A program made the position numbers and the translations under genes. 64,000 bases of DNA, taken from contig CANSWY010000002.1 in NCBI GenBank assembly GCA_947650915.1, positions 62,001-126,000 on the forward strand, given 5' to 3'. This stretch comes from an uncultured Eggerthellaceae bacterium. GTDB lineage: Bacteria; Actinomycetota; Coriobacteriia; Coriobacteriales; Eggerthellaceae. Below the pieces are notes generated by a model. That model saw only the letters and a list, made by a program, of their open reading frames with translations, was not told where the DNA came from and made no database searches. Of this stretch, positions 1-64,000 are shown piece after piece; positions within the stretch are counted from its first letter, which is position 1, and the number at the start of each line of letters is the position of its first letter.

Positions 1-96
1 TATTTCATCGGCGAACGGTATATGCTTGACAAATCACTAATTTAATACTATCAGCCATGTAGTGTGATTCGAAGCGTGGCAACCGATCATCCCCTT

Positions 97-102
97 TATA
101 AT
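97..102 (+). promoter_or_regulatory. Candidate -10 box of engB
   Basis: A perfect TATAAT lies 41 bases before the chosen engB start, giving a leader of about 35 bases. No good -35 sits 17 bases upstream (GCGTGG). A TTGACA at 26-31 is too far away to pair with it. The box supports the start at 143, because the next upstream ATG (116) would leave almost no leader. Confidence 0.4.
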
Positions 103-142
103 CGCAAAAGCACACATGGCCACGCATTCCCAGGGAGCGCGC

Positions 143-724
143 ATGAACTTCCACAAGGCGGCATTCAAGGCGGCATACGGCACTGAAGCGCAGCTTCCTG
201 AGAGCGTGCGCGCCGAAGTGGCGTTCGCGGGACGATCCAACGTGGGGAAGTCTTCGCTTCTGAACAAGCTGATGTTCCGCAAGGGCTTGGCGAAGGTGTC
301 ATCCACCCCGGGCAAAACAGCCACCGTGAACTTTTACGACGTGGATGGCGTTGACCTGGTGGATCTCCCGGGATACGGATACGCGAAGGTATCCAAATCA
401 GAACTGGGGCGCTGGTCCAGCCTGATCGAAGGGTATTTCAACCAGGATCGTCAGTTCGCTCTGGTGGTCAGCCTGGTGGACATCCGGCATGATCCGTCAG
501 CGCTGGACCGGAACATGGTGGAGTTCTTGGCAGAGGCAGAGCTGCCGTTCGCCGTGGCGTTGACCAAGGCGGACAAGCTGTCCAAGCAGAAGGCGAACAC
601 CCAGAAACAGCGCATCATGCGCACGCTGGACCTGCCGGAAGGCACGCCGGTGATCCTGACCTCTGCCGAAAGCGGCACCGGTATAGACGACCTGCGCCGC
701 TTGATAACCCAGTGCACCGCCTGA
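143..724 (+). CDS. engB: Ribosome biogenesis GTP-binding protein EngB (YsxC/YihA)
   Basis: This 193-residue GTPase belongs to the EngB/YsxC family, which is needed for late large-subunit ribosome assembly in the cytoplasm. The G1 loop GRSNVGKSS is near residue 30, G3 is DLPGYGYAKV, and G4 TKADK plus G5 TSAESG close the nucleotide pocket. The ATG at 143 was preferred because it follows AGGGAG at six bases spacing and begins MNFHKAAF, as expected for the family. The in-frame ATG at 116 has no ribosome-binding site. The TGA stop overlaps the first bases of repeat A1. The gene faces guaB convergently. Family assignment is secure. Confidence 0.95.
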   Translation: MNFHKAAFKAAYGTEAQLPESVRAEVAFAGRSNVGKSSLLNKLMFRKGLAKVSSTPGKTATVNFYDVDGVDLVDLPGYGYAKVSKSELGRWSSLIEGYFNQDRQFALVVSLVDIRHDPSALDRNMVEFLAEAELPFAVALTKADKLSKQKANTQKQRIMRTLDLPEGTPVILTSAESGTGIDDLRRLITQCTA

Positions 725-868
725 TGTGCAAAAGGGACGTTCCAAATTGCACATAGGGTCAGACGATGAGCACTGAATGACTTTTTCTATGTGCAATTTG
801 GGACGTCCCTTTTGCACATCAGCATCACCTCGTGCTACGTGCAATTTGGGACGTCCCTTTTGCACATC
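723..868 (+). repeat. Family A palindromic element, locus A1 (three arms)
   Basis: Founding copy for this description. The core (723-820) has a 5' arm starting GATGTGCAAAAGGGACG, a loop containing GCACTGAA, and a 3' arm ending CGTCCCTTTTGCACATC. A further 3'-type arm ends at 868. The arms pair over about 35 bases with one conserved U:G, because the 5' arm reads GTTCC and the 3' arm GGGAC. The element starts inside the engB stop codon and ends 10 bases before the guaB stop, between convergent genes. Confidence 0.9.
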
Positions 869-878
869 TTGAGGCAGG

Positions 879-2393
879 CTAGTTGTTGCCGTAGGAGTTC
901 TTGTCCTTGAGGACCACGTCGTGGGCGCCGCCTTCGATGATGGAAGTGCTGGACACCACGGTGAGTTTCGCCTTCTCCTGCAGTTCCGGAATGGTGAGCG
1001 CACCGCAATTGCACATGGTGCTCTTCACCTTGGAAAGCGTGAGGTCCACATTGTCCTTCAAGGGGCCAGCATAGGGCACATAGGAGTCAACGCCCTCTTC
1101 GAAGGTCATGCCCTTTTTGTCTCCGCCCAGATCGTAGCGCTGCCAATTGCGTGCACGGGCACTGCCTTCGCCCCAGTACTCCTTCATGTAGGAGCCATTC
1201 ACCATCACCTTGTTCGACGGGCTTTCGTCGAACCGCGCGAAGTAACGGCCCAGCATGACGAAATCAGAGCCCATGGCCAGCGCCAGAGAGATGTGATGGT
1301 CGTACACGATGCCGCCATCAGAGCAGATGGGAATGTACACGCCCGTTTCGCGGAACCATTCGTCACGCGCCTTCGCCACTTCGATGACCGCCGTGGCCTG
1401 ACCGCGCCCGATGCCCTTCGTTTCACGCGTGATGCAGATGGAGCCGCCGCCGATGCCGATCTTGATGAAGTCAGCGCCGCAGTTCGCCAGGAAGCGGAAG
1501 CCCTCCTCATCCACCACGTTGCCTGCGCCCACCTTGACGGCATCCCCGTAGTGTTCGCGGATCCACTCCAGCGTATGGCGCTGCCAATCAGAGTAGCCTT
1601 CGGAAGAGTCAATGCAGAGCACGTCCACGCCCGCTTCCACCAGAGCTGGCACGCGTTCGGCATAATCGCGCGTGTTGATGCCCGCGCCCACCATGTAACG
1701 CTTGTGGGCATCCAGCATCTCGTCCGGATTGGACTTGTGGGAGTCGTAATCCTTGCGGAACACCAGCGCCACCAGGTTGTCAGCCTCATCCACGATGGGC
1801 AGGCAATTCAGCTTGTGTTCCCAGATGATGTCGTTCGCATCCTTCAGCGTGGTGTCAGAAGGCGCCACCACCAGCTTTTCACGCGGCGTCATGAAATCAC
1901 GCACCACTTCGTTGGGATCCATGCGGGACACGCGATAATCCCGGGACGTCACGATGCCCAGCAGCTTGCCGTGGCTGGTGCCGTCATCCGTCACCGGCAT
2001 GGTGGAGAAACCGTGCGTTTCCTTGCGCTCCACCACGTCAGCCAGCGTCATGTCGGGGGAAAGGTTCACATCAGAGGTGACGAAACCGGCCTTGTAATCC
2101 TTCACGCGACGCACCATGGCTGCCTGGTCTTCGATGGACTGCGAACCGTAGATGAACGAAAGGCCGCCCTCTGTTGCCAGCGCCACCGCCATCTGATCAT
2201 CAGATACGGACTGCATGATGGCGGACACCATGGGAATGGACAGGCTGATGGGGCACTCTTCCGCGCCCTTCTCATACTTCACCAGCGGGGTTTTCAGAGA
2301 CACCTCAGAGGGGATGCACGTATCAGGAGAATATCCGGGGACCAGCAAGTACTCATTGAATGTGCGCGACGGTTCCTCGAAGTAATAAGCCAT
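879..2393 (-). CDS. guaB: Inosine-5'-monophosphate dehydrogenase
   Basis: GuaB oxidises IMP to XMP with NAD+, the committed step to GMP. The 504-residue protein has the IMPDH barrel interrupted by a CBS pair (about residues 110-230, including [11 protein letters not shown] and [12 protein letters not shown]). The catalytic loop [13 protein letters not shown] holds the nucleophile Cys at about residue 320, and SDGGI follows for phosphate binding. The start follows GGGGGA. The stop lies 10 bases from repeat A1. Upstream is the rubrerythrin gene with its own terminator, so guaB is probably transcribed alone. Identification is firm. Confidence 0.96.
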
Positions 2394-2434
2394 GCTTCCC
2401 CCATCTCTTCATGCCAGCAGCCAATGTGCTTGAC

Positions 2435-2440
2435 ATTATA
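2435..2440 (-). promoter_or_regulatory. Candidate -10 box of guaB
   Basis: On the minus strand TATAAT lies about 42 bases before the guaB ATG, giving a leader of roughly 35 bases. The sequence around the expected -35 is not close to TTGACA, so the call rests on the -10 and its position downstream of the rubrerythrin terminator. Confidence 0.4.
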
Positions 2441-2483
2441 TAAGCGATAGAGCCGGAAAAGCAGACAAGTGCGCTGACATGTA

Positions 2484-2523
2484 GAAAGAAGATGCCCGAT
2501 CACGCTGACGGGCATCTTCTTTC
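2484..2523 (-). terminator. Rho-independent terminator after the rubrerythrin gene
   Basis: A perfect 15-bp stem (GAAAGAAGATGCCCG with its complement) closes a 10-base loop. The stem base is A/T rich, so both strands end in a short T-rich run (TCTTTC). It lies 57 bases past the rubrerythrin stop and upstream of the guaB -10 box. Confidence 0.8.
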
Positions 2524-2580
2524 GGATGTTGGCAATGGCAGCGAGGGTCCGCAGCGTCAGTCAAAGTATTCTGATGAATA

Positions 2581-3189
2581 TCAGAATACTTTGAAAGCAG
2601 ACTTGGGGGCAAAGCAGATCGGGCACTTTTCGAAATCGTCACCCTTGTGGATGTAGCCGCAGACCGGGCAGAGATAGAACTTGTCGTCATCCGGTGCGTC
2701 GATGTTGTTGTACGCATCCATGTACAGTTCGGCATGAACGGCCTCGGCCAGCTTCGCGCGGGTGAACACCAGCTCAGCGCTGGAGTTGCCCTCTTCGATG
2801 GCCACCTTCACGAAGTTCGGGTACATATCGGATGTTTCATAGATCTCACCCAGCGCGCCGCTGATGAGGTTGATGTCCGTCTGATTGCCGCCCACCTCAG
2901 GTGCCGCAGGCGGCACATAGTCAGGCTCCTGCTTCTTGATCTCAGCCACTTCCAGCGCAATGTGGATCTGTTCCGCTGCGCTGGTGGCAGCGAACTGGCG
3001 GGAGATCTGGTCATAGCCGGCTTCCTTCGCCAGCTTGGAGAACTCAGCATACTTAGCGGATGCGCCCGTTTCGCCGTTGACAGCGGACTTCAGGTTCTCA
3101 AGGGTGGTGCCGACTTCCGTCTGGCTGTCAGGCATGATGTTGAAATTGGTTGAATTCTCAGCCGTGGGCATGACGTCGCGCAGGTTCAT
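2581..3189 (-). CDS. rbr: Rubrerythrin
   Basis: This is a cytoplasmic non-haem iron peroxidase that reduces hydrogen peroxide in anaerobes. The 202-residue protein has an N-terminal ferritin-like four-helix domain with the di-iron Glu/His ligands spread through it (for example EQIHIALEVAE and EAVHAELY). A C-terminal rubredoxin domain carries two Cys pairs (CPVCGY and CPIC). The start at 3189 follows GAGGAG; an earlier ATG 13 codons upstream has no such site and adds an atypical N-terminus. The gene is divergent from the M18 peptidase, with a shared 134-base upstream region. It stands alone before a strong terminator. Confidence 0.93.
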   Translation of the reverse strand: MNLRDVMPTAENSTNFNIMPDSQTEVGTTLENLKSAVNGETGASAKYAEFSKLAKEAGYDQISRQFAATSAAEQIHIALEVAEIKKQEPDYVPPAAPEVGGNQTDINLISGALGEIYETSDMYPNFVKVAIEEGNSSAELVFTRAKLAEAVHAELYMDAYNNIDAPDDDKFYLCPVCGYIHKGDDFEKCPICFAPKSAFKVF

Positions 3190-3323
3190 GATCGCTCCTC
3201 TTCTTTTGAGACAAAAGCTTCGCCGCACAGAGTACGGTTTCAGGACATTATAAGGATTGAAGAATGAAGGATGGACGCCGCTTTGTTATAAATGCACCCA
3301 AAACCATCATGGAAAGGACGCAC

Positions 3324-4748
3324 ATGGAACGCGAAACCGCCTGGAAGAAGTACAGCGCCACCGATCTTGACGCCGTGAACGCGCTGGCCGAAGACTACAA
3401 GGCGTTCATCACTGAGAACAAGACGGAGCGTGAATGCTGCGAAGCCGCTGTGGAAGCAGCCCGCGCGGCGGGGTACGTGGCGCTGGAAGACGCCATCGCC
3501 GCAGGCACGGCGCTCAGCGCTGGAGCCAAGGTGTACGCAACCTCCCACGACAAGGCGATCATGCTGGTGCAACTGGGCGCGCTTCCCCTGGAGATGGGCG
3601 CCAACATCCTGGGCGCGCACATTGATTCGCCACGGCTGGACGTGAAACAGAACCCGCTGTATGAGAAGGACGGCTTCACGCTGCTGGACACGCACTACTA
3701 CGGCGGCATCAAGAAGTACCAATGGGTGTCCATCCCGCTGGCGCTGCGCGGCGTGGTGGCGAAGAAAGACGGCACCGTGGTGCGCGTGAGCATCGGCGAT
3801 GGGCCGGATGACCCGGTGTTCTGCGTGACGGACCTGCTGCCGCATCTGGGCGCGAAGCAGATGGAGAAGAAAGGGTCTGAGGTCATCGAGGGCGAGGACC
3901 TGGACATCCTGGCGGGCAACCAGCGCACGGCAGCTGCCGAAGATGCTGGAGGAGATGCGAAAGGCGCGAACAGCGCATCGGACAAGGATGCCGTGAAGGC
4001 GTTCGCGCTGACGCTGCTGGAAGAGCGATACGACATCAACGAAGAGGACTTCCTCTCTGCTGAACTTGAAGTGGTGCCCGCCGGAGCCGCACGCGATCTA
4101 GGCTTCGACCGCAGCATGGTCATCGGCTACGGCCAGGATGACCGTGTGTGCGCCTACACGTCCCTGCGCGCCCAGCTGGCCTTGGCGAACGCGTCGCTCA
4201 AGCGCACCGCCATCTGCATCCTGGTGGACAAGGAAGAGATCGGCAGCGTGGGCGCCACCGGCATGGAATCCGCCTTCTTCGAGAACACGCTGGCAGAAGT
4301 CATGGCGCTGGCCGGCGAAGAGGGGCATCTGCGCCTGCGCCGCGCGCTCAAGGCGTCACGCATGCTGTCCTCTGACGTGTCCGCGGGCGTGGACCCGGCC
4401 TATGGCAGCGTGTTCGAACCGAAGAACTCCGCCTATCTGGGGTGCGGCCTGGTGTTCAACAAGTACACGGGCGCGCGCGGCAAGAGCGGCTCCAACGACG
4501 CTCGCGCCGAATACGTGGCGCACCTGCGCCGCGTGATGGATGAGGCCAACGTCACGTTCCAGACGGCGGAATTGGGCCGCGTGGACGCGGGCGGCGGCGG
4601 GACCATCGCCTACATCCCCGCACGGTTCGGCATGGACGTGATCGACAGCGGGGTGCCGGTGCTCTCCATGCACAGCCCGTGGGAGGTCACCAGCAAGGCG
4701 GACATCTACGAAGCGGAGCGCGGCTACGAGGCATTCCTGCAGGCCTGA
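3324..4748 (+). CDS. M18 family aminopeptidase
   Basis: This 474-residue cytosolic zinc aminopeptidase of family M18 (aspartyl aminopeptidase/ApeA-like) removes N-terminal residues from peptides. Metal-site motifs are visible: GAHIDSPRLDVKQNP near residue 95, DKEEIGSVGATG near residue 300, and MHSPWEV near the C-terminus. The DVSAGVDPAYG segment is also typical. AAAGGA six bases before the ATG at 3324 decided the start; upstream in-frame ATGs at 3264 and 3309 are less likely. A weak TATAAA lies at 3287-3292. The gene is divergent from rubrerythrin. Substrate preference cannot be read from the sequence. Confidence 0.92.
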   Translation: MERETAWKKYSATDLDAVNALAEDYKAFITENKTERECCEAAVEAARAAGYVALEDAIAAGTALSAGAKVYATSHDKAIMLVQLGALPLEMGANILGAHIDSPRLDVKQNPLYEKDGFTLLDTHYYGGIKKYQWVSIPLALRGVVAKKDGTVVRVSIGDGPDDPVFCVTDLLPHLGAKQMEKKGSEVIEGEDLDILAGNQRTAAAEDAGGDAKGANSASDKDAVKAFALTLLEERYDINEEDFLSAELEVVPAGAARDLGFDRSMVIGYGQDDRVCAYTSLRAQLALANASLKRTAICILVDKEEIGSVGATGMESAFFENTLAEVMALAGEEGHLRLRRALKASRMLSSDVSAGVDPAYGSVFEPKNSAYLGCGLVFNKYTGARGKSGSNDARAEYVAHLRRVMDEANVTFQTAELGRVDAGGGGTIAYIPARFGMDVIDSGVPVLSMHSPWEVTSKADIYEAERGYEAFLQA

Positions 4749-4880
4749 CCAGGACGGGCAGATCATCTGACAGCTGCGCGCTCAAAGTAAACGGCGCGGT
4801 TTCGCCCGCTCATCACGCCAGCAACCCTGGGCGCGAAACGCTTCCAAAACCGCTCAGCGCGGCGTATCGTTCCGCAGTGA

Positions 4881-5052
4881 AAAGGGGCTCCTCCTTCCCC
4901 CTTTCCTTGATCGGAAACCGCCCCCTCGGTTTCCACCGTGAAGACCTCCTCCCCACGGTCTTCACCCGCCGGACGGGAGGCATGCACACCCCCCGTCCGA
5001 CCTCGTTCGGAGGGCGCTTATCCCCCTTGAAGCGCCCTCCGAACTGTCTTTT
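4881..5052 (+). ncRNA. Candidate structured RNA: five hairpins with C-rich loops
   Basis: The 388-base gap between two plus-strand genes has no coding signal but holds five nearly contiguous hairpins. Stems/loops are 4881-4887/4898-4904 (loop CTCCTCCTTC), 4913-4920/4927-4934 (loop CCCCCT), 4938-4946/4957-4965 (loop TCCTCCCCAC), 4970-4977/4992-4999 (14-base loop) and 5005-5019/5030-5044 (loop ATCCCCCTTG). The last stem is 15 perfect base pairs, followed by CTGTCTTTT, which suits a terminator. C-rich or CCUCC loops resemble the actinobacterial 6C RNA idea, but there are more hairpins and I cannot assign a known class. Loop 1 is complementary to AAGGAGG at 5124-5130, the binding site of the next gene. 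Strand is inferred from the T-run; the minus strand would show GGA-type loops. Confidence 0.55.
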
Positions 5053-5136
5053 GGCTATCAAACCGGCAACGCTTTCGCAGGCCAGGCGCATGCCTGACCC
5101 GTTTTCTCATATAACAAGGCAGCAAGGAGGCTGACC

Positions 5137-5832
5137 ATGAAGAACGCGATACCTGATACTACGAACGTGACCGCGCCGAAGCTGACCGACGTGCGCCTGG
5201 TCTCAGACGGATGGCTCAAGAAGTACGTGCTGACCTACCGGCTTGAAGGCGGAGAGACCTTCGAATACGAAGCCGTGTCCCGCAAGGGGCTTGAGGAGTA
5301 CCGCGCCGCGCTGGCGGCGAACGCCGCGGGAGAGGAGCCGCAGACGGATGCGGTGTGCATCGTGCCCATCCTGCCGGACGATTCCATCCTGCTGATCCGC
5401 GAGTTCCGTTATCCCGTGAACGCCTGGGTGATCGCATTCCCGGCAGGCTTGATAGAGCCGGGCGAGACGCTGGATGAGTGCATCGACCGCGAACTGCGCG
5501 AGGAGACCGGCCACCGCGTACGGACGGATCTGGAAGGCAAGGCCATCATCCCGCTTCCGCAATCCGGCCATTCGTCCGTTGGCATGACCGAAGAGAACGT
5601 GCGGGTAGTGATCGCCTACGTGGAGCCGGACGGAGAAGCCCAGCTGTCTGACCATGAGCTGATCCAGGTGTTCCCCCTGGCGCGCGAAGACGCGGGGCGG
5701 TTTTTGGATGAGAACCGGGACCTGATCGGCACGCGCTGCCAGCTGCTGCTGGAATCCGTGCGCCGGACGAATGTGCTGCGCAAGCGGCTGGAGCTGGCGC
5801 AGCACCCCATCACCAGCCGCGATTACGCCTGA
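5137..5832 (+). CDS. Nudix hydrolase (ADP-ribose pyrophosphatase type)
   Basis: This 231-residue hydrolase probably splits nucleoside diphosphate sugars such as ADP-ribose into AMP and sugar phosphate. The complete Nudix box (GLIEPGETLDECIDRELREE, continuing TGH) spans about residues 102-124 and supplies the metal-binding glutamates. An N-terminal beta domain precedes it (DGWLKKYVLTYRL), as in NudF-like enzymes. AAGGAGG six bases before the ATG is near ideal. The five-hairpin RNA lies just upstream and could be its leader. The 3' end is followed by repeat A2, convergent with yerC. The exact substrate is unknown. Confidence 0.88.
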   Translation: MKNAIPDTTNVTAPKLTDVRLVSDGWLKKYVLTYRLEGGETFEYEAVSRKGLEEYRAALAANAAGEEPQTDAVCIVPILPDDSILLIREFRYPVNAWVIAFPAGLIEPGETLDECIDRELREETGHRVRTDLEGKAIIPLPQSGHSSVGMTEENVRVVIAYVEPDGEAQLSDHELIQVFPLAREDAGRFLDENRDLIGTRCQLLLESVRRTNVLRKRLELAQHPITSRDYA

Positions 5833-5850
5833 GGCCCTGAAGCGCGGGGC

Positions 5851-5995
5851 GATGTGCAGAAGAGACGTTCCAAATCGCACATGGAGATGGCCTTCCGGAT
5901 GTGCAGAAGGGACGTCCCAAATTGCACATAGGAACAGCCTTTCAGTGCAGAATCTCCTTTCCTATGTGCGATTTGGAACGTCCCTTCTGCACATC
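5851..5995 (-). repeat. Family A element A2 (reverse orientation)
   Basis: The core spans 5898-5995 with an extra 5' arm from 5851. It is the only copy clearly inverted at every mark: the loop reads TTTCAGTGC (complement of GCACTGAAA), and the GTTCC variant is in the right arm. Both arms carry the CAGAAG/CTTCTG version rather than CAAAAG/CTTTTG. The last base abuts the yerC stop codon (5996). Confidence 0.9.
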
Positions 5996-6295
5996 TTATG
6001 AGGACAGGATGTCCAGGGCGGATTGGTAGCCGCCGGTGCCGTAGGTGAGGCATTTGGACACGCGCGCGATGGTGGTGGCCGAAGCGCCCGTCAGCTGTTC
6101 GATGACAGAATACGACTTGCCCTCCGCCAGCAAGCGCGCCACCGCCAGACGCTGGGACGTCTCCCGGATCTCACGGATGGTGAACAAGTCTTCCAGCAGC
6201 GCGAAGATGGTGTCTTCGTCATCCAGCGCCGCCAGCACGCGCAGCAGGTCATCCACTTCGGGCTTGCGGATGTCGGCGTTCCCCGTTTCAGGCAT
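5996..6295 (-). CDS. yerC: YerC/YecD family TrpR-related DNA-binding protein
   Basis: This 99-residue all-helical protein matches the TrpR-related YerC/YecD family. The conserved stretch FTIREIRETSQRLAVARLL is followed by a helix-turn-helix-like segment, SYSVIEQLTGASATTIARVS, near residues 60-80. In the family the ligand is unknown, and the TrpR resemblance is to the DNA-binding fold. Its start overlaps the 3' end of cimA by 8 bases, so the two are translated from one message. A role as a regulator of this or a nearby amino-acid pathway is inference. The stop codon abuts repeat A2. Confidence 0.88.
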   Translation of the reverse strand: MPETGNADIRKPEVDDLLRVLAALDDEDTIFALLEDLFTIREIRETSQRLAVARLLAEGKSYSVIEQLTGASATTIARVSKCLTYGTGGYQSALDILSS

Positions 6296-7904
6296 GAACG
6301 TCCTCCTTCTGCGACCCGCTCGCCAGCTTCTTGCGCACCAGGCCGTATTCGATGGATTCCACCAGCGCGTTCCACGACGCCTCGATCACGTTCTCGGACA
6401 GGCCCACCGTGCCGAACGAACCGAATTCGTCCGTTGTGGTGATGGTCACGCGCGTGAGAGCATCCGTCCCCTGGCTCTCATCTGGCAGACGCACCTTGTA
6501 GTCAACCAGTTCGAAGCCAGCCACCTCCGGATAGGATTCGGCGATAGCCGCCCGCAATGCCGTGTCCAGCGCGCCCACCGGGCCGGCGCCTTCGCCCGTG
6601 GCCACGAAGCGTTCACTGCCCACGTGGATCTTGATGACGGCCTCAGAGGCCGCATCCTTCGCCAGCGCACCGGTGTCTTCCCGGTCATCCACGATGACGC
6701 GGAACGATTCCAACGTGAACGCGGGCTGGTACGTGCCCGCATGGCGCATCATCAACAAGGCCAGCGAACCGTCGGCCATCTCATAGGTGTAACCCAGCGC
6801 TTCGCGCGCCTTGATGTCATTCAGCGCCGCCTGGACGTCCACGCCCGCCGCCTCAAGATCAAGGCCCAAGGAAGCCGCCTTCTGCAACAGCGACGCCTTG
6901 CCGGCCAGTTCGCTCACCACCATGCGGGCGCTGTTGCCCACGTTCTCAGGACGGGTGTGCTCATAGGCCTGCGGGAAACGCGCGATGGCGCTGGCATGCA
7001 GACCGCCCTTGTGCGCGAATGCGGACGTGCCCGTGTAGGGGTGGTGCGGCGAAAGCGGCACGGCCGTGGCTTCGGCCACGTAGCGAGAAACCTCCGTGAG
7101 GCTTTCTAGGTTGTGCGCACCCACGGCCTCCATCCCCATCTTCAGCTCCAGATCGGCGATGACCGTGAGCAGATCCGTGTTGCCCACGCGTTCGCCGATG
7201 CCGTTGCACGTGCCCTGCACTTGGCTGACGCCGGCGCGCACGGCCGCCAGCGTGTTCGCCACCGCGCAACCGGAATCATTGTGGCAATGGATGCCGAACC
7301 GCTGGCCGGGGAACGCGCCCACCACCTGGCGCACCACGTCATCCACCTGGAACGGCAGCCAGCCACCGTTGGTCTCGCAGAGGTCTATGGAATCCGCGCC
7401 CGCTTCGTGCGCGGCACGGATGCAGGCTAGGGCATAATCCCGGTTCGCGGCGAAGCCGTCGAAGAAGTGTTCGGCATCGAACACCACTTCGCGGCCTGCG
7501 GCCTTCAGGTGCGCCACGGATTCGCTGATCATGCGCAGGTTCTCATCCAGAGTGGTCTGCAACGCGCGCGTGACCTGTTCATCCCAGGTCTTGCCCACGA
7601 TGGTGACCACCGGCGCGCCGCTTTCCAAGAGGTCCCGCAAGCCCGGGTCCTCCGCGGCCGCCACGCCCTTTTTGCACGTGTTGCCGAACGCCGCGATCTT
7701 CGCGTGCTGCAGACCCAGCTCAGCCACGCGCTTGAAGAACGCGATGTCCTTCGGGTTGGATGCCGGAAAGCCGCCTTCGATGACATCCACCCCGAACGCG
7801 TCCAGGCGCTTCACCACATTCAGCTTGTCCTCCAAAGACAGGCTGACGCCTTCGCACTGTTCGCCGTCGCGCAGGGTTGAATCATATGTGCGTATTTTCG
7901 TCAT
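6288..7904 (-). CDS. cimA: (R)-citramalate synthase
   Basis: CimA condenses acetyl-CoA and pyruvate to citramalate, the entry to threonine-independent isoleucine synthesis. The 538-residue protein has the HMGL-like TIM barrel (TLRDGEQ near the N-terminus, GIHCHNDSG, GTCNGIGERVGNTDL) and a C-terminal LeuA-type dimer domain for feedback control (about residues 400-520). MTKIRTYDSTLRDGEQ sets the start; 23 further upstream codons overlap repeat B and are not expected. Against 2-isopropylmalate synthase, the layout matches the CimA type (TIGR00977-like). Next upstream on the same strand is pathway gene ilvE's downstream gap. The stop overlaps yerC. Confidence 0.9.
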   Translation of the reverse strand: MTKIRTYDSTLRDGEQCEGVSLSLEDKLNVVKRLDAFGVDVIEGGFPASNPKDIAFFKRVAELGLQHAKIAAFGNTCKKGVAAAEDPGLRDLLESGAPVVTIVGKTWDEQVTRALQTTLDENLRMISESVAHLKAAGREVVFDAEHFFDGFAANRDYALACIRAAHEAGADSIDLCETNGGWLPFQVDDVVRQVVGAFPGQRFGIHCHNDSGCAVANTLAAVRAGVSQVQGTCNGIGERVGNTDLLTVIADLELKMGMEAVGAHNLESLTEVSRYVAEATAVPLSPHHPYTGTSAFAHKGGLHASAIARFPQAYEHTRPENVGNSARMVVSELAGKASLLQKAASLGLDLEAAGVDVQAALNDIKAREALGYTYEMADGSLALLMMRHAGTYQPAFTLESFRVIVDDREDTGALAKDAASEAVIKIHVGSERFVATGEGAGPVGALDTALRAAIAESYPEVAGFELVDYKVRLPDESQGTDALTRVTITTTDEFGSFGTVGLSENVIEASWNALVESIEYGLVRKKLASGSQKEDVHA

Positions 7905-7924
7905 GTGCCTCGTTCGTGAGTGGA

Positions 7925-8050
7925 GGCAGGGGCAAGCCCCTGCCCTACGGTTGACCTGCAAGACATCCTTCATGCGGTGGGAGCTTGCCCCTGCCCTGCG
8001 GTTGACCTGTAAGATGGTCTTCGTAGGGTGGGGGCTTGCCCCCCCACCGC
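7925..8050. repeat. Family B palindrome and 51-bp tandem repeat (B1)
   Basis: A perfect palindrome GGCAGGGGC-AA-GCCCCTGCC (7925-7944) begins two tandem copies of a 51-base unit. The shared phrase CCTGCCCTACGGTTGACCTG starts at 7940 and recurs at 7991 with one change. The array ends in another G/C hairpin (about 8028-8050), just past the ilvE stop. The same palindrome recurs near 24053 and inside purL at 27161. It fills the ilvE-cimA gap. Confidence 0.8.
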
Positions 8051-8063
8051 ACAGCCATGCTGC

Positions 8064-8987
8064 CTAGATCTCCGTCAGCCAGTCAGCGTATTCGGCATCA
8101 TGGCCGTAAGCCACTTCGAAGAAGCGGTCTTGCAGGCGCTTCGTGATGTCACCGGGCTTGCCCACCACGCGGCCGTCAACGCTGCCGATGGGCGTGAGCT
8201 CCGCCGCGCTGCCGGTCATGAACACCTCGTCCGCCACGTACAGATCACTGCGAGTGAGGCTTTCTTCCATGCAGGGGATCTCAAGTTCGTCCGCCAGCAC
8301 CAGCACGCTGTCGCGCGTGATGCCTTCCAACACGCCGTCGGACAGCGGCGGCGTGGAGAGGATGCCGTCGCGCACCACGAAGAGGTTCTCACCCGTGCCT
8401 TCGCAGACCAGGCCCTCTTCGTTCAGCATGATGGCCTCAGCATAGCCATGCTCCTTCGCCTCCAGCTTCGCCATGAGCGAATTGAAGTAGGCGGCGGTGG
8501 CCTTCACCGCGGGCGGGATGGCGTTGATGGAACGCTGGCGCCAAGAGGAGATGCCCACGCTGACGCCGTTCTCCAGCGCCTCCGGCCCCAGGTAAGCATC
8601 CCACGGCCAGCAGGCGATGATGACGTCCGTGGGTGCGCCGGACGGATCAACGCCCATGACGCCGTAGCCGCGGTAGACCAGCGGGCGGATGTAACAGCTT
8701 GGCAGCTTGTTGGCGCGGATGACCTCCACCGTTGCTTCGCAGAGCTCATCCACCGTGTAAGGCATTTCGATGGCCGCGATCTTCGCGGAACGATGCAGGC
8801 GCTCCATGTGGTCGCGCAGGCGGAAGATGAAGCTCTTGTCAGAATCCGGATCCTTGTAGCAGCGGATTCCTTCGAACACGCCGGAGCCGTAATGCAGCGA
8901 ATGGGACAGCACGTGCGTGGTAGCCTCCGCCCAAGGAACCAGCTCCCCGTTCTTCCAGATGAAATCCACTTCGGTGATGTCTGCCAT
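8064..8987 (-). CDS. ilvE: Branched-chain amino acid aminotransferase
   Basis: IlvE is a fold-IV PLP enzyme that transaminates the keto acids of leucine, isoleucine and valine with glutamate. The 307-residue length is typical. The PLP lysine lies near residue 160 in AVKATAAYFNSL, followed by EAIMLNEEGLVCEGTGENLF, the conserved class IV signature. HSLHYGSGVFEGIRCY near the N-terminus forms part of the substrate pocket. GGGAGG precedes the ATG. It lies 159 bases upstream of cimA on the same strand, so the two may be co-transcribed through repeat B. Confidence 0.94.
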   Translation of the reverse strand: MADITEVDFIWKNGELVPWAEATTHVLSHSLHYGSGVFEGIRCYKDPDSDKSFIFRLRDHMERLHRSAKIAAIEMPYTVDELCEATVEVIRANKLPSCYIRPLVYRGYGVMGVDPSGAPTDVIIACWPWDAYLGPEALENGVSVGISSWRQRSINAIPPAVKATAAYFNSLMAKLEAKEHGYAEAIMLNEEGLVCEGTGENLFVVRDGILSTPPLSDGVLEGITRDSVLVLADELEIPCMEESLTRSDLYVADEVFMTGSAAELTPIGSVDGRVVGKPGDITKRLQDRFFEVAYGHDAEYADWLTEI

Positions 8988-9081
8988 GTGAGCCTCCCGC
9001 GCGTTGATGAGTGTGTTGAACTGGACGGTATTCTACTCCAACGCGCTGGAGTGGACGAGGCCGGACGGGCAAAGGCCCAAG

Positions 9082-9150
9082 ACAAAGGCTGGAGCCTTCG
9101 CTACGGATCTTCTAGATTGGGAGGTCACACTCCTCCGTCCCTTTGTGGCC
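9082..9150. repeat. Family C and C-prime repeat fragment
   Basis: The phrase ACAAAGGCTGGAGCCTTCGC (family C arm) is followed by GGTCACACTCCTCCGTCCC (family C-prime, decayed at its end). With A3 and the next family C copy it fills the 341-base gap between ilvE and the NimA-like gene; no gene is visible there. Confidence 0.7.
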
Positions 9151-9160
9151 CCCGCGGGAA

Positions 9161-9258
9161 GATGTGCAAAAGGGACGTTCCAAATTGCACATAGGAATAG
9201 ATGATACGCACTGAAAGATTGCTCCTATGTGCGATTTGGGACGCCCCTTTTGCACATC
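9161..9258 (+). repeat. Family A element A3 (core only)
   Basis: A single 98-base hairpin with loop GCACTGAAAG. The arms match apart from the conserved U:G and one A:C position (GACGTT against ACGCCC). It lies between two minus-strand genes, sandwiched by family C copies. Confidence 0.9.
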
Positions 9259-9313
9259 CGTAGCGCAGGCTTCAGCCTGCGACAAACAAAGGCTGGAGCC
9301 TTCGCTGCGGGCC
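9259..9313. repeat. Family C repeat (C2)
   Basis: CGTAGCGCAGGCTTCAGCCT starts a small palindrome (GCAGGCTTCAGCCTGC). It is followed by ACAAAGGCTGGAGCC and a G/C-rich tail. Related copies lie at 9082, 15961 and 35079. It directly follows A3. Confidence 0.75.
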
Positions 9314-9328
9314 TTCTGGGTTGGGGCG

Positions 9329-9823
9329 TTACTTCGCCAGGCGGCGGCCGGCTTTGCCGCGAATCTCATCGAATTCTACGCACCAGGCGGCCGTGACGTC
9401 TATCTCACGCCCGATGGCCGGGCCGATTTCATCCTTCAGTTCCGGCAGATACTTCATGCAGAGCTCCACCAGCACGCGCCGGACCAGCGCCGAATCATCC
9501 ACTTTGGAGATGCGCCCGGACGCCACCACAGAAGCGAACCGCGTGGTGAAGAACGTGTCCTCGAAGCACGGCTCCACTTCCGTGGCCACGGCCACGCTCA
9601 CGCGCGGGTCATGCAGGAAATCGTCAATCTTATGGCCGGGGCGTTCGCCGGTATGCAGGTACAGTTTTTCATCGATGATGACGTAGGACACCGGCACGCC
9701 ATAAGGCGTGCCGTCCGGATCCACCGTTGAGATGACGGCGTATTCGCCCGCATCCAGGATCTCCCATGCTTCCGCTTCCGTGAGCTCCCGATCCGCCATC
9801 TGCATCTCGTAACGCTTCGTCAT
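9329..9823 (-). CDS. NimA-like pyridoxamine 5'-phosphate oxidase family flavoprotein
   Basis: This 164-residue split-barrel flavoprotein resembles the NimA/5-nitroimidazole-resistance branch of the PNPOx-like fold. These cytoplasmic proteins bind FMN or F420. Landmarks are AWEILDAGEYAVISTVDPDG, YGVPVSYVIIDEKLYLHTG and GHKIDDFLHDPRVSVAVA. GGAGGG precedes the ATG. The start overlaps nothing, but a divergent MFS gene begins 65 bases away, so promoters must share that gap. Substrate is unknown; actual nitroimidazole reduction cannot be inferred from family membership alone. Confidence 0.85.
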   Translation of the reverse strand: MTKRYEMQMADRELTEAEAWEILDAGEYAVISTVDPDGTPYGVPVSYVIIDEKLYLHTGERPGHKIDDFLHDPRVSVAVATEVEPCFEDTFFTTRFASVVASGRISKVDDSALVRRVLVELCMKYLPELKDEIGPAIGREIDVTAAWCVEFDEIRGKAGRRLAK

Positions 9824-9887
9824 GATGCCCTCCGTTCACCGTTGCGCCTGCGCCGTTTCGCACCAGAATAGAGCACAATCACAGGCT

Positions 9888-11102
9888 ATGGAACCCGAAA
9901 CCGAACTCACCCATACGAAGCCGCAAAAGCCTCAGAAGCCGCGCATCTTCACGCGCGATCTCTGCCTGCTGTTCGCGGCGAACCTGATCGTGACGTCCAT
10001 CTACTTCCTGTTGATCACCACCATGGCCTACTACGCAGTGCAGGCGTTCGGCGTGGGCGACGCCACGGCAGGATTGACCGCTTCCATTTTCCTGGTGGGC
10101 GGCGTGATCGGGCGCATCGCCAGCGCGCGGTTCTGCACGCGCGTGGGCAACAAGCACCTGACCGTCGTCAGCTTGGTGGTGCAGCTAGTGGCCTGCTTGT
10201 TGTACTTCGTTGATCTGGGAATCGGCTTTCTGATCGCCGTGCGGCTGGTGCATGGCTTTTCCTTCGGCATCGCGAACACGCTGGTGCCGGCCATGGCCGT
10301 GGACACCTTCCCACCTGACCGCGTGGGCGAGGGCACGGGGTATTTCATGCTGTCCAATTCGCTGGGCGTGGGCGTAGGGCCGCTCATGTCCGTGCTGGTG
10401 GCGGTAGGGATCGACTACCACGTGCTGTTCGCCCTTTCCACGGGACTGGCGGTGGCGTGCCTGGGCTGCACGCTGCTGGTGAAGGTGCCGGAAAAGAGCG
10501 CTGATGCCCAGGGCGCGGCCTGTCCGCCGAAAGCGCGCGGCATCTGGTCCGTCATCGACGCCTCCACCGTGAGGCTCTCCGTGTTCATGTTCCTGGTGGC
10601 GTTCAGCTATTCGTCCTTGAATTCGTTCCTCAACAGCTATGCGAGCCAGCTGGATATGGCTGTCTTCGGACCGTTCGTGTTCCTGGTGTATTCCGCAACG
10701 CTGCTGGTGTCGCGCCCCGTGACCGGCAAGCTGATGGACCGTTTCGGGGAGAACGCCGTGCTGTATCCGTCCATCTTCTCCATGGCCGTAGGGCTGGCGA
10801 TGGCCGCCTGCGTGCAGAATCCGGCAATGCTGCTGCTCTGCGGCGTGTTCATGGCCACCGGATTCGGCACCTGCATGTCAACGGGGCAGGCAGCAGCCCT
10901 CAAGCAGACGAAGGGTTCGACGGCGTTGGCGGTCTCCACATTCTTCCTGCTGTGCGACGGCGGTTGCGGCCTGGGGCCGTTCTTCCTGGGATTCATCGTG
11001 GCGGCCGCCGGGTACCGCGTGATGTTCTGGCAGTGCGCCCTGGTGGCGCTGTTGGCGCTGGTGTATTACCACTTCGCCCACGGCCGGACCGCCTCACGCT
11101 GA
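9888..11102 (+). CDS. Major facilitator superfamily transporter
   Basis: This 404-residue inner-membrane transporter has about 12 hydrophobic segments and a conserved MFS loop after the second one (GRIASARFCTRVGNKHL). The N-terminal cytoplasmic tail is rich in Lys, Pro and Gln (TKPQKPQKPR). I chose the ATG at 9888 (MEPETELTH); the frame opens at 9822, but that part overlaps the divergent gene's start. The binding site is weak (CAGG). The substrate cannot be assigned. The stop codon runs straight into repeat A4. Confidence 0.85.
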   Translation: MEPETELTHTKPQKPQKPRIFTRDLCLLFAANLIVTSIYFLLITTMAYYAVQAFGVGDATAGLTASIFLVGGVIGRIASARFCTRVGNKHLTVVSLVVQLVACLLYFVDLGIGFLIAVRLVHGFSFGIANTLVPAMAVDTFPPDRVGEGTGYFMLSNSLGVGVGPLMSVLVAVGIDYHVLFALSTGLAVACLGCTLLVKVPEKSADAQGAACPPKARGIWSVIDASTVRLSVFMFLVAFSYSSLNSFLNSYASQLDMAVFGPFVFLVYSATLLVSRPVTGKLMDRFGENAVLYPSIFSMAVGLAMAACVQNPAMLLLCGVFMATGFGTCMSTGQAAALKQTKGSTALAVSTFFLLCDGGCGLGPFFLGFIVAAAGYRVMFWQCALVALLALVYYHFAHGRTASR

Positions 11103-11268
11103 ATGCGCAAAAGGATCAGCCTTCCGGATGTGCAAAAGGGACGTTCCAAATTGCACATAGCAGAAGTTCATGCGCACGGGGAGACTGATCCTATGTGCAA
11201 TTTGGGACGTCCCTTTTGCACATCAGGCAACCTCGCAGGTGCAATTTGGGACGTCCCTTTTGCCCATG
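11100..11268 (+). repeat. Family A element A4 (four arms, first decayed)
   Basis: A truncated first arm overlaps the MFS stop codon. The core is 11127-11224. After the spacer GGCAACCTCGCAGG a fourth arm ends near 11268. It separates convergent MFS and glnN genes, 16 bases before the glnN stop. Confidence 0.9.
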
Positions 11269-11284
11269 GAGCTTTGGTGCGCTG

Positions 11285-13375
11285 TCAGGCGTAGAAGAGA
11301 ATCTCGTTGTAGGTGGGCACGGGCCAGTGTTCGCGTTCCACGATGAGCTCCATCTCATCCACCGCGTCACGCAAGGCGCCCATCAGCGGAACCAGCTGGT
11401 GCGCATTCATGTTCGCCCGCTCTTGCTGGTCCTCTATCTCAAGGGATGCGTGGTGCAGCTCATGCAGCTTGCCCAGGTGGCGGTTGATATCCGCCGCGCC
11501 CTCCAGCAGCGCCTCCAACTTGCTCTCTTGGTTCGTCAGATCAGCGTTCGGCATGATCGCCCGGACCTCAGCGATGTGCCGCGCGATCTCTGCCGCGAAA
11601 TCGTTGATGGCCGGCAGGTAATCCCGCCGCACCAGACGCTTCATGGTGCGGATCTCTATGTTCATGGTCTTGTTGTACTTCTCCAGCTTGACCTCATAGC
11701 GACTGCGCACTTCAGCTTCATCCAGCACGTGGAACTCCGCGAACAGATCCAACGCCTTCTGGCTGACCAGGCATGGCAGCGCGTCCGCCGTGGTCTTGTG
11801 GTTCGCCAGCCCGCGGCGCGCGGCCTCTTCGGGCCACTCCTCTGAGTAGCCATCCCCGTTGAAGATGATGCGCTGGTGGTCCCGTAGCGTGCGACGGACA
11901 TAGCTCAGCGCAGCAGTGCGAAACTCTTCGGCAGGCACGGCCTCCATCTGGTCCGCGAATTCCTTCAGGGATTTCGCCATGGCCGTGTTCAGCACCATGT
12001 TCGCATCAGACAGGTTCTGTTCAGACCCCGGCATGCGGAACTCAAACTTGTTGCCCGTGAACGCGAAGGGACTGGTGCGGTTTCGATCTGAATTGTCCTT
12101 CAGGAAGTTCGGCAGCTCCGCCACGCCCAGATCCATCTCCACCCGGTCATGGGACTTGTAGTCACGCCCTTCGATGAGCGCATCCACCACGCGGCCCAGT
12201 TCGTCCCCCAAGAACATGGAGACGATGGCCGGCGGCGCCTCGTTCGCGCCCAGGCGGTGATCGTTCCCGGCTGACGCCGCGGACATGCGCAGCAGCTCTT
12301 GGTAATCATCCACCGCCTGGATGACGCCGGCCAAGAACACCAGGAAACGCAGGTTCGACATGGGGTTCTCACCCGGCTCCAGCAGGTTCTTGTCATCGGC
12401 CGCGATGGACCAATTGTTGTGCTTGCCGGAGCCGTTGATGTGCTCGAAAGGCTTTTCATGCTCCAGACAGACCAGGCCGTAATGGCTGGCCAGCAGGCGC
12501 ATCTCCTCCATGGTGAGCAGGTTCTGGTCCACCGCGCGGTTCGCGTTGGCGAACAGCGGTGCCAGCTCGTGCTGGCAGGGCGCCACTTCATTGTGCTTCG
12601 TCTTCGCGGGCACGCCCAGCTTCCAAAGCTCTTCGTCCAGCTCCTTCATGAAGTTGTTCACGGTGGGGCGGATAGCGCCGAAGTAGTGGTCTTCCAATTC
12701 CTGGCCCTTGCAGGGCGAATAACCGAAGAGCGTGCGCCCGGTGAGCACCAGATCAAGGCGCTTCTCGTAATCCTTCTCAGAGATCAGGAAGTACTCCTGC
12801 TCAGCGCCCAGCGTGGTGACCACGCGCTGATGCGGTTCGCCGAAGAGCGCCAGCACGCGGTTCGCCTGGTCGTCCACCGCACGCATGGAGCGCAGCAGCG
12901 GCGTCTTCTTGTCCAGCGCTTCGCCGTTGTAGGAGCAGAACGCCGTGGGGATGCAGAGCACCTCGTCCTTGATGAACGCGAAGGACGTGGGGTCCCACGC
13001 CGTGTAGCCGCGCGCTTCGAAGGTGGCGCGCAGGCCGCCGGAAGGGAAGCTGGATGCGTCCGGCTCGCCCTGGATGAGCTCCTTGCCGGAGAAGGACATG
13101 ATGGCGTGGCCGTCACTGATGGGGTCGATGAAGCTGTCGTGCTTTTCGGACGTGATGCCGGAGAGCGGCTGGAACCAGTGGGTGTAGTGCGTGGCGCCCT
13201 GCTCTATGGCCCATTCCTTCATGGCGTGCGCCACCACGTTCGCCACCTCGATGTCGAGCGGCTCACCGTCTTTGATGGTGCGCATCAACTGCTTGTAGGT
13301 GGCCGATGGAAGGCGCTCCTGCATGGTGTGCTCATCGAACACCATCTGACCGTAGATGTCTTGAACCTTCGCCAT
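11285..13375 (-). CDS. glnN: Glutamine synthetase type III
   Basis: GSIII makes glutamine from glutamate, ammonia and ATP. The 696-residue length separates it from GSI/GSII (about 450 or 350). Motifs include GSGKHNNWSIA, GAEQEYFLI and the long N-terminal region PLSGITSEKHDSFIDP. The start at 13375 follows GAGGAG; the longer frame adds 20 residues without support. The gene lies just downstream of purF on the same strand, 126 bases apart, and glutamine is the usual PurF nitrogen donor. That link is only contextual. Confidence 0.95.
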   Translation of the reverse strand: MAKVQDIYGQMVFDEHTMQERLPSATYKQLMRTIKDGEPLDIEVANVVAHAMKEWAIEQGATHYTHWFQPLSGITSEKHDSFIDPISDGHAIMSFSGKELIQGEPDASSFPSGGLRATFEARGYTAWDPTSFAFIKDEVLCIPTAFCSYNGEALDKKTPLLRSMRAVDDQANRVLALFGEPHQRVVTTLGAEQEYFLISEKDYEKRLDLVLTGRTLFGYSPCKGQELEDHYFGAIRPTVNNFMKELDEELWKLGVPAKTKHNEVAPCQHELAPLFANANRAVDQNLLTMEEMRLLASHYGLVCLEHEKPFEHINGSGKHNNWSIAADDKNLLEPGENPMSNLRFLVFLAGVIQAVDDYQELLRMSAASAGNDHRLGANEAPPAIVSMFLGDELGRVVDALIEGRDYKSHDRVEMDLGVAELPNFLKDNSDRNRTSPFAFTGNKFEFRMPGSEQNLSDANMVLNTAMAKSLKEFADQMEAVPAEEFRTAALSYVRRTLRDHQRIIFNGDGYSEEWPEEAARRGLANHKTTADALPCLVSQKALDLFAEFHVLDEAEVRSRYEVKLEKYNKTMNIEIRTMKRLVRRDYLPAINDFAAEIARHIAEVRAIMPNADLTNQESKLEALLEGAADINRHLGKLHELHHASLEIEDQQERANMNAHQLVPLMGALRDAVDEMELIVEREHWPVPTYNEILFYA

Positions 13376-13501
13376 GTGCCGCTCCTCATTCATTGGGCGC
13401 GCCCGCGTGAGGGGCTGCGCTGTCCGGTTCGTCACATTCTACGGTAGGCCCGCCATGTTTCAAGGAGTTTACCGGCGTGGAACGCCATTATTTCACAGCG
13501 G

Positions 13502-14926
13502 CTATTCGCGCCCCGTCCAGCAGTAAGTGCAGACCTGTTCCGGGTCTATGCCGATGGCTTCCAGCATGCCGGGCAGGGATTGGAAGCCCAGAGAATCGAA
13601 GCCCAGCTGTTCGCAGATGGTGGAGAGCAAGCATTTGCCGCGTTCGGTGGAGCTGTCCGCGTATTCCGCCAGATGCTGCACGCCGTCTTCGCCCTCCAGC
13701 TCATGGATGACGCGGCGCGCGATGAGGTCCATCTCGGACTTGCTGGAGGAGAAGCTCAGGAACTTGCAGGAGTACATGATGGGCGGGCAGGCGCTGCGGA
13801 TGTGCACTTCCTTCGCACCGTTGTCGTACAGGAAATCCACCGTTTCGCGCAGCTGGGTGCCGCGGACGATGGAATCGTCCACGAACAGGAGCTTCTTGTC
13901 CCGGATGAGCTCCGGGATGTGGATCTGCTTCATCTTCGCCACACGGTTGCGGACCTCTTGGTTGGTGGGCATGAACGAACGCGCCCAGGTGGGCGTGTAC
14001 TTGATGAACGGCCGCGCGAACGTCTGGCCGCTCCTCGTGGAGTATCCGATGGCGTGCGGCACGCCGGAATCCGGCACGCCGGCCACGTAATCCACCTGCG
14101 GCACCGCGCCGGCCAGTGCCTCGTCGCGCGCCATGACGGCACCGTTCGCATAGCGCATGCACTCCACGTTGACGCCTTCGTAATTGGAGTTGGGATAACC
14201 GTAATACACCCAGAGGAACGCGCAGATCTGCATGCGATTCCCAGCAGGCGCCAGCGTTTCGAAACCGCCAGCGTTGACGCGCACGATCTCACCGGGGCCC
14301 AGTTCGTAAGCGTCTTCGAAGCCCAGCTTGTGGTAGGCGAACGATTCGAAGGAGATGCAGTAGCCGCCCTCTTTCTGGCCGATGAGCACGGGCAGGCGCC
14401 CCACGGCATCGCGCGCGGCGATGATCTGGCCGTCGCGCGTCATGATGAGCAGCGTGAGGGAGCCTTCGATCTTCTCCTGCGCATGCTTGATGCCGGACAC
14501 GAAATCTGATTTCTGATTGATGAGCGCAGCCACCAGTTCCGTGGTGTTCACCTTGCCGGAGCTCATGGCCATGAACTGGTTCTCACCGCTGGCGAAGAAT
14601 TCGTCCACCAGCAGTTCAGCGTTGTTGATGATGCCCACCGTGGTGATGGCGAACGTGCCCAAGTGCGACCGCACCAAAAGCGGTTGCGGATCCGTGTCAG
14701 AAATGCAGCCGATGCCCGCGCAGCCATGGTATTTAGGCAGGTCATCTTCGAAGCGCGAACGGAACGGCGTGTTCTCAATGGAATGGATGTCCCGCTGGAA
14801 ATTGCCTTCCGCATCCACGAATACCATGCCGCCGCGGCGTGTGCCCAGATGCGAGTGGTAGTCAACGCCGAAAAAGACGTCCAGCACCACATCCTCATAC
14901 GAAACCGCCCCAAAGAACCCGCCCAT
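13502..14926 (-). CDS. purF: Amidophosphoribosyltransferase-like protein lacking the N-terminal Cys
   Basis: The 474-residue protein is clearly of the PurF family: an N-terminal Ntn glutaminase-like domain (HSHLGTRRGGMVFVDAEG, RSHLGTFAITTVGIINNAELL) and a C-terminal phosphoribosyltransferase domain with the PRPP loop LLFVDDSIVRGTQL near residue 345. Classical PurF starts Met-Cys-Gly, the Cys being the glutaminase nucleophile. Here the protein starts MGGFFGAVS, and GGGAGG four bases before the ATG makes that start convincing. A shorter Cys-led start is not available. Either ammonia replaces glutamine or the role has changed. Cys-less MGGFFG homologues exist in other gut anaerobes, as far as I recall. 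Confidence 0.85.
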   Translation of the reverse strand: MGGFFGAVSYEDVVLDVFFGVDYHSHLGTRRGGMVFVDAEGNFQRDIHSIENTPFRSRFEDDLPKYHGCAGIGCISDTDPQPLLVRSHLGTFAITTVGIINNAELLVDEFFASGENQFMAMSSGKVNTTELVAALINQKSDFVSGIKHAQEKIEGSLTLLIMTRDGQIIAARDAVGRLPVLIGQKEGGYCISFESFAYHKLGFEDAYELGPGEIVRVNAGGFETLAPAGNRMQICAFLWVYYGYPNSNYEGVNVECMRYANGAVMARDEALAGAVPQVDYVAGVPDSGVPHAIGYSTRSGQTFARPFIKYTPTWARSFMPTNQEVRNRVAKMKQIHIPELIRDKKLLFVDDSIVRGTQLRETVDFLYDNGAKEVHIRSACPPIMYSCKFLSFSSSKSEMDLIARRVIHELEGEDGVQHLAEYADSSTERGKCLLSTICEQLGFDSLGFQSLPGMLEAIGIDPEQVCTYCWTGRE

Positions 14927-15001
14927 GGTTCCTCCCTTGGCCCATCAGTTAAGAGCGAATGTTGCCGTTGCAGTATAGCGCGCAGCCTTGCGGGCAGCGC
15001 A

Positions 15002-15874
15002 TCAAGATGGGATGCGCAGCTGCCAAAAGGCCACAGCGCTGGCGGCGGCCACGTTCAGGCTGTCCACGCCGTGGTGCATGGGGATCCGCACCACGTGGTC
15101 AGCCGCACTGATGGTGGCCGGAGAGAGTCCTTCGCCTTCGGTGCCCAGCACCAGCGCCAGCTTGGGTTCCGCCGCCAGCGCCGGGTCATCCAACGGAACG
15201 GAGTCATCCGAAAGGGCCAAGGCGGCCACCTTGAACCCGGCTTCGTGCAGCTGCGGGATGCCCGTGGCTGACCAGCCGCCCAAATGACGGACGTTGCCGT
15301 GGGCGCCTTGCGCTGCGGGCGCATCCTCTCCGATGCGCGTCCAAGGCACCTGCAACACGCCGCCCATGGACACGCGCAGAGCACGGCGGTACAGAGGGTC
15401 GTAACAACCGGGCGTGACCAACACGCCGTCCATGCCCAGCGCGGCAGCAGAACGGAAGATGGCGCCCACGTTCGTGTGGTTCGTGATGTCTTCCAGCACG
15501 GCCACGCGGCGGGCATTCGCCAGCAGCTCTTCAAGCGGCGGCTGCCCGGGACGGCGGAACGCCGCCAGAGCACCGCGCGTGAGCGGAAACCCGGCCAGCT
15601 TTTCCAGTTCGGCACCCGGCAGCACGAACATGGGCGCTTCGGGAGCAGCGGCATGGAAGCGCGCAGTGAGCGGCTCCGAGGTGGGCAGCAGACGTTCGGT
15701 GGCAAGGAGGGACACGGGTTCCGCGCCCGCATCCAGCGCGCGTTCGATCACCTTCGGGGATTCCGCGATGAAGATGCCCAGCTCCGGTTCCAGACGGTTC
15801 CGCAGCTGCACGTCCGTCAGCCGCGCGTACGCATCCAGCCGCGGATCTTTCAAGGTATTGAGCCTGACGAACAC
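15002..15874 (-). CDS. SpoU/TrmH family RNA 2'-O-methyltransferase
   Basis: This 290-residue SPOUT methyltransferase uses S-adenosylmethionine to methylate ribose in rRNA or tRNA. The three family motifs are in order: NHTNVGAIFRSAAALG (about residue 130), LVLGTEGEGLS (about 240) and IPMHHGVDSLNVAAASAVAF at the C-terminus. An N-terminal substrate-binding region carries GIFIAESPKVIERAL. The start is GTG, with AAAGGAGG six bases upstream. Target nucleotide is unknown. It lies 75 bases upstream of purF on the same strand. Confidence 0.9.
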   Translation of the reverse strand: MFVRLNTLKDPRLDAYARLTDVQLRNRLEPELGIFIAESPKVIERALDAGAEPVSLLATERLLPTSEPLTARFHAAAPEAPMFVLPGAELEKLAGFPLTRGALAAFRRPGQPPLEELLANARRVAVLEDITNHTNVGAIFRSAAALGMDGVLVTPGCYDPLYRRALRVSMGGVLQVPWTRIGEDAPAAQGAHGNVRHLGGWSATGIPQLHEAGFKVAALALSDDSVPLDDPALAAEPKLALVLGTEGEGLSPATISAADHVVRIPMHHGVDSLNVAAASAVAFWQLRIPS

Positions 15875-15913
15875 GCACGCCTCCTTTCTCCCTGCGCCAT
15901 GATACGCCGTCCA

Positions 15914-15956
15914 AGGTCACGAATCCTCCGTCCCTTTGTGACCCTCCTTTGTGACC
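15914..15956 (+). repeat. Family C-prime, left direct repeat of the ATPase cassette
   Basis: AGGTCACGAATCCTCCGTCC begins a 43-base sequence that recurs at 17420-17462 with a single mismatch. It holds an inner TTTGTGACC duplication. The two copies bracket the AAA+ ATPase gene. Less exact copies lie at 9121 and 26093. Confidence 0.85.
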
Positions 15957-15960
15957 CTCC

Positions 15961-16005
15961 AGCCTGCGACGGACAAAGGCTGAAGCCTTTGCTGCGGGGG
16001 CAGGC
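15961..16005. repeat. Family C repeat (C3)
   Basis: AGCCTGCGACGGACAAAGGC followed by TGAAGCCTTTGCTGCGGGG: one family C unit inside the left flank of the ATPase cassette. Confidence 0.7.
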
Positions 16006-16050
16006 GGACAACGCAGGGAACGGCACCCTGCGCGGCTTGCGCAATAGCTT

Positions 16051-16103
16051 CAATCATATTTGAAAGTGTGATATTGTTTTGGCAATACTTTCAAATATGA
16101 TTG
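16051..16103 (+). promoter_or_regulatory. 17-bp inverted repeat, likely operator/promoter of the ATPase
   Basis: CAATCATATTTGAAAGT at 16051-16067 is repeated exactly inverted at 16087-16103. The 19-base centre is A/T rich. A possible -35 (TTGAAA, 16060-16065) lies in the left arm and a -10-like CAATAC begins in the right arm region. The right arm ends 7 bases before the ATG at 16111. A hairpin or protein binding here would cover both promoter and start. The regulator is unknown; autoregulation is a guess. Confidence 0.6.
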
Positions 16104-16110
16104 GAACATC

Positions 16111-31907: not shown

Positions 31908-34900
31908 TCACGCGCCCCGCGACCGCAGCGCCTCCAGCAGCTCTTGCGTGCTGACGAACTGCACGTTCTTGCTGGGAAGCGATCGCAGGAACACCTTGCC
32001 GTAGCCCTTGGATATCAGGCGCGCATCCGCCAGAACCAAGACGCCCGTGTCCGTAGCGCTGCGGATGAGGCGCCCTGCCGCCTGGCGCACCTCCAGCACC
32101 GCCTGGGGCAGCACGTAGTGGCGCCACGCCGCATCGTCGCGCGCGGCGCGTTCGCAGGACAGCGGATCCGTGGGCTTGCTGAACGGCAACTTCGGGATGA
32201 TGACGCCCTTGAGCGTGTTGCCCGGCGCGTCGAATCCTTCCCAGAAGCTCTTCAGCGCGAACAGCGACAGCGACTCATCTTTCAGGAAATCATCCCGCAG
32301 GTTCTTCACGGACACGCCCCAACGCTGGCAGACCAGACGCAGGTCCTGTTCCTTCAGGCGCGGCGACACGTCCGAGAAACAAGCCTCCATCTCCTTCTTG
32401 TTGGTGAACAGCGTGAGCATGGAGCCGCCGTTCGCCACGTGCGCGTCCACCAGCAGCGCCTTCAGCTGATCAAGATAGCGCTGGCTGTTGGGTTCGTCGA
32501 TGTCGTTCACCACGTACACCGCCATGTTGGCGTCGAAGTCATAGCTGGATGGCAATGCCAGCGTGTTCGCGCGCGACTGTTCGCCCTCGTTCAGACCCAT
32601 GGCCTGCTCGAACGGCTGGAACGAACCATTCACGGTGAGCGTGGCGGAAGCGAACGCCACAGAACGCGTGTTCGCGTACAGTGTTTCGTTCAGTTCGCTG
32701 CCCACGTTGTAGAGCATGGCGCGGATGACATCGTTCTTGATGCCGCGGCCCTTGTCAGGGCGGCGCGTGAGGCAAGCGGAGCACACGTAGGCATCCGTGG
32801 AGTGCATGAACACCACGTCAGCCGCCCGCACCAGGTCCTTCAGCTCCAGCGCCACCGCGGCCACCTCCCGCTGGATGACCGCTGCGCCTTCAACGTCGTC
32901 CAGAAAGCCCACCAGCTCCTGGCAGGCGTTGATGAGCTTCTCCGCCGCGTCGATCAGATCCCGCGCGGTGCCGGCCACCTCCGCGAACACCGTGGTGGCG
33001 CGCACGTGTTCGTTGATCCAGATGTCCGTCATATCGTAGCTGGACTTCTTGTTCGGATCGAACTGGAGCAGGTCGCGCACACGCGTGATGAACTGAACTT
33101 CCGCCTCCCCGAACGCGCGCCCCGCCGCCTTCGCCTTGCTGGTGAGCGCGTAGAACAGCGTGCCGGGCGTGGCAGGCGCGCCCTCCGCTGCCGGCTCCCC
33201 CACGTCCACCTTGCGTTCCGCGCGCGCGAAGATGTTGCGCGAACCAGCATCCACCGCCACGCGCTGGGTCAGGTTCGCCAGCGCGTCCAGGCCGATCTCC
33301 AACGAAAGCGCGCTGCGCGCCTCAGCCTCCGCGCCGTGGGCCTCATCCACCACCCAGTAGCGGACGGGCGGCAGAAGACCGCCGTCGGCCGCCACATCAC
33401 AGAAGAACAGGCTCTGGTTCGTGACCACCACATCAGCGTCTTCGGCCTGCTTGCGCGCGCCGAACACGAAGCAGCTCTGCCCGTAGAACGGGCACTTGCG
33501 CCGCAGGCATTCATGGCTGGTGGTTGTGATGGCGGCCCGCGGCAGCGTGCGGAAATCCACCTTCAGCGTGTCCATGTCGTCGTAGGCCGTCTGTTCGATG
33601 AATGACAGCACGCCCGCGATGGCCGGTGCCTGCGTCTTCTCCTCGTTCATGACCAGGCGCATCTGCGCGCCGCCTTCCACCAGGCGGTCCACCTTGCGCA
33701 GGCACGGATAGTGCGAAAAGCCCTTGATCGGGGCGTAGGTGAGCTGGCCGTCCAGCGCGGCGGACAGCAGCGGCAGCTCCTTGTACACCAGCTGATCCAG
33801 CAGCGCGTTCGTCTTCGTGGCCACGCCCACCGCGATGTCATTCATGCGCGCGGTCAGCGCGGCGGGCACCAGATACGCCATGGATTTGCCCACGCCCGTG
33901 CCCGCCTCCACGCAGAGGTTCGTGGACGTGGCGAACGCGTCGCGCACGGCGCAGGCCATCTCCGTCTGTTCGGCGCGCTCTTCGTAATCCTCGTACAAGC
34001 CGCCCACCAGGCCATCGGGCGAAAACGCCGCAGCCACCTCTTCAGCGGAGGGGAACGTGATGGTGCGCACCTCTTCAGCGCCTTCCACCCGCATGGCAGC
34101 ATGGGCCAGCACTTCGGCGGACACCATCTCAGCCGCGTCCTGCTTGGCAGCGCGCCGCTCCTTCGGCATGCGTTCGCGCCGCGCTGCCCGCAGGGAAAAA
34201 TGCTCCGGCGCGAAACTGACGTCTTCGCCTTGTGGCACCTGCACGGCTGCCACGCGCGCCTGGAACGCGCGGTCCGCGAATTCTGCGAACAGCGGCTGCG
34301 TGGCCCATTCCTCCGGCGTGGCCAGCTGGGATATGGTGAACAGCAGCCCTTCCGGCATCTGGCTGATGGCTGCCAACAAGATGCGGTAGACCGCGCAAAG
34401 GGCGGCCACGTCGTCATCTGCACGGTGCGTGGACAGCGGGGCGCCGAACGCGCGCACCAGATCAAGCAGGCGGTGGCTCTTCATGCGCGGCAGCGCGATG
34501 CGGGAAAGCTCCAGCGAATCCACCCAGACGTTCTCCAAGAGCGGATAGCCTGCCGGGTGCTTCGTGGTGAACGTGCGGTCGAACTCAGCGTTGTGCGCCA
34601 CCATCTTCGCGTCTCCCGCGAACGCCACCAGGCCCTCCAGCGCCTCTTCGGGACTGGGCGCATCCGCCACGTCCGCATCATATATATGGGTGAGATGGCT
34701 GATCTCATCCGGGATGGGCATGCCGGGGTTCACGAAGGTGACGTACCAATCCGTGATCTGGCCGCGCTCCAGGCGCGCCGCGGCGATCTGGGTGAGCTCG
34801 TCCTTCTTAGGGGAGACGCCCGTGGTCTCCGTGTCTATGACCACCACATTGTGATCGTAGGGACCGAAATCCGCCTCCTGCGCCACCTGCGACAGGCCCT

Positions 34901-34997
34901 CGTAACGCGCCAGGATGTCCGGCGGCGTGCCGTCGGTCACGGATTCCTTCACAAGGAGCTGCGGCGCTGCTGCGCTGGAGGGTTTCGGTTCGCTCAT
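31908..34997 (-). CDS. dinG: DinG-family helicase with N-terminal DEDDh exonuclease domain
   Basis: The 1029-residue protein joins a DnaQ-like 3'-5' exonuclease and an XPD/DinG superfamily 2 helicase. Exonuclease motifs are VIDTETTG (Asp55, Glu57), HNAEFD and STHRADDD. The helicase has Walker A GTGVGKSMAYL near residue 365, VVDEAHG, and C-terminal QAAGRLIRSATDTG. Iron-sulfur Cys candidates are in YPCLRK and in CLRRKCPFYGQSC. Such fusions are normal in Firmicutes-type DinG. It probably acts in DNA repair or single-strand DNA processing. No partner gene is adjacent apart from purC downstream. Confidence 0.92.
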   Translation of the reverse strand: MSEPKPSSAAAPQLLVKESVTDGTPPDILARYEGLSQVAQEADFGPYDHNVVVIDTETTGVSPKKDELTQIAAARLERGQITDWYVTFVNPGMPIPDEISHLTHIYDADVADAPSPEEALEGLVAFAGDAKMVAHNAEFDRTFTTKHPAGYPLLENVWVDSLELSRIALPRMKSHRLLDLVRAFGAPLSTHRADDDVAALCAVYRILLAAISQMPEGLLFTISQLATPEEWATQPLFAEFADRAFQARVAAVQVPQGEDVSFAPEHFSLRAARRERMPKERRAAKQDAAEMVSAEVLAHAAMRVEGAEEVRTITFPSAEEVAAAFSPDGLVGGLYEDYEERAEQTEMACAVRDAFATSTNLCVEAGTGVGKSMAYLVPAALTARMNDIAVGVATKTNALLDQLVYKELPLLSAALDGQLTYAPIKGFSHYPCLRKVDRLVEGGAQMRLVMNEEKTQAPAIAGVLSFIEQTAYDDMDTLKVDFRTLPRAAITTTSHECLRRKCPFYGQSCFVFGARKQAEDADVVVTNQSLFFCDVAADGGLLPPVRYWVVDEAHGAEAEARSALSLEIGLDALANLTQRVAVDAGSRNIFARAERKVDVGEPAAEGAPATPGTLFYALTSKAKAAGRAFGEAEVQFITRVRDLLQFDPNKKSSYDMTDIWINEHVRATTVFAEVAGTARDLIDAAEKLINACQELVGFLDDVEGAAVIQREVAAVALELKDLVRAADVVFMHSTDAYVCSACLTRRPDKGRGIKNDVIRAMLYNVGSELNETLYANTRSVAFASATLTVNGSFQPFEQAMGLNEGEQSRANTLALPSSYDFDANMAVYVVNDIDEPNSQRYLDQLKALLVDAHVANGGSMLTLFTNKKEMEACFSDVSPRLKEQDLRLVCQRWGVSVKNLRDDFLKDESLSLFALKSFWEGFDAPGNTLKGVIIPKLPFSKPTDPLSCERAARDDAAWRHYVLPQAVLEVRQAAGRLIRSATDTGVLVLADARLISKGYGKVFLRSLPSKNVQFVSTQELLEALRSRGA

Positions 34998-35078
34998 GGG
35001 CCACCTTCGGATGACGTTCGGGATGTGCGTTCATTCTACCCGGATATCTTGTTCGCAAGAGGCACAGGGGCAAGGGTT

Positions 35079-35166
35079 CCGTAGCGCAGGCTTCAGCCTG
35101 CGTCGGACCGGGGAGCAAAGGCTGAAGCCTTTGCTACGAGCCTTTGTTGCGGGCCTTTGCTGCGAG
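35079..35166. repeat. Family C repeat (C4)
   Basis: CCGTAGCGCAGGCTTCAGCC begins the unit, followed by GCAAAGGCTGAAGCC and three short TTTGCTGCG/TTTGTTGCG iterations. It lies between the divergent dinG and the next gene. Confidence 0.75.
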
Positions 35167-35217
35167 GGGTTCGGGGCGGGGCCTGCGCTGGAGGGCGTGC
35201 TATACTCACCCACCATC

Positions 35218-35856
35218 ATGGCTGAATATTTCGGGACATACGCTGATTTCCAAACGGCATCCAAGAAGGATGCGGGCGCGCTCTTGGGCGCGGACAATTC
35301 CGTGGGTGACGTGTACCAGCTGGCCGTCGTGCAGGAAGACGGCGAAACGCGCGCCTGGCTTGAGAACCGGTTCGGTGCCCGCGTGGGCTATCTGGATGCG
35401 GACGTTTCACGCACCGTGCGCACGCTGCAGGCCGAAGGCCTGGAAACGAAGGCCGTCCTCTCGTTCGTGGCGTTCACGGACCACCCGGGTGACGGCCACT
35501 ACTGGGGCCAGGTGACGCTCATCTGCTACAAACCCGCTGACGCCGAAGCGTTCGACGCGTTCGTGCAGACCGTGGCGCAGCGCATGGGTCAAGGCTTGCG
35601 CACGAACGTGGACCTGGGCGCGGAAGGCGCGGCGAAGGTGGCGGAATCCGGCGGCACGTGGGTGCCATCGCAGACCGTGCCGCTGCCGGAGAACGGAAAA
35701 GGAACCGCATACCTCAAGGTGCGACGCAAGATCACCGAACGCGTGATAGACCAAGGACGCGCAGGCAATAAGGGGTGCTACGTGATCAGCTGGGCGTTCC
35801 TGCTGGCGCTGGTGGCGCTGTTGATGTTCGGCCTCCACTCCTGCGGCGTGTTCTGA
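35218..35856 (+). CDS. HIRAN-like domain protein with C-terminal membrane anchor
   Basis: This 212-residue protein is of unknown function. Residues 20-110 (VYQLAVVQEDGETRAWLEN, GARVGYLDADVSRTV) resemble HIRAN-type folds seen in DNA-processing proteins, but the match is weak. The C-terminus has one hydrophobic helix (ISWAFLLALVALLMFGL) followed by a short tail, so it is probably tail-anchored. A TATACT at 35201-35206 puts the transcript start only about 5 bases before the ATG, suggesting a leaderless message; no ribosome-binding site is seen. The frame continues upstream through repeat C4 but has no start with support. Confidence 0.6.
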   Translation: MAEYFGTYADFQTASKKDAGALLGADNSVGDVYQLAVVQEDGETRAWLENRFGARVGYLDADVSRTVRTLQAEGLETKAVLSFVAFTDHPGDGHYWGQVTLICYKPADAEAFDAFVQTVAQRMGQGLRTNVDLGAEGAAKVAESGGTWVPSQTVPLPENGKGTAYLKVRRKITERVIDQGRAGNKGCYVISWAFLLALVALLMFGLHSCGVF

Positions 35857-35880
35857 TGCGCAGAAACGCCCCGCACCTGT

Positions 35881-35977
35881 GATGTGCAAAAGGGACGTCC
35901 CAAATTGCACATAGGAAATGCTTTCGGCACGTATAGCCTTCTGCTATGTGCGAGTTGGGACGTCCCTTTTGCACATC
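35881..35977 (-). repeat. Family A element A10
   Basis: Single core between convergent genes. Its arms are GTCCC/GGGAC, a perfect match without the usual U:G. The loop TTTCGGCAC is nearest the reverse orientation. A decayed arm (TGATGCGCAGAAACG) overlaps the stop codon of the gene at 35218-35856. Confidence 0.88.
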
Positions 35978-36009
35978 GGCAGGGGGAAGCCTACGCGCGA
36001 TGCAGGGGG

Positions 36010-37980
36010 TCACGTTCGCTTGTCAGTGAAGACCCCCCCCCGCTGGCGACGTTCCATGGCGCGCACGGCCATGCGGGCCTGCGCCAGGGACTTCTCTTCG
36101 TCATACAGCGGGAAATACAGGGTGAACACGGAACCCACACCCTTTTCGCCCTTGACGCTGACGCGGCCATGATGCCGGTCCACGATCTCCTTCACCAGCG
36201 CCAAGCCGATGCCCAAGCCGCCGCTCTCTTTCGCGCGACCGGAATCAGCACGCCAGAAGCGCGAGAACACCATCTTCTCTTCCTCAGGCGAAAGCCCGAT
36301 GCCCGTGTCCGCCACGGAGATGGCCGCCATCCGGCCCTCGCGCGCCACGGAGATGGTGATGGATCCGCCTTCGTCCGTATAGCGCACCGCGTTCGACACC
36401 AGGTTCGTGATGGCCTGCTTGATCAAATCCTCGTCCCCGATGGTCTTCACGTTCGGCTGCGCGTCCAAATGGATGGACAGCCCGGACTCTTCGATGAACG
36501 CCTCATGGGAGACCACCACGTCATCCGCCAAGGCAGTGAGATCGACGGTCTCCTCCCGCATGGGCTGGGATCGCATCTCCATGCGAGACAGCTTCAGCAG
36601 CGCGCCCACCAGCTTGGACAGGCGCTGCACCTCTGCGTCCACCTGCATGAGATGTTCATCGTCCCGGTCGTACACGCCGTCGATCATGGCCTCCACCGTT
36701 GCCTGGATGGCCATGAGCGGCGTGCGCAGTTCGTGGGCCACGTCAGAGGTCAGCTGCTTCTCCAGCTTGCGGTCTCGTTCGAACGACTCGGCCATGCCGT
36801 CGATGGTCTCGCCCAGACGCGCGATCTCGTTCGTGCCCTGCATGCCCGTGCGCGCAGCCAGGTTGCCACTGGACAGCTCGTGCGCGGTGCGCGTCACGCG
36901 GTTCACCGGATGCACCAGTGCACGGGCGAACAGGATGCCCAGCGCCAACGCGATGACCAGGGAAATGATGCCAGCATACATCAGCGCAGCGTAGGTCTCC
37001 TGCTGGAATTCGCGGTCCACCTTGCTCATCAACGAAGAGGACCCGTACACCCACACGCGCACACTGCCCACTTCGCCCGTGTTCGTCACGATGGGCGCCA
37101 CGGCGATGCGCGTGGCATCGCTGGGGTTGGCCTGCGAAGGGTCATCGCCAGCGGAGTTGTAGATGATGGCGCCCGTCTCGTTCGCCACCACCACGCCCAG
37201 CTCATCGGACGTATCAGCCATCTCCACAGCGGGTGTGAGCGTGTCCCCGTCCAGTTCCAGCGTGCGCTCATAGGCCGCCGCCACGCGGTTGGCCGTCTGC
37301 TGCGCCAGGGATTCGATGTTGTTGGCGGCGTACGTGCTGAAGAACTGCCCCCAGATGAACGCCACCATGCCCATGCAGGCACCCACGGTGAGCAGCGCGA
37401 TGGCCACGAACGACAGAATGGTCTGCGTCTTGTACGAGAGCGCGAACGGCGAACGGGGGCCGCTGGTCTGCTTGGGCGCGCGGCGCGGATGCGGACGGTT
37501 GTCCCGCTTCGTCGGCGTCGTCGCTGCACTGATTGCGGCATCTGCAGAATCCGCGTCAGCAGCCCCCTCACCAGACGCAGCAGCCTCTTCAGGAGCAGCG
37601 GCCCCTGAGGCGTCATCGGCATACGGGAACGCCTCAGCCGGCGGCTCATCCAAGAACGAATCCGGCGCTTCCTCAGGGGCTGGCGTCCCCGCGAACGGCT
37701 CCGGTCCGCTGAGCTGGCTTTCGGCGTCAGGCGGCGTGTCGAAGAGCGAAAGCGCATCCTCTTCAACGGAAGGATACGCCGCATATCCCGGGTATGTGAG
37801 AGCTGCATCCTCCAAGTCATGCGGCGCCACGCCCGCCACCTCTTCGATGGCGGCCTCTTCCGCCGCTAAAGCTGCCTCGTCATAGGACAGCGCGAACGGA
37901 GGCGAAGGGGCCGGAACGCCGGACGGCGCAACGGGGTGATGCGTCCCCCGCGCTTCGTTGTTCGTCCCCTCTGCGAGCAT
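36010..37980 (-). CDS. Sensor histidine kinase with long acidic N-terminal region
   Basis: This 656-residue membrane kinase pairs with the response regulator just upstream (15 bases). After about 180 acidic, Ala/Pro/Glu-rich residues come TM1 (about 184-205), an extracytoplasmic sensor of about 125 residues, TM2 (about 330-352), HAMP (ARALVHPVNRVTRTAHELSSG) and HisKA with His416 in VAHELRTPL. The ATPase N, G1 (VADTGIGLSPEE) and G2 (GGLGIGLALVKEI) boxes follow. The ATG follows AGGGAG. PFALSY occurs twice, near residue 28 and just before TM1, hinting at an internal duplication around the N-terminal extension. The signal sensed is unknown. Confidence 0.92.
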   Translation of the reverse strand: MLAEGTNNEARGTHHPVAPSGVPAPSPPFALSYDEAALAAEEAAIEEVAGVAPHDLEDAALTYPGYAAYPSVEEDALSLFDTPPDAESQLSGPEPFAGTPAPEEAPDSFLDEPPAEAFPYADDASGAAAPEEAAASGEGAADADSADAAISAATTPTKRDNRPHPRRAPKQTSGPRSPFALSYKTQTILSFVAIALLTVGACMGMVAFIWGQFFSTYAANNIESLAQQTANRVAAAYERTLELDGDTLTPAVEMADTSDELGVVVANETGAIIYNSAGDDPSQANPSDATRIAVAPIVTNTGEVGSVRVWVYGSSSLMSKVDREFQQETYAALMYAGIISLVIALALGILFARALVHPVNRVTRTAHELSSGNLAARTGMQGTNEIARLGETIDGMAESFERDRKLEKQLTSDVAHELRTPLMAIQATVEAMIDGVYDRDDEHLMQVDAEVQRLSKLVGALLKLSRMEMRSQPMREETVDLTALADDVVVSHEAFIEESGLSIHLDAQPNVKTIGDEDLIKQAITNLVSNAVRYTDEGGSITISVAREGRMAAISVADTGIGLSPEEEKMVFSRFWRADSGRAKESGGLGIGLALVKEIVDRHHGRVSVKGEKGVGSVFTLYFPLYDEEKSLAQARMAVRAMERRQRGGVFTDKRT

Positions 37981-37995
37981 GCTCTCCCTGTCCGG

Positions 37996-38700
37996 CTATT
38001 TCTTCGTTGGATCCTCGAAACGGTATCCCACTCCATGGACAGTGTGAAGCCATTTCGGACTGCGCGGATTATCTCCAAGCTTTGCCCGCAGGTTCTTCAC
38101 ATGACTGTCGATGGTGCGCTCATACCCTTCGAAGTCATACCCCAGCACCTTCTCCACCAGCTCCATGCGCGAATAAACGCGCCCCGGGTAGCGGGAGAGC
38201 GTGGTGAGCAGCTTGAACTCAGATGCCGTGAGCTCTATCTCTTTGTCATTGACCAACACCTTGTGGCCCGAAACATCGATGGTCAGCTCTCCGAACTCCA
38301 GCACTTCGCGCAGCGGCTCCGAATCAGAGTGCACGCGACGCAGGAGCGCGCGGGCACGCGCCACCAGTTCGCGCGGGGAGAACGGCTTCACCAGGTAGTC
38401 ATCCGCGCCCAGCTCCAGCCCGATGATGCGGTCTTCCACTTCGCCCTTCGCCGTCAGCATGATGATGGGCACGTCAGAGGTGTCACGGATGACGCTGCAG
38501 ACGCGTTCGCCGGAGATGGTGGGCAGCATGAGATCCAGGATGATCAGGTCGAAGCTGTGCTTGGCGAACTCATCCAGCGCTTCCTGGCCGTCCCCCACAG
38601 CCGTGACCCAGTAGCCTTCCTTCTCAAGGTAGGCGGTCACCGCTTCGCGGATGTTCTTCTCGTCTTCCACCAACAGGATGCGCCGTGTTTCGGAACTCAT
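37996..38700 (-). CDS. OmpR/PhoB-family response regulator
   Basis: This 234-residue transcription regulator has a receiver domain (LLVEDEKNIREAV; phosphoacceptor Asp near 55 in LIILDLMLP; Lys in DDYLVKPFSPREL) and a C-terminal winged helix (LTASEFKLLTTLSRYPGRVYSR, TIDSHVKNLRAKLGD). GGGAGGAG precedes the ATG. It is followed 15 bases later by its kinase. A divergent gene for a Tat-exported protein starts 138 bases away and is a candidate target. Confidence 0.94.
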   Translation of the reverse strand: MSSETRRILLVEDEKNIREAVTAYLEKEGYWVTAVGDGQEALDEFAKHSFDLIILDLMLPTISGERVCSVIRDTSDVPIIMLTAKGEVEDRIIGLELGADDYLVKPFSPRELVARARALLRRVHSDSEPLREVLEFGELTIDVSGHKVLVNDKEIELTASEFKLLTTLSRYPGRVYSRMELVEKVLGYDFEGYERTIDSHVKNLRAKLGDNPRSPKWLHTVHGVGYRFEDPTKK

Positions 38701-38803
38701 GCGCGTCTCCTCCCTGACCTGCGTTCCCGGTCAGGCGCACGCGCATCCAGCCGGTTCCGCGAAATCGTGATTTGCTGATATTGTAGCCTTTGCAGGACAT
38801 CTG

Positions 38804-38832
38804 ATGACGTTCGGTTGACCGTTTGACATAAT
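38804..38832 (+). promoter_or_regulatory. Promoter of the Tat-exported protein, probably leaderless
   Basis: ATGACG (38804-38809) and CATAAT (38827-38832) are 17 bases apart. The expected start of transcription falls on or next to the ATG at 38839, and no ribosome-binding site precedes that ATG. Leaderless messages are common in actinobacteria. Confidence 0.45.
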
Positions 38833-38838
38833 GACCGG

Positions 38839-40341
38839 ATGCGAAACAGCTCAGAGAGACCAACGCCCCGCAGACGGAAAGCCAGCCATGCTGTGAATCG
38901 TCCCGCACGGGCGCGGAACAGCGCTCCGGCCTCTGGTTCCGCTGCGGCTCGGCACGGGGCGCACCTGCCGGACGTCAACCTCACGCGCCGCCAGCTGCTG
39001 GTGGGCGCCGCCGGCTTGGTGGCTGCGGCGGCCGTGGGCGGAGGCGCGTTCGCGCTCACATCCGGCAGCTCAGAGGCGGACGCCTCCCAAGGCTCCCTCA
39101 CCGTTCCCGAAGAGGACGTGTTCACCACCGAGGCCTGCGAATACGTGGAGGATGCCAGCGGCCTGGTGGCCATGCGCACGCGCGCGTCGCTGCCGTTCGG
39201 CACCATCCTCACAGCTTGCGGTGATTCCGTGGCCGCCTGCCTGGTGCCCACTGAAGACGCCGCGCCGCTGTTGCAAGTGGGGCTTTTCCACCTGGGATCC
39301 GGCAATCTGACCTACGCGCTGACGAACGCCGCCGGGGCTGATGACGGCTTCCAGATCCTGGATGCCCGCGCACACGGCGGCGGCCTCATCTGGCTGGAAT
39401 CCAACCTGCTGACCGGAGCGTGGCGCGTCTACACCACCGCGCTGGACGGAGCTGCCGTGGGAGACCCGGCGCTGGCCGAAGAGCGCGACAGCGCCTGGCT
39501 GTTGCCGTCCTTGGCGGTATCCGACGGATACGCCTGGTGGCAGACCGAACCGGCCGACGCTTCGGACAAGACGCTTTCGGCGGCATTGCGCCGCGTGCCC
39601 TTCGGCGCTGGAACGGACGCAGCGGAGACCGTGCTGGAATCCGCGGGCGGCTTCGGGTGCGCGCCTGCTCCCGCCGGCGCTGGCGTGGCTGCCTGCCAGC
39701 GCACCAGCCGCACCGGCAAGACCTGGCAGCTGCTGTACCTGGCCGACGAATCTGGCCAGGTCACGGACAGCCTGACGCTGCCCTCCACCATGACGCCGCA
39801 GGACGTGTCCTACGGCCCGAACGGGTTCGGCTTCACGTTCAGCAGCATCTACCAAGTGGGCGACGGCATCTCAAACTTGGGCACCTACACGCCCGCCACT
39901 GCGGTGCCCCTGACGGTGGCGCAGGCGGAAGAGGACGCGCTGGCCGGCATGCAGGCTGAAGCGGAGGCCGCCGCGAAGGATGGTGCGGACGTCCAGCTGA
40001 CAGATGATCAGCGGGCATCCGCCCGTGCGCAGGCCGAGGACGCCGTCTGCGAACTGTACAGCGCCGCGGAGTGGTTCCGCTTCCCGCGCGCGCCCGTCAC
40101 GCCGCCAGCGTTCGCAGGCAACTGGGTGTTCGTGAAATCCACCAACGTGGTGGCTGCGGTGAACCTGGATGCGCGCAAATACGTGACCATCACCACGGAA
40201 TCAGCCACGCAGGGATACGGCGAATACCTGGCAAGCATGGGCACCGGCAACCGCGTGGTCACGTTCGCGAACGTGGATTACACCCCCATGAACGGCGAAC
40301 AGATCCGCGAATGCACCGTCCGCGTCTGGGAAACCGCCTGA
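38839..40341 (+). CDS. Exported protein with twin-arginine signal, propeller-like
   Basis: This 500-residue protein is not recognised. LTRRQLLVGAAGLVAAAAVGG (about 48-68) is a good twin-arginine signal or signal-anchor after a basic tail. The mature part has repeated short blocks (AWWQTEP, GFGCAPAPAG, GFGFTFSSIYQ) that look like a beta-propeller, with an Ala/Glu helical insert around residues 370-410. Ligand unknown. It is divergent from an OmpR-type regulator. Its TGA overlaps repeat A11. A lower-confidence alternative is a TolB-like or surface scaffolding protein. Confidence 0.75.
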   Translation: MRNSSERPTPRRRKASHAVNRPARARNSAPASGSAAARHGAHLPDVNLTRRQLLVGAAGLVAAAAVGGGAFALTSGSSEADASQGSLTVPEEDVFTTEACEYVEDASGLVAMRTRASLPFGTILTACGDSVAACLVPTEDAAPLLQVGLFHLGSGNLTYALTNAAGADDGFQILDARAHGGGLIWLESNLLTGAWRVYTTALDGAAVGDPALAEERDSAWLLPSLAVSDGYAWWQTEPADASDKTLSAALRRVPFGAGTDAAETVLESAGGFGCAPAPAGAGVAACQRTSRTGKTWQLLYLADESGQVTDSLTLPSTMTPQDVSYGPNGFGFTFSSIYQVGDGISNLGTYTPATAVPLTVAQAEEDALAGMQAEAEAAAKDGADVQLTDDQRASARAQAEDAVCELYSAAEWFRFPRAPVTPPAFAGNWVFVKSTNVVAAVNLDARKYVTITTESATQGYGEYLASMGTGNRVVTFANVDYTPMNGEQIRECTVRVWETA

Positions 40342-40524
40342 TGTGCAAAAGGGACGTTCCAAATTGCACATGTCTGGATCGGCGATGTGCAAAAGGGACG
40401 TTCCAAATCGCACATAGGAAATGGCTGAACGCACTGAAAGACTGTTCCTATGTGCAATTTGGGACGTCCCTTTTGCACATCGATCAACCTCTCAGGTGCA
40501 ATTTGGGACGTCCCTTTTGCATCC
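40340..40524 (+). repeat. Family A element A11 (four arms)
   Basis: First arm overlaps the stop codon (40339-40341). Core 40384-40481; fourth arm ends about 40524. Spacer between arms 3 and 4 is ATCAACCTCTCAGG. Convergent genes on both sides. Confidence 0.92.
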
Positions 40525-40569
40525 TTCCGGCACCCGCTTTCCATCCTCCGAAATCCCGCCGAGAACGGG

Positions 40570-41451
40570 TCACGAAACCTGGTCGTAGACCAAGAGGGCA
40601 GTGGCCACCAGAAGGAACGCGCCGAAGATGAACCGGAGCGCCAATTCGGGCACGCGCGCCAGCAGCTTCGTCCCGATGACCGCACCCGGGATGGCTCCCA
40701 CGGCCACACAGATGCCCGCTAGCCACTGGACGTTCCCCAACAGCGCCTGCATCACCGTGCCCGGCACGGACAGCATCAGCACCCCGATGAGCGACGTGCC
40801 GCTGGTGAGCTTCATGGGCATGCGCAGAAGCTGCATGAACAACGGGATCATGAGGAACCCGCCGCCCACGCCCACATACCCGGACAGCACGCCCGCCACC
40901 AGCCCGATCAGCGCTGCCAGCGCCACCGGCTTCACGCCCTGCGGGACCACATAGGGAAGCAGCCCATTATCCCCGTCCCCATTGGGTTCCGGCACCTCGT
41001 AGGAAACCGGCCCATTGTCCCCGTCCCTCTGGGCCGGTCCATTGCCCCCGTCCCTCCGGGTCCTTTTCCAAAGGGCGAAGGCCTTGGAGAGCATGGTGCA
41101 CGCAGAGTAAGCGATGACGCACGCGGCGGCTACCATCGTGGCCCAGGCCGGGGACAAGGATGCCAGCCACACGCCCAAAGGCGAGGTGACCGCGCCTCCC
41201 AGCCCCGCCGCCACACCGAAGCGCGGCACGCAGGTCTTTCCACGCACGTGGCTGATGACCCCGGAGATGGACGTGGGAATGATGGTGAACAATGACGTTG
41301 CCGTGGCACCCAGCGCCGGCATGCCGAACCCCAGCTTGAACACAGGGACCAAGATGGTGCCGCCGCCGATGCCCAACATCCCTGACAGGACGCCCACCAG
41401 CAGCCCCACGCTCACGAACGCCGCGAGCATGGACAGCGGCAGATCAATCAT
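40570..41451 (-). CDS. TauE/SafE family sulfite exporter-like permease
   Basis: This 293-residue membrane protein has two repeats of hydrophobic helices with the family phrases GVLSGMLGIGGGTILVPVF and GVLSGYVGVGGGFLMIPLF. The family moves sulfite, sulfoacetate or other small anions; this substrate is unknown. Between the two halves (about residues 125-165) lies an Asp/Gly/Asn-rich hydrophilic loop, encoded by three imperfect DNA repeats. The start MIDLPLSML (41451) overlaps the end of the glycosyltransferase by 8 bases. The open frame upstream of it is Arg-rich noise. Confidence 0.85.
   Translation of the reverse strand: MIDLPLSMLAAFVSVGLLVGVLSGMLGIGGGTILVPVFKLGFGMPALGATATSLFTIIPTSISGVISHVRGKTCVPRFGVAAGLGGAVTSPLGVWLASLSPAWATMVAAACVIAYSACTMLSKAFALWKRTRRDGGNGPAQRDGDNGPVSYEVPEPNGDGDNGLLPYVVPQGVKPVALAALIGLVAGVLSGYVGVGGGFLMIPLFMQLLRMPMKLTSGTSLIGVLMLSVPGTVMQALLGNVQWLAGICVAVGAIPGAVIGTKLLARVPELALRFIFGAFLLVATALLVYDQVS
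40960..41065. repeat. In-frame tandem repeat inside the TauE-like gene
   Basis: Three iterations built on CCCATTGTCCCCGTCCC (minus-strand sense GGGACGGGGACAATGGG) encode DGGNGP, DGDNGP and DGDNGL. They fill the loop between the two permease halves. Confidence 0.7.
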
Positions 41452-42793
41452 CGCCCAAGTCCAGCCGGATCTGGCTGGTGACGCCCGGGTCCACCTGGGC
41501 GTCGCGGCCGGGAACCGCCGGCGCCGCCTCCGTCGCAGGCGCGGCTTCCGGCCCCGCCGCTGGTGCAGCCTCAAGCACCACCTCTTGCCCCAGCAGCGCG
41601 GACTGCACCAGCGCGTTCGTCAGCAGCTGATCGGAATCGATGCGGTCCATGATCTGCGGCCAGACGCGCTGGAACTCGAAATAGTTGGAGCAGTGCTGTT
41701 CGGCGTAGCGCTTCGCTTCGCCCAGCGCCTCCTTCGCAGCGCGCCGGTACGCCTTCTTGTCAGGCCGCGCCAAACTGCGCAAGAACGCCGTGATGGCGAT
41801 GCGCTTCTGCAGGCTGCGCTCCAAGAACGGGCCCGGATACGGCTCCAGAGACTGCGGCGTGATGCGCAAGAGGTCTATCAGCGAATGGCTGTACTCCAGC
41901 TTGTCATGCTCATACAGCCAGCGGAAGATGTCCTGCCGGAAGCGCCTGCCCTCGTGCTTCGTCTTCGGGGGCAGATGGCGCAGCTGCCATTTGTTGTCGA
42001 ACCAGATGTCCGACCCGTACATCCGCAGATCCAGCATGTAGTCAAGGTCTTCGCCGCGCGGAATCCATGGGTCGAACGCCAGGCGGCGGAACGCTTCCTT
42101 GTGGATGGCCAGACAGCCGCCGCACACATGGTTGCTGCGAGACAGGCGCGGCCCTTTCATGGCCTGGCGGATCCAGTCGTTGAAAGCGCGGCCCTGCTGC
42201 CAGAACCGGTTGTACCAGCGGTCCTGCCACTTCGAATAGTATGAACCCTGGTCGTTGATGTAATAGCCCGTCTTCGCCAGGATGGGCACGCCCTTCTTCG
42301 TGAGCTTCCCCAACCCGTAGACGGCTTTGCGCATGAATTCCGGGTCATCCACCACTTCGTCATCGTCCAGGAAGATGACGGCATCGAAGCCCAGCGCGTT
42401 GGCCACCACCAGGCCCAGATTGCGCACCGCGCTGTAACCGCGCAGACCGATCTCCTGGTTGACGTCCGTGATCTCGAGCTGCTCCATGCGTTGGCGGACC
42501 AGCCCCAGTTCAACGTGGGTGATGACCAGCGTGGACAACTCAGGATGTGCCGCTGTGACGGTGCGCACCTTCACAGCCGCTTCAGCCTCAAGCCCACGGT
42601 CAGCCGCCACCAGGATGATGACCAGACCCAGATGCTGCACCCCTTCAAGGGAGGTCAAACAGCGGTCCAGTTCGCCTTCGTTGTTGATGTTGGTGGCGTG
42701 GTCGTAATTCCCGATGATGCCCTTCACCTCGGCGCGCCTGCGCGCACCAGTGATGAAGGTGGGGATCACGACTGCTGGATTCACGTGCGCCAC
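41444..42793 (-). CDS. Glycosyltransferase, GT-A fold
   Basis: This 449-residue cytoplasmic glycosyltransferase begins PAVVIPTFITGARRR and has the metal-binding DDD motif in VIFLDDDEVVDD (about residue 145). A second conserved part is NHVCGGCLAIHKEAFRR followed by PRGEDLDYML. The C-terminus is an Ala/Pro/Glu tail, probably disordered. The start is GTG at 42793 with weak GGGAA upstream. The stop overlaps the permease gene start. Acceptor is unknown; cell-surface polysaccharide or protein glycosylation is inference. Confidence 0.82.
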   Translation of the reverse strand: MAHVNPAVVIPTFITGARRRAEVKGIIGNYDHATNINNEGELDRCLTSLEGVQHLGLVIILVAADRGLEAEAAVKVRTVTAAHPELSTLVITHVELGLVRQRMEQLEITDVNQEIGLRGYSAVRNLGLVVANALGFDAVIFLDDDEVVDDPEFMRKAVYGLGKLTKKGVPILAKTGYYINDQGSYYSKWQDRWYNRFWQQGRAFNDWIRQAMKGPRLSRSNHVCGGCLAIHKEAFRRLAFDPWIPRGEDLDYMLDLRMYGSDIWFDNKWQLRHLPPKTKHEGRRFRQDIFRWLYEHDKLEYSHSLIDLLRITPQSLEPYPGPFLERSLQKRIAITAFLRSLARPDKKAYRRAAKEALGEAKRYAEQHCSNYFEFQRVWPQIMDRIDSDQLLTNALVQSALLGQEVVLEAAPAAGPEAAPATEAAPAVPGRDAQVDPGVTSQIRLDLGDD

Positions 42794-42818
42794 ACCGATT
42801 CCCGAGGGCCGCGCGCCG

Positions 42819-43595
42819 CTAGTTCTTGACGACCAGCGTCACCTTCGCGGCAGCCTGGCCCACCTCTTGCAGGGAGTCAGGATCATACGCGGAGAACGTG
42901 GCGGTTGCCGGGTACACGCCTGCGGCCAACGGTTGGGACAGCGTGATGGTCTCAATGGTGCTGTCAGGACGGATGCCGCCGGACTGGTACACCACTTCGC
43001 CGTTGCTGTCAGTGGTGATGGTGACCTTCAGCACGTACTTGTTGGACGGAACGTTCTCGATGAAGGCGGTGCCGGGGGCCGTGCCGTTCTCGAATTCGAT
43101 CTGGCTGGCGATGGAGATGTTCAGCATGCCCTCTTGCATCTGGCGGTTGCGTTCGGCTTCGATCTCTTCCAGCGTCTTGTAGGAGGCTTGGCCTTCCTTG
43201 GCATTCGGGTCATAGAAGCCGTTGTTGGCGTTGTTAACGAACACGAGCGCGCACACCACCACGATGATGACCACGACCACGGCACCGATGATGATGGCCA
43301 GCTTGCGCTTCTTGGCGTCATCAAGACCGGCACCGTTGCCGCCCTTGTTGCCGTTGCCGCCCGCTACCGGTACCGGACGGCCACCGTTCGGCTGCTGGGG
43401 CGGGATGCTGCCAGCCACGGGCTGCTGCCGCTGCGGCTGCTGAACGCCTTGCGGAGGCACGTTCGGCATCTGCTGCGGCACCTGCTGAGTCTGAGGCGCG
43501 CGCTGGTACTGCGGCTGCTGAGAAGCTGGTCTATTCGAAGCAGGACCCGGCATGCCGCCTTGCGGTGCCGACCCGTTCTGCATGGTTCCCGTCAT
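42819..43595 (-). CDS. Pro/Gln-rich single-pass membrane protein with Ig-like C-terminal domain
   Basis: Unknown 258-residue protein. Residues 1-90 are Pro/Gln rich (QQPQYQRAPQTQQVPQQM) and cytoplasmic. A single membrane helix follows (IIIGAVVVVIIVVVCALVFV). The outer C-terminal part (about 150-258) is a compact beta domain with FIENVPSNKYVLKVTITTD, GEVVYQSGGIRPDS and LAAGVYPATATFSAY. The same domain style recurs in the protein at 46631-47809. AAGGA precedes the ATG at 43595. It lies 25 bases upstream of the glycosyltransferase and may share its transcript. Confidence 0.8.
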   Translation of the reverse strand: MTGTMQNGSAPQGGMPGPASNRPASQQPQYQRAPQTQQVPQQMPNVPPQGVQQPQRQQPVAGSIPPQQPNGGRPVPVAGGNGNKGGNGAGLDDAKKRKLAIIIGAVVVVIIVVVCALVFVNNANNGFYDPNAKEGQASYKTLEEIEAERNRQMQEGMLNISIASQIEFENGTAPGTAFIENVPSNKYVLKVTITTDSNGEVVYQSGGIRPDSTIETITLSQPLAAGVYPATATFSAYDPDSLQEVGQAAAKVTLVVKN

Positions 43596-43732
43596 GTTGC
43601 GTCCTTGCTTTCCGGCTTTGTGATGCACGAAGTGCACAATGAGCTGTGAGTATATTAACGGTTCGGGTATCGTTTGTAAAAACCCTGTGGAAACTCTTTT
43701 CGAACAGTGAAGGTCTGCTAGGAGGAGGGATC

Positions 43733-45052
43733 ATGCGAACCTACGACAGCAAAAAGCGGCTGCGCCACATGGTGCCGCGGCCGCTGTCCTTGGAGATGCT
43801 GGCAGGGCTGGTGGCGCTCATCGCGGCGGTCACGCTCATCTGGTCCATCTTCTCATCCCCGCTGGCGGTGCCCACGGTGCTCTGCGCGGGCCTCATCTTC
43901 ACCATCAGCGTGGCCATCATCATCCGCTTGCTGCTGGACCCGGACTCCATCCGCGCACGCCAAACGGATTCCATGCTGCGCCTGTCCAGCAAGATGGTTG
44001 ATCTCACCAGCGAAGGCTTGGATGAAGAGGCCGCCCAGCGCATCTGCGAATTCCTGCTGCCCAGCACGCAGGCCATCGCTGTCGCCATCACGGACCGGAA
44101 AATGATCCTCGGGTACGCCGGCTACTTGGCCACTGAGAACCCTTCCGGCGCGCTCATCCGCACGCAGGCCACCCACGACGTCATCGCCGAAGGAGAGCCG
44201 CGCGTCATCTACACGCGGGAGGACATCGGCTTCCCAGAAGGCGCACATATGATAGAAGCGGCCATCATCATCCCGCTCACCAGTGGGCGTGAGATCTTCG
44301 GCACGCTCAAGTTCTATTACCGCAGCGCACGCAAGATCACCGAAACGCAGAAGTCCATCGCTCAAGGATTCGGCACGCTCTTGTCCACGCAGATCGCCGC
44401 GGCGGAGCTGGAAGAGCAGCGCGAACTGGCCACTGCCATGGAGCTGAAAATGCTCCAGAACCAGATCAACCCGCATTTCCTGTTCAACACCATCAACACC
44501 ATCGCATCCCTGATCCGCACGGACCCGGCGAAGGCCCGCGTGCTGCTGCGCGATTTCGCCGTCTTCTACCGTTCAACGCTGGAGAACGCGCAAGACCGCA
44601 TCCAGCTGGCGCGCGAACTGGAGCAGACGCAGCGCTACTTCTCGTTCGAGGTGGCGCGCTTCGGGGAGGACCGGCTGGCCATGGAGGTGGATCTGGGAGA
44701 TGCAGCGGAGGACATCCAGGAGATGCTGGTGCCGCCGTTCTTGCTGCAGCCGCTGGTGGAGAACGCGGTCAAACACGCCATGCCGCCAGCCGGGCTGCTC
44801 ACCGTGCGCATCACCGCCGTGGTGGACGGCGAGGATGTGCTGGTGCATGTGACCGATGATGGCGTGGGCATGGACGAGGCCACGCGCTTGGAGATCATGC
44901 ATCCGGAATCATCCACGGGCTTGGGAATCGCCGTGAAGAATGTGCACGATAGGATGCACGGGTTCTTCGGTGAAGGCGCTTCCATGACCGTGGCGTCCGC
45001 CCCCGGCGCAGGCACGCAGGTGACCTTGCGCTTCCCGAACGAAGCCCCCTGA
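43733..45052 (+). CDS. LytS/YpdA-type sensor histidine kinase
   Basis: This 439-residue membrane kinase has two N-terminal hydrophobic segments (about 18-65), a GAF-like sensor region (about 90-225), and the His_kinase domain with His248 in NQINPHFLFNTINT. The ATPase domain (VTDDGVGMDEATR, GIAVKNVHDRMHGFFG) completes it. The ATG at 43733 follows AGGAGGAGGG; the longer frame is unlikely. No LytTR-type regulator lies next to it here, so it is an orphan in this window. Its TGA overlaps repeat A12. Confidence 0.92.
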   Translation: MRTYDSKKRLRHMVPRPLSLEMLAGLVALIAAVTLIWSIFSSPLAVPTVLCAGLIFTISVAIIIRLLLDPDSIRARQTDSMLRLSSKMVDLTSEGLDEEAAQRICEFLLPSTQAIAVAITDRKMILGYAGYLATENPSGALIRTQATHDVIAEGEPRVIYTREDIGFPEGAHMIEAAIIIPLTSGREIFGTLKFYYRSARKITETQKSIAQGFGTLLSTQIAAAELEEQRELATAMELKMLQNQINPHFLFNTINTIASLIRTDPAKARVLLRDFAVFYRSTLENAQDRIQLARELEQTQRYFSFEVARFGEDRLAMEVDLGDAAEDIQEMLVPPFLLQPLVENAVKHAMPPAGLLTVRITAVVDGEDVLVHVTDDGVGMDEATRLEIMHPESSTGLGIAVKNVHDRMHGFFGEGASMTVASAPGAGTQVTLRFPNEAP

Positions 45053-45238
45053 TGTGCAAAAGGGACGTTCCAAATTGCACAGGGGTCAACGTTCCGGGAT
45101 GTGCAAAAGGGACGTTCCAAATTGCACATAGGAAAAGTGAGACTGTGCTGAGAGGCATCTTCTATGTGCGATTTGGGACGTCCCTTTTGCACATCAGGCA
45201 ACTTCGCGGGTGCAATTTGGGATGTCCCTTCTGCACAA
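45051..45238 (+). repeat. Family A element A12 (four arms)
   Basis: First arm overlaps the kinase stop codon. Core 45098-45195 with loop GTGCTGAGAG. Fourth arm ends about 45238, 6 bases before the purB stop. Spacer GGCAACTTCGCGGG. Confidence 0.92.
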
Positions 45239-45244
45239 GGGGGC

Positions 45245-46612
45245 TTACGCGAAGGTGAGGGCTTCCAGGTGATCGAAGACGCCGTCCACGCGGGTGAGGA
45301 ACGCCTGCGGATCGAACAGCGCATCCACGCCTTCGCGGGTGAGCGCGCCTGCGTCCAGCAGCGCCTGCACCTGTTCGTCCGCCAGCACACGCTCCTGGAA
45401 CGTGGGACCATCCACCGCGTTCTGGATGTCTTCCCACACCTGCATGGCGTTGCGCTGCACCACCACGTAAGCGTCTTCGCGCGTCATGCCAGCCTCCACC
45501 AGCGCCAGCAGCACCTTGCTGGAGAAGATCAGCCCGCGCGTGCGCCACAGGTTGTGCGCCATCTTGTCCGGGTACACCTGCAAGCCGTCAAGCATCCACT
45601 GCATCTTGGAATACATGTAATCCAATGCGATGAAACTGTCTGCCAACGCGATGCGTTCCGCGCTGGAATGGGATATGTCCCGTTCGTACCAGAGCGCCAC
45701 GTCATCCAACGCCACCTGCGCGTTCGCCTTCACGATGCGCGCCATGCCGCAGACGCGTTCGGCCGTGATGGGGTTGCGCTTGTGAGGCATGGCGGACGAG
45801 CCCTTCTGGCCCTTCGTGAACGGCTCTTCCGCTTCGATCACATCCGATTGCTGCAAAAGGCGCACCTGCATGGCAATGCTCTCCAAGGTGGATGCACAGG
45901 TGGCCAGAGCGCAGGCCACCTGTGCATGGCGGTCGCGCGCCAAGACCTGTGTGGACAGCGGGTCCGGCGTGAGGCCCAGCTTGTTGCAGACGTAGCGCTC
46001 TACGAACGGATCGATGCTGGAATAGGTGCCCACCGCGCCGGATATGGCGCCCACCGCAGCCACCTCACGCGCCTGCTGAAGGCGAACGAGGCAGCGGTGG
46101 AGCGCCCACGCCCAGCTGCCGAACTTCATGCCGAACGTCATGGGTTCCGCGTGGATGCCGTGCGTGCGGCCCACGCAGAGGACGTCCTTGAGCTCCAGCG
46201 CACGGCGCTTGCAGGTCTCCCCCAGCTTGCGCGTGTCTTCGATGATGATGTCCAGCGCTTGGGCGATCTGATAAGAGAGCGCCGTGTCCCCCAGGTCAGA
46301 AGAGGTCATGCCGAAATGGACCCAGCGGCTGGGCTTCTCTTGGCCCGCGGGCACGTCGGCGTCAATGTTCTCCGCCATGTTGGTGGTGAACGCGATGACG
46401 TCGTGATTGGTGGTCTTCTCTATCTCCGCGATGCGCGCTGCATCCGCCGCTGCATGGTCGCGGATCCACTGCGCTTCTTCGGCCGTGATGCCGATGGCGC
46501 CCAGTTCGGCCTGGGCTTCGCAGGCCAGCACTTCTATTTCACGCCAGATGTCGAACTTGTTCTGGAAATCCCAGATGCGGCCCATTTCCGGAAGCGTGTA
46601 ACGATCGATCAT
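45245..46612 (-). CDS. purB: Adenylosuccinate lyase
   Basis: PurB removes fumarate from SAICAR and adenylosuccinate, two steps of purine synthesis. The 455-residue protein has the superfamily signature GSSAMPHKRNP (about residue 270), HFGMTSSDLGDTA near residue 98, and GRTHGIHAEPMTFG with the catalytic His. The start fits the family (MIDRYTLPEMG). It ends 6 bases from repeat A12. The gene upstream on the same strand starts a separate unit. Confidence 0.96.
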   Translation of the reverse strand: MIDRYTLPEMGRIWDFQNKFDIWREIEVLACEAQAELGAIGITAEEAQWIRDHAAADAARIAEIEKTTNHDVIAFTTNMAENIDADVPAGQEKPSRWVHFGMTSSDLGDTALSYQIAQALDIIIEDTRKLGETCKRRALELKDVLCVGRTHGIHAEPMTFGMKFGSWAWALHRCLVRLQQAREVAAVGAISGAVGTYSSIDPFVERYVCNKLGLTPDPLSTQVLARDRHAQVACALATCASTLESIAMQVRLLQQSDVIEAEEPFTKGQKGSSAMPHKRNPITAERVCGMARIVKANAQVALDDVALWYERDISHSSAERIALADSFIALDYMYSKMQWMLDGLQVYPDKMAHNLWRTRGLIFSSKVLLALVEAGMTREDAYVVVQRNAMQVWEDIQNAVDGPTFQERVLADEQVQALLDAGALTREGVDALFDPQAFLTRVDGVFDHLEALTFA

Positions 46613-46630
46613 GAGATGATGCTCCTTTCC

Positions 46631-47809
46631 TCAGAGGACATCGATGGTGCAATCCCGGTTGGTCTGAGTGGTGTCTTCATAGGCCCAACCGAAACTATAA
46701 CTGGTGAGCTGGACGGTCACGGGGTGCCTGCCCACCTCAAGCGGTTCCGGCAGCGTGATGTAATCAAGACAAGTGCCCGGCACAAGGCGGGGAGACGCGT
46801 ACAGGACCTCTCCCGTCTCGTTCGAGATGACCGTGAAATCCATGTCGCTCGGATTCTCAGCGTCGTTCGCGAAGCTGATATTTGCATACCGAGACCCTTC
46901 AAAGCCCTGCATGACCGTCTGATAACTGATCCAGAACTGCCCATCTGACAGCTCTCCATCATGGGAGCGAGCCAACTGCGCATTCGTCATGAAAGCCGGC
47001 ACACCATCGCGCACCACCGATCCCATGACCCGCTCGGTCTCCTGATCGGCCGTGACCGAGAGCATCTTCCAATCCGGCACCTCAATGCTGGCATCCCAGG
47101 CCAGCACGACATCGAGCATGCCTTCATAGGGCACGCCGTCGATCGTGCGCGTGAGCGCGATGCGCACATCCTCTTCCCCGCCGTCAAGTTCGTTGGAAAG
47201 GACGTTCGCCTCCGTGTCAACGTTGAAGAAATCGCTCACGTTGAGCGGGTTCACATACGCCAAGCTCTTGTTGATCTCATCCGCTTTCGCCATGATCTCT
47301 GGAAGATGGGCCACGATCGCCTCGTCAGGGATCTTCGCGATAGGCGCATGTTTTTCACTGGTGACATCCGCCTGCGTGAGCGTCCACGCGCCATTCTGGT
47401 TCTGACAGAGGACGTCGAACGTGTCCGTGAGACGGTATATGCCGTTATCCGCCACCACCGCAACAGTGCCTGTAGCGGTGCTGCTCAGGAAGCCGCGGCT
47501 GAAATCAGCGACTTCGACGGATGAGGTGGTGAAACCGCTCTGGTCACCCCACGTGCTGGGGATGACGCGCTCTGTGATGGCGGGGCTTTCGGATGCGCCT
47601 GCGACCATGGCGTCCCGGGCGCCGGCATCACCAGCGCACTGAACGGAGAACAGGATGCAGCCGAGGACGACTGCCGCCGCAACGATGCCCGCCGCAACGA
47701 GCAGCGGTTTGCGGTTCTTCTTCACTGGCTGCACAGCATCAGCTTGCAGCTCCTCTGCCTGGGACCCCTCTACAAGCGTTTCTTCTATCGGCAACCGTCC
47801 ATCAGTCAT
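46631..47809 (-). CDS. Membrane-anchored protein with two beta domains, unknown function
   Basis: This 392-residue protein is not recognised. A short cytoplasmic tail precedes one helix (LLVAAGIVAAAVVLGCILFSV, about 36-56), and the rest is outside. The middle region contains a possible lipid- or ligand-binding beta domain. The last 100 residues (ANISFANDAENPSDMDFTV, TGEVLYASPRLVPGT, LEVGRHPVTVQLTSY) match the style of the C-terminal domain of the protein at 42819-43595. GGAGGGG precedes the ATG at 47809; the frame extends upstream through repeat A13 by artefact. Confidence 0.75.
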   Translation of the reverse strand: MTDGRLPIEETLVEGSQAEELQADAVQPVKKNRKPLLVAAGIVAAAVVLGCILFSVQCAGDAGARDAMVAGASESPAITERVIPSTWGDQSGFTTSSVEVADFSRGFLSSTATGTVAVVADNGIYRLTDTFDVLCQNQNGAWTLTQADVTSEKHAPIAKIPDEAIVAHLPEIMAKADEINKSLAYVNPLNVSDFFNVDTEANVLSNELDGGEEDVRIALTRTIDGVPYEGMLDVVLAWDASIEVPDWKMLSVTADQETERVMGSVVRDGVPAFMTNAQLARSHDGELSDGQFWISYQTVMQGFEGSRYANISFANDAENPSDMDFTVISNETGEVLYASPRLVPGTCLDYITLPEPLEVGRHPVTVQLTSYSFGWAYEDTTQTNRDCTIDVL

Positions 47810-47882
47810 GGCGCACCCCTCCCCTTCGACAACAGCGGTGCGGATGCATTCAGGATACCAGCTGATAGGCGCATGAAACAGA

Positions 47883-48055
47883 ACGTGCAAGAGGGACGTC
47901 CCAAATTGCACCTGCGGGGCTGCCTGATGTGCAGAAGGGACGTTCCAAATTGCACATAGGAATAGATGGTACGTACTGAAGACTGTTCCTATGTGCGATT
48001 TGGGACGTCCCTTTTGCACATCACAGGTGCAATTTGGGACGCCCCTCTCGCACAC
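47883..48055 (+). repeat. Family A element A13 (mixed-orientation arms)
   Basis: Core 47926-48022 is in the usual orientation. Its left outer arm carries the complement of the usual right-hand spacer (CACCTGCGGGGCTGCCTGATG), so the outer pair is inverted relative to the core. Core outer stem has a G:U (CAGAAG with CTTTTG). Confidence 0.88.
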
Positions 48056-48070
48056 CTCTGTCAGTGGAGG

Positions 48071-48157
48071 AGAGGATGCACCCGAAGCAAGGGCGCTACG
48101 CGCGCAGCGCGTTGAAGCCCGCTATTGAAAACAGCGGTGCGCGAGCACCGCGACAGG
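48071..48157. repeat. Family D repeat (D2)
   Basis: GCAAGGGCGCTACGCGCGCA, then GCGTTGAAGCCCGC and TTGAAAACAGCGG, and a final GCG hairpin. It lies between A13 and A14. Together these fill the 557-base gap before cydB; no gene is visible in it. Confidence 0.75.
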
Positions 48158-48215
48158 CGTTTGCCCGAAGGGCAGATGCCTGGCACTTTTACCTAGAGGG
48201 ATGGCTTTTTCTCAG

Positions 48216-48313
48216 GATGTGCAAAAGGGACGTTCCAAATTGCACATAGGAATAGAGAACCAGCACTGAAAGACTGTTCCTATGTGCAATTTGGGACGTC
48301 CCTTTTGCACATC
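48216..48313 (+). repeat. Family A element A14
   Basis: A clean single core with loop GCACTGAAAG and fully paired arms, 53 bases before the cydB stop. Confidence 0.92.
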
Positions 48314-48366
48314 CTCTTCGCACGGGAAGGCGGCAAGGGTGGGAGCCCTTGCCGCGCGGGGTCAGA

Positions 48367-49413
48367 TCATTCGGCGTCCAAGGCAACTCGTCCGCGGAAC
48401 GTGCGATAGATGAGCACGTGGTACAGCAGCACGAACGGCAGACCGATGCAGAGGATCACCGTCATGTAACCCAGGGAGGCATCCGTGGCACCCGCGTTCA
48501 TCAGCGTGAGCGCCGCACCCGTGCTTTCAGGTGACGCCATCACCAGCACCGGGAACATGCTGCACGCCAGCAGGAACACCAGCGCCACCGCAGACACGCT
48601 CTGCCCCAAAAACGCCCACAGGCTGTTGCGCCCCTCTTCCGACTTCCGTCCGTTGTACGCCAGGAACATGGCCGCGCCCAGCGCCACTACGAAGAGCGCC
48701 GCCAGCAGGAAGCGCGGCACCTCCAATTCGGCCACCATCTCTTCCGTGCCGCCCATCATCGCGAACAGCACCACCGTGAGCGTGATGAACAGCACCAGCG
48801 CGATCAGCTGGCTGGGCAGGCGCAGCTTCGCCGCGCGCTGCTGCAAGCCAGAGCCCAGCGGCGCCTTGAGCGCCAGCCAGCAGGCACCGGCCGCAATGCA
48901 CATGACCAGGCCCAGCAGCCCCGTGAGCAGCGTGAACGGCGTGATGAGGCCCAGAAGCGGAATGCCCGTGTAGTTGCCGGCCGCGTCCAGCGGAATGCCC
49001 GCCACCACGTTGCCGATGGCCACGCCGAACAGCACCGCCGGCAACAAGGATCCCAGGAAGAAGCATACGTTCCACACGCCGCGCCACTTTGCGTCGCCTT
49101 CATAGAACTCGAAGCTGACCGCGCGCACGATGAGCGCGAACAGCACCAGCATGATGGCCAGATAGAACCCGGAGAAGGTAGTGGCGTACGCATCCGGGAA
49201 CGCCGCGAACAGCGCGCCGCCCGCCGTGAGCAGCCACACCTCGTTGCCGTCCCACACCGGCCCGATGGCGCGGCGACAGATCTGGCGGTCACGGTCGTCC
49301 TTGCAGATGAACGGATACAGGATGCCCACGCCCAGATCGAATCCATCCAGCACGAAATAGCCGGCGATCAACAGGAAGATGAGGAAGAACCAGAGAACGG
49401 CCAATGCGCTCAT
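48367..49413 (-). CDS. cydB: Cytochrome bd ubiquinol/menaquinol oxidase subunit II
   Basis: CydB is the second membrane subunit of the bd-type quinol oxidase, a high-affinity oxygen reductase. The 348-residue protein has about nine hydrophobic segments and starts LWFFLIFLLIAGYFVLDGFDLGVG, the family N-terminus, followed by GPVWDGNEVWL. Its ATG overlaps the cydA stop by 4 bases (ATGA), so translation is coupled. No cydDC assembly genes are present here. Confidence 0.95.
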   Translation of the reverse strand: MSALAVLWFFLIFLLIAGYFVLDGFDLGVGILYPFICKDDRDRQICRRAIGPVWDGNEVWLLTAGGALFAAFPDAYATTFSGFYLAIMLVLFALIVRAVSFEFYEGDAKWRGVWNVCFFLGSLLPAVLFGVAIGNVVAGIPLDAAGNYTGIPLLGLITPFTLLTGLLGLVMCIAAGACWLALKAPLGSGLQQRAAKLRLPSQLIALVLFITLTVVLFAMMGGTEEMVAELEVPRFLLAALFVVALGAAMFLAYNGRKSEEGRNSLWAFLGQSVSAVALVFLLACSMFPVLVMASPESTGAALTLMNAGATDASLGYMTVILCIGLPFVLLYHVLIYRTFRGRVALDAE

Positions 49414-50915
49414 TTCGCGCCTCCTTCCGTCTCAACGGCTTCAACGGCAACAGCCTCAACAGCGCCGTCGGTGCCCACGTTCTTGAAGCTGATCCCAGCG
49501 GCTTCAACAGCAGCCGCATCAGCAACGTTCGCCGGCTTGTCGTGCACCGGACCCGCCTTCACGAAGCGGGCCACCACGCGCCACCAACCCACGAACAGCA
49601 GCAGGTACACCAGGAAGAACAACGCCAGCGTGATGACCACCTCGAAGGGCTGCACGGACGGGCTGGTGGCCACATCCGTGTGCAGGAACACGCCTTCCGG
49701 CCCCGAATTGGACGGGTACACCACGTAGGGCTGGCGCCCCACTTCCGCGGTGAGCCAGCCCGTCTGGATAGCCAGGAACGGGAACACCGGAGAGATGATG
49801 AGCAGCCATTGCAGCCACTTCATATTCTTGACGCCGTGCTTCGCGCGCGCCCGGCCGAAAATGAGCGCCAGCAGCAGGCAGATGACGATCAGCCCGAACA
49901 TGGCCACCATGATGTGATACACCTGGTACACGAAATTCACGGGCAGCTGATCCACCTCAAGGCCGTCGAACTGCTCATAGGTGGCCAGTTCGTTGAGGCC
50001 CGGATATTCTGCATCCCAGGTGCCCGTGGCCAGGAAACTGGTGCCACCGGGAATGCCCAGCGTGACGGCCTCTTGGCTCTCTTCGTCAACGAAGCCGAAC
50101 GCCGAAAGCTCTGGTGCCTCCGTTTCGTACTGGCCCTCCATCATGGCCAGCTTCGTGGGCTGTTGCTCCCACACTTCCACCGCGGACGCATGCGCGGCCA
50201 CCAGCAAGAACGCCACGGAGATGACGCCCACCACGCCGCCGACGCGCAGCATGGCGTTCGCCGCGCGGCTGTTCCGGCCCTTGTGCATATACCACGCCGC
50301 CACCGCGATGGTGACGAACGCGCCCATGACCAAAAGCGCCAGCACCGTGTGCGCGTAGCGCGGCAGCGTTGACGGATTGAACGCCGCAGCGAAGAAATCA
50401 GTGATCCAGGCTTCGTTGCCGTCCGGAGACAACATCGCGCCCGCCGGCGTCTGCATCCATGAATTCGCGATCAAGATCCACAGCGCCGACAGCGCCGAGC
50501 CCGCGAACGTGAGCCATGCGCTGGCCACGTATAGGGCGGGCTTGATCTTGTTGCGCCCGAAGATGATGAATCCCAAGAAGATGGATTCCAGGAAGAATGC
50601 GAACAGCGCCTCGGCCGCCAGCGGCGCACCGAAGATGTCCCCCACGAACCGCGAATAGTTCGCCCAGTTCGTGCCGAACGAGAATTCCATGGTGATGCCC
50701 GTTGCCACCCCGATGGCGAACGTTGCGGTGTAGATGCGCACCCACATGCGAGCTAGCGCGTCATCTTCTGCGTCCTTCGTGCGATAGGCGCGCGTCACGA
50801 AGATGGCCATGATCAGGCCGATGCCTATCGTGATGGGAACGAAGATGAAGTGATAGCTGGCTGTGAGAGCGAACTGGATCCGCGACAACAAGACCTGGTC
50901 GGCGAAGATGTCCAT
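49410..50915 (-). CDS. cydA: Cytochrome bd oxidase subunit I
   Basis: CydA binds haems b558, b595 and d. The 501-residue protein has the N-terminal haem ligand His22 in SYHFIFVPITIG, EFSFGTNWANYSRFVGDIFG, and the family GRQP motif in AEVGRQPYVVY. The quinone (Q) loop lies between about residues 240 and 330. GGGAGGGG precedes the ATG at 50915; the open frame upstream is an artefact. It forms a two-gene operon with cydB and is divergent from frc. The menaquinone gene at the window end fits its electron donor. Confidence 0.95.
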   Translation of the reverse strand: MDIFADQVLLSRIQFALTASYHFIFVPITIGIGLIMAIFVTRAYRTKDAEDDALARMWVRIYTATFAIGVATGITMEFSFGTNWANYSRFVGDIFGAPLAAEALFAFFLESIFLGFIIFGRNKIKPALYVASAWLTFAGSALSALWILIANSWMQTPAGAMLSPDGNEAWITDFFAAAFNPSTLPRYAHTVLALLVMGAFVTIAVAAWYMHKGRNSRAANAMLRVGGVVGVISVAFLLVAAHASAVEVWEQQPTKLAMMEGQYETEAPELSAFGFVDEESQEAVTLGIPGGTSFLATGTWDAEYPGLNELATYEQFDGLEVDQLPVNFVYQVYHIMVAMFGLIVICLLLALIFGRARAKHGVKNMKWLQWLLIISPVFPFLAIQTGWLTAEVGRQPYVVYPSNSGPEGVFLHTDVATSPSVQPFEVVITLALFFLVYLLLFVGWWRVVARFVKAGPVHDKPANVADAAAVEAAGISFKNVGTDGAVEAVAVEAVETEGGAK

Positions 50916-51197
50916 GTGTCCCCTCCCTTTGCCGATTGACACGTCATTCCGATTGTATGACAACGCAACGCAGCACTTCTTGACAGCTTGCAAACCGCCT
51001 GGACGCTCCGCTGCGCATGGCTGGCGCCACCGCCTCGCCCCCGCCGCCTTCGCGCGGAGGATGCCGCAGGGGTAACTGAACGGCAACGGCCCCGCGGCGC
51101 TTCCGTGCCAAACCGCATGCACCCGCGCCGAGCCGCGCGGCTCACGCCTATATTCGGCATCAACCGAACGCACACGTTTGAGAGAAGGAGACACCTC

Positions 51198-52526
51198 ATG
51201 ACAGACTCAACGAACACCGCGCCCTTGGCGGGCATCAAGGTCATCGACTGGACGGAAGTGCAATCCGGGCCGTCCTGCACGCAGCTTTTGGCGTGGATGG
51301 GCGCTGAGGTCATCAAGATCGAACGCCCCGGCGGCGACCCCACGCGTTCCGAATTGCTGGACATCGCTGATTCCTGGAGCGTCTACTTCTTGCAGCTGAA
51401 CGCCAACAAGAAGTCCCTCACGCTGAACGTCAAAACGGACGAAGGCAAGGAGATCCTGACGAAGTTGCTGAAGGAAGCAGATCTGTTCGTGGAGAACATC
51501 GGCCCCGGGGACGTGGAGAAGATGGGCTTCGGCTGGGACGAGGTGCACAAGCTGAACCCGCGGTGCATCATGGCATCGCTCAAGGGCTTCAACCAGGGCA
51601 GCCGCTTCGCCCACGTGAAGGCGTTCGAACCGGTGGCCCAGTCTGCTGGCGGCGCGGCCTCCACCACCGGCTGGAACGAAGACCCGTTCAACGTCCCCAC
51701 GCAATCAGCGGCCGCACTGGGCGATTCCAACACTGGCATGCACTTCCTGATCGGCATCCTGTCTGCTCTGCTGCAGCGCGAACGCACCGGCGAGGGCTGC
51801 TACGTCTACCAGTCCATGCAGAACGCCGTGCTGAACCTCTGCCGCATCAAGCTGCGCGACCAGATCATGCTGGACAACTTGGGCGCGCTGCCGCACTACG
51901 AGGTGTACCCGGACTTCAACTGGGGCAAGGCCATTCCGCGCGCCGAGAACACCGAGGGCGGCCAGGTCATCGGCTGGTGCTACAAGGCAAAAGGCTGGGA
52001 AAAGGATCCGAATGCCTACGTGTACATCGTCATCGAGAATTCTGACAAGGCCTTCGACATCCTGTGCAACGCCATTGGCAAGCCGGAGCTGGCGAAGGAT
52101 CCGAAGTTCGTGCCGTGGAACAACCGCCAGCTGCACAAGCAAGAGCTGTACCCGTTGATCGAAGAGTACACGAAACAGTACGACAAATATGAATTGACCG
52201 ATCAGCTGGGCAAGGCGGGCGTGCCCGTGGGGCCGGTGCTGGACTGGTACGAATTGGAGAACGACCCTGATCTGACCACGGACGGCACCATCCTGGAGAT
52301 CGACCAAGGCGGCGCCCGCGGAAAGTTCAAGACCATCGGCCTGCCGTTCACGATGTCGAACTTCAAGCCGGACTACAAGCGCGCGCCCGACCTGGGCGAG
52401 AACAACCAGGAGATCCTGGAAGGCCTGGGATACACGGCCGATCAGGTGAAGGAATTCACGCAGAAGGGCGTGTTGGAAGCACCTGCCACCCCGCACAACG
52501 CGGCGGTGCAAGTGATCAAGCACTGA
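51198..52526 (+). CDS. frc: Formyl-CoA:oxalate CoA-transferase-like (CaiB/BaiF family)
   Basis: This 442-residue class III CoA-transferase is closest to Frc, which swaps CoA between formyl-CoA and oxalate. Matching parts are VIDWTEVQSGPSCTQLLAWM, LYFxxxNANK-type VYFLQLNANKKSLTLN, catalytic Asp near 176 in ALGDSNTGMH, and KGWEKDPNAYVYIVI. The tetraglycine loop of E. coli Frc (GGGGQPGW) is here EGGQVIGW, so substrate choice may differ. AAGGAG precedes the ATG at 51198. Oxalyl-CoA decarboxylase is not adjacent. A rho-independent terminator follows. Confidence 0.82.
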   Translation: MTDSTNTAPLAGIKVIDWTEVQSGPSCTQLLAWMGAEVIKIERPGGDPTRSELLDIADSWSVYFLQLNANKKSLTLNVKTDEGKEILTKLLKEADLFVENIGPGDVEKMGFGWDEVHKLNPRCIMASLKGFNQGSRFAHVKAFEPVAQSAGGAASTTGWNEDPFNVPTQSAAALGDSNTGMHFLIGILSALLQRERTGEGCYVYQSMQNAVLNLCRIKLRDQIMLDNLGALPHYEVYPDFNWGKAIPRAENTEGGQVIGWCYKAKGWEKDPNAYVYIVIENSDKAFDILCNAIGKPELAKDPKFVPWNNRQLHKQELYPLIEEYTKQYDKYELTDQLGKAGVPVGPVLDWYELENDPDLTTDGTILEIDQGGARGKFKTIGLPFTMSNFKPDYKRAPDLGENNQEILEGLGYTADQVKEFTQKGVLEAPATPHNAAVQVIKH

Positions 52527-52550
52527 CGCTCAGCGCGCTCCCTGCATTGA

Positions 52551-52576
52551 AAAGGCCGCCCGAAGGGGCGGCCTTT
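52551..52576 (+). terminator. Rho-independent terminator after frc
   Basis: AAAGGCCGCCC-GAAG-GGGCGGCCTTT, an 11-bp stem with a tetraloop, then CTGCTT. It begins 25 bases past the frc stop. It is one of only four classical terminators I can see. Confidence 0.8.
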
Positions 52577-52611
52577 CTGCTTGCGATGCGCATAGAGAGT
52601 CAGCGTTCCGG

Positions 52612-52709
52612 GATGTGCAAAAGGGACGTTCCAAATTGCACATAGGAACAGAGAACCAGCACTGAAAGATTGCTCCTATGTGCGATTTGGGACGTCCCTT
52701 TCGCACATC
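52612..52709 (+). repeat. Family A element A15
   Basis: Single core with loop GCACTGAAAG. The right arm reads CTTTCGC, giving one A:C mismatch with CAAAAG. A decayed arm lies just left of it. Follows the frc terminator. Confidence 0.9.
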
Positions 52710-52800
52710 AGAGGATGATGCACGGGGTGCAAGGGCGCTACGCGCGGAGCGCGTTGAAGCCCGCTCTTGAAAACAGCGGCCGCAAGGCCGCGACATGGCC
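52710..52800. repeat. Family D repeat (D3)
   Basis: GCAAGGGCGCTACGCGCGGA, then GCGTTGAAGCCCGC and TTGAAAACAGCGG, closely like D2. As with D2, it lies between two family A cores (A15 and A16). The 456-base gap 52527-52982 holds only this, A15, A16 and the frc terminator. Confidence 0.78.
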
Positions 52801-52858
52801 GGAGCCGAAGGCAGAGGCCATGACATAAGAGCGCGGCAGGGCAGGCGCAACCCCCTGC

Positions 52859-52956
52859 CATGTGCAAAAGGGACGTTCCAAATTGCACATAGGAAATGGC
52901 TGAACGCGCTGAAAGACTGTTTCTATGTGCAATTTGGGACGTCCCTTTTGCACATG
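52859..52956 (+). repeat. Family A element A16
   Basis: Single core with loop GCGCTGAAAG, 26 bases before the stop of the LPXTG gene, between convergent genes. Confidence 0.9.
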
Positions 52957-52982
52957 GGCGGCGTCCTCGTGCAGGTGATGGG

Positions 52983-53909
52983 TCAGCTGCGGGTGGTGCG
53001 GCGGAGGATGAGGATGACGCCGCCGATGAGGGCGGCTGCGCCCGCTATCAGCAGCAGCGCGCTGATGTCCATCAGCTGGCCATCACCGGTCTGCGGAAGA
53101 TTGCTGTTGCCGGACCCGCTGCCGCCGTTCGCGCCGCCAGCGCCACTGCCCGTGCCGCCGTTGTTGCCGTTGTTGCCAGCGCCGCCGGAGCCATCCGGAT
53201 TCTGCGACCCGCCGATATCAGAGGTGTTGCCGCCAGGGACTGTGGTGTTGCCGCCCGGATTCGTGGTATTCCCGCCCGGCACCGTGGTGTTACCGCCGGG
53301 AACGGTGGTATTCCCGCCCGGAGCAGTGTTCCCCTCATCCGGCGGAGGCGTGCTGCCCCCTTCGGCCATCACCAGCTCGTCGTCAGGGGAGATGGTGGCG
53401 CTGCCCTCAGCGCCGTCCGTGCCGATCTGCACGAACTGCGTGACCGCCACCTTCGCAGCGCCTTCGGGCAGCGTGAACGTGCCCAGCTCCAGCGAAGCGT
53501 CCCTTGACAGCGCCCCCGTGCCGTTCGACACCACCACGCGCAGCTCGGCGCCATTCTGCACCACGTGGTCTGTGGGCAACGCCTCCGCCACCGGAGAGAA
53601 CGTGAACGAAGCGCCGGCGAGCGCCGTGCCGTCTGCACTGCGCGCCTCCAGGCCCACGTCGGCCGCGCGCAGGTTGTCCGCATCCGTCAGCGCAACCAGC
53701 ACGGCATCGTCGCCCTGCTTGGTGAGCGTCACCTTGCCCTCCGCCACGGCGACGCTGCTCTCAGCATCCACCGCGGAAGAAGCGCCGCCATCCGTATCAG
53801 CGAAAGCGGCTTGCGGCACAGACGCAGCGCCCATCATGAGGCCGAAGGCAAGCGCACCGGCTGCGAACAGCCTGGCGAACGCGCTGAAGGGCTTGATCGT
53901 TTCCATCAT
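52983..53909 (-). CDS. LPXTG-anchored surface protein with cohesin-like domain
   Basis: This 308-residue protein has a signal peptide (about 1-38), one beta domain of about 140 residues, a Gly/Asn/Thr-rich stalk with GGNTTVP repeats, and a C-terminal sorting signal LPQTGDG, hydrophobic stretch and RRTTRS tail. Sortase should link it to the cell wall. The beta domain has an order of conserved parts like cohesins: ALTDADNLRAADVGLEARSA, an FTFSPV segment, LRVVVSNGTGALSRDASLEL and FTLPEG. That match is by eye. It follows the dockerin-bearing giant gene by 28 bases in one operon, which suggests a docking pair. The start is chosen at ATGATG after AAAGGA. Confidence 0.72.
   Translation of the reverse strand: MMETIKPFSAFARLFAAGALAFGLMMGAASVPQAAFADTDGGASSAVDAESSVAVAEGKVTLTKQGDDAVLVALTDADNLRAADVGLEARSADGTALAGASFTFSPVAEALPTDHVVQNGAELRVVVSNGTGALSRDASLELGTFTLPEGAAKVAVTQFVQIGTDGAEGSATISPDDELVMAEGGSTPPPDEGNTAPGGNTTVPGGNTTVPGGNTTNPGGNTTVPGGNTSDIGGSQNPDGSGGAGNNGNNGGTGSGAGGANGGSGSGNSNLPQTGDGQLMDISALLLIAGAAALIGGVILILRRTTRS
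53225..53330. repeat. Stalk repeats of the LPXTG protein
   Basis: About five 21-base units encode GGNTTVP-type heptads (GGNTT plus VP, NP or AP). Copies differ mostly at third positions (GTGTT versus GTATT), so selection keeps the protein sequence. They form the Gly/Asn/Thr stalk before the sorting signal. Confidence 0.8.
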
Positions 53910-53937
53910 GAGATCCTTTCGCATTGCATCCGCGACG

Positions 53938-56900
53938 TCACGCCGAAACAGGGAGGCGCTCTGACGAACAGGACGCTGTGAGGACCGTGCCAGAACGGTA
54001 GAGCTGAGCGCTCACGAAGCTCCAATCGTCCACCGCATCCTCCCAGGTGCCCGGTTCGAAATACATCACCCACGTGCCGCTGGCGCTGTAGGAGATGTTG
54101 CCGCCTGGATCTGCGTCCGCCACGATGATCTGGCGCGCATCCTGGGATATCTCGTTGCCCAACACGTCGCGAAGCACGATGGTGCTCTTCGCCGGATCGC
54201 CCGTGAACGCACCGGACACCACCAGCGAACCGGCCGGGATCACCGTCATCGCACCCGGCTGCACGCCCTGGGCGCCCGCCTCCACGCGCACGTCTTCGTC
54301 AGCAACGCCCACTCCCGTGAGCTGGTCTTCGTCATCCTTCTGGAAAGAAACGGAATCCGGCAACGAGCCGATCACATCGATCTCAGCCACCGAACGCGGG
54401 CCATCTGACCCATCCAAGTCCGTGACGCGCAGGTAACGCGCGTTCTGCACGCTGATCTGCGCGCCGTCAGAACCATGTGCGCTGGGCATCACCATGGATT
54501 CCGTGAAGTAGACGGTGGCGCACTTCGACGCCGCGAACGTGGCCTCGCCCACTTCCTTGTATCCCACGCTGGTCCAGTTCACGCCGTCATCCGACACCTG
54601 CACCCACAGGCGTTTGAACGTGTTCTGCACGTCAGCGCCCGGGAAATAGCGGATGCCGCACGCGTCCGTGGCTTTGCCGAATGCGATGATGACGGACGGA
54701 TACGCGTTGCCGTCCGTGGCCGCGCCGCCCAGTGTGCCCACCGCTTCTCGGTTCGGGGTGCCGGTGTAGACCGTGCCCACGCTGCCATCCACGATGACAG
54801 CTGGATCGTCAGCGCTCTCCATGGTGGATTCCACCGTCCAGTACGCCTTGTTCAGGTTGCGCGGGAAGGCCGCCTGCACTTCGCCGGCCGGCGTCACATC
54901 CGAAACTGCCAAGGAAGTGTCAACGGCGCGCACGAAGTACGTGAGCGTCTGCCCGTTGTCCGAGGTCAACCGGTCCGTGAAGGTGGTCTGACCCGCAGGA
55001 ACGAAGCCGACCACCTCTCGCGTGGATTCGTCCGCACCCACCTGGCGCAGCACCTCCACGCCCAGGTTCGCGCGCACGCCCTCCTTGAGCTGGATGCCCG
55101 TGACCTCCACTTCGCCCACCTCGTTCGGACCCGTGGCCTGCACCGTGGCCGCCACCTGCGGCACGTCCGCCTGCGCCGTGTTCTGCGCACCGTTGCGGCT
55201 CTCATCCGTGATGAGCCAGATGCTGCGGCTCTCCTCGGGGAAGCTCTGCGCGTAGACGCGCGTGGCACCGCTGGGAGCCAGCCCCCATTTCTCGAAGAAC
55301 GGCAGCAGGTTCTTGCCGGACGCCGCGCATGCCAGGCGCATGACCGCGTCATCCGCGCTGATGCTCCCCAGGTTGAGTCCCGTGGGCGCCAGCTGCGGAT
55401 TGCGCACGTACGCGTTCATCCGCGCGAAGATCGAACCCTCCATGAGCTCATCCGCATTCGCGAACTCCGTGTACGAGAAACCATCATCGTAAGCCAGATG
55501 CAGCTGCCAGAGCACAGCGGTGGCCAGATCGTCCGGCATGGAATCCAACCTGCGGGCCGTGGGGTTGTCCAGATAAGCGCTCACCTTGTCATAGCTGAAG
55601 CGCAGACCTGGGCCGCCGTCCACACTGGACGCATTGGTGTCCGAAGCCGTGACCAGCTGCGCGCCGAAGCTGGCGAACGCCTGCGGGAGATCCACATCCG
55701 CGGGCACCAGGGCCTTCGCGGCCGCCAGGCTCACATCCCACCCGTACAGAGCGCCATAGGTGCGCTTGCCGCTGGCGTCCGTTTGCAGCGTGGGGGCCGT
55801 GCCCATCCCCTTGAGCTGATCCCACTCCAGCGCCAAGAAGTTGCTCATGGCCTGCGCGCCATCCGTGCCCAGGTCAGCGCGCTGATAACGGAAGTTCATG
55901 CGCGCGGAGGGCAGCGCGTTGTCTTCGCCATAAGCGGCCACCGCGCCCGCGTTCGCCGGGTCAGCCACATCGAACAGGCCCGCCTGCTGGTAGAGCAGCC
56001 GGAGCATCTTGTCCGTGAGCGGCAGGCCCTGCGCCAGCGAGCCCGCATCAAGGTTCTCCAGCATGAGCGTGGCCGGAGCAGAGATGACGGCGCTGGACGT
56101 GACGATCTCCGTGGCATTCGAAATGCAGAGCGTCTCGTCGTAGTCACCGGTGTGCGCGCCGTCCGCGTGCTTCTGCCTGATGGCGTTCACGTGATCCCGC
56201 AGTTGCGACGCATAGGACGTGCACGCCGCGCTGATCTGGCCTGCGCTCACCGCGCTCGAGATGTCCAGCAGCGGGATCTCTTGGGCGCCCACGGTCTTCA
56301 CTTGATATGCCGGGCAGCCCGCCTCCTCATACTCCACATACAGAGCGCCGCCGCGTTCGACGCCGTGGCTCAGCTGCGGAACGGTGAAGGAGTTGATGCC
56401 CAATTTCAGATAGCCCAGCGAAGCCCATTCGGTTTCCGAACCGTGCTGTTGCACATGGACCAGGCGCAGCTTCGTGGCGTCGCCCACCGTTGCGCCATCC
56501 GCGTCACCAGCAGGCGTCACATTCACCTGCACCTTCGCGCCAGCCGCGGCCACCACGCCCAAAGGCTGCCAGGCATTCATGCCCGCGCGCGTGCCCGCAG
56601 CGCTGTTGATGTCCGGGTTCGCCGTCACCGTGCGCGAGACCTCCTGCCCCAGCAGCGCCTCGGCCAGGTCCAGCTCTGCCAGCAGTTCGTCCGCGCGCCA
56701 GTACAGCTCCGCCGTCTCGTTCGGCGGCGTGTTCGAGTCAGTGTCGGGCGTGCTCAGCAGCTCGCGCAGCGAACGGATGGTGCCCGCGTCGACAGAGCTG
56801 TTCAGCTCCGTCTTGAACGAGCCGGGCACGAACAGGTTCTCCACCTCTTCCTGGAACGTGGCCGCATCATAGAACGCCAGTTCAGAGATGGTGATCGGCG

Positions 56901-59463
56901 CACCGTCCGCACGGGTGAAGAAGACTTCCACCTGGCTGACGTTCCGCACCATGGTGGGCAACGTGATCATGATGGTGTTGGTGGCCACCTCTGTTGAGCC
57001 GTCGCGCAGAGGCGCGCTGTCCCAGGTGAGACCGCTGTCCTTCGTGTACGTGGTGGTGGTGCGGACGCCCGACACCACGCGCACCTGCACGTCTTCGATG
57101 CCATCCGCATACCCGTTGCCCAAGTTCGTGGACAGCGCCAGGTCGCGGATGTTGTGCGACTGACGGAACGTGGCCTTCGCGCCGGTGCTGAACGAGGGCA
57201 GTGCGTCCGTTGGCAGCTCAACGGCGGTGTTGTAGTCACCGTCCACCATCGCGCGGCCGGCCTCTTCGCTGCCGCCCAGCGTGACGCTGCTGAAGACGTT
57301 CTCCGGCGGGTTGGCCTGCGGATCCTGCACGGCGCGGTTGATGAGGCCGTACCAGGGCACCTTCGTGGTGACGTAGGTGGTGCGCGCCGTGAGCGTTTCC
57401 GGCGTGCCCGTCTCTTCGCTGGAGCCGAATTCGTTCACCGCCACCACCGTGATGGCGAACTCCGTTTCGTTCGGCAGGGGGCGCACCGTGAGCTGGGTGT
57501 CCGTGGTCTCATGCTGGCCGCTGACCGTGCCGCCCACCTCTGACCAGCGCACCACGTAATGGTCGGCGCGGTCGACGGCGTTCCATGTGGCCGTGATCTC
57601 CTGGTAGCCGGCCGTGAGCGCCAGGCCAGTGGGATTGGCCGGCGGCGCCTTCAACTGGGGCGTGGCCGTGACCGTGGGGCCCCAGTCGCTCTTGGCGTCA
57701 TCTTCGCTGACGGAGCGCACCCGCAGGGAATAGGTGGTGCCGTTCTCGAGCGGCTGGCCGCCGAACGCGGTCACCTGGATGCGCGGCTGGATCGTGCTGA
57801 CGATCTCAGGATCCGCGCCTTCACGCGAAAGCTCCACTTCGTAGGCCACGTTGTTGTACGCGGCGTTCCACTCGGCTTCGATCAGGCGGTCATCCGTTTT
57901 GGTGATGGTGAGACCCTCCGGCGTGGTGGGCAGCGGCGTGGGATCCGGCTCGTCCGGACCGGGCTGGTCAGGGCCGGGGCCTTCCGGACCGGCGCCGTTC
58001 GTGGCCTCATAACGGATGCGCGTGAGCTGCACCAGCGTGTCATCCGGCCCCGACGCTTCGGTGAACGTGAAATCCAGGTCGTACATCTTCACGTTCTCGC
58101 CCAGGTTCACGTGGATGTAGCCCGCCGCGCGGTCCACCTTCGCCGTGACATAGGGCAGCACCGTGTGGTCCGGCGCTTCGAACGCATGATCGCAGGGGAT
58201 GGGGATGGTGAGCTGACAGTCTTCGCCGTCCTTTTCGAATGCCATGGTGAGCGTGCCCGCCGTGGGCATGCTGGCGCCCGCGCCGCCTTCCCGGGGCGCG
58301 TAGAGCGTGATGCGGTCCATGAGCACGCCGTTCGCGTTCAACGAGAGCGTGACCGGCAGATCCTCAGACACGGGCACCTTGGTAGCGCCAGGCACGGTGT
58401 TCGCGCTGGCCGTGAAGCCCACGGTGCGGCCGCGGTTCTCCAGCAGCAAGCGCAGCGCCGCTTCGGCTTCGGCACCGGTGACCACCTTGCCGTCCAGCAA
58501 GATGGAGGTGCCTTCGGGAACCTCCGGATCAGTCTGCGTGGTGTCCGGGAGCTCCGTGACGTTCTGCGGAGCGCGCGACGTGCTGCCCTTGACCGCGGTG
58601 AGCGCCTGCACGTCCTTCAGGGTGACCATGCCGTCCCCTGTCAGGTCGTAGAGGACATCTTCGCTGCCCTGCACATAGGCTTCGGAGAGCAGGCGTGTGT
58701 CCTCATCATCCAGCGCGCCGTTGCCGTTGAAGTCACCATAGGGAAGGAAGGCCGCGTCCGCATCTTCTTCAGCGCGGTCCGCGCTGTCCACGACGGTGAA
58801 CGAGTGCTTCATGCCCGCCTTGCATTCCAGATCGAACGTGAGGGAGAGGTGCTTCGCGCCGCTCAACGTGACGGAATGTGTGCCGGGAGCGATGCCCGTG
58901 AGCGTGGCCGAGCGCACCGTGCCGCCCGCGCCGGCCGACGCGAAGGCCGCAGATGCACCGTTGACGCTGAGGGTGAGCGCATCCCCGGCCGCCTCCAGCG
59001 CGTCCATGGCCATGGGATGGGCGGTGCGGAACGTGACCTCCACGCTGGCCGCATCGGCTGCACGGCTCTTGTCGATGGAGACCTCTTCTTCAGCAGGCGC
59101 GCTTTCGCCGTCCGCGCCTTTCGCTTCGTCCTCCCCGTTTCCGCCGGTGAAGAAGCCGATGATGGCGTCGATGAAGGATGGATCCTCCTCTGGTTGCTGT
59201 GCAGGGGCGTTCGGGGCTGTGTCCGCTTCGTCGTTGTAGACGGGCTCTTTGGACTCTTCGGGCTGCGTTGGCGCGGAGGCATCAACGTCCTCTTTCTTGA
59301 CCGGGCCCGTGGCGCCTTCAGGCAGCGCGCCCTCCTGTTCGCTGGCGATGGCCTCGCGCATGCCGACCTCTGTGCGATCCGCGCTGGCGAACGCCGCGGC
59401 CGGCGCTCCGAACAGCGAAAAGGCCAACGCGAAAGCGCTGACGCTGGATACGATCTTCTTCAA
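53938..59463 (-). CDS. Giant secreted protein: dockerin, FN3 pair, M60-like pseudopeptidase, discoidin-like domains
   Basis: This 1841-residue protein is exported by a signal peptide (MKKIVSSVSAFALAFSLFG start). A TTG start at 59463 follows AGGAGG. Domains in order: acidic linker; Type I dockerin with two calcium loops (DFNGNGALDDED and DLTGDGMVTLKD, about 242-294); beta region; two FN3 domains (about 513-694); discoidin-like region (about 705-870); M60-like domain (about 940-1422); discoidin/CBM32-like region (about 1535-1695); terminal beta domain. In M60 peptidases YGWDV is followed by HExxH; here residues 1246-1250 are LAAAK, so the zinc site is gone. The domain's other landmarks remain (FEKWGLAP, QLHLAYDDGF). 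It lacks its own wall anchor. Confidence 0.85.
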   Translation of the reverse strand: MKKIVSSVSAFALAFSLFGAPAAAFASADRTEVGMREAIASEQEGALPEGATGPVKKEDVDASAPTQPEESKEPVYNDEADTAPNAPAQQPEEDPSFIDAIIGFFTGGNGEDEAKGADGESAPAEEEVSIDKSRAADAASVEVTFRTAHPMAMDALEAAGDALTLSVNGASAAFASAGAGGTVRSATLTGIAPGTHSVTLSGAKHLSLTFDLECKAGMKHSFTVVDSADRAEEDADAAFLPYGDFNGNGALDDEDTRLLSEAYVQGSEDVLYDLTGDGMVTLKDVQALTAVKGSTSRAPQNVTELPDTTQTDPEVPEGTSILLDGKVVTGAEAEAALRLLLENRGRTVGFTASANTVPGATKVPVSEDLPVTLSLNANGVLMDRITLYAPREGGAGASMPTAGTLTMAFEKDGEDCQLTIPIPCDHAFEAPDHTVLPYVTAKVDRAAGYIHVNLGENVKMYDLDFTFTEASGPDDTLVQLTRIRYEATNGAGPEGPGPDQPGPDEPDPTPLPTTPEGLTITKTDDRLIEAEWNAAYNNVAYEVELSREGADPEIVSTIQPRIQVTAFGGQPLENGTTYSLRVRSVSEDDAKSDWGPTVTATPQLKAPPANPTGLALTAGYQEITATWNAVDRADHYVVRWSEVGGTVSGQHETTDTQLTVRPLPNETEFAITVVAVNEFGSSEETGTPETLTARTTYVTTKVPWYGLINRAVQDPQANPPENVFSSVTLGGSEEAGRAMVDGDYNTAVELPTDALPSFSTGAKATFRQSHNIRDLALSTNLGNGYADGIEDVQVRVVSGVRTTTTYTKDSGLTWDSAPLRDGSTEVATNTIMITLPTMVRNVSQVEVFFTRADGAPITISELAFYDAATFQEEVENLFVPGSFKTELNSSVDAGTIRSLRELLSTPDTDSNTPPNETAELYWRADELLAELDLAEALLGQEVSRTVTANPDINSAAGTRAGMNAWQPLGVVAAAGAKVQVNVTPAGDADGATVGDATKLRLVHVQQHGSETEWASLGYLKLGINSFTVPQLSHGVERGGALYVEYEEAGCPAYQVKTVGAQEIPLLDISSAVSAGQISAACTSYASQLRDHVNAIRQKHADGAHTGDYDETLCISNATEIVTSSAVISAPATLMLENLDAGSLAQGLPLTDKMLRLLYQQAGLFDVADPANAGAVAAYGEDNALPSARMNFRYQRADLGTDGAQAMSNFLALEWDQLKGMGTAPTLQTDASGKRTYGALYGWDVSLAAAKALVPADVDLPQAFASFGAQLVTASDTNASSVDGGPGLRFSYDKVSAYLDNPTARRLDSMPDDLATAVLWQLHLAYDDGFSYTEFANADELMEGSIFARMNAYVRNPQLAPTGLNLGSISADDAVMRLACAASGKNLLPFFEKWGLAPSGATRVYAQSFPEESRSIWLITDESRNGAQNTAQADVPQVAATVQATGPNEVGEVEVTGIQLKEGVRANLGVEVLRQVGADESTREVVGFVPAGQTTFTDRLTSDNGQTLTYFVRAVDTSLAVSDVTPAGEVQAAFPRNLNKAYWTVESTMESADDPAVIVDGSVGTVYTGTPNREAVGTLGGAATDGNAYPSVIIAFGKATDACGIRYFPGADVQNTFKRLWVQVSDDGVNWTSVGYKEVGEATFAASKCATVYFTESMVMPSAHGSDGAQISVQNARYLRVTDLDGSDGPRSVAEIDVIGSLPDSVSFQKDDEDQLTGVGVADEDVRVEAGAQGVQPGAMTVIPAGSLVVSGAFTGDPAKSTIVLRDVLGNEISQDARQIIVADADPGGNISYSASGTWVMYFEPGTWEDAVDDWSFVSAQLYRSGTVLTASCSSERLPVSA

Positions 59464-59626
59464 TCCCAGACCTCCTGACCTGAGGAGGCGTCCCTCTGGA
59501 CGCAGCCGCCGCTGGGCGCACGTCACCCGCAGCTCTCAGTGTTGCGGGAATTATAACAATCCGGTAACAAGAAAACCGCCTCCGAACAGGGAAAACACCC
59601 GTCGCACACAAACACCCCCACCCTCG

Positions 59627-59815
59627 TATGTGCAAAGGGGACGTTCCAAATTGCACAGAGGAGTGAGTGTCCTGATGTGCAAAAGGGACGTTCCAAATCG
59701 CACATAGGAAAAGATGATGCGCACTGAAAGTCTTCTCCTATGTGCAATTTGGGACGTCCCTTTTGCACATCCAGGCAACCCCGCAGGTGCGATTTGGGAC
59801 GCCCCTTTGCACATC
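59627..59815 (+). repeat. Family A element A17 (four arms)
   Basis: Arm 1 at 59627, core 59674-59771, fourth arm to 59815 with spacer GGCAACCCCGCAGG. It lies 17 bases before the phosphohexomutase stop. The rest of the 369-base gap (59464-59626) shows no gene; it is the leader of the giant gene. Confidence 0.92.
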
Positions 59816-59832
59816 CTTTCGCAGTGAGAGAG

Positions 59833-61371
59833 TCAGCTCAAGAGGAAGGCTTCCGCCCAGTCCAGGAGCTCTTCCACCGTGTCCTTCGTGGGCGCTTCAG
59901 CATAGATGCGCACCAGCGGTTCGGTGCCGGACTTGCGCATCATCACCCAGGAACCGTCTTCGCGCATGAACTTGACGCCATCCCGCGCATCTTTGCCGGC
60001 CACGGTCATGCCACAGATCTTCTCCGGCTGCTTGCTGCCCGTCAGCACCGCGTCTGCGCGCACCTCATCATCCGGGCTCAGGCGCAGGCCACGACGCGAG
60101 AATTCGAACGTGCCGTACTTTCCATTCGCGGCATCCACCAGCTGGCCCAAGTCCTTGCCCTCTTTCGCCATCATCTCCGTGAGCAGGAGCGCCATCAGAA
60201 GGCCGTCGCGCTCCTTCACGTGACCGGGAAGCCCGATGCCACCGGACTCTTCACCGCCCACCAGCACGCCGCCCTTCTCCATCTCGCCATAGATCCACTT
60301 GAAGCCCACCGGCGTGGTGACATATTCCAGCCCCAGCGCTTCGCACGCGTTCGCCAGCTGCTGGGATGCCGTGACCGTGGACACCACGCGACGCTCCAGC
60401 AGCCCACGGCGCGCCAGATTCTCCGTGACCAGCGTGATGATGCGATGCGGATTGACGAAACGCCCCTGCGCATCCGCCGCGCTGATGCGATCAGCGTCCC
60501 CGTCATTGATGAAGAGCGCGTCGTAACCCAGCTCCTTTTCGCGCGCGATGCCTTCATCCACCCAGGGCTGGATGGGTTCCGGATGCAGTCCTGCGAACGT
60601 AGGATCTTCGACGTTGTGCAGCTCTTCCACCGTGACGTCCATGCTGCGCAGGAGATCTGCCAGGTAGCGCCTGCCCGCGCCGAACAAGGGATCGAGCACC
60701 ACGCGCAGACCAGCCGCGCGGATGGCGTCCGCGTCCACCAGCTGGCGAAGGGCATCCAGGTACAGCGGCATGAGATCTTGCACCTGCACCGGCTTCGTCT
60801 CAGCCGGCTCCTCCGCTGTCAAACTGGCCAGGCTGCGGCCTTCCGCCAGCGCGTTTTGGATGTCCGGCACCTGAAGATCGGCCAGGTGCGCCACTGCTGG
60901 ATCAGCGAAACCGCCCGCCTCCGTCTCAGCGATGACGCCTTCCACGATGTCCGTGAAATCCGCCGGGCTGGCTCCGCCATCCGCCATGCGCAGCTTCACG
61001 CCCAGATACTCCGCCGGGTTGTGGCTGCTGGTGAGCATGACGCCGCCCACCGCGGCGCTGTCATGCGCCACCGACCAGCAGAGCGCGGGCGTGGGGCAAT
61101 AATCCTTCGTGAGGATGACGTTGAAGCCGTGCTCGGCCGCCACTTGCGCGGCCAGGGCGGCATAGGCATGCGCGTCTTGGCGGCAATCGTGACCCACGTA
61201 CAGCGTGCCCGGATCCTCCGGCGCCGCGCCTTCGTCGACCGCCGCAGCCTTGAACACGCGCGCCGCGGCATCCACAGCTTTGACCAGGTTCGCACAGGTG
61301 AAATCCTCACCAATGATGGCCCGCCAACCGTCGGTGCCGAAATGGATGGAAGAGGTTCGGGTGTCAGACAT
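59833..61371 (-). CDS. Phosphohexomutase (phosphoglucomutase/phosphomannomutase family)
   Basis: This 512-residue alpha-D-phosphohexomutase interconverts hexose 1- and 6-phosphates. The phosphoserine loop is TSSHNPAEY (about 120), the magnesium loop DGDADRIS (about 300), the sugar loop GGEESGGIG (about 385) and the phosphate loop RKSGTEPLVR (about 485). Sugar specificity is not clear; GEESGG favours glucose. The ATG at 61371 follows AAAGGCG; the longer frame runs through repeat A18. It may feed cell-envelope sugars. Confidence 0.92.
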   Translation of the reverse strand: MSDTRTSSIHFGTDGWRAIIGEDFTCANLVKAVDAAARVFKAAAVDEGAAPEDPGTLYVGHDCRQDAHAYAALAAQVAAEHGFNVILTKDYCPTPALCWSVAHDSAAVGGVMLTSSHNPAEYLGVKLRMADGGASPADFTDIVEGVIAETEAGGFADPAVAHLADLQVPDIQNALAEGRSLASLTAEEPAETKPVQVQDLMPLYLDALRQLVDADAIRAAGLRVVLDPLFGAGRRYLADLLRSMDVTVEELHNVEDPTFAGLHPEPIQPWVDEGIAREKELGYDALFINDGDADRISAADAQGRFVNPHRIITLVTENLARRGLLERRVVSTVTASQQLANACEALGLEYVTTPVGFKWIYGEMEKGGVLVGGEESGGIGLPGHVKERDGLLMALLLTEMMAKEGKDLGQLVDAANGKYGTFEFSRRGLRLSPDDEVRADAVLTGSKQPEKICGMTVAGKDARDGVKFMREDGSWVMMRKSGTEPLVRIYAEAPTKDTVEELLDWAEAFLLS

Positions 61372-61473
61372 GGAGCGCCTTTCGTCAGGATGCCAGCTGT
61401 TCGATTCGCTGCGCCGATTATACGGCGTAGCGGACCCCGCGCGCACCAGCACCTGATGTGCCCCCCCCGCGAA

Positions 61474-61662
61474 GATGTGCAAAAGGGACGTTCCAAATTG
61501 CACAGAGGGATCGACTTTCCGGATGTGCAAAAGGGACGTTCCAAATCGCACATAGGAAAAGAGAGACTGTGCTGAGAGGCTTCTTCTATGTGCAATTTGG
61601 GACGTCCCTTTTGCACATCCAGGCAACCCCGCAGGTGCGATTTGGGATATTCCTTTCGCATG
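61474..61662 (+). repeat. Family A element A18 (four arms, divergent position)
   Basis: Arm 1 at 61474, core 61522-61619, fourth arm to 61662 with spacer GGCAACCCCGCAGG. It is the only copy between divergent genes (phosphohexomutase and menE-menC). A further GATGTGC remnant precedes it. Of the 547-base gap (61372-61918), 61663-61865 has lower GC and no gene. Confidence 0.92.
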
Positions 61663-61865
61663 TACGGGCGACAGGGGGGGTCACGCGCTCATGCGCTCCG
61701 TTGTGGTCTGCTCGAAAAAAAGTCACAAGATAATGTGGAATCCCGCAGAAAAACCGTTTCGCAGGCGTTACTATGTCTTTGGCTGCGGGCAAACGACCAT
61801 CAAACCTCCTCCGCCCGCTGCATTCACTGCATCCATAGAACACAAACGCACCGCATAGGGAACGA

Positions 61866-61922
61866 ATGACCGCAGCTGCTTCGCTTGATCATATCGGGGA
61901 CAGGACGCGTGCGCCCCGATGA
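61866..61922 (+). CDS. Possible 18-residue leader peptide coupled to menE-menC
   Basis: ATG at 61866 follows AGGGA at about four bases. The frame encodes MTAAASLDHIGDRTRAPR and stops at TGA (61920-61922). That TGA overlaps the menE-menC ATG as ATGA. menE-menC itself has no close ribosome-binding site, so reinitiation after this small frame is plausible. The residues do not resemble a known attenuator peptide. It could instead mark a true longer start with a sequencing frameshift. Confidence 0.35.
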   Translation: MTAAASLDHIGDRTRAPR

Positions 61923-64000
61923 TAGACGTCTTCGAAAGCACCGCTCGCACCACGCCGGACGCCATCTTCTTCACCTTCATCGCTGACGACGGCACGCATC
62001 TTCCTTACACGTATCAGCAAGCGCGCTTGGTCTCCGCTGCGCTGGCGCGCCGCATCCGAAAACTGGGCGTGCGTCCGGGCGAACTGGTGGTGGCGGACCT
62101 GCCGAACTGCCCGGAGTTCATCTTCCTGACGCTGGCCGCCGCCTACGGCGACTTCACGCTGGTCACGCTCAAGCATTCCCTCACCAAGACGGAGAAACTC
62201 TCGCGCGTGTTGGAACTGGAACGGGACGGATTGCGCATCGGCCTGCAAGTGGACGCTGCGCGCGTCCGTGACTTGATGCCGAACGCGCGCACATTGCCAC
62301 CGGGGAACACTGAAGACGAGGCCGCGCAGATCGTGGAGGGCATTTTCGAATCGGCAACCCGCGCGCGCTCCATCATGGGCGAACAGCAGGACATCGTTGA
62401 CGACACCGTCCACTTCGCTGAACGCGCCGCGCACATCTTCGACGGCTCCGCCCGCGCGAACATCCTGTTCACGAAAGGCACCGCGCCGTCCGCGAAGACG
62501 CGCGCCGTGCCGCTCACCTGGGCACAGCTCACCGGCGCGTCCGCGCGCGCGAACCGATCGCTGGCCGAGCACGGCGGCCATCTCTGGCAGGAGAAGCTGC
62601 CGCTCTCCGGAACTGGTCGCAGCGGCAACCCAACCAGCCTGCACAGCGCGAACGCGCAGTCCGCGCCAGAGATCACGTGGCAATGCGTGCTGCCGCTCTG
62701 CCACATTTCCGGCTTCCAGATCCTGGTGAGGTCCGTCATCGGCCGCACGCCGCTTTTGGTGTATGAACGCTTCGACGCAGAAGCCGTGCTGAACGACGCG
62801 GAAGCTGAACAGGTCACGCACATTACCGTGTCCGACCGCATGATGCAGGACCTGCTCACCGTGGAAGAATGGCGCAGCGACATCCAACCGCACGCGATCA
62901 GCCGCCTGGCCGCATACCAGTGCATCCTTCTGGCCGGCCACAAGCTGAACCCGCGCACGGTGGGCCGCGGCCTTGACGTGGGCGCGCGCATGTTCGCCAG
63001 TTACGGCATGCCAGAAACCTCCAGCTTCATCGCCACGTCCCTCATCACGCCTGATTTCCGTGGCGGTTTGCGCCTCATGGATGGCTACACCGCGCACATC
63101 GTTGACCCCGACGAATCCGGCTTCGGTCGTTTGGCCGTGCAAGGCCCGGGCGTGTTCGATGGCTACCTGAACTCATCCACCGCATTCACGGTGGACCATT
63201 ATTTCATCACCGGTGATGTTGCCGCGCTCTATGAAGGCTGCATCTATGTGCGCAACCGCACTGCCAACCAGTTCGAAAGCGCCGGAGAAACGGTGTATCC
63301 CGAAGAAGTGGCGGACGTGTTGCGACACGTGCCCGGCGTCAGCGGCGCGCACGTGTTCGGCGTGCCGGACGCGAAGAAGGGCCGGCGTCCGGTGGCCATC
63401 GTGGAGCGGGAGGACCCCACGCTCACGCCTGAGGTGGTGGAAGACACCGCGTATCTTTGGATGGGCGGCCGCAGCCAGCTGGACGGCGTGGTGGTGGTGG
63501 ACCAGCTGCCACGGCGCGAGGACGGCAAGGTGGACCGCGAACGCACTGAAGAGCTGTTCAAGAACCGCCTGCAGGTGGCGAAGGTGGTGCTGCACCACGT
63601 GCGCATCCCGTTCATCCACCCGCTGCAGACAGCGTTGGGCACCCTGCACGAACGGGACACCGTCATCGTGGAAGTGGTGGACGCGCTGGGCCGCACGGGG
63701 CTGGGCGAATGCGTGGCGTTCGGCGAAGGCTACGGACTGGCCGAAACGCTGCCGGATGACGTGGCCTGGATGCGGGACGTGCTGGTGCCCGCCATCAAGG
63801 ACCGGGTGTTCCTGCACCCGCGCGAAGCGGCCGAACTGGTGGCCGCGCTGCCCGGCGCGGACGCGCACCCCATGGCATCCAGCGCCGTGGACAACGCCCT
63901 CTGGGACCTGTTCGGACAAGCCACCGAACGGCCGCTCTGGCAGCTCATCGGCGAAGAGTACCGCCAGATTTGGGCGGACGCGGGGCGGCTGGACGAATAC
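61919..64000 (+). CDS. MenE-MenC fusion: OSB-CoA ligase plus o-succinylbenzoate synthase (3' end outside window)
   Basis: The open frame reaches the window end (694 codons). Residues 1 to about 545 are an ANL-family acyl-CoA ligase of the MenE type: SYGMPETSSF, FITGDVAALYEG, GETVYPEEVADVL and LPRREDGKVDRE are present, with MenE-like LPLCHISGFQILVRS. The P-loop is degenerate (ILFTKGTAPSAKTRA rather than TSGTTGxPKA). From about 555 comes an enolase-superfamily N-terminal domain (RIPFIHPLQTALGT, GLGECVAFGEGYGL, ASSAVDNALWDL) as in MenC. Both steps lie next to each other in menaquinone synthesis, so a two-step enzyme is plausible. The ATG overlaps the leader frame. Confidence 0.8.
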   Translation, partial: MIDVFESTARTTPDAIFFTFIADDGTHLPYTYQQARLVSAALARRIRKLGVRPGELVVADLPNCPEFIFLTLAAAYGDFTLVTLKHSLTKTEKLSRVLELERDGLRIGLQVDAARVRDLMPNARTLPPGNTEDEAAQIVEGIFESATRARSIMGEQQDIVDDTVHFAERAAHIFDGSARANILFTKGTAPSAKTRAVPLTWAQLTGASARANRSLAEHGGHLWQEKLPLSGTGRSGNPTSLHSANAQSAPEITWQCVLPLCHISGFQILVRSVIGRTPLLVYERFDAEAVLNDAEAEQVTHITVSDRMMQDLLTVEEWRSDIQPHAISRLAAYQCILLAGHKLNPRTVGRGLDVGARMFASYGMPETSSFIATSLITPDFRGGLRLMDGYTAHIVDPDESGFGRLAVQGPGVFDGYLNSSTAFTVDHYFITGDVAALYEGCIYVRNRTANQFESAGETVYPEEVADVLRHVPGVSGAHVFGVPDAKKGRRPVAIVEREDPTLTPEVVEDTAYLWMGGRSQLDGVVVVDQLPRREDGKVDRERTEELFKNRLQVAKVVLHHVRIPFIHPLQTALGTLHERDTVIVEVVDALGRTGLGECVAFGEGYGLAETLPDDVAWMRDVLVPAIKDRVFLHPREAAELVAALPGADAHPMASSAVDNALWDLFGQATERPLWQLIGEEYRQIWADAGRLDEY

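Follow-up and report, generated by a model that had tools for sequence, protein, structure and literature searches.

The interval 4877-5052 of the window (by which we mean the whole 64-kb stretch analyzed, positions 62001-126000 of contig 2 in the 1.98-Mb, 50-contig genome of an uncultured Eggerthellaceae bacterium) is probably a stand-alone small RNA gene of a family, here called family A, whose C-rich loops would pair with Shine-Dalgarno sites and whose expression would be under a response regulator. Family A apparently is a conserved, undescribed small RNA family, although of a known functional kind, that of the C-rich anti-Shine-Dalgarno RNAs. It occupies one syntenic place in seven Eggerthellaceae genera, the window holding a five-hairpin form and the other genera forms with two to three hairpins.

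A Five-Hairpin Element in the Window

The first-pass annotation had drawn five hairpins at 4881-5044, and each of them was found exactly once at these coordinates, with gaps of 8, 3, 5, and 6 bases (Table 1). The four C-rich loops that it listed, those of H1, H2, H3, and H5, are present as quoted, H4 being the exception. The 15 pairs of H5 are likewise there, but the T-run behind them is modest. Promoter and terminator of the window's small RNA are weak by consensus: scans for sigma-70 promoters and intrinsic terminators reported none at this locus, the terminator scan accepting loops of up to 8 bases whereas that of H5 has 10.

Table 1. Features of the small RNA locus, in window coordinates.
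Feature	Position	Strand	Remarks
M18 aminopeptidase gene (PepM18)	3264-4748	+	Upstream neighbor in the window
Putative upstream regulatory region	4780-4825	+	Last unit AGCAAC at 4820-4825, 39 bases before the -10; relatives have GGTAAC and 11-bp-spaced units
Putative -10 hexamer TATCGT	4865-4870	+	From aligned promoters of 21 loci; relatives have TATACT, TATATT, TATAAT, or TACACT; missed by the consensus scan
Small RNA gene	4877-5052	+	5' end placed from the -10, 3' end from the T-run (both putative)
Hairpin 1 (H1)	4881-4904	+	7 bp, loop CTCCTCCTTC; kept in the sister species, loop TTCCTCCTCCTT
Hairpin 2 (H2)	4913-4934	+	8 bp, loop CCCCCT; sister loop CACCCT
Hairpin 3 (H3)	4938-4965	+	9 bp, loop TCCTCCCCAC; two pairs altered on both sides in the sister
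Hairpin 4 (H4)	4971-4998	+	Predicted loop CATGCACA, the one that is not C-rich; the sister has other stem and loop sequences
Hairpin 5 (H5)	5005-5044	+	15 bp, loop ATCCCCCTTG; terminator stem; two pairs altered on both sides in the sister
T-rich tail	5045-5052	+	TGTCTTTT; modest to weak; no report from the terminator scan
Nudix gene	5137-5832	+	Downstream neighbor in the window; Pfam

The region 4860-5075 folds with -95.7 kcal/mol, versus -65.9 ± 4.4 kcal/mol for 200 dinucleotide shuffles (z = -6.8), none of which was as good. Both strands of 670 kb of this genome were scanned, covering the window, contig 3, 411 kb from contig 1, and 60 kb from contig 2. Of the 99 hairpins with C-rich loops that were counted, four fall in the small RNA locus, the only place where at least two of them lie within 180 bases; the scan criterion was set after the finding had been seen.

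Three other identities of the element were rejected. Against a repeated genome element, no second DNA copy is present in the genome, the remaining matches (14-31 bases) being chance-like. In the alignment to the sister species described below, gaps of 2, 1, 3, 1, and 1 bases fall within the element or at its end, a pattern that does not fit a reading frame. A search for a phage relation gave no match.

At 724-819, 5899-5994, 11128-11223, 20086-20181, and many more places, the window also contains a short, paired palindromic repeat that spans about 96 bases and whose ends resemble ATGTGCAGAAGGGACGTCCCAAATTGCACAT. Half-sites of this type number 35 in the 64-kb window, versus 41 in the 411 kb of contig 1 and 19 in the 135 kb of contig 3. 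This repeat looks like a REP/BIME or MITE-type element that is unusually dense in the window.

Conservation in the Sister Species and in Other Genera

Only one other genome of the window's genus (g1) was part of our genome set. It contains a copy of the element (DNA match with E = 1.7e-23, 75% identity), and its contig CANODU010000022.1, from an uncultured Eggerthellaceae MAG, was the sole match in a search with the Nudix protein (81%). The sister element folds with z = -7.35. Compared by eye, H3 and H5 each differ by two base-pair exchanges that affect both sides (in H3, T-A to A-T and A-T to G-C; in H5, T-A to C-G and G-C to A-T), H2 shows one G-T change, and H4 was swapped as a whole. The C-rich loops are retained (TTCCTCCTCCTT, CACCCT, CTTCCCCA, and ACTCCCCCTG). 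Conservation of stems and loops in relatives, on which the first-pass annotation had made its case depend, holds in the sister species for H1, H2, H3, and H5 and their C-rich loops, but not for H4.

A shorter RNA-like element was found upstream of the Nudix orthologs in three further genera (g5, g18, and g14), comprising a -10 identical or close to TATACT, an unpaired tract (for instance TTTCCTTTCCTCCTTCTCTCC), and two hairpins, the second being a terminator GGCGGCTCCCC...GGCCGCC with a T-rich tail. A covariance model built from eight such sequences (R1) retrieved 11 further Eggerthellaceae genomes at E up to 1.6e-4, belonging to g6, g26, g27, and a second g14 genome. R1 is the independent test of family A, since most strong matches of the second model, R2, are sequences that R2 was trained on. 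Weak R1 matches (E = 0.003-0.013) occurred in six genomes; two of these, in g1, pointed to another RNA located beside cysK (see below), and the four others were left out of the counts. Over 395 genomes of the order, R2 matched 29 at E up to 0.01. The 21 genomes with E < 1e-6 are all Eggerthellaceae, from six genera, and 19 of these 21 had been used for building the model (only G060 and G064 had not). Each genome has one strong R2 match, except for a suspect second one in G112, on contig 15, which looks like g6 contamination and was disregarded.

In the alignment of 19 sequences fitted to the model, 96.3% of the cells are paired and 9 of the 15 pairs show changes on both sides, with a covariation of 0.389 versus 0.055-0.121 for slid partners, so that sliding abolishes the signal. 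An unfitted MAFFT alignment of eight sequences still has both-sided changes in 6 of the 15 pairs. The covariance search in related genomes that had been proposed as a check of the element uncovered family A in further genera, with C-rich loops kept through stem changes. The sister copy scores 29.5 bits with the family model (E = 5e-5); the window's own element reaches a non-significant 14.6 and 13.8 bits with the family models, and its membership therefore rests on the DNA match to the sister, on synteny, and on promoter spacing.

C-Rich Loops and Their Proposed Function

We surveyed the predicted folds of 23 elements, the window's and 22 others from seven genera. A C-run motif (CCC, CTCC, CCTC, or TCCT) is present in 53 of the 61 hairpin loops, versus 508 of 1217 in mononucleotide shuffles. 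The loops consist of 56% C and 5% G, the unpaired parts of 42% C, 46% U, and 3% G. Judging from these sequences, redundant C-rich motifs in loops and single strands are conserved while the stems vary. What the sequences show is the structure and conservation of the elements, their independence from neighboring genes, and, by prediction, accessible C-rich segments.

Do these loops match ribosome-binding sites? In the 670 kb of the window's own genome (386 of 387 gene-like ORFs, with starts picked by a crude rule), complements of hexamers from loop 1 precede 72 of 386 gene starts versus 10 of 386 internal ATGs, and those of loop 3 precede 30 versus 8. There is almost no preference for Shine-Dalgarno positions with loop 2 (4 versus 0 of 386) and none with loop 5 (11 versus 7 of 386). 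Loops 1 and 3 can thus meet Shine-Dalgarno sites in general; any C-rich loop will match a purine-rich site of this kind, so that the individual mRNA targets stay putative. The first-pass annotation had drawn attention to the complementarity between loop 1 and the AAGGAGG of the Nudix gene: the match is real but unspecific, AAGGAGG occurring 157 times in the 670 kb.

We propose that the C-rich loops provide redundant anti-Shine-Dalgarno seeds, which would pair with the G-rich ribosome-binding sites of several mRNAs, blocking their translation and leading to mRNA decay. This would proceed without Hfq: searching 21 genomes of the order revealed no gene for it. H5 may serve a double role as terminator and seed. 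That the RNA is transcribed and has such targets, and that a regulator controls it, we infer from the features described here.

The best-surviving alternative is that the RNA scaffolds, or is a decoy for, a protein with affinity for C/U-rich single strands (e.g., Rho, a cold-shock protein, or a KH protein), the multiplied C-rich loops raising its binding capacity and mRNA pairing being secondary. The loops and unpaired tracts are redundant and nearly free of G, the number of hairpins differs among genera as in protein sponges, and the little or absent Shine-Dalgarno preference of loops 2 and 5 also fits such a role. Yet, the recurring CCUCC and UCCUCC match Shine-Dalgarno sites by complementarity, a feature for which a generic C-binding protein would have no need, and we know of no protein sponge with C-rich loops in bacteria without Hfq or CsrA. 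We regard this decoy as rather improbable.

Promoter and Upstream Repeats

When 21 loci were aligned on their -10 hexamers, TATACT was found in most, as was a box GGTAAC(C/T) ending 38-39 bases upstream; the box reads AGCAAC in the window and GGCAAC in the sister, at 39 bases in both, and is not recognizable in one g14 locus (L120). The two g27 loci were excluded from this alignment, no convincing -10 being placeable. For 19 of the 21 aligned promoters (leaving out L120, for its unrecognizable box, and L041, which is near-identical to L126), repeat signals in the 47 bases upstream are strongest at lags of 22 and 11 (z = 4.2 and 3.0 versus column shuffles), with repeat units like TGTCACGGGAA CATGGACGCTT ATTTACGCGAC GGTAAC. 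In g6 alone, lag 22 has z = 3.0 and lag 11 z = 0.8. The repeats are degenerate in the two sequences of the window's genus (z = 1.4 for lag 11 and 1.6 for lag 22) and clearer in other genera. Response regulators of the OmpR/PhoB type typically have direct repeats with an 11-base spacing as their sites, and transcription of the RNA is probably switched by a regulator of this type at the 11-bp repeats.

Because the repeats resembled PHO boxes, and because a PstS-type gene (L078:1882-2544, + strand) lies divergently to the family A RNA in the genome G014, with a promoter region common to both, we tested membership in the phosphate (PHO) regulon. This candidate was rejected: a matrix of pstS promoters, which does recover pstS promoters, failed to single out the RNA promoters at 18 loci (bounded p from 0.04 to 1), a few loci being suggestive (best bounded p 0.04) and most not.

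Two observations were made on the pst genes themselves. Arrays of YTTTAC-like units with 11-base spacing precede pstS in L159, L160, L163, L165, L167, and L168, and are possibly the PHO box of Eggerthellaceae. Near-identical 306-aa PstS-type proteins with similar upstream DNA are encoded in L161, L162, L164, L165, and L166, from genomes of different genera (G000, G018, G062, G006, and G005), which suggests either that an element was transferred recently or that the assemblies have contaminated one another.

Synteny and Independence From Neighboring Genes

In the 20 loci with flanks, the gene order is GuaB - PepM18/Rbr - RNA - (Nudix) - YerC - CimA - IlvE, with local rearrangements. The upstream neighbor varies: the window has the M18 aminopeptidase there, the sister has rubrerythrin, and g27 and g26 have Hsp20, while in g6 none of the tested upstream neighbors lies within 1.5 kb. 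In the sister, the Nudix gene follows the element as in the window, but the rubrerythrin/aminopeptidase pair is inverted between the two species, leaving the element unaffected. The Nudix gene comes directly after the RNA in 9 of the 20 loci and is absent beside it in the other 11, among them all nine g6 loci, where a convergent YerC is the next gene, and both g27 loci, where a Fic-domain gene lies downstream (identified with Pfam on one of the two). As the Nudix gene is often missing beside the RNA and the upstream gene is variable, the arrangement points to an independent small RNA gene and not to a Nudix leader. Going by gene order and promoter alignment, the family A RNA is a free-standing gene with a putative promoter and terminator of its own, tied to no single neighbor.

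The same loci bear on the possibility that the hairpins form the 3'-untranslated region, or terminators or insulators, of the upstream gene, without a function in trans. In the window the element does lie downstream of the same-strand aminopeptidase gene and ends with a terminator-like hairpin. However, the upstream gene changes from locus to locus, the RNA is directly preceded by a conserved -10 with its spaced upstream box, and terminators alone would not retain C-rich loops through stem changes, so that we give this explanation little credence.

Slightly less credible still is a transcribed leader or attenuator of the Nudix gene, in which loop 1 would pair with the Nudix ribosome-binding site, a translational control that the first-pass annotation had also considered. 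It would agree with the shared strand, with the 93 bases between the last stem and the Nudix start in the window, with the loci where the Nudix gene is adjacent, and with the complementarity of loop 1 to AAGGAGG, but this heptamer is common, the distance from the RNA to the Nudix gene is variable, and over half of the loci lack an adjoining Nudix gene, the next gene in g6 even being convergent.

Finally, a minus-strand RNA with GGA loops sponging CsrA, an earlier suggestion based on the GGA-rich reverse complement of the loops, can practically be dismissed, as a CsrA gene was found in none of 21 genomes of the order including the window's own (control genomes did give a signal), and in relatives the T-run and the promoter features lie on the plus strand, the one that the first-pass annotation had favored.

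A Second C-Rich RNA Family

The g6 loci contain a second C-rich RNA (family B) on the opposite strand, seen by motif at seven of the nine loci, at a distance from family A of about 0.3-0.4 kb at six of these and of 1.9 kb at the seventh, and detected at all nine by a covariance model (R3). Its parts are an almost invariant CACCUCCUCUCUUCUUGUUUUA, a hairpin whose loop is UCUCCUCGUCU, and a terminator with a CCCC-type loop; a nearly invariant segment in g6 is CACCUCCUCUCUU. An Rfam search gave no match for family B in the loci tested. With R3, family B was found in 42 of 138 Eggerthellaceae genomes at E up to 0.05 (including L108-L114 of g6 and L179-L188), and over the order in 30 of 395 genomes at E up to 0.001, all 30 being Eggerthellaceae. 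Based on these matches, family B is more widespread in Eggerthellaceae than family A, to which it is related.

A related RNA of the window's genome lies on contig 30, downstream of cysK (L088:1105-1229, - strand), with E = 1e-4 to 3e-5 in local searches with R1 and R2, but only E = 0.023 with R3. In a g18 genome, RNAs of both families were also observed next to each other, arranged as in g6, on a single contig (L106 and L175, contig 15 of G112), which probably is a contaminating one.

As a speculation that we consider somewhat unlikely in its full extent, both families might be multivalent mimics of the anti-Shine-Dalgarno tail of 16S rRNA and make up the main layer of post-transcriptional control in Eggerthellaceae. 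Family A would have grown from two to three and then five hairpins, most of them adding one seed, with the window's form the most elaborate, and a response regulator would read the 11-bp array.

Significance and Comparison With Known Small RNAs

Eggerthellaceae are gut bacteria studied for their metabolism of drugs and polyphenols. Our searches of open-access literature, as far as titles and the beginnings of abstracts tell, turned up no description of a small RNA from Eggerthella, Adlercreutzia, Gordonibacter, or Coriobacteria. An RNA that is C-rich, conserved, and preceded by a putative promoter, together with a related second family, offers a concrete entry into RNA regulation in this group, and would be another, probably independent, case of C-rich loops serving as anti-Shine-Dalgarno seeds in bacteria without Hfq. 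The surprise is moderate; the interest lies in the Eggerthellaceae host and in the variable number of hairpins, which differs between genera and thereby opens seed redundancy to testing.

No Rfam family reaches its cut-off for the window's element. The best sub-threshold match of the region is ar14 (RF02344), with 26.8 bits (E = 0.0032) against a cut-off of 58.8 bits. This family, αr14/NfeR1 or "cuckoo," of alphaproteobacteria has several hairpins carrying CCUCC-type anti-Shine-Dalgarno loops on unlike stems and is Hfq-independent (PMC10746234, in excerpt). The likeness to family A lies in these multiple hairpins with CCUCC-type loops on stems of differing sequence. Yet, αr14/NfeR1 has three hairpins with an identical CCUCCUCCC, whereas the window's element has five hairpins with four C-rich loops that are all unlike, and phylum, synteny, and promoter are different as well.

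The first-pass annotation had thought of a trans-acting small RNA of the 6C kind. B11/6C has C-rich loops in an actinobacterium lacking Hfq, the two loops of B11 repressing mRNAs with G-tracts in the 5' UTR (PMC10470900, in excerpt). Family A has hairpin loops with C-runs too, for which G-tracts at mRNA start regions are candidate partners by sequence complementarity, but it differs in architecture, loops, and gene neighborhood. The 6C model (RF01066) had no match in 60 genomes of the order, the window's own included; in a control search it was found, below the cut-off, only in Corynebacterium glutamicum. A trans-acting RNA that works like 6C is the best-supported reading, but membership in 6C did not hold.

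LhrC of Listeria is G-poor (PMC4132741, in excerpt), and the two-hairpin forms of family A in g5, g18, and g14 are similar to it in layout; family A, however, bears no sequence relation to it (no Rfam match) and has GC-rich stems, and LhrC is multicopy. RoxS/RsaE, FsrA, and CsfG of Bacillota pair with mRNAs through C-rich regions, which can be captured by a G-rich sponge RNA (PMC8216469, in excerpt), but family A gives no match to them at the Rfam cut-off, and architecture and phylum differ. While belonging to none of the αr14/NfeR1, LhrC, and 6C/B11 families, the small RNA of the window most likely works as these do.

Follow-up and report, generated by a model that had tools for sequence, protein, structure and literature searches.

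Two adjacent genes on the minus strand of the window (the whole 64,000-nucleotide stretch of DNA analysed, part of a 1.98 Mb draft genome whose closest relatives lie in the Eggerthellaceae) encode a giant secreted protein with a dockerin (P0001) and a small sortase-type anchored protein (P0002) whose one β domain is predicted to fold as a cohesin. We interpret the pair as a dedicated surface tether of one cohesin and one dockerin, a reading to which we give a probability of about 0.83. The genome contains another such pair and relatives conserve the arrangement, so the pairing is more than chance. The features of both genes are collected in Table 1.

Table 1. Features of the two-gene operon (window coordinates) and the basis of each assignment
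Feature	Position	Strand	Basis
Gene 1, giant secreted protein (P0001)	53938..59463	-	~1841 aa from TTG 59463; homologous to P0003 over its length
Signal peptide LKKIVSSVSAFALAFSLFGAPAAAFASA	59380..59463	-	Read from sequence
β-rich module immediately ahead of dockerin	58792..59055	-	Alignment with paralogue
Dockerin, two F-hand calcium loops	58585..58737	-	Family profile E 4.7e-10; Pfam sub-threshold
Two fibronectin type III domains	57379..57933	-	Pfam fn3 E 3.8e-10
M60 peptidase-like domain and accessory region	55027..56814	-	AlphaFold2 pLDDT 84.2; Foldseek best E 7.5e-17
Lost zinc motif	55714..55728	-	LAAAK in place of the HEIGH of relatives
F5/8 type C (galactose-binding-like) domain	54502..54720	-	Pfam E 4.6e-5, slightly below curated cut-off
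Gene 2, secreted sortase-type anchored protein (P0002)	52983..53924	-	Likely start ATG 53909
Cohesin-fold domain	53349..53756	-	AlphaFold2, Foldseek and VIA; Bacillota-only profile E 2e-4
Gly/Asn/Thr/Pro low-complexity wall-spanning linker	53100..53348	-	Read from sequence
LPQTG sorting signal, hydrophobic helix and basic tail	52986..53099	-	Gram_pos_anchor E 0.0013, slightly below cut-off

The dockerin giant and its anchored neighbour

The open reading frame of the giant, called mechanically, runs from 53938 to 59526 (−) and ends at 53938; TTG 59463 is its likely start, as AGGAGG precedes it and a signal peptide follows. The earlier note on this DNA had described a secreted, anchorless giant with a two-loop dockerin whose calcium residues are in place, followed after 28 bases by a sortase-anchored protein with a single β domain, and each of these points is borne out. 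In the last 150 residues of the giant a check for a C-terminal transmembrane-like segment found no membrane anchor. Its dockerin has the two F-hand loops in ∼ 50–60 residues of type I dockerins: the loops DFNGNGALDDED and DLTGDGMVTLKD carry acidic, Asn or Thr ligands at positions 1, 3, 5, 9 and 12, and residues 264–314 match the dockerin profile made from the giant's relatives (Table 1). Pfam Dockerin_1 (PF00404) scores the giant at E 0.38, below its cut-off, the paralogue above it and the sampled relatives above it in five of six cases. The β-rich module that precedes the dockerin recalls, and may correspond to, the X module of X-dockerin dyads; the equivalent module of the paralogue P0003 (residues 145–211) matches CarboxypepD_reg/PEGA. 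The F5/8C domain likewise has a counterpart in P0003, there above the Pfam cut-off.

For gene 2, ATG 53909, behind AAAGGATCT, is the better-placed start and gives the 28-base gap to gene 1. P0002 ends in LPQTG, a hydrophobic helix and the positive tail RRTTRS, its single β domain lying further upstream, and one sortase is found above cut-off in the genome. Attachment of P0002 to the wall by this sortase is predicted.

The β domain of P0002 was modelled with AlphaFold2 from an alignment with 51 relatives (pLDDT 81.1, pTM 0.73), and the predicted model has the nine-stranded jelly-roll of the cohesins. In a Foldseek search of the PDB cohesins hold ranks 1 to 26, headed by 2xdh, the non-cellulosomal cohesin of Archaeoglobus (E 4.3e-4), and the OlpA and ScaE cohesins are among the structural matches. 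A second comparison with VIA-align gave Z values of 11.4 (2xdh), 11.2 (Clostridium perfringens 2vo8) and 11.0 (2jh2); its best 24 rows are cohesins throughout and the first non-cohesin is ClfA (Z 9.2). With TM-scores of ∼ 0.5–0.58 and a modest Foldseek E value (4e-4) the match to cohesins is clear by rank, not close in detail, and the jelly-rolls of YcnI, ClfA and UafA lie only ∼ 2 Z units below. By its predicted fold we assign the domain as a cohesin. The earlier note had arrived at a cohesin-like domain by pattern reading, and the structural comparison upholds it, since the best matches are cohesins rather than an unrelated Ig-like fold.

Neither Pfam nor NCBIfam has a model that matches the P0002 domain, and neither calls a cohesin on its relatives. 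The Pfam Cohesin family (PF00963) has no match anywhere in the genome and is not among the families reported for the 49 members of the new family that were searched, so that any match there would lie above E 0.1. Taken alone, the missing call would have argued against a cohesin; it is a failure of the sequence profile, not of the fold. A profile search against the sequences of the PDB likewise gave no usable match.

A second pair and the pairing in relatives

A search of the genome with Dockerin_1, of the kind suggested in the earlier note, led to one further dockerin giant (P0003, 1890 aa) beside a cohesin gene of its own. P0003 combines fn3 and F5/8C domains, a Pfam-level M60 peptidase with intact HEIGH and a dockerin, and aligns with P0001 over the whole length at 25% identity. 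P0004, 10 bases past the P0003 frame, is secreted and anchored and has one β domain. BLASTP finds similarity between P0002 and P0004 in the tails only, and their kinship is seen only by profile and fold. A third dockerin-like match in the genome, on C11, covers 16 profile positions at E 0.56 and was discounted as a chance hit.

The genome totals exactly two cohesins of the new family and two dockerins, arranged as two adjacent gene pairs. This is not the composition of a cellulosome or mucinolysome, with a multi-cohesin scaffoldin and many dockerin enzymes; both cohesin proteins are of the single-cohesin type. At the sensitivity of these searches the counts exclude a multi-cohesin scaffoldin and leave one obvious partner per dockerin. 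The pairing might nevertheless be looser than one-to-one, with the giant docking the paralogous cohesin or a foreign scaffoldin, or with the neighbouring gene serving several cargoes. Cellulosomes commonly show dual binding, this genome itself has two similar pairs and one relative (L122, see below) has a second dockerin of its own. We regard this arrangement as unlikely, although it is the most serious of the alternatives, given that the only two dockerins of the genome each adjoin their own cohesin and differ strongly from each other, as do the two cohesins. A one-to-one specificity would fit these observations better.

A search with P0002 itself returned only the congeneric orthologue, and the giant was therefore taken as bait. 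Homologues of the giant occur in 16 of 138 genomes of the host family, and a small secreted anchored gene follows in every genome examined that has a complete giant and enough downstream sequence. When 84,980 public genomes were scanned with the alignment of the giants, 404 related stretches were obtained, of which 80 were kept; as the scan relied on M60 active-site motifs, it is biased towards active enzymes. The kept loci belong to Eggerthella, Gordonibacter and Adlercreutzia and to many Bacillota (Lachnospiraceae, Gemmiger, Amedibacillus, Merdibacter, Eubacterium plexicaudatum). The gene pair that the earlier note had read as a possible docking system in an actinobacterium is not peculiar to actinobacteria, being found in many gut Bacillota as well.

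A cohesin profile built from Bacillota members only detects the domain directly downstream of the giant, or fused to it (one locus), in 79 of these 80 loci. In 78 loci the domain begins 47 to 278 bases past the giant's stop, and among the best four profile matches per locus none falls outside the adjacent frame. The matches of the 46 loci that fed the profile come by construction; independent matches were obtained in 29 of 29 other Bacillota loci, in four of five from Eggerthellaceae and in the window (E 2e-4). At the single miss (L055, Adlercreutzia) a homologous-looking small gene occupies the position. Divergent Eggerthellaceae partners (L028, L031, L032, L040 and L041) also escape the Bacillota-only profile and were recognized by position and with a mixed profile. 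A C-terminal membrane segment is present in none of 85 giants and in 68 of 85 partners. Between 15 and 17 partner proteins are without one; they include L048, L051, L094, L099, L103–L105, L108, L113 and L116, several with an fn3-like tail. Some dockerins retain one good calcium loop and still have their cohesin partner, the second loop being degenerate in L031, L032, L096 and L114 and the first in L055 and L064, suggesting a single mode of binding. For the tether proposed here, the partners lacking a membrane segment and the pairs with a degenerate second loop are adverse evidence.

The fused locus, from an uncultured Lachnospiraceae bacterium (L122:2203-8313), is a natural Doc-M60-Coh-Doc protein in a single frame. 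Its giant–cohesin junction has no signal peptide and a further dockerin follows the cohesin, so that the protein could self-assemble or chain. By contrast, three host-family M60 proteins (G027, G092 and G119, which do not count as homologues of the giant at the threshold applied) have no dockerin and, in the sequence examined, no cohesin neighbour. The two complete ones (L144:3627-9650 and L145:3112-8205) end in a hydrophobic anchor-like segment of their own. The fusion and these controls indicate that dockerin and adjacent cohesin come and go together, and that a self-anchored M60 protein has neither. A mirror-tree comparison of dockerin and cohesin beyond the M60 domain (residual correlation 0.156, permutation sd 0.048) adds weak support for co-divergence.

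These data bear on a further explanation, that P0002 is an ordinary sortase-anchored adhesin whose cohesin-like jelly-roll binds a host ligand and which is co-transcribed with the giant without docking it. MSCRAMM-type domains (ClfA, UafA) do match the P0002 domain, with Z ∼ 9. Cohesins rank above them, however, and the domain accompanies the dockerin, is absent beside dockerin-less M60 proteins and exists fused to a giant in L122; an adhesin of this kind is, in our view, improbable. The predicted fold, the pairing, the fusion and the controls together point to docking of the giant by its neighbour.

An M60-like cargo and its lost active site

The earlier note did not recognize that the giant is a relative of the M60 mucin peptidases with its active site gone. 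In a Foldseek search with the M60-like model of the giant, the best 24 chains are all M60 glycopeptidases and are the sole confident matches, in keeping with an M60 fold for the predicted model; the C. perfringens O-glycopeptidases ZmpA, ZmpB and ZmpC rank with the nearest relatives of known structure for the M60-type domains described here. HExxH and the distant Glu are present in the paralogue P0003 and missing from the giant, where the zinc-site residues H, E and H are replaced by L, A and K, and the third ligand, E, by Q. Pfam M60 does not match the window giant. In an alignment with 45 relatives, 127 columns are conserved in 95% or more of them; the giant retains 76 of these columns, and those it has lost are concentrated around the active site. 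The zinc motif is likewise lost in the congeneric orthologue. Comparison of the two gives dN 0.42, dS 0.99 and dN/dS ∼ 0.42, a value that we take as a sign of purifying selection. P0003 is related to the solved M60 O-glycopeptidases (best C. perfringens ZmpC, E 3.6e-14), enzymes that cut O-glycosylated, mucin-type proteins (PMC13355702).

We take the window's giant to be a pseudo-enzyme retained for another purpose, and infer that it is probably a surface binder of O-glycosylated host protein. That the window's pair is instead a remnant of the active paralogous pair, decaying and heading for loss, seems very unlikely: all zinc ligands and the Pfam M60 match have gone and the pair evolves faster than the active one (51% versus 70% identity between two species), but the full-length frame, dockerin and cohesin partner are retained in both species, dN/dS for the giant is 0.42 and the fold of the M60-like domain is still modelled at high confidence.

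Proposed docking, known systems and flanking repeats

In the tether that we propose, both proteins would be secreted and sortase would join the small protein to the cell wall through LPQTG, presenting its single cohesin. The dockerin of the anchorless giant would plug into this cohesin in a calcium-dependent manner, and the fn3, F5/8C and M60-like domains of the docked giant would face outward. Most relatives have an intact M60 O-glycopeptidase (a mucinase) as cargo, and this genome has one pair with such an enzyme and, in the window, one with a catalytically dead M60 homologue. We lean towards a broader reading, on balance somewhat better than an even chance, in which a cohesin family invisible to Pfam and NCBIfam is the dedicated wall-anchored partner of dockerin M60 mucinases across gut Bacillota and Eggerthellaceae, a minimal display of one cohesin, one dockerin and one cargo, and in which the second copy in this genus is a displayed dead mucinase serving as a mucin-binding adhesin.

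Single surface-fixed cohesins that retain a dockerin-bearing partner are known in OlpA of Clostridium thermocellum and ScaE of Ruminococcus flavefaciens. Their partners are scaffoldins or plant-fibre enzymes encoded at other places in the genome, whereas the partner here is one adjacent peptidase-like gene. The non-cellulosomal cohesin/dockerin (X82) modules of the C. perfringens GH toxins also use single cohesins, and three structures (2vo8, 2jh2 and 2w1n) rank with the best structural matches of the P0002 domain. In C. perfringens five of five cohesins are on glycoside hydrolases, and enzyme pairs with enzyme (PMC12997984); the cohesin described here is, in contrast, on a non-catalytic wall protein encoded beside its cargo. 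The Limousia mucinolysome resembles the present pair in its cohesin–dockerin display, there of mucin-attacking enzymes including peptidases, and in its sortase-anchored cohesin protein, cSca5 (Gut Microbes 2026, PMC12997984). It has multi-cohesin scaffoldins and many enzymes and is detected by Pfam, whereas the present system has one cohesin, one dockerin and one cargo, and its cohesin is invisible to Pfam.

The Peptidase_M60/M60-like proteins (PF13402) share the fold, the F5/8C and fn3-type partners and the host-associated bacteria (Nakjang 2012, PMC3267712; Bacteroides caccae enzymes, PMC13355702); unlike these enzymes, the window giant is without HExxH and the third ligand. Passages of the 2012 survey list an Eggerthella lenta member and a dockerin in two entries, and mention no cohesin partner (PMC3267712). 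Cohesin–dockerin display of mucin-attacking enzymes is already known. For a dedicated dockerin–cohesin M60 pair we found no description in the open-access literature; what is apparently new is the unrecognized cohesin family, its constant association with M60 giants in two phyla and the variant with a dead enzyme.

Pfam surveys of human gut genomes report dockerins in 26,894 genomes versus cohesins in 6,562 (PMC12997984), so that many dockerins look like orphans. If our reading is correct, a widespread cohesin family missed by Pfam would explain part of this gap and make it testable, and gut commensals would hold a large mucin-cutting protease on their surface by a device far simpler than a cellulosome. 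The pseudo-enzyme copy would illustrate clearly how a protease of host glycoproteins has become a probable binder. The relatives include cultured hosts (e.g. Eggerthella sinensis, Amedibacillus dolichus and E. plexicaudatum), which makes the pairing idea directly testable.

A promoter scan of the operon region gave nothing above chance. A 30-base repeat, TGTGCAATTTGGAACGTCCCTTTTGCACAT, arranged in inverted pairs ∼ 66 bases apart, is present in 46 copies in the window, where none is expected by chance, and its core in ∼ 500 copies in the genome. The repeats border the operon on both sides (52613–52955 and 59628–59770), recur at ∼ 20 further places in the window and appear REP- or MITE-like.
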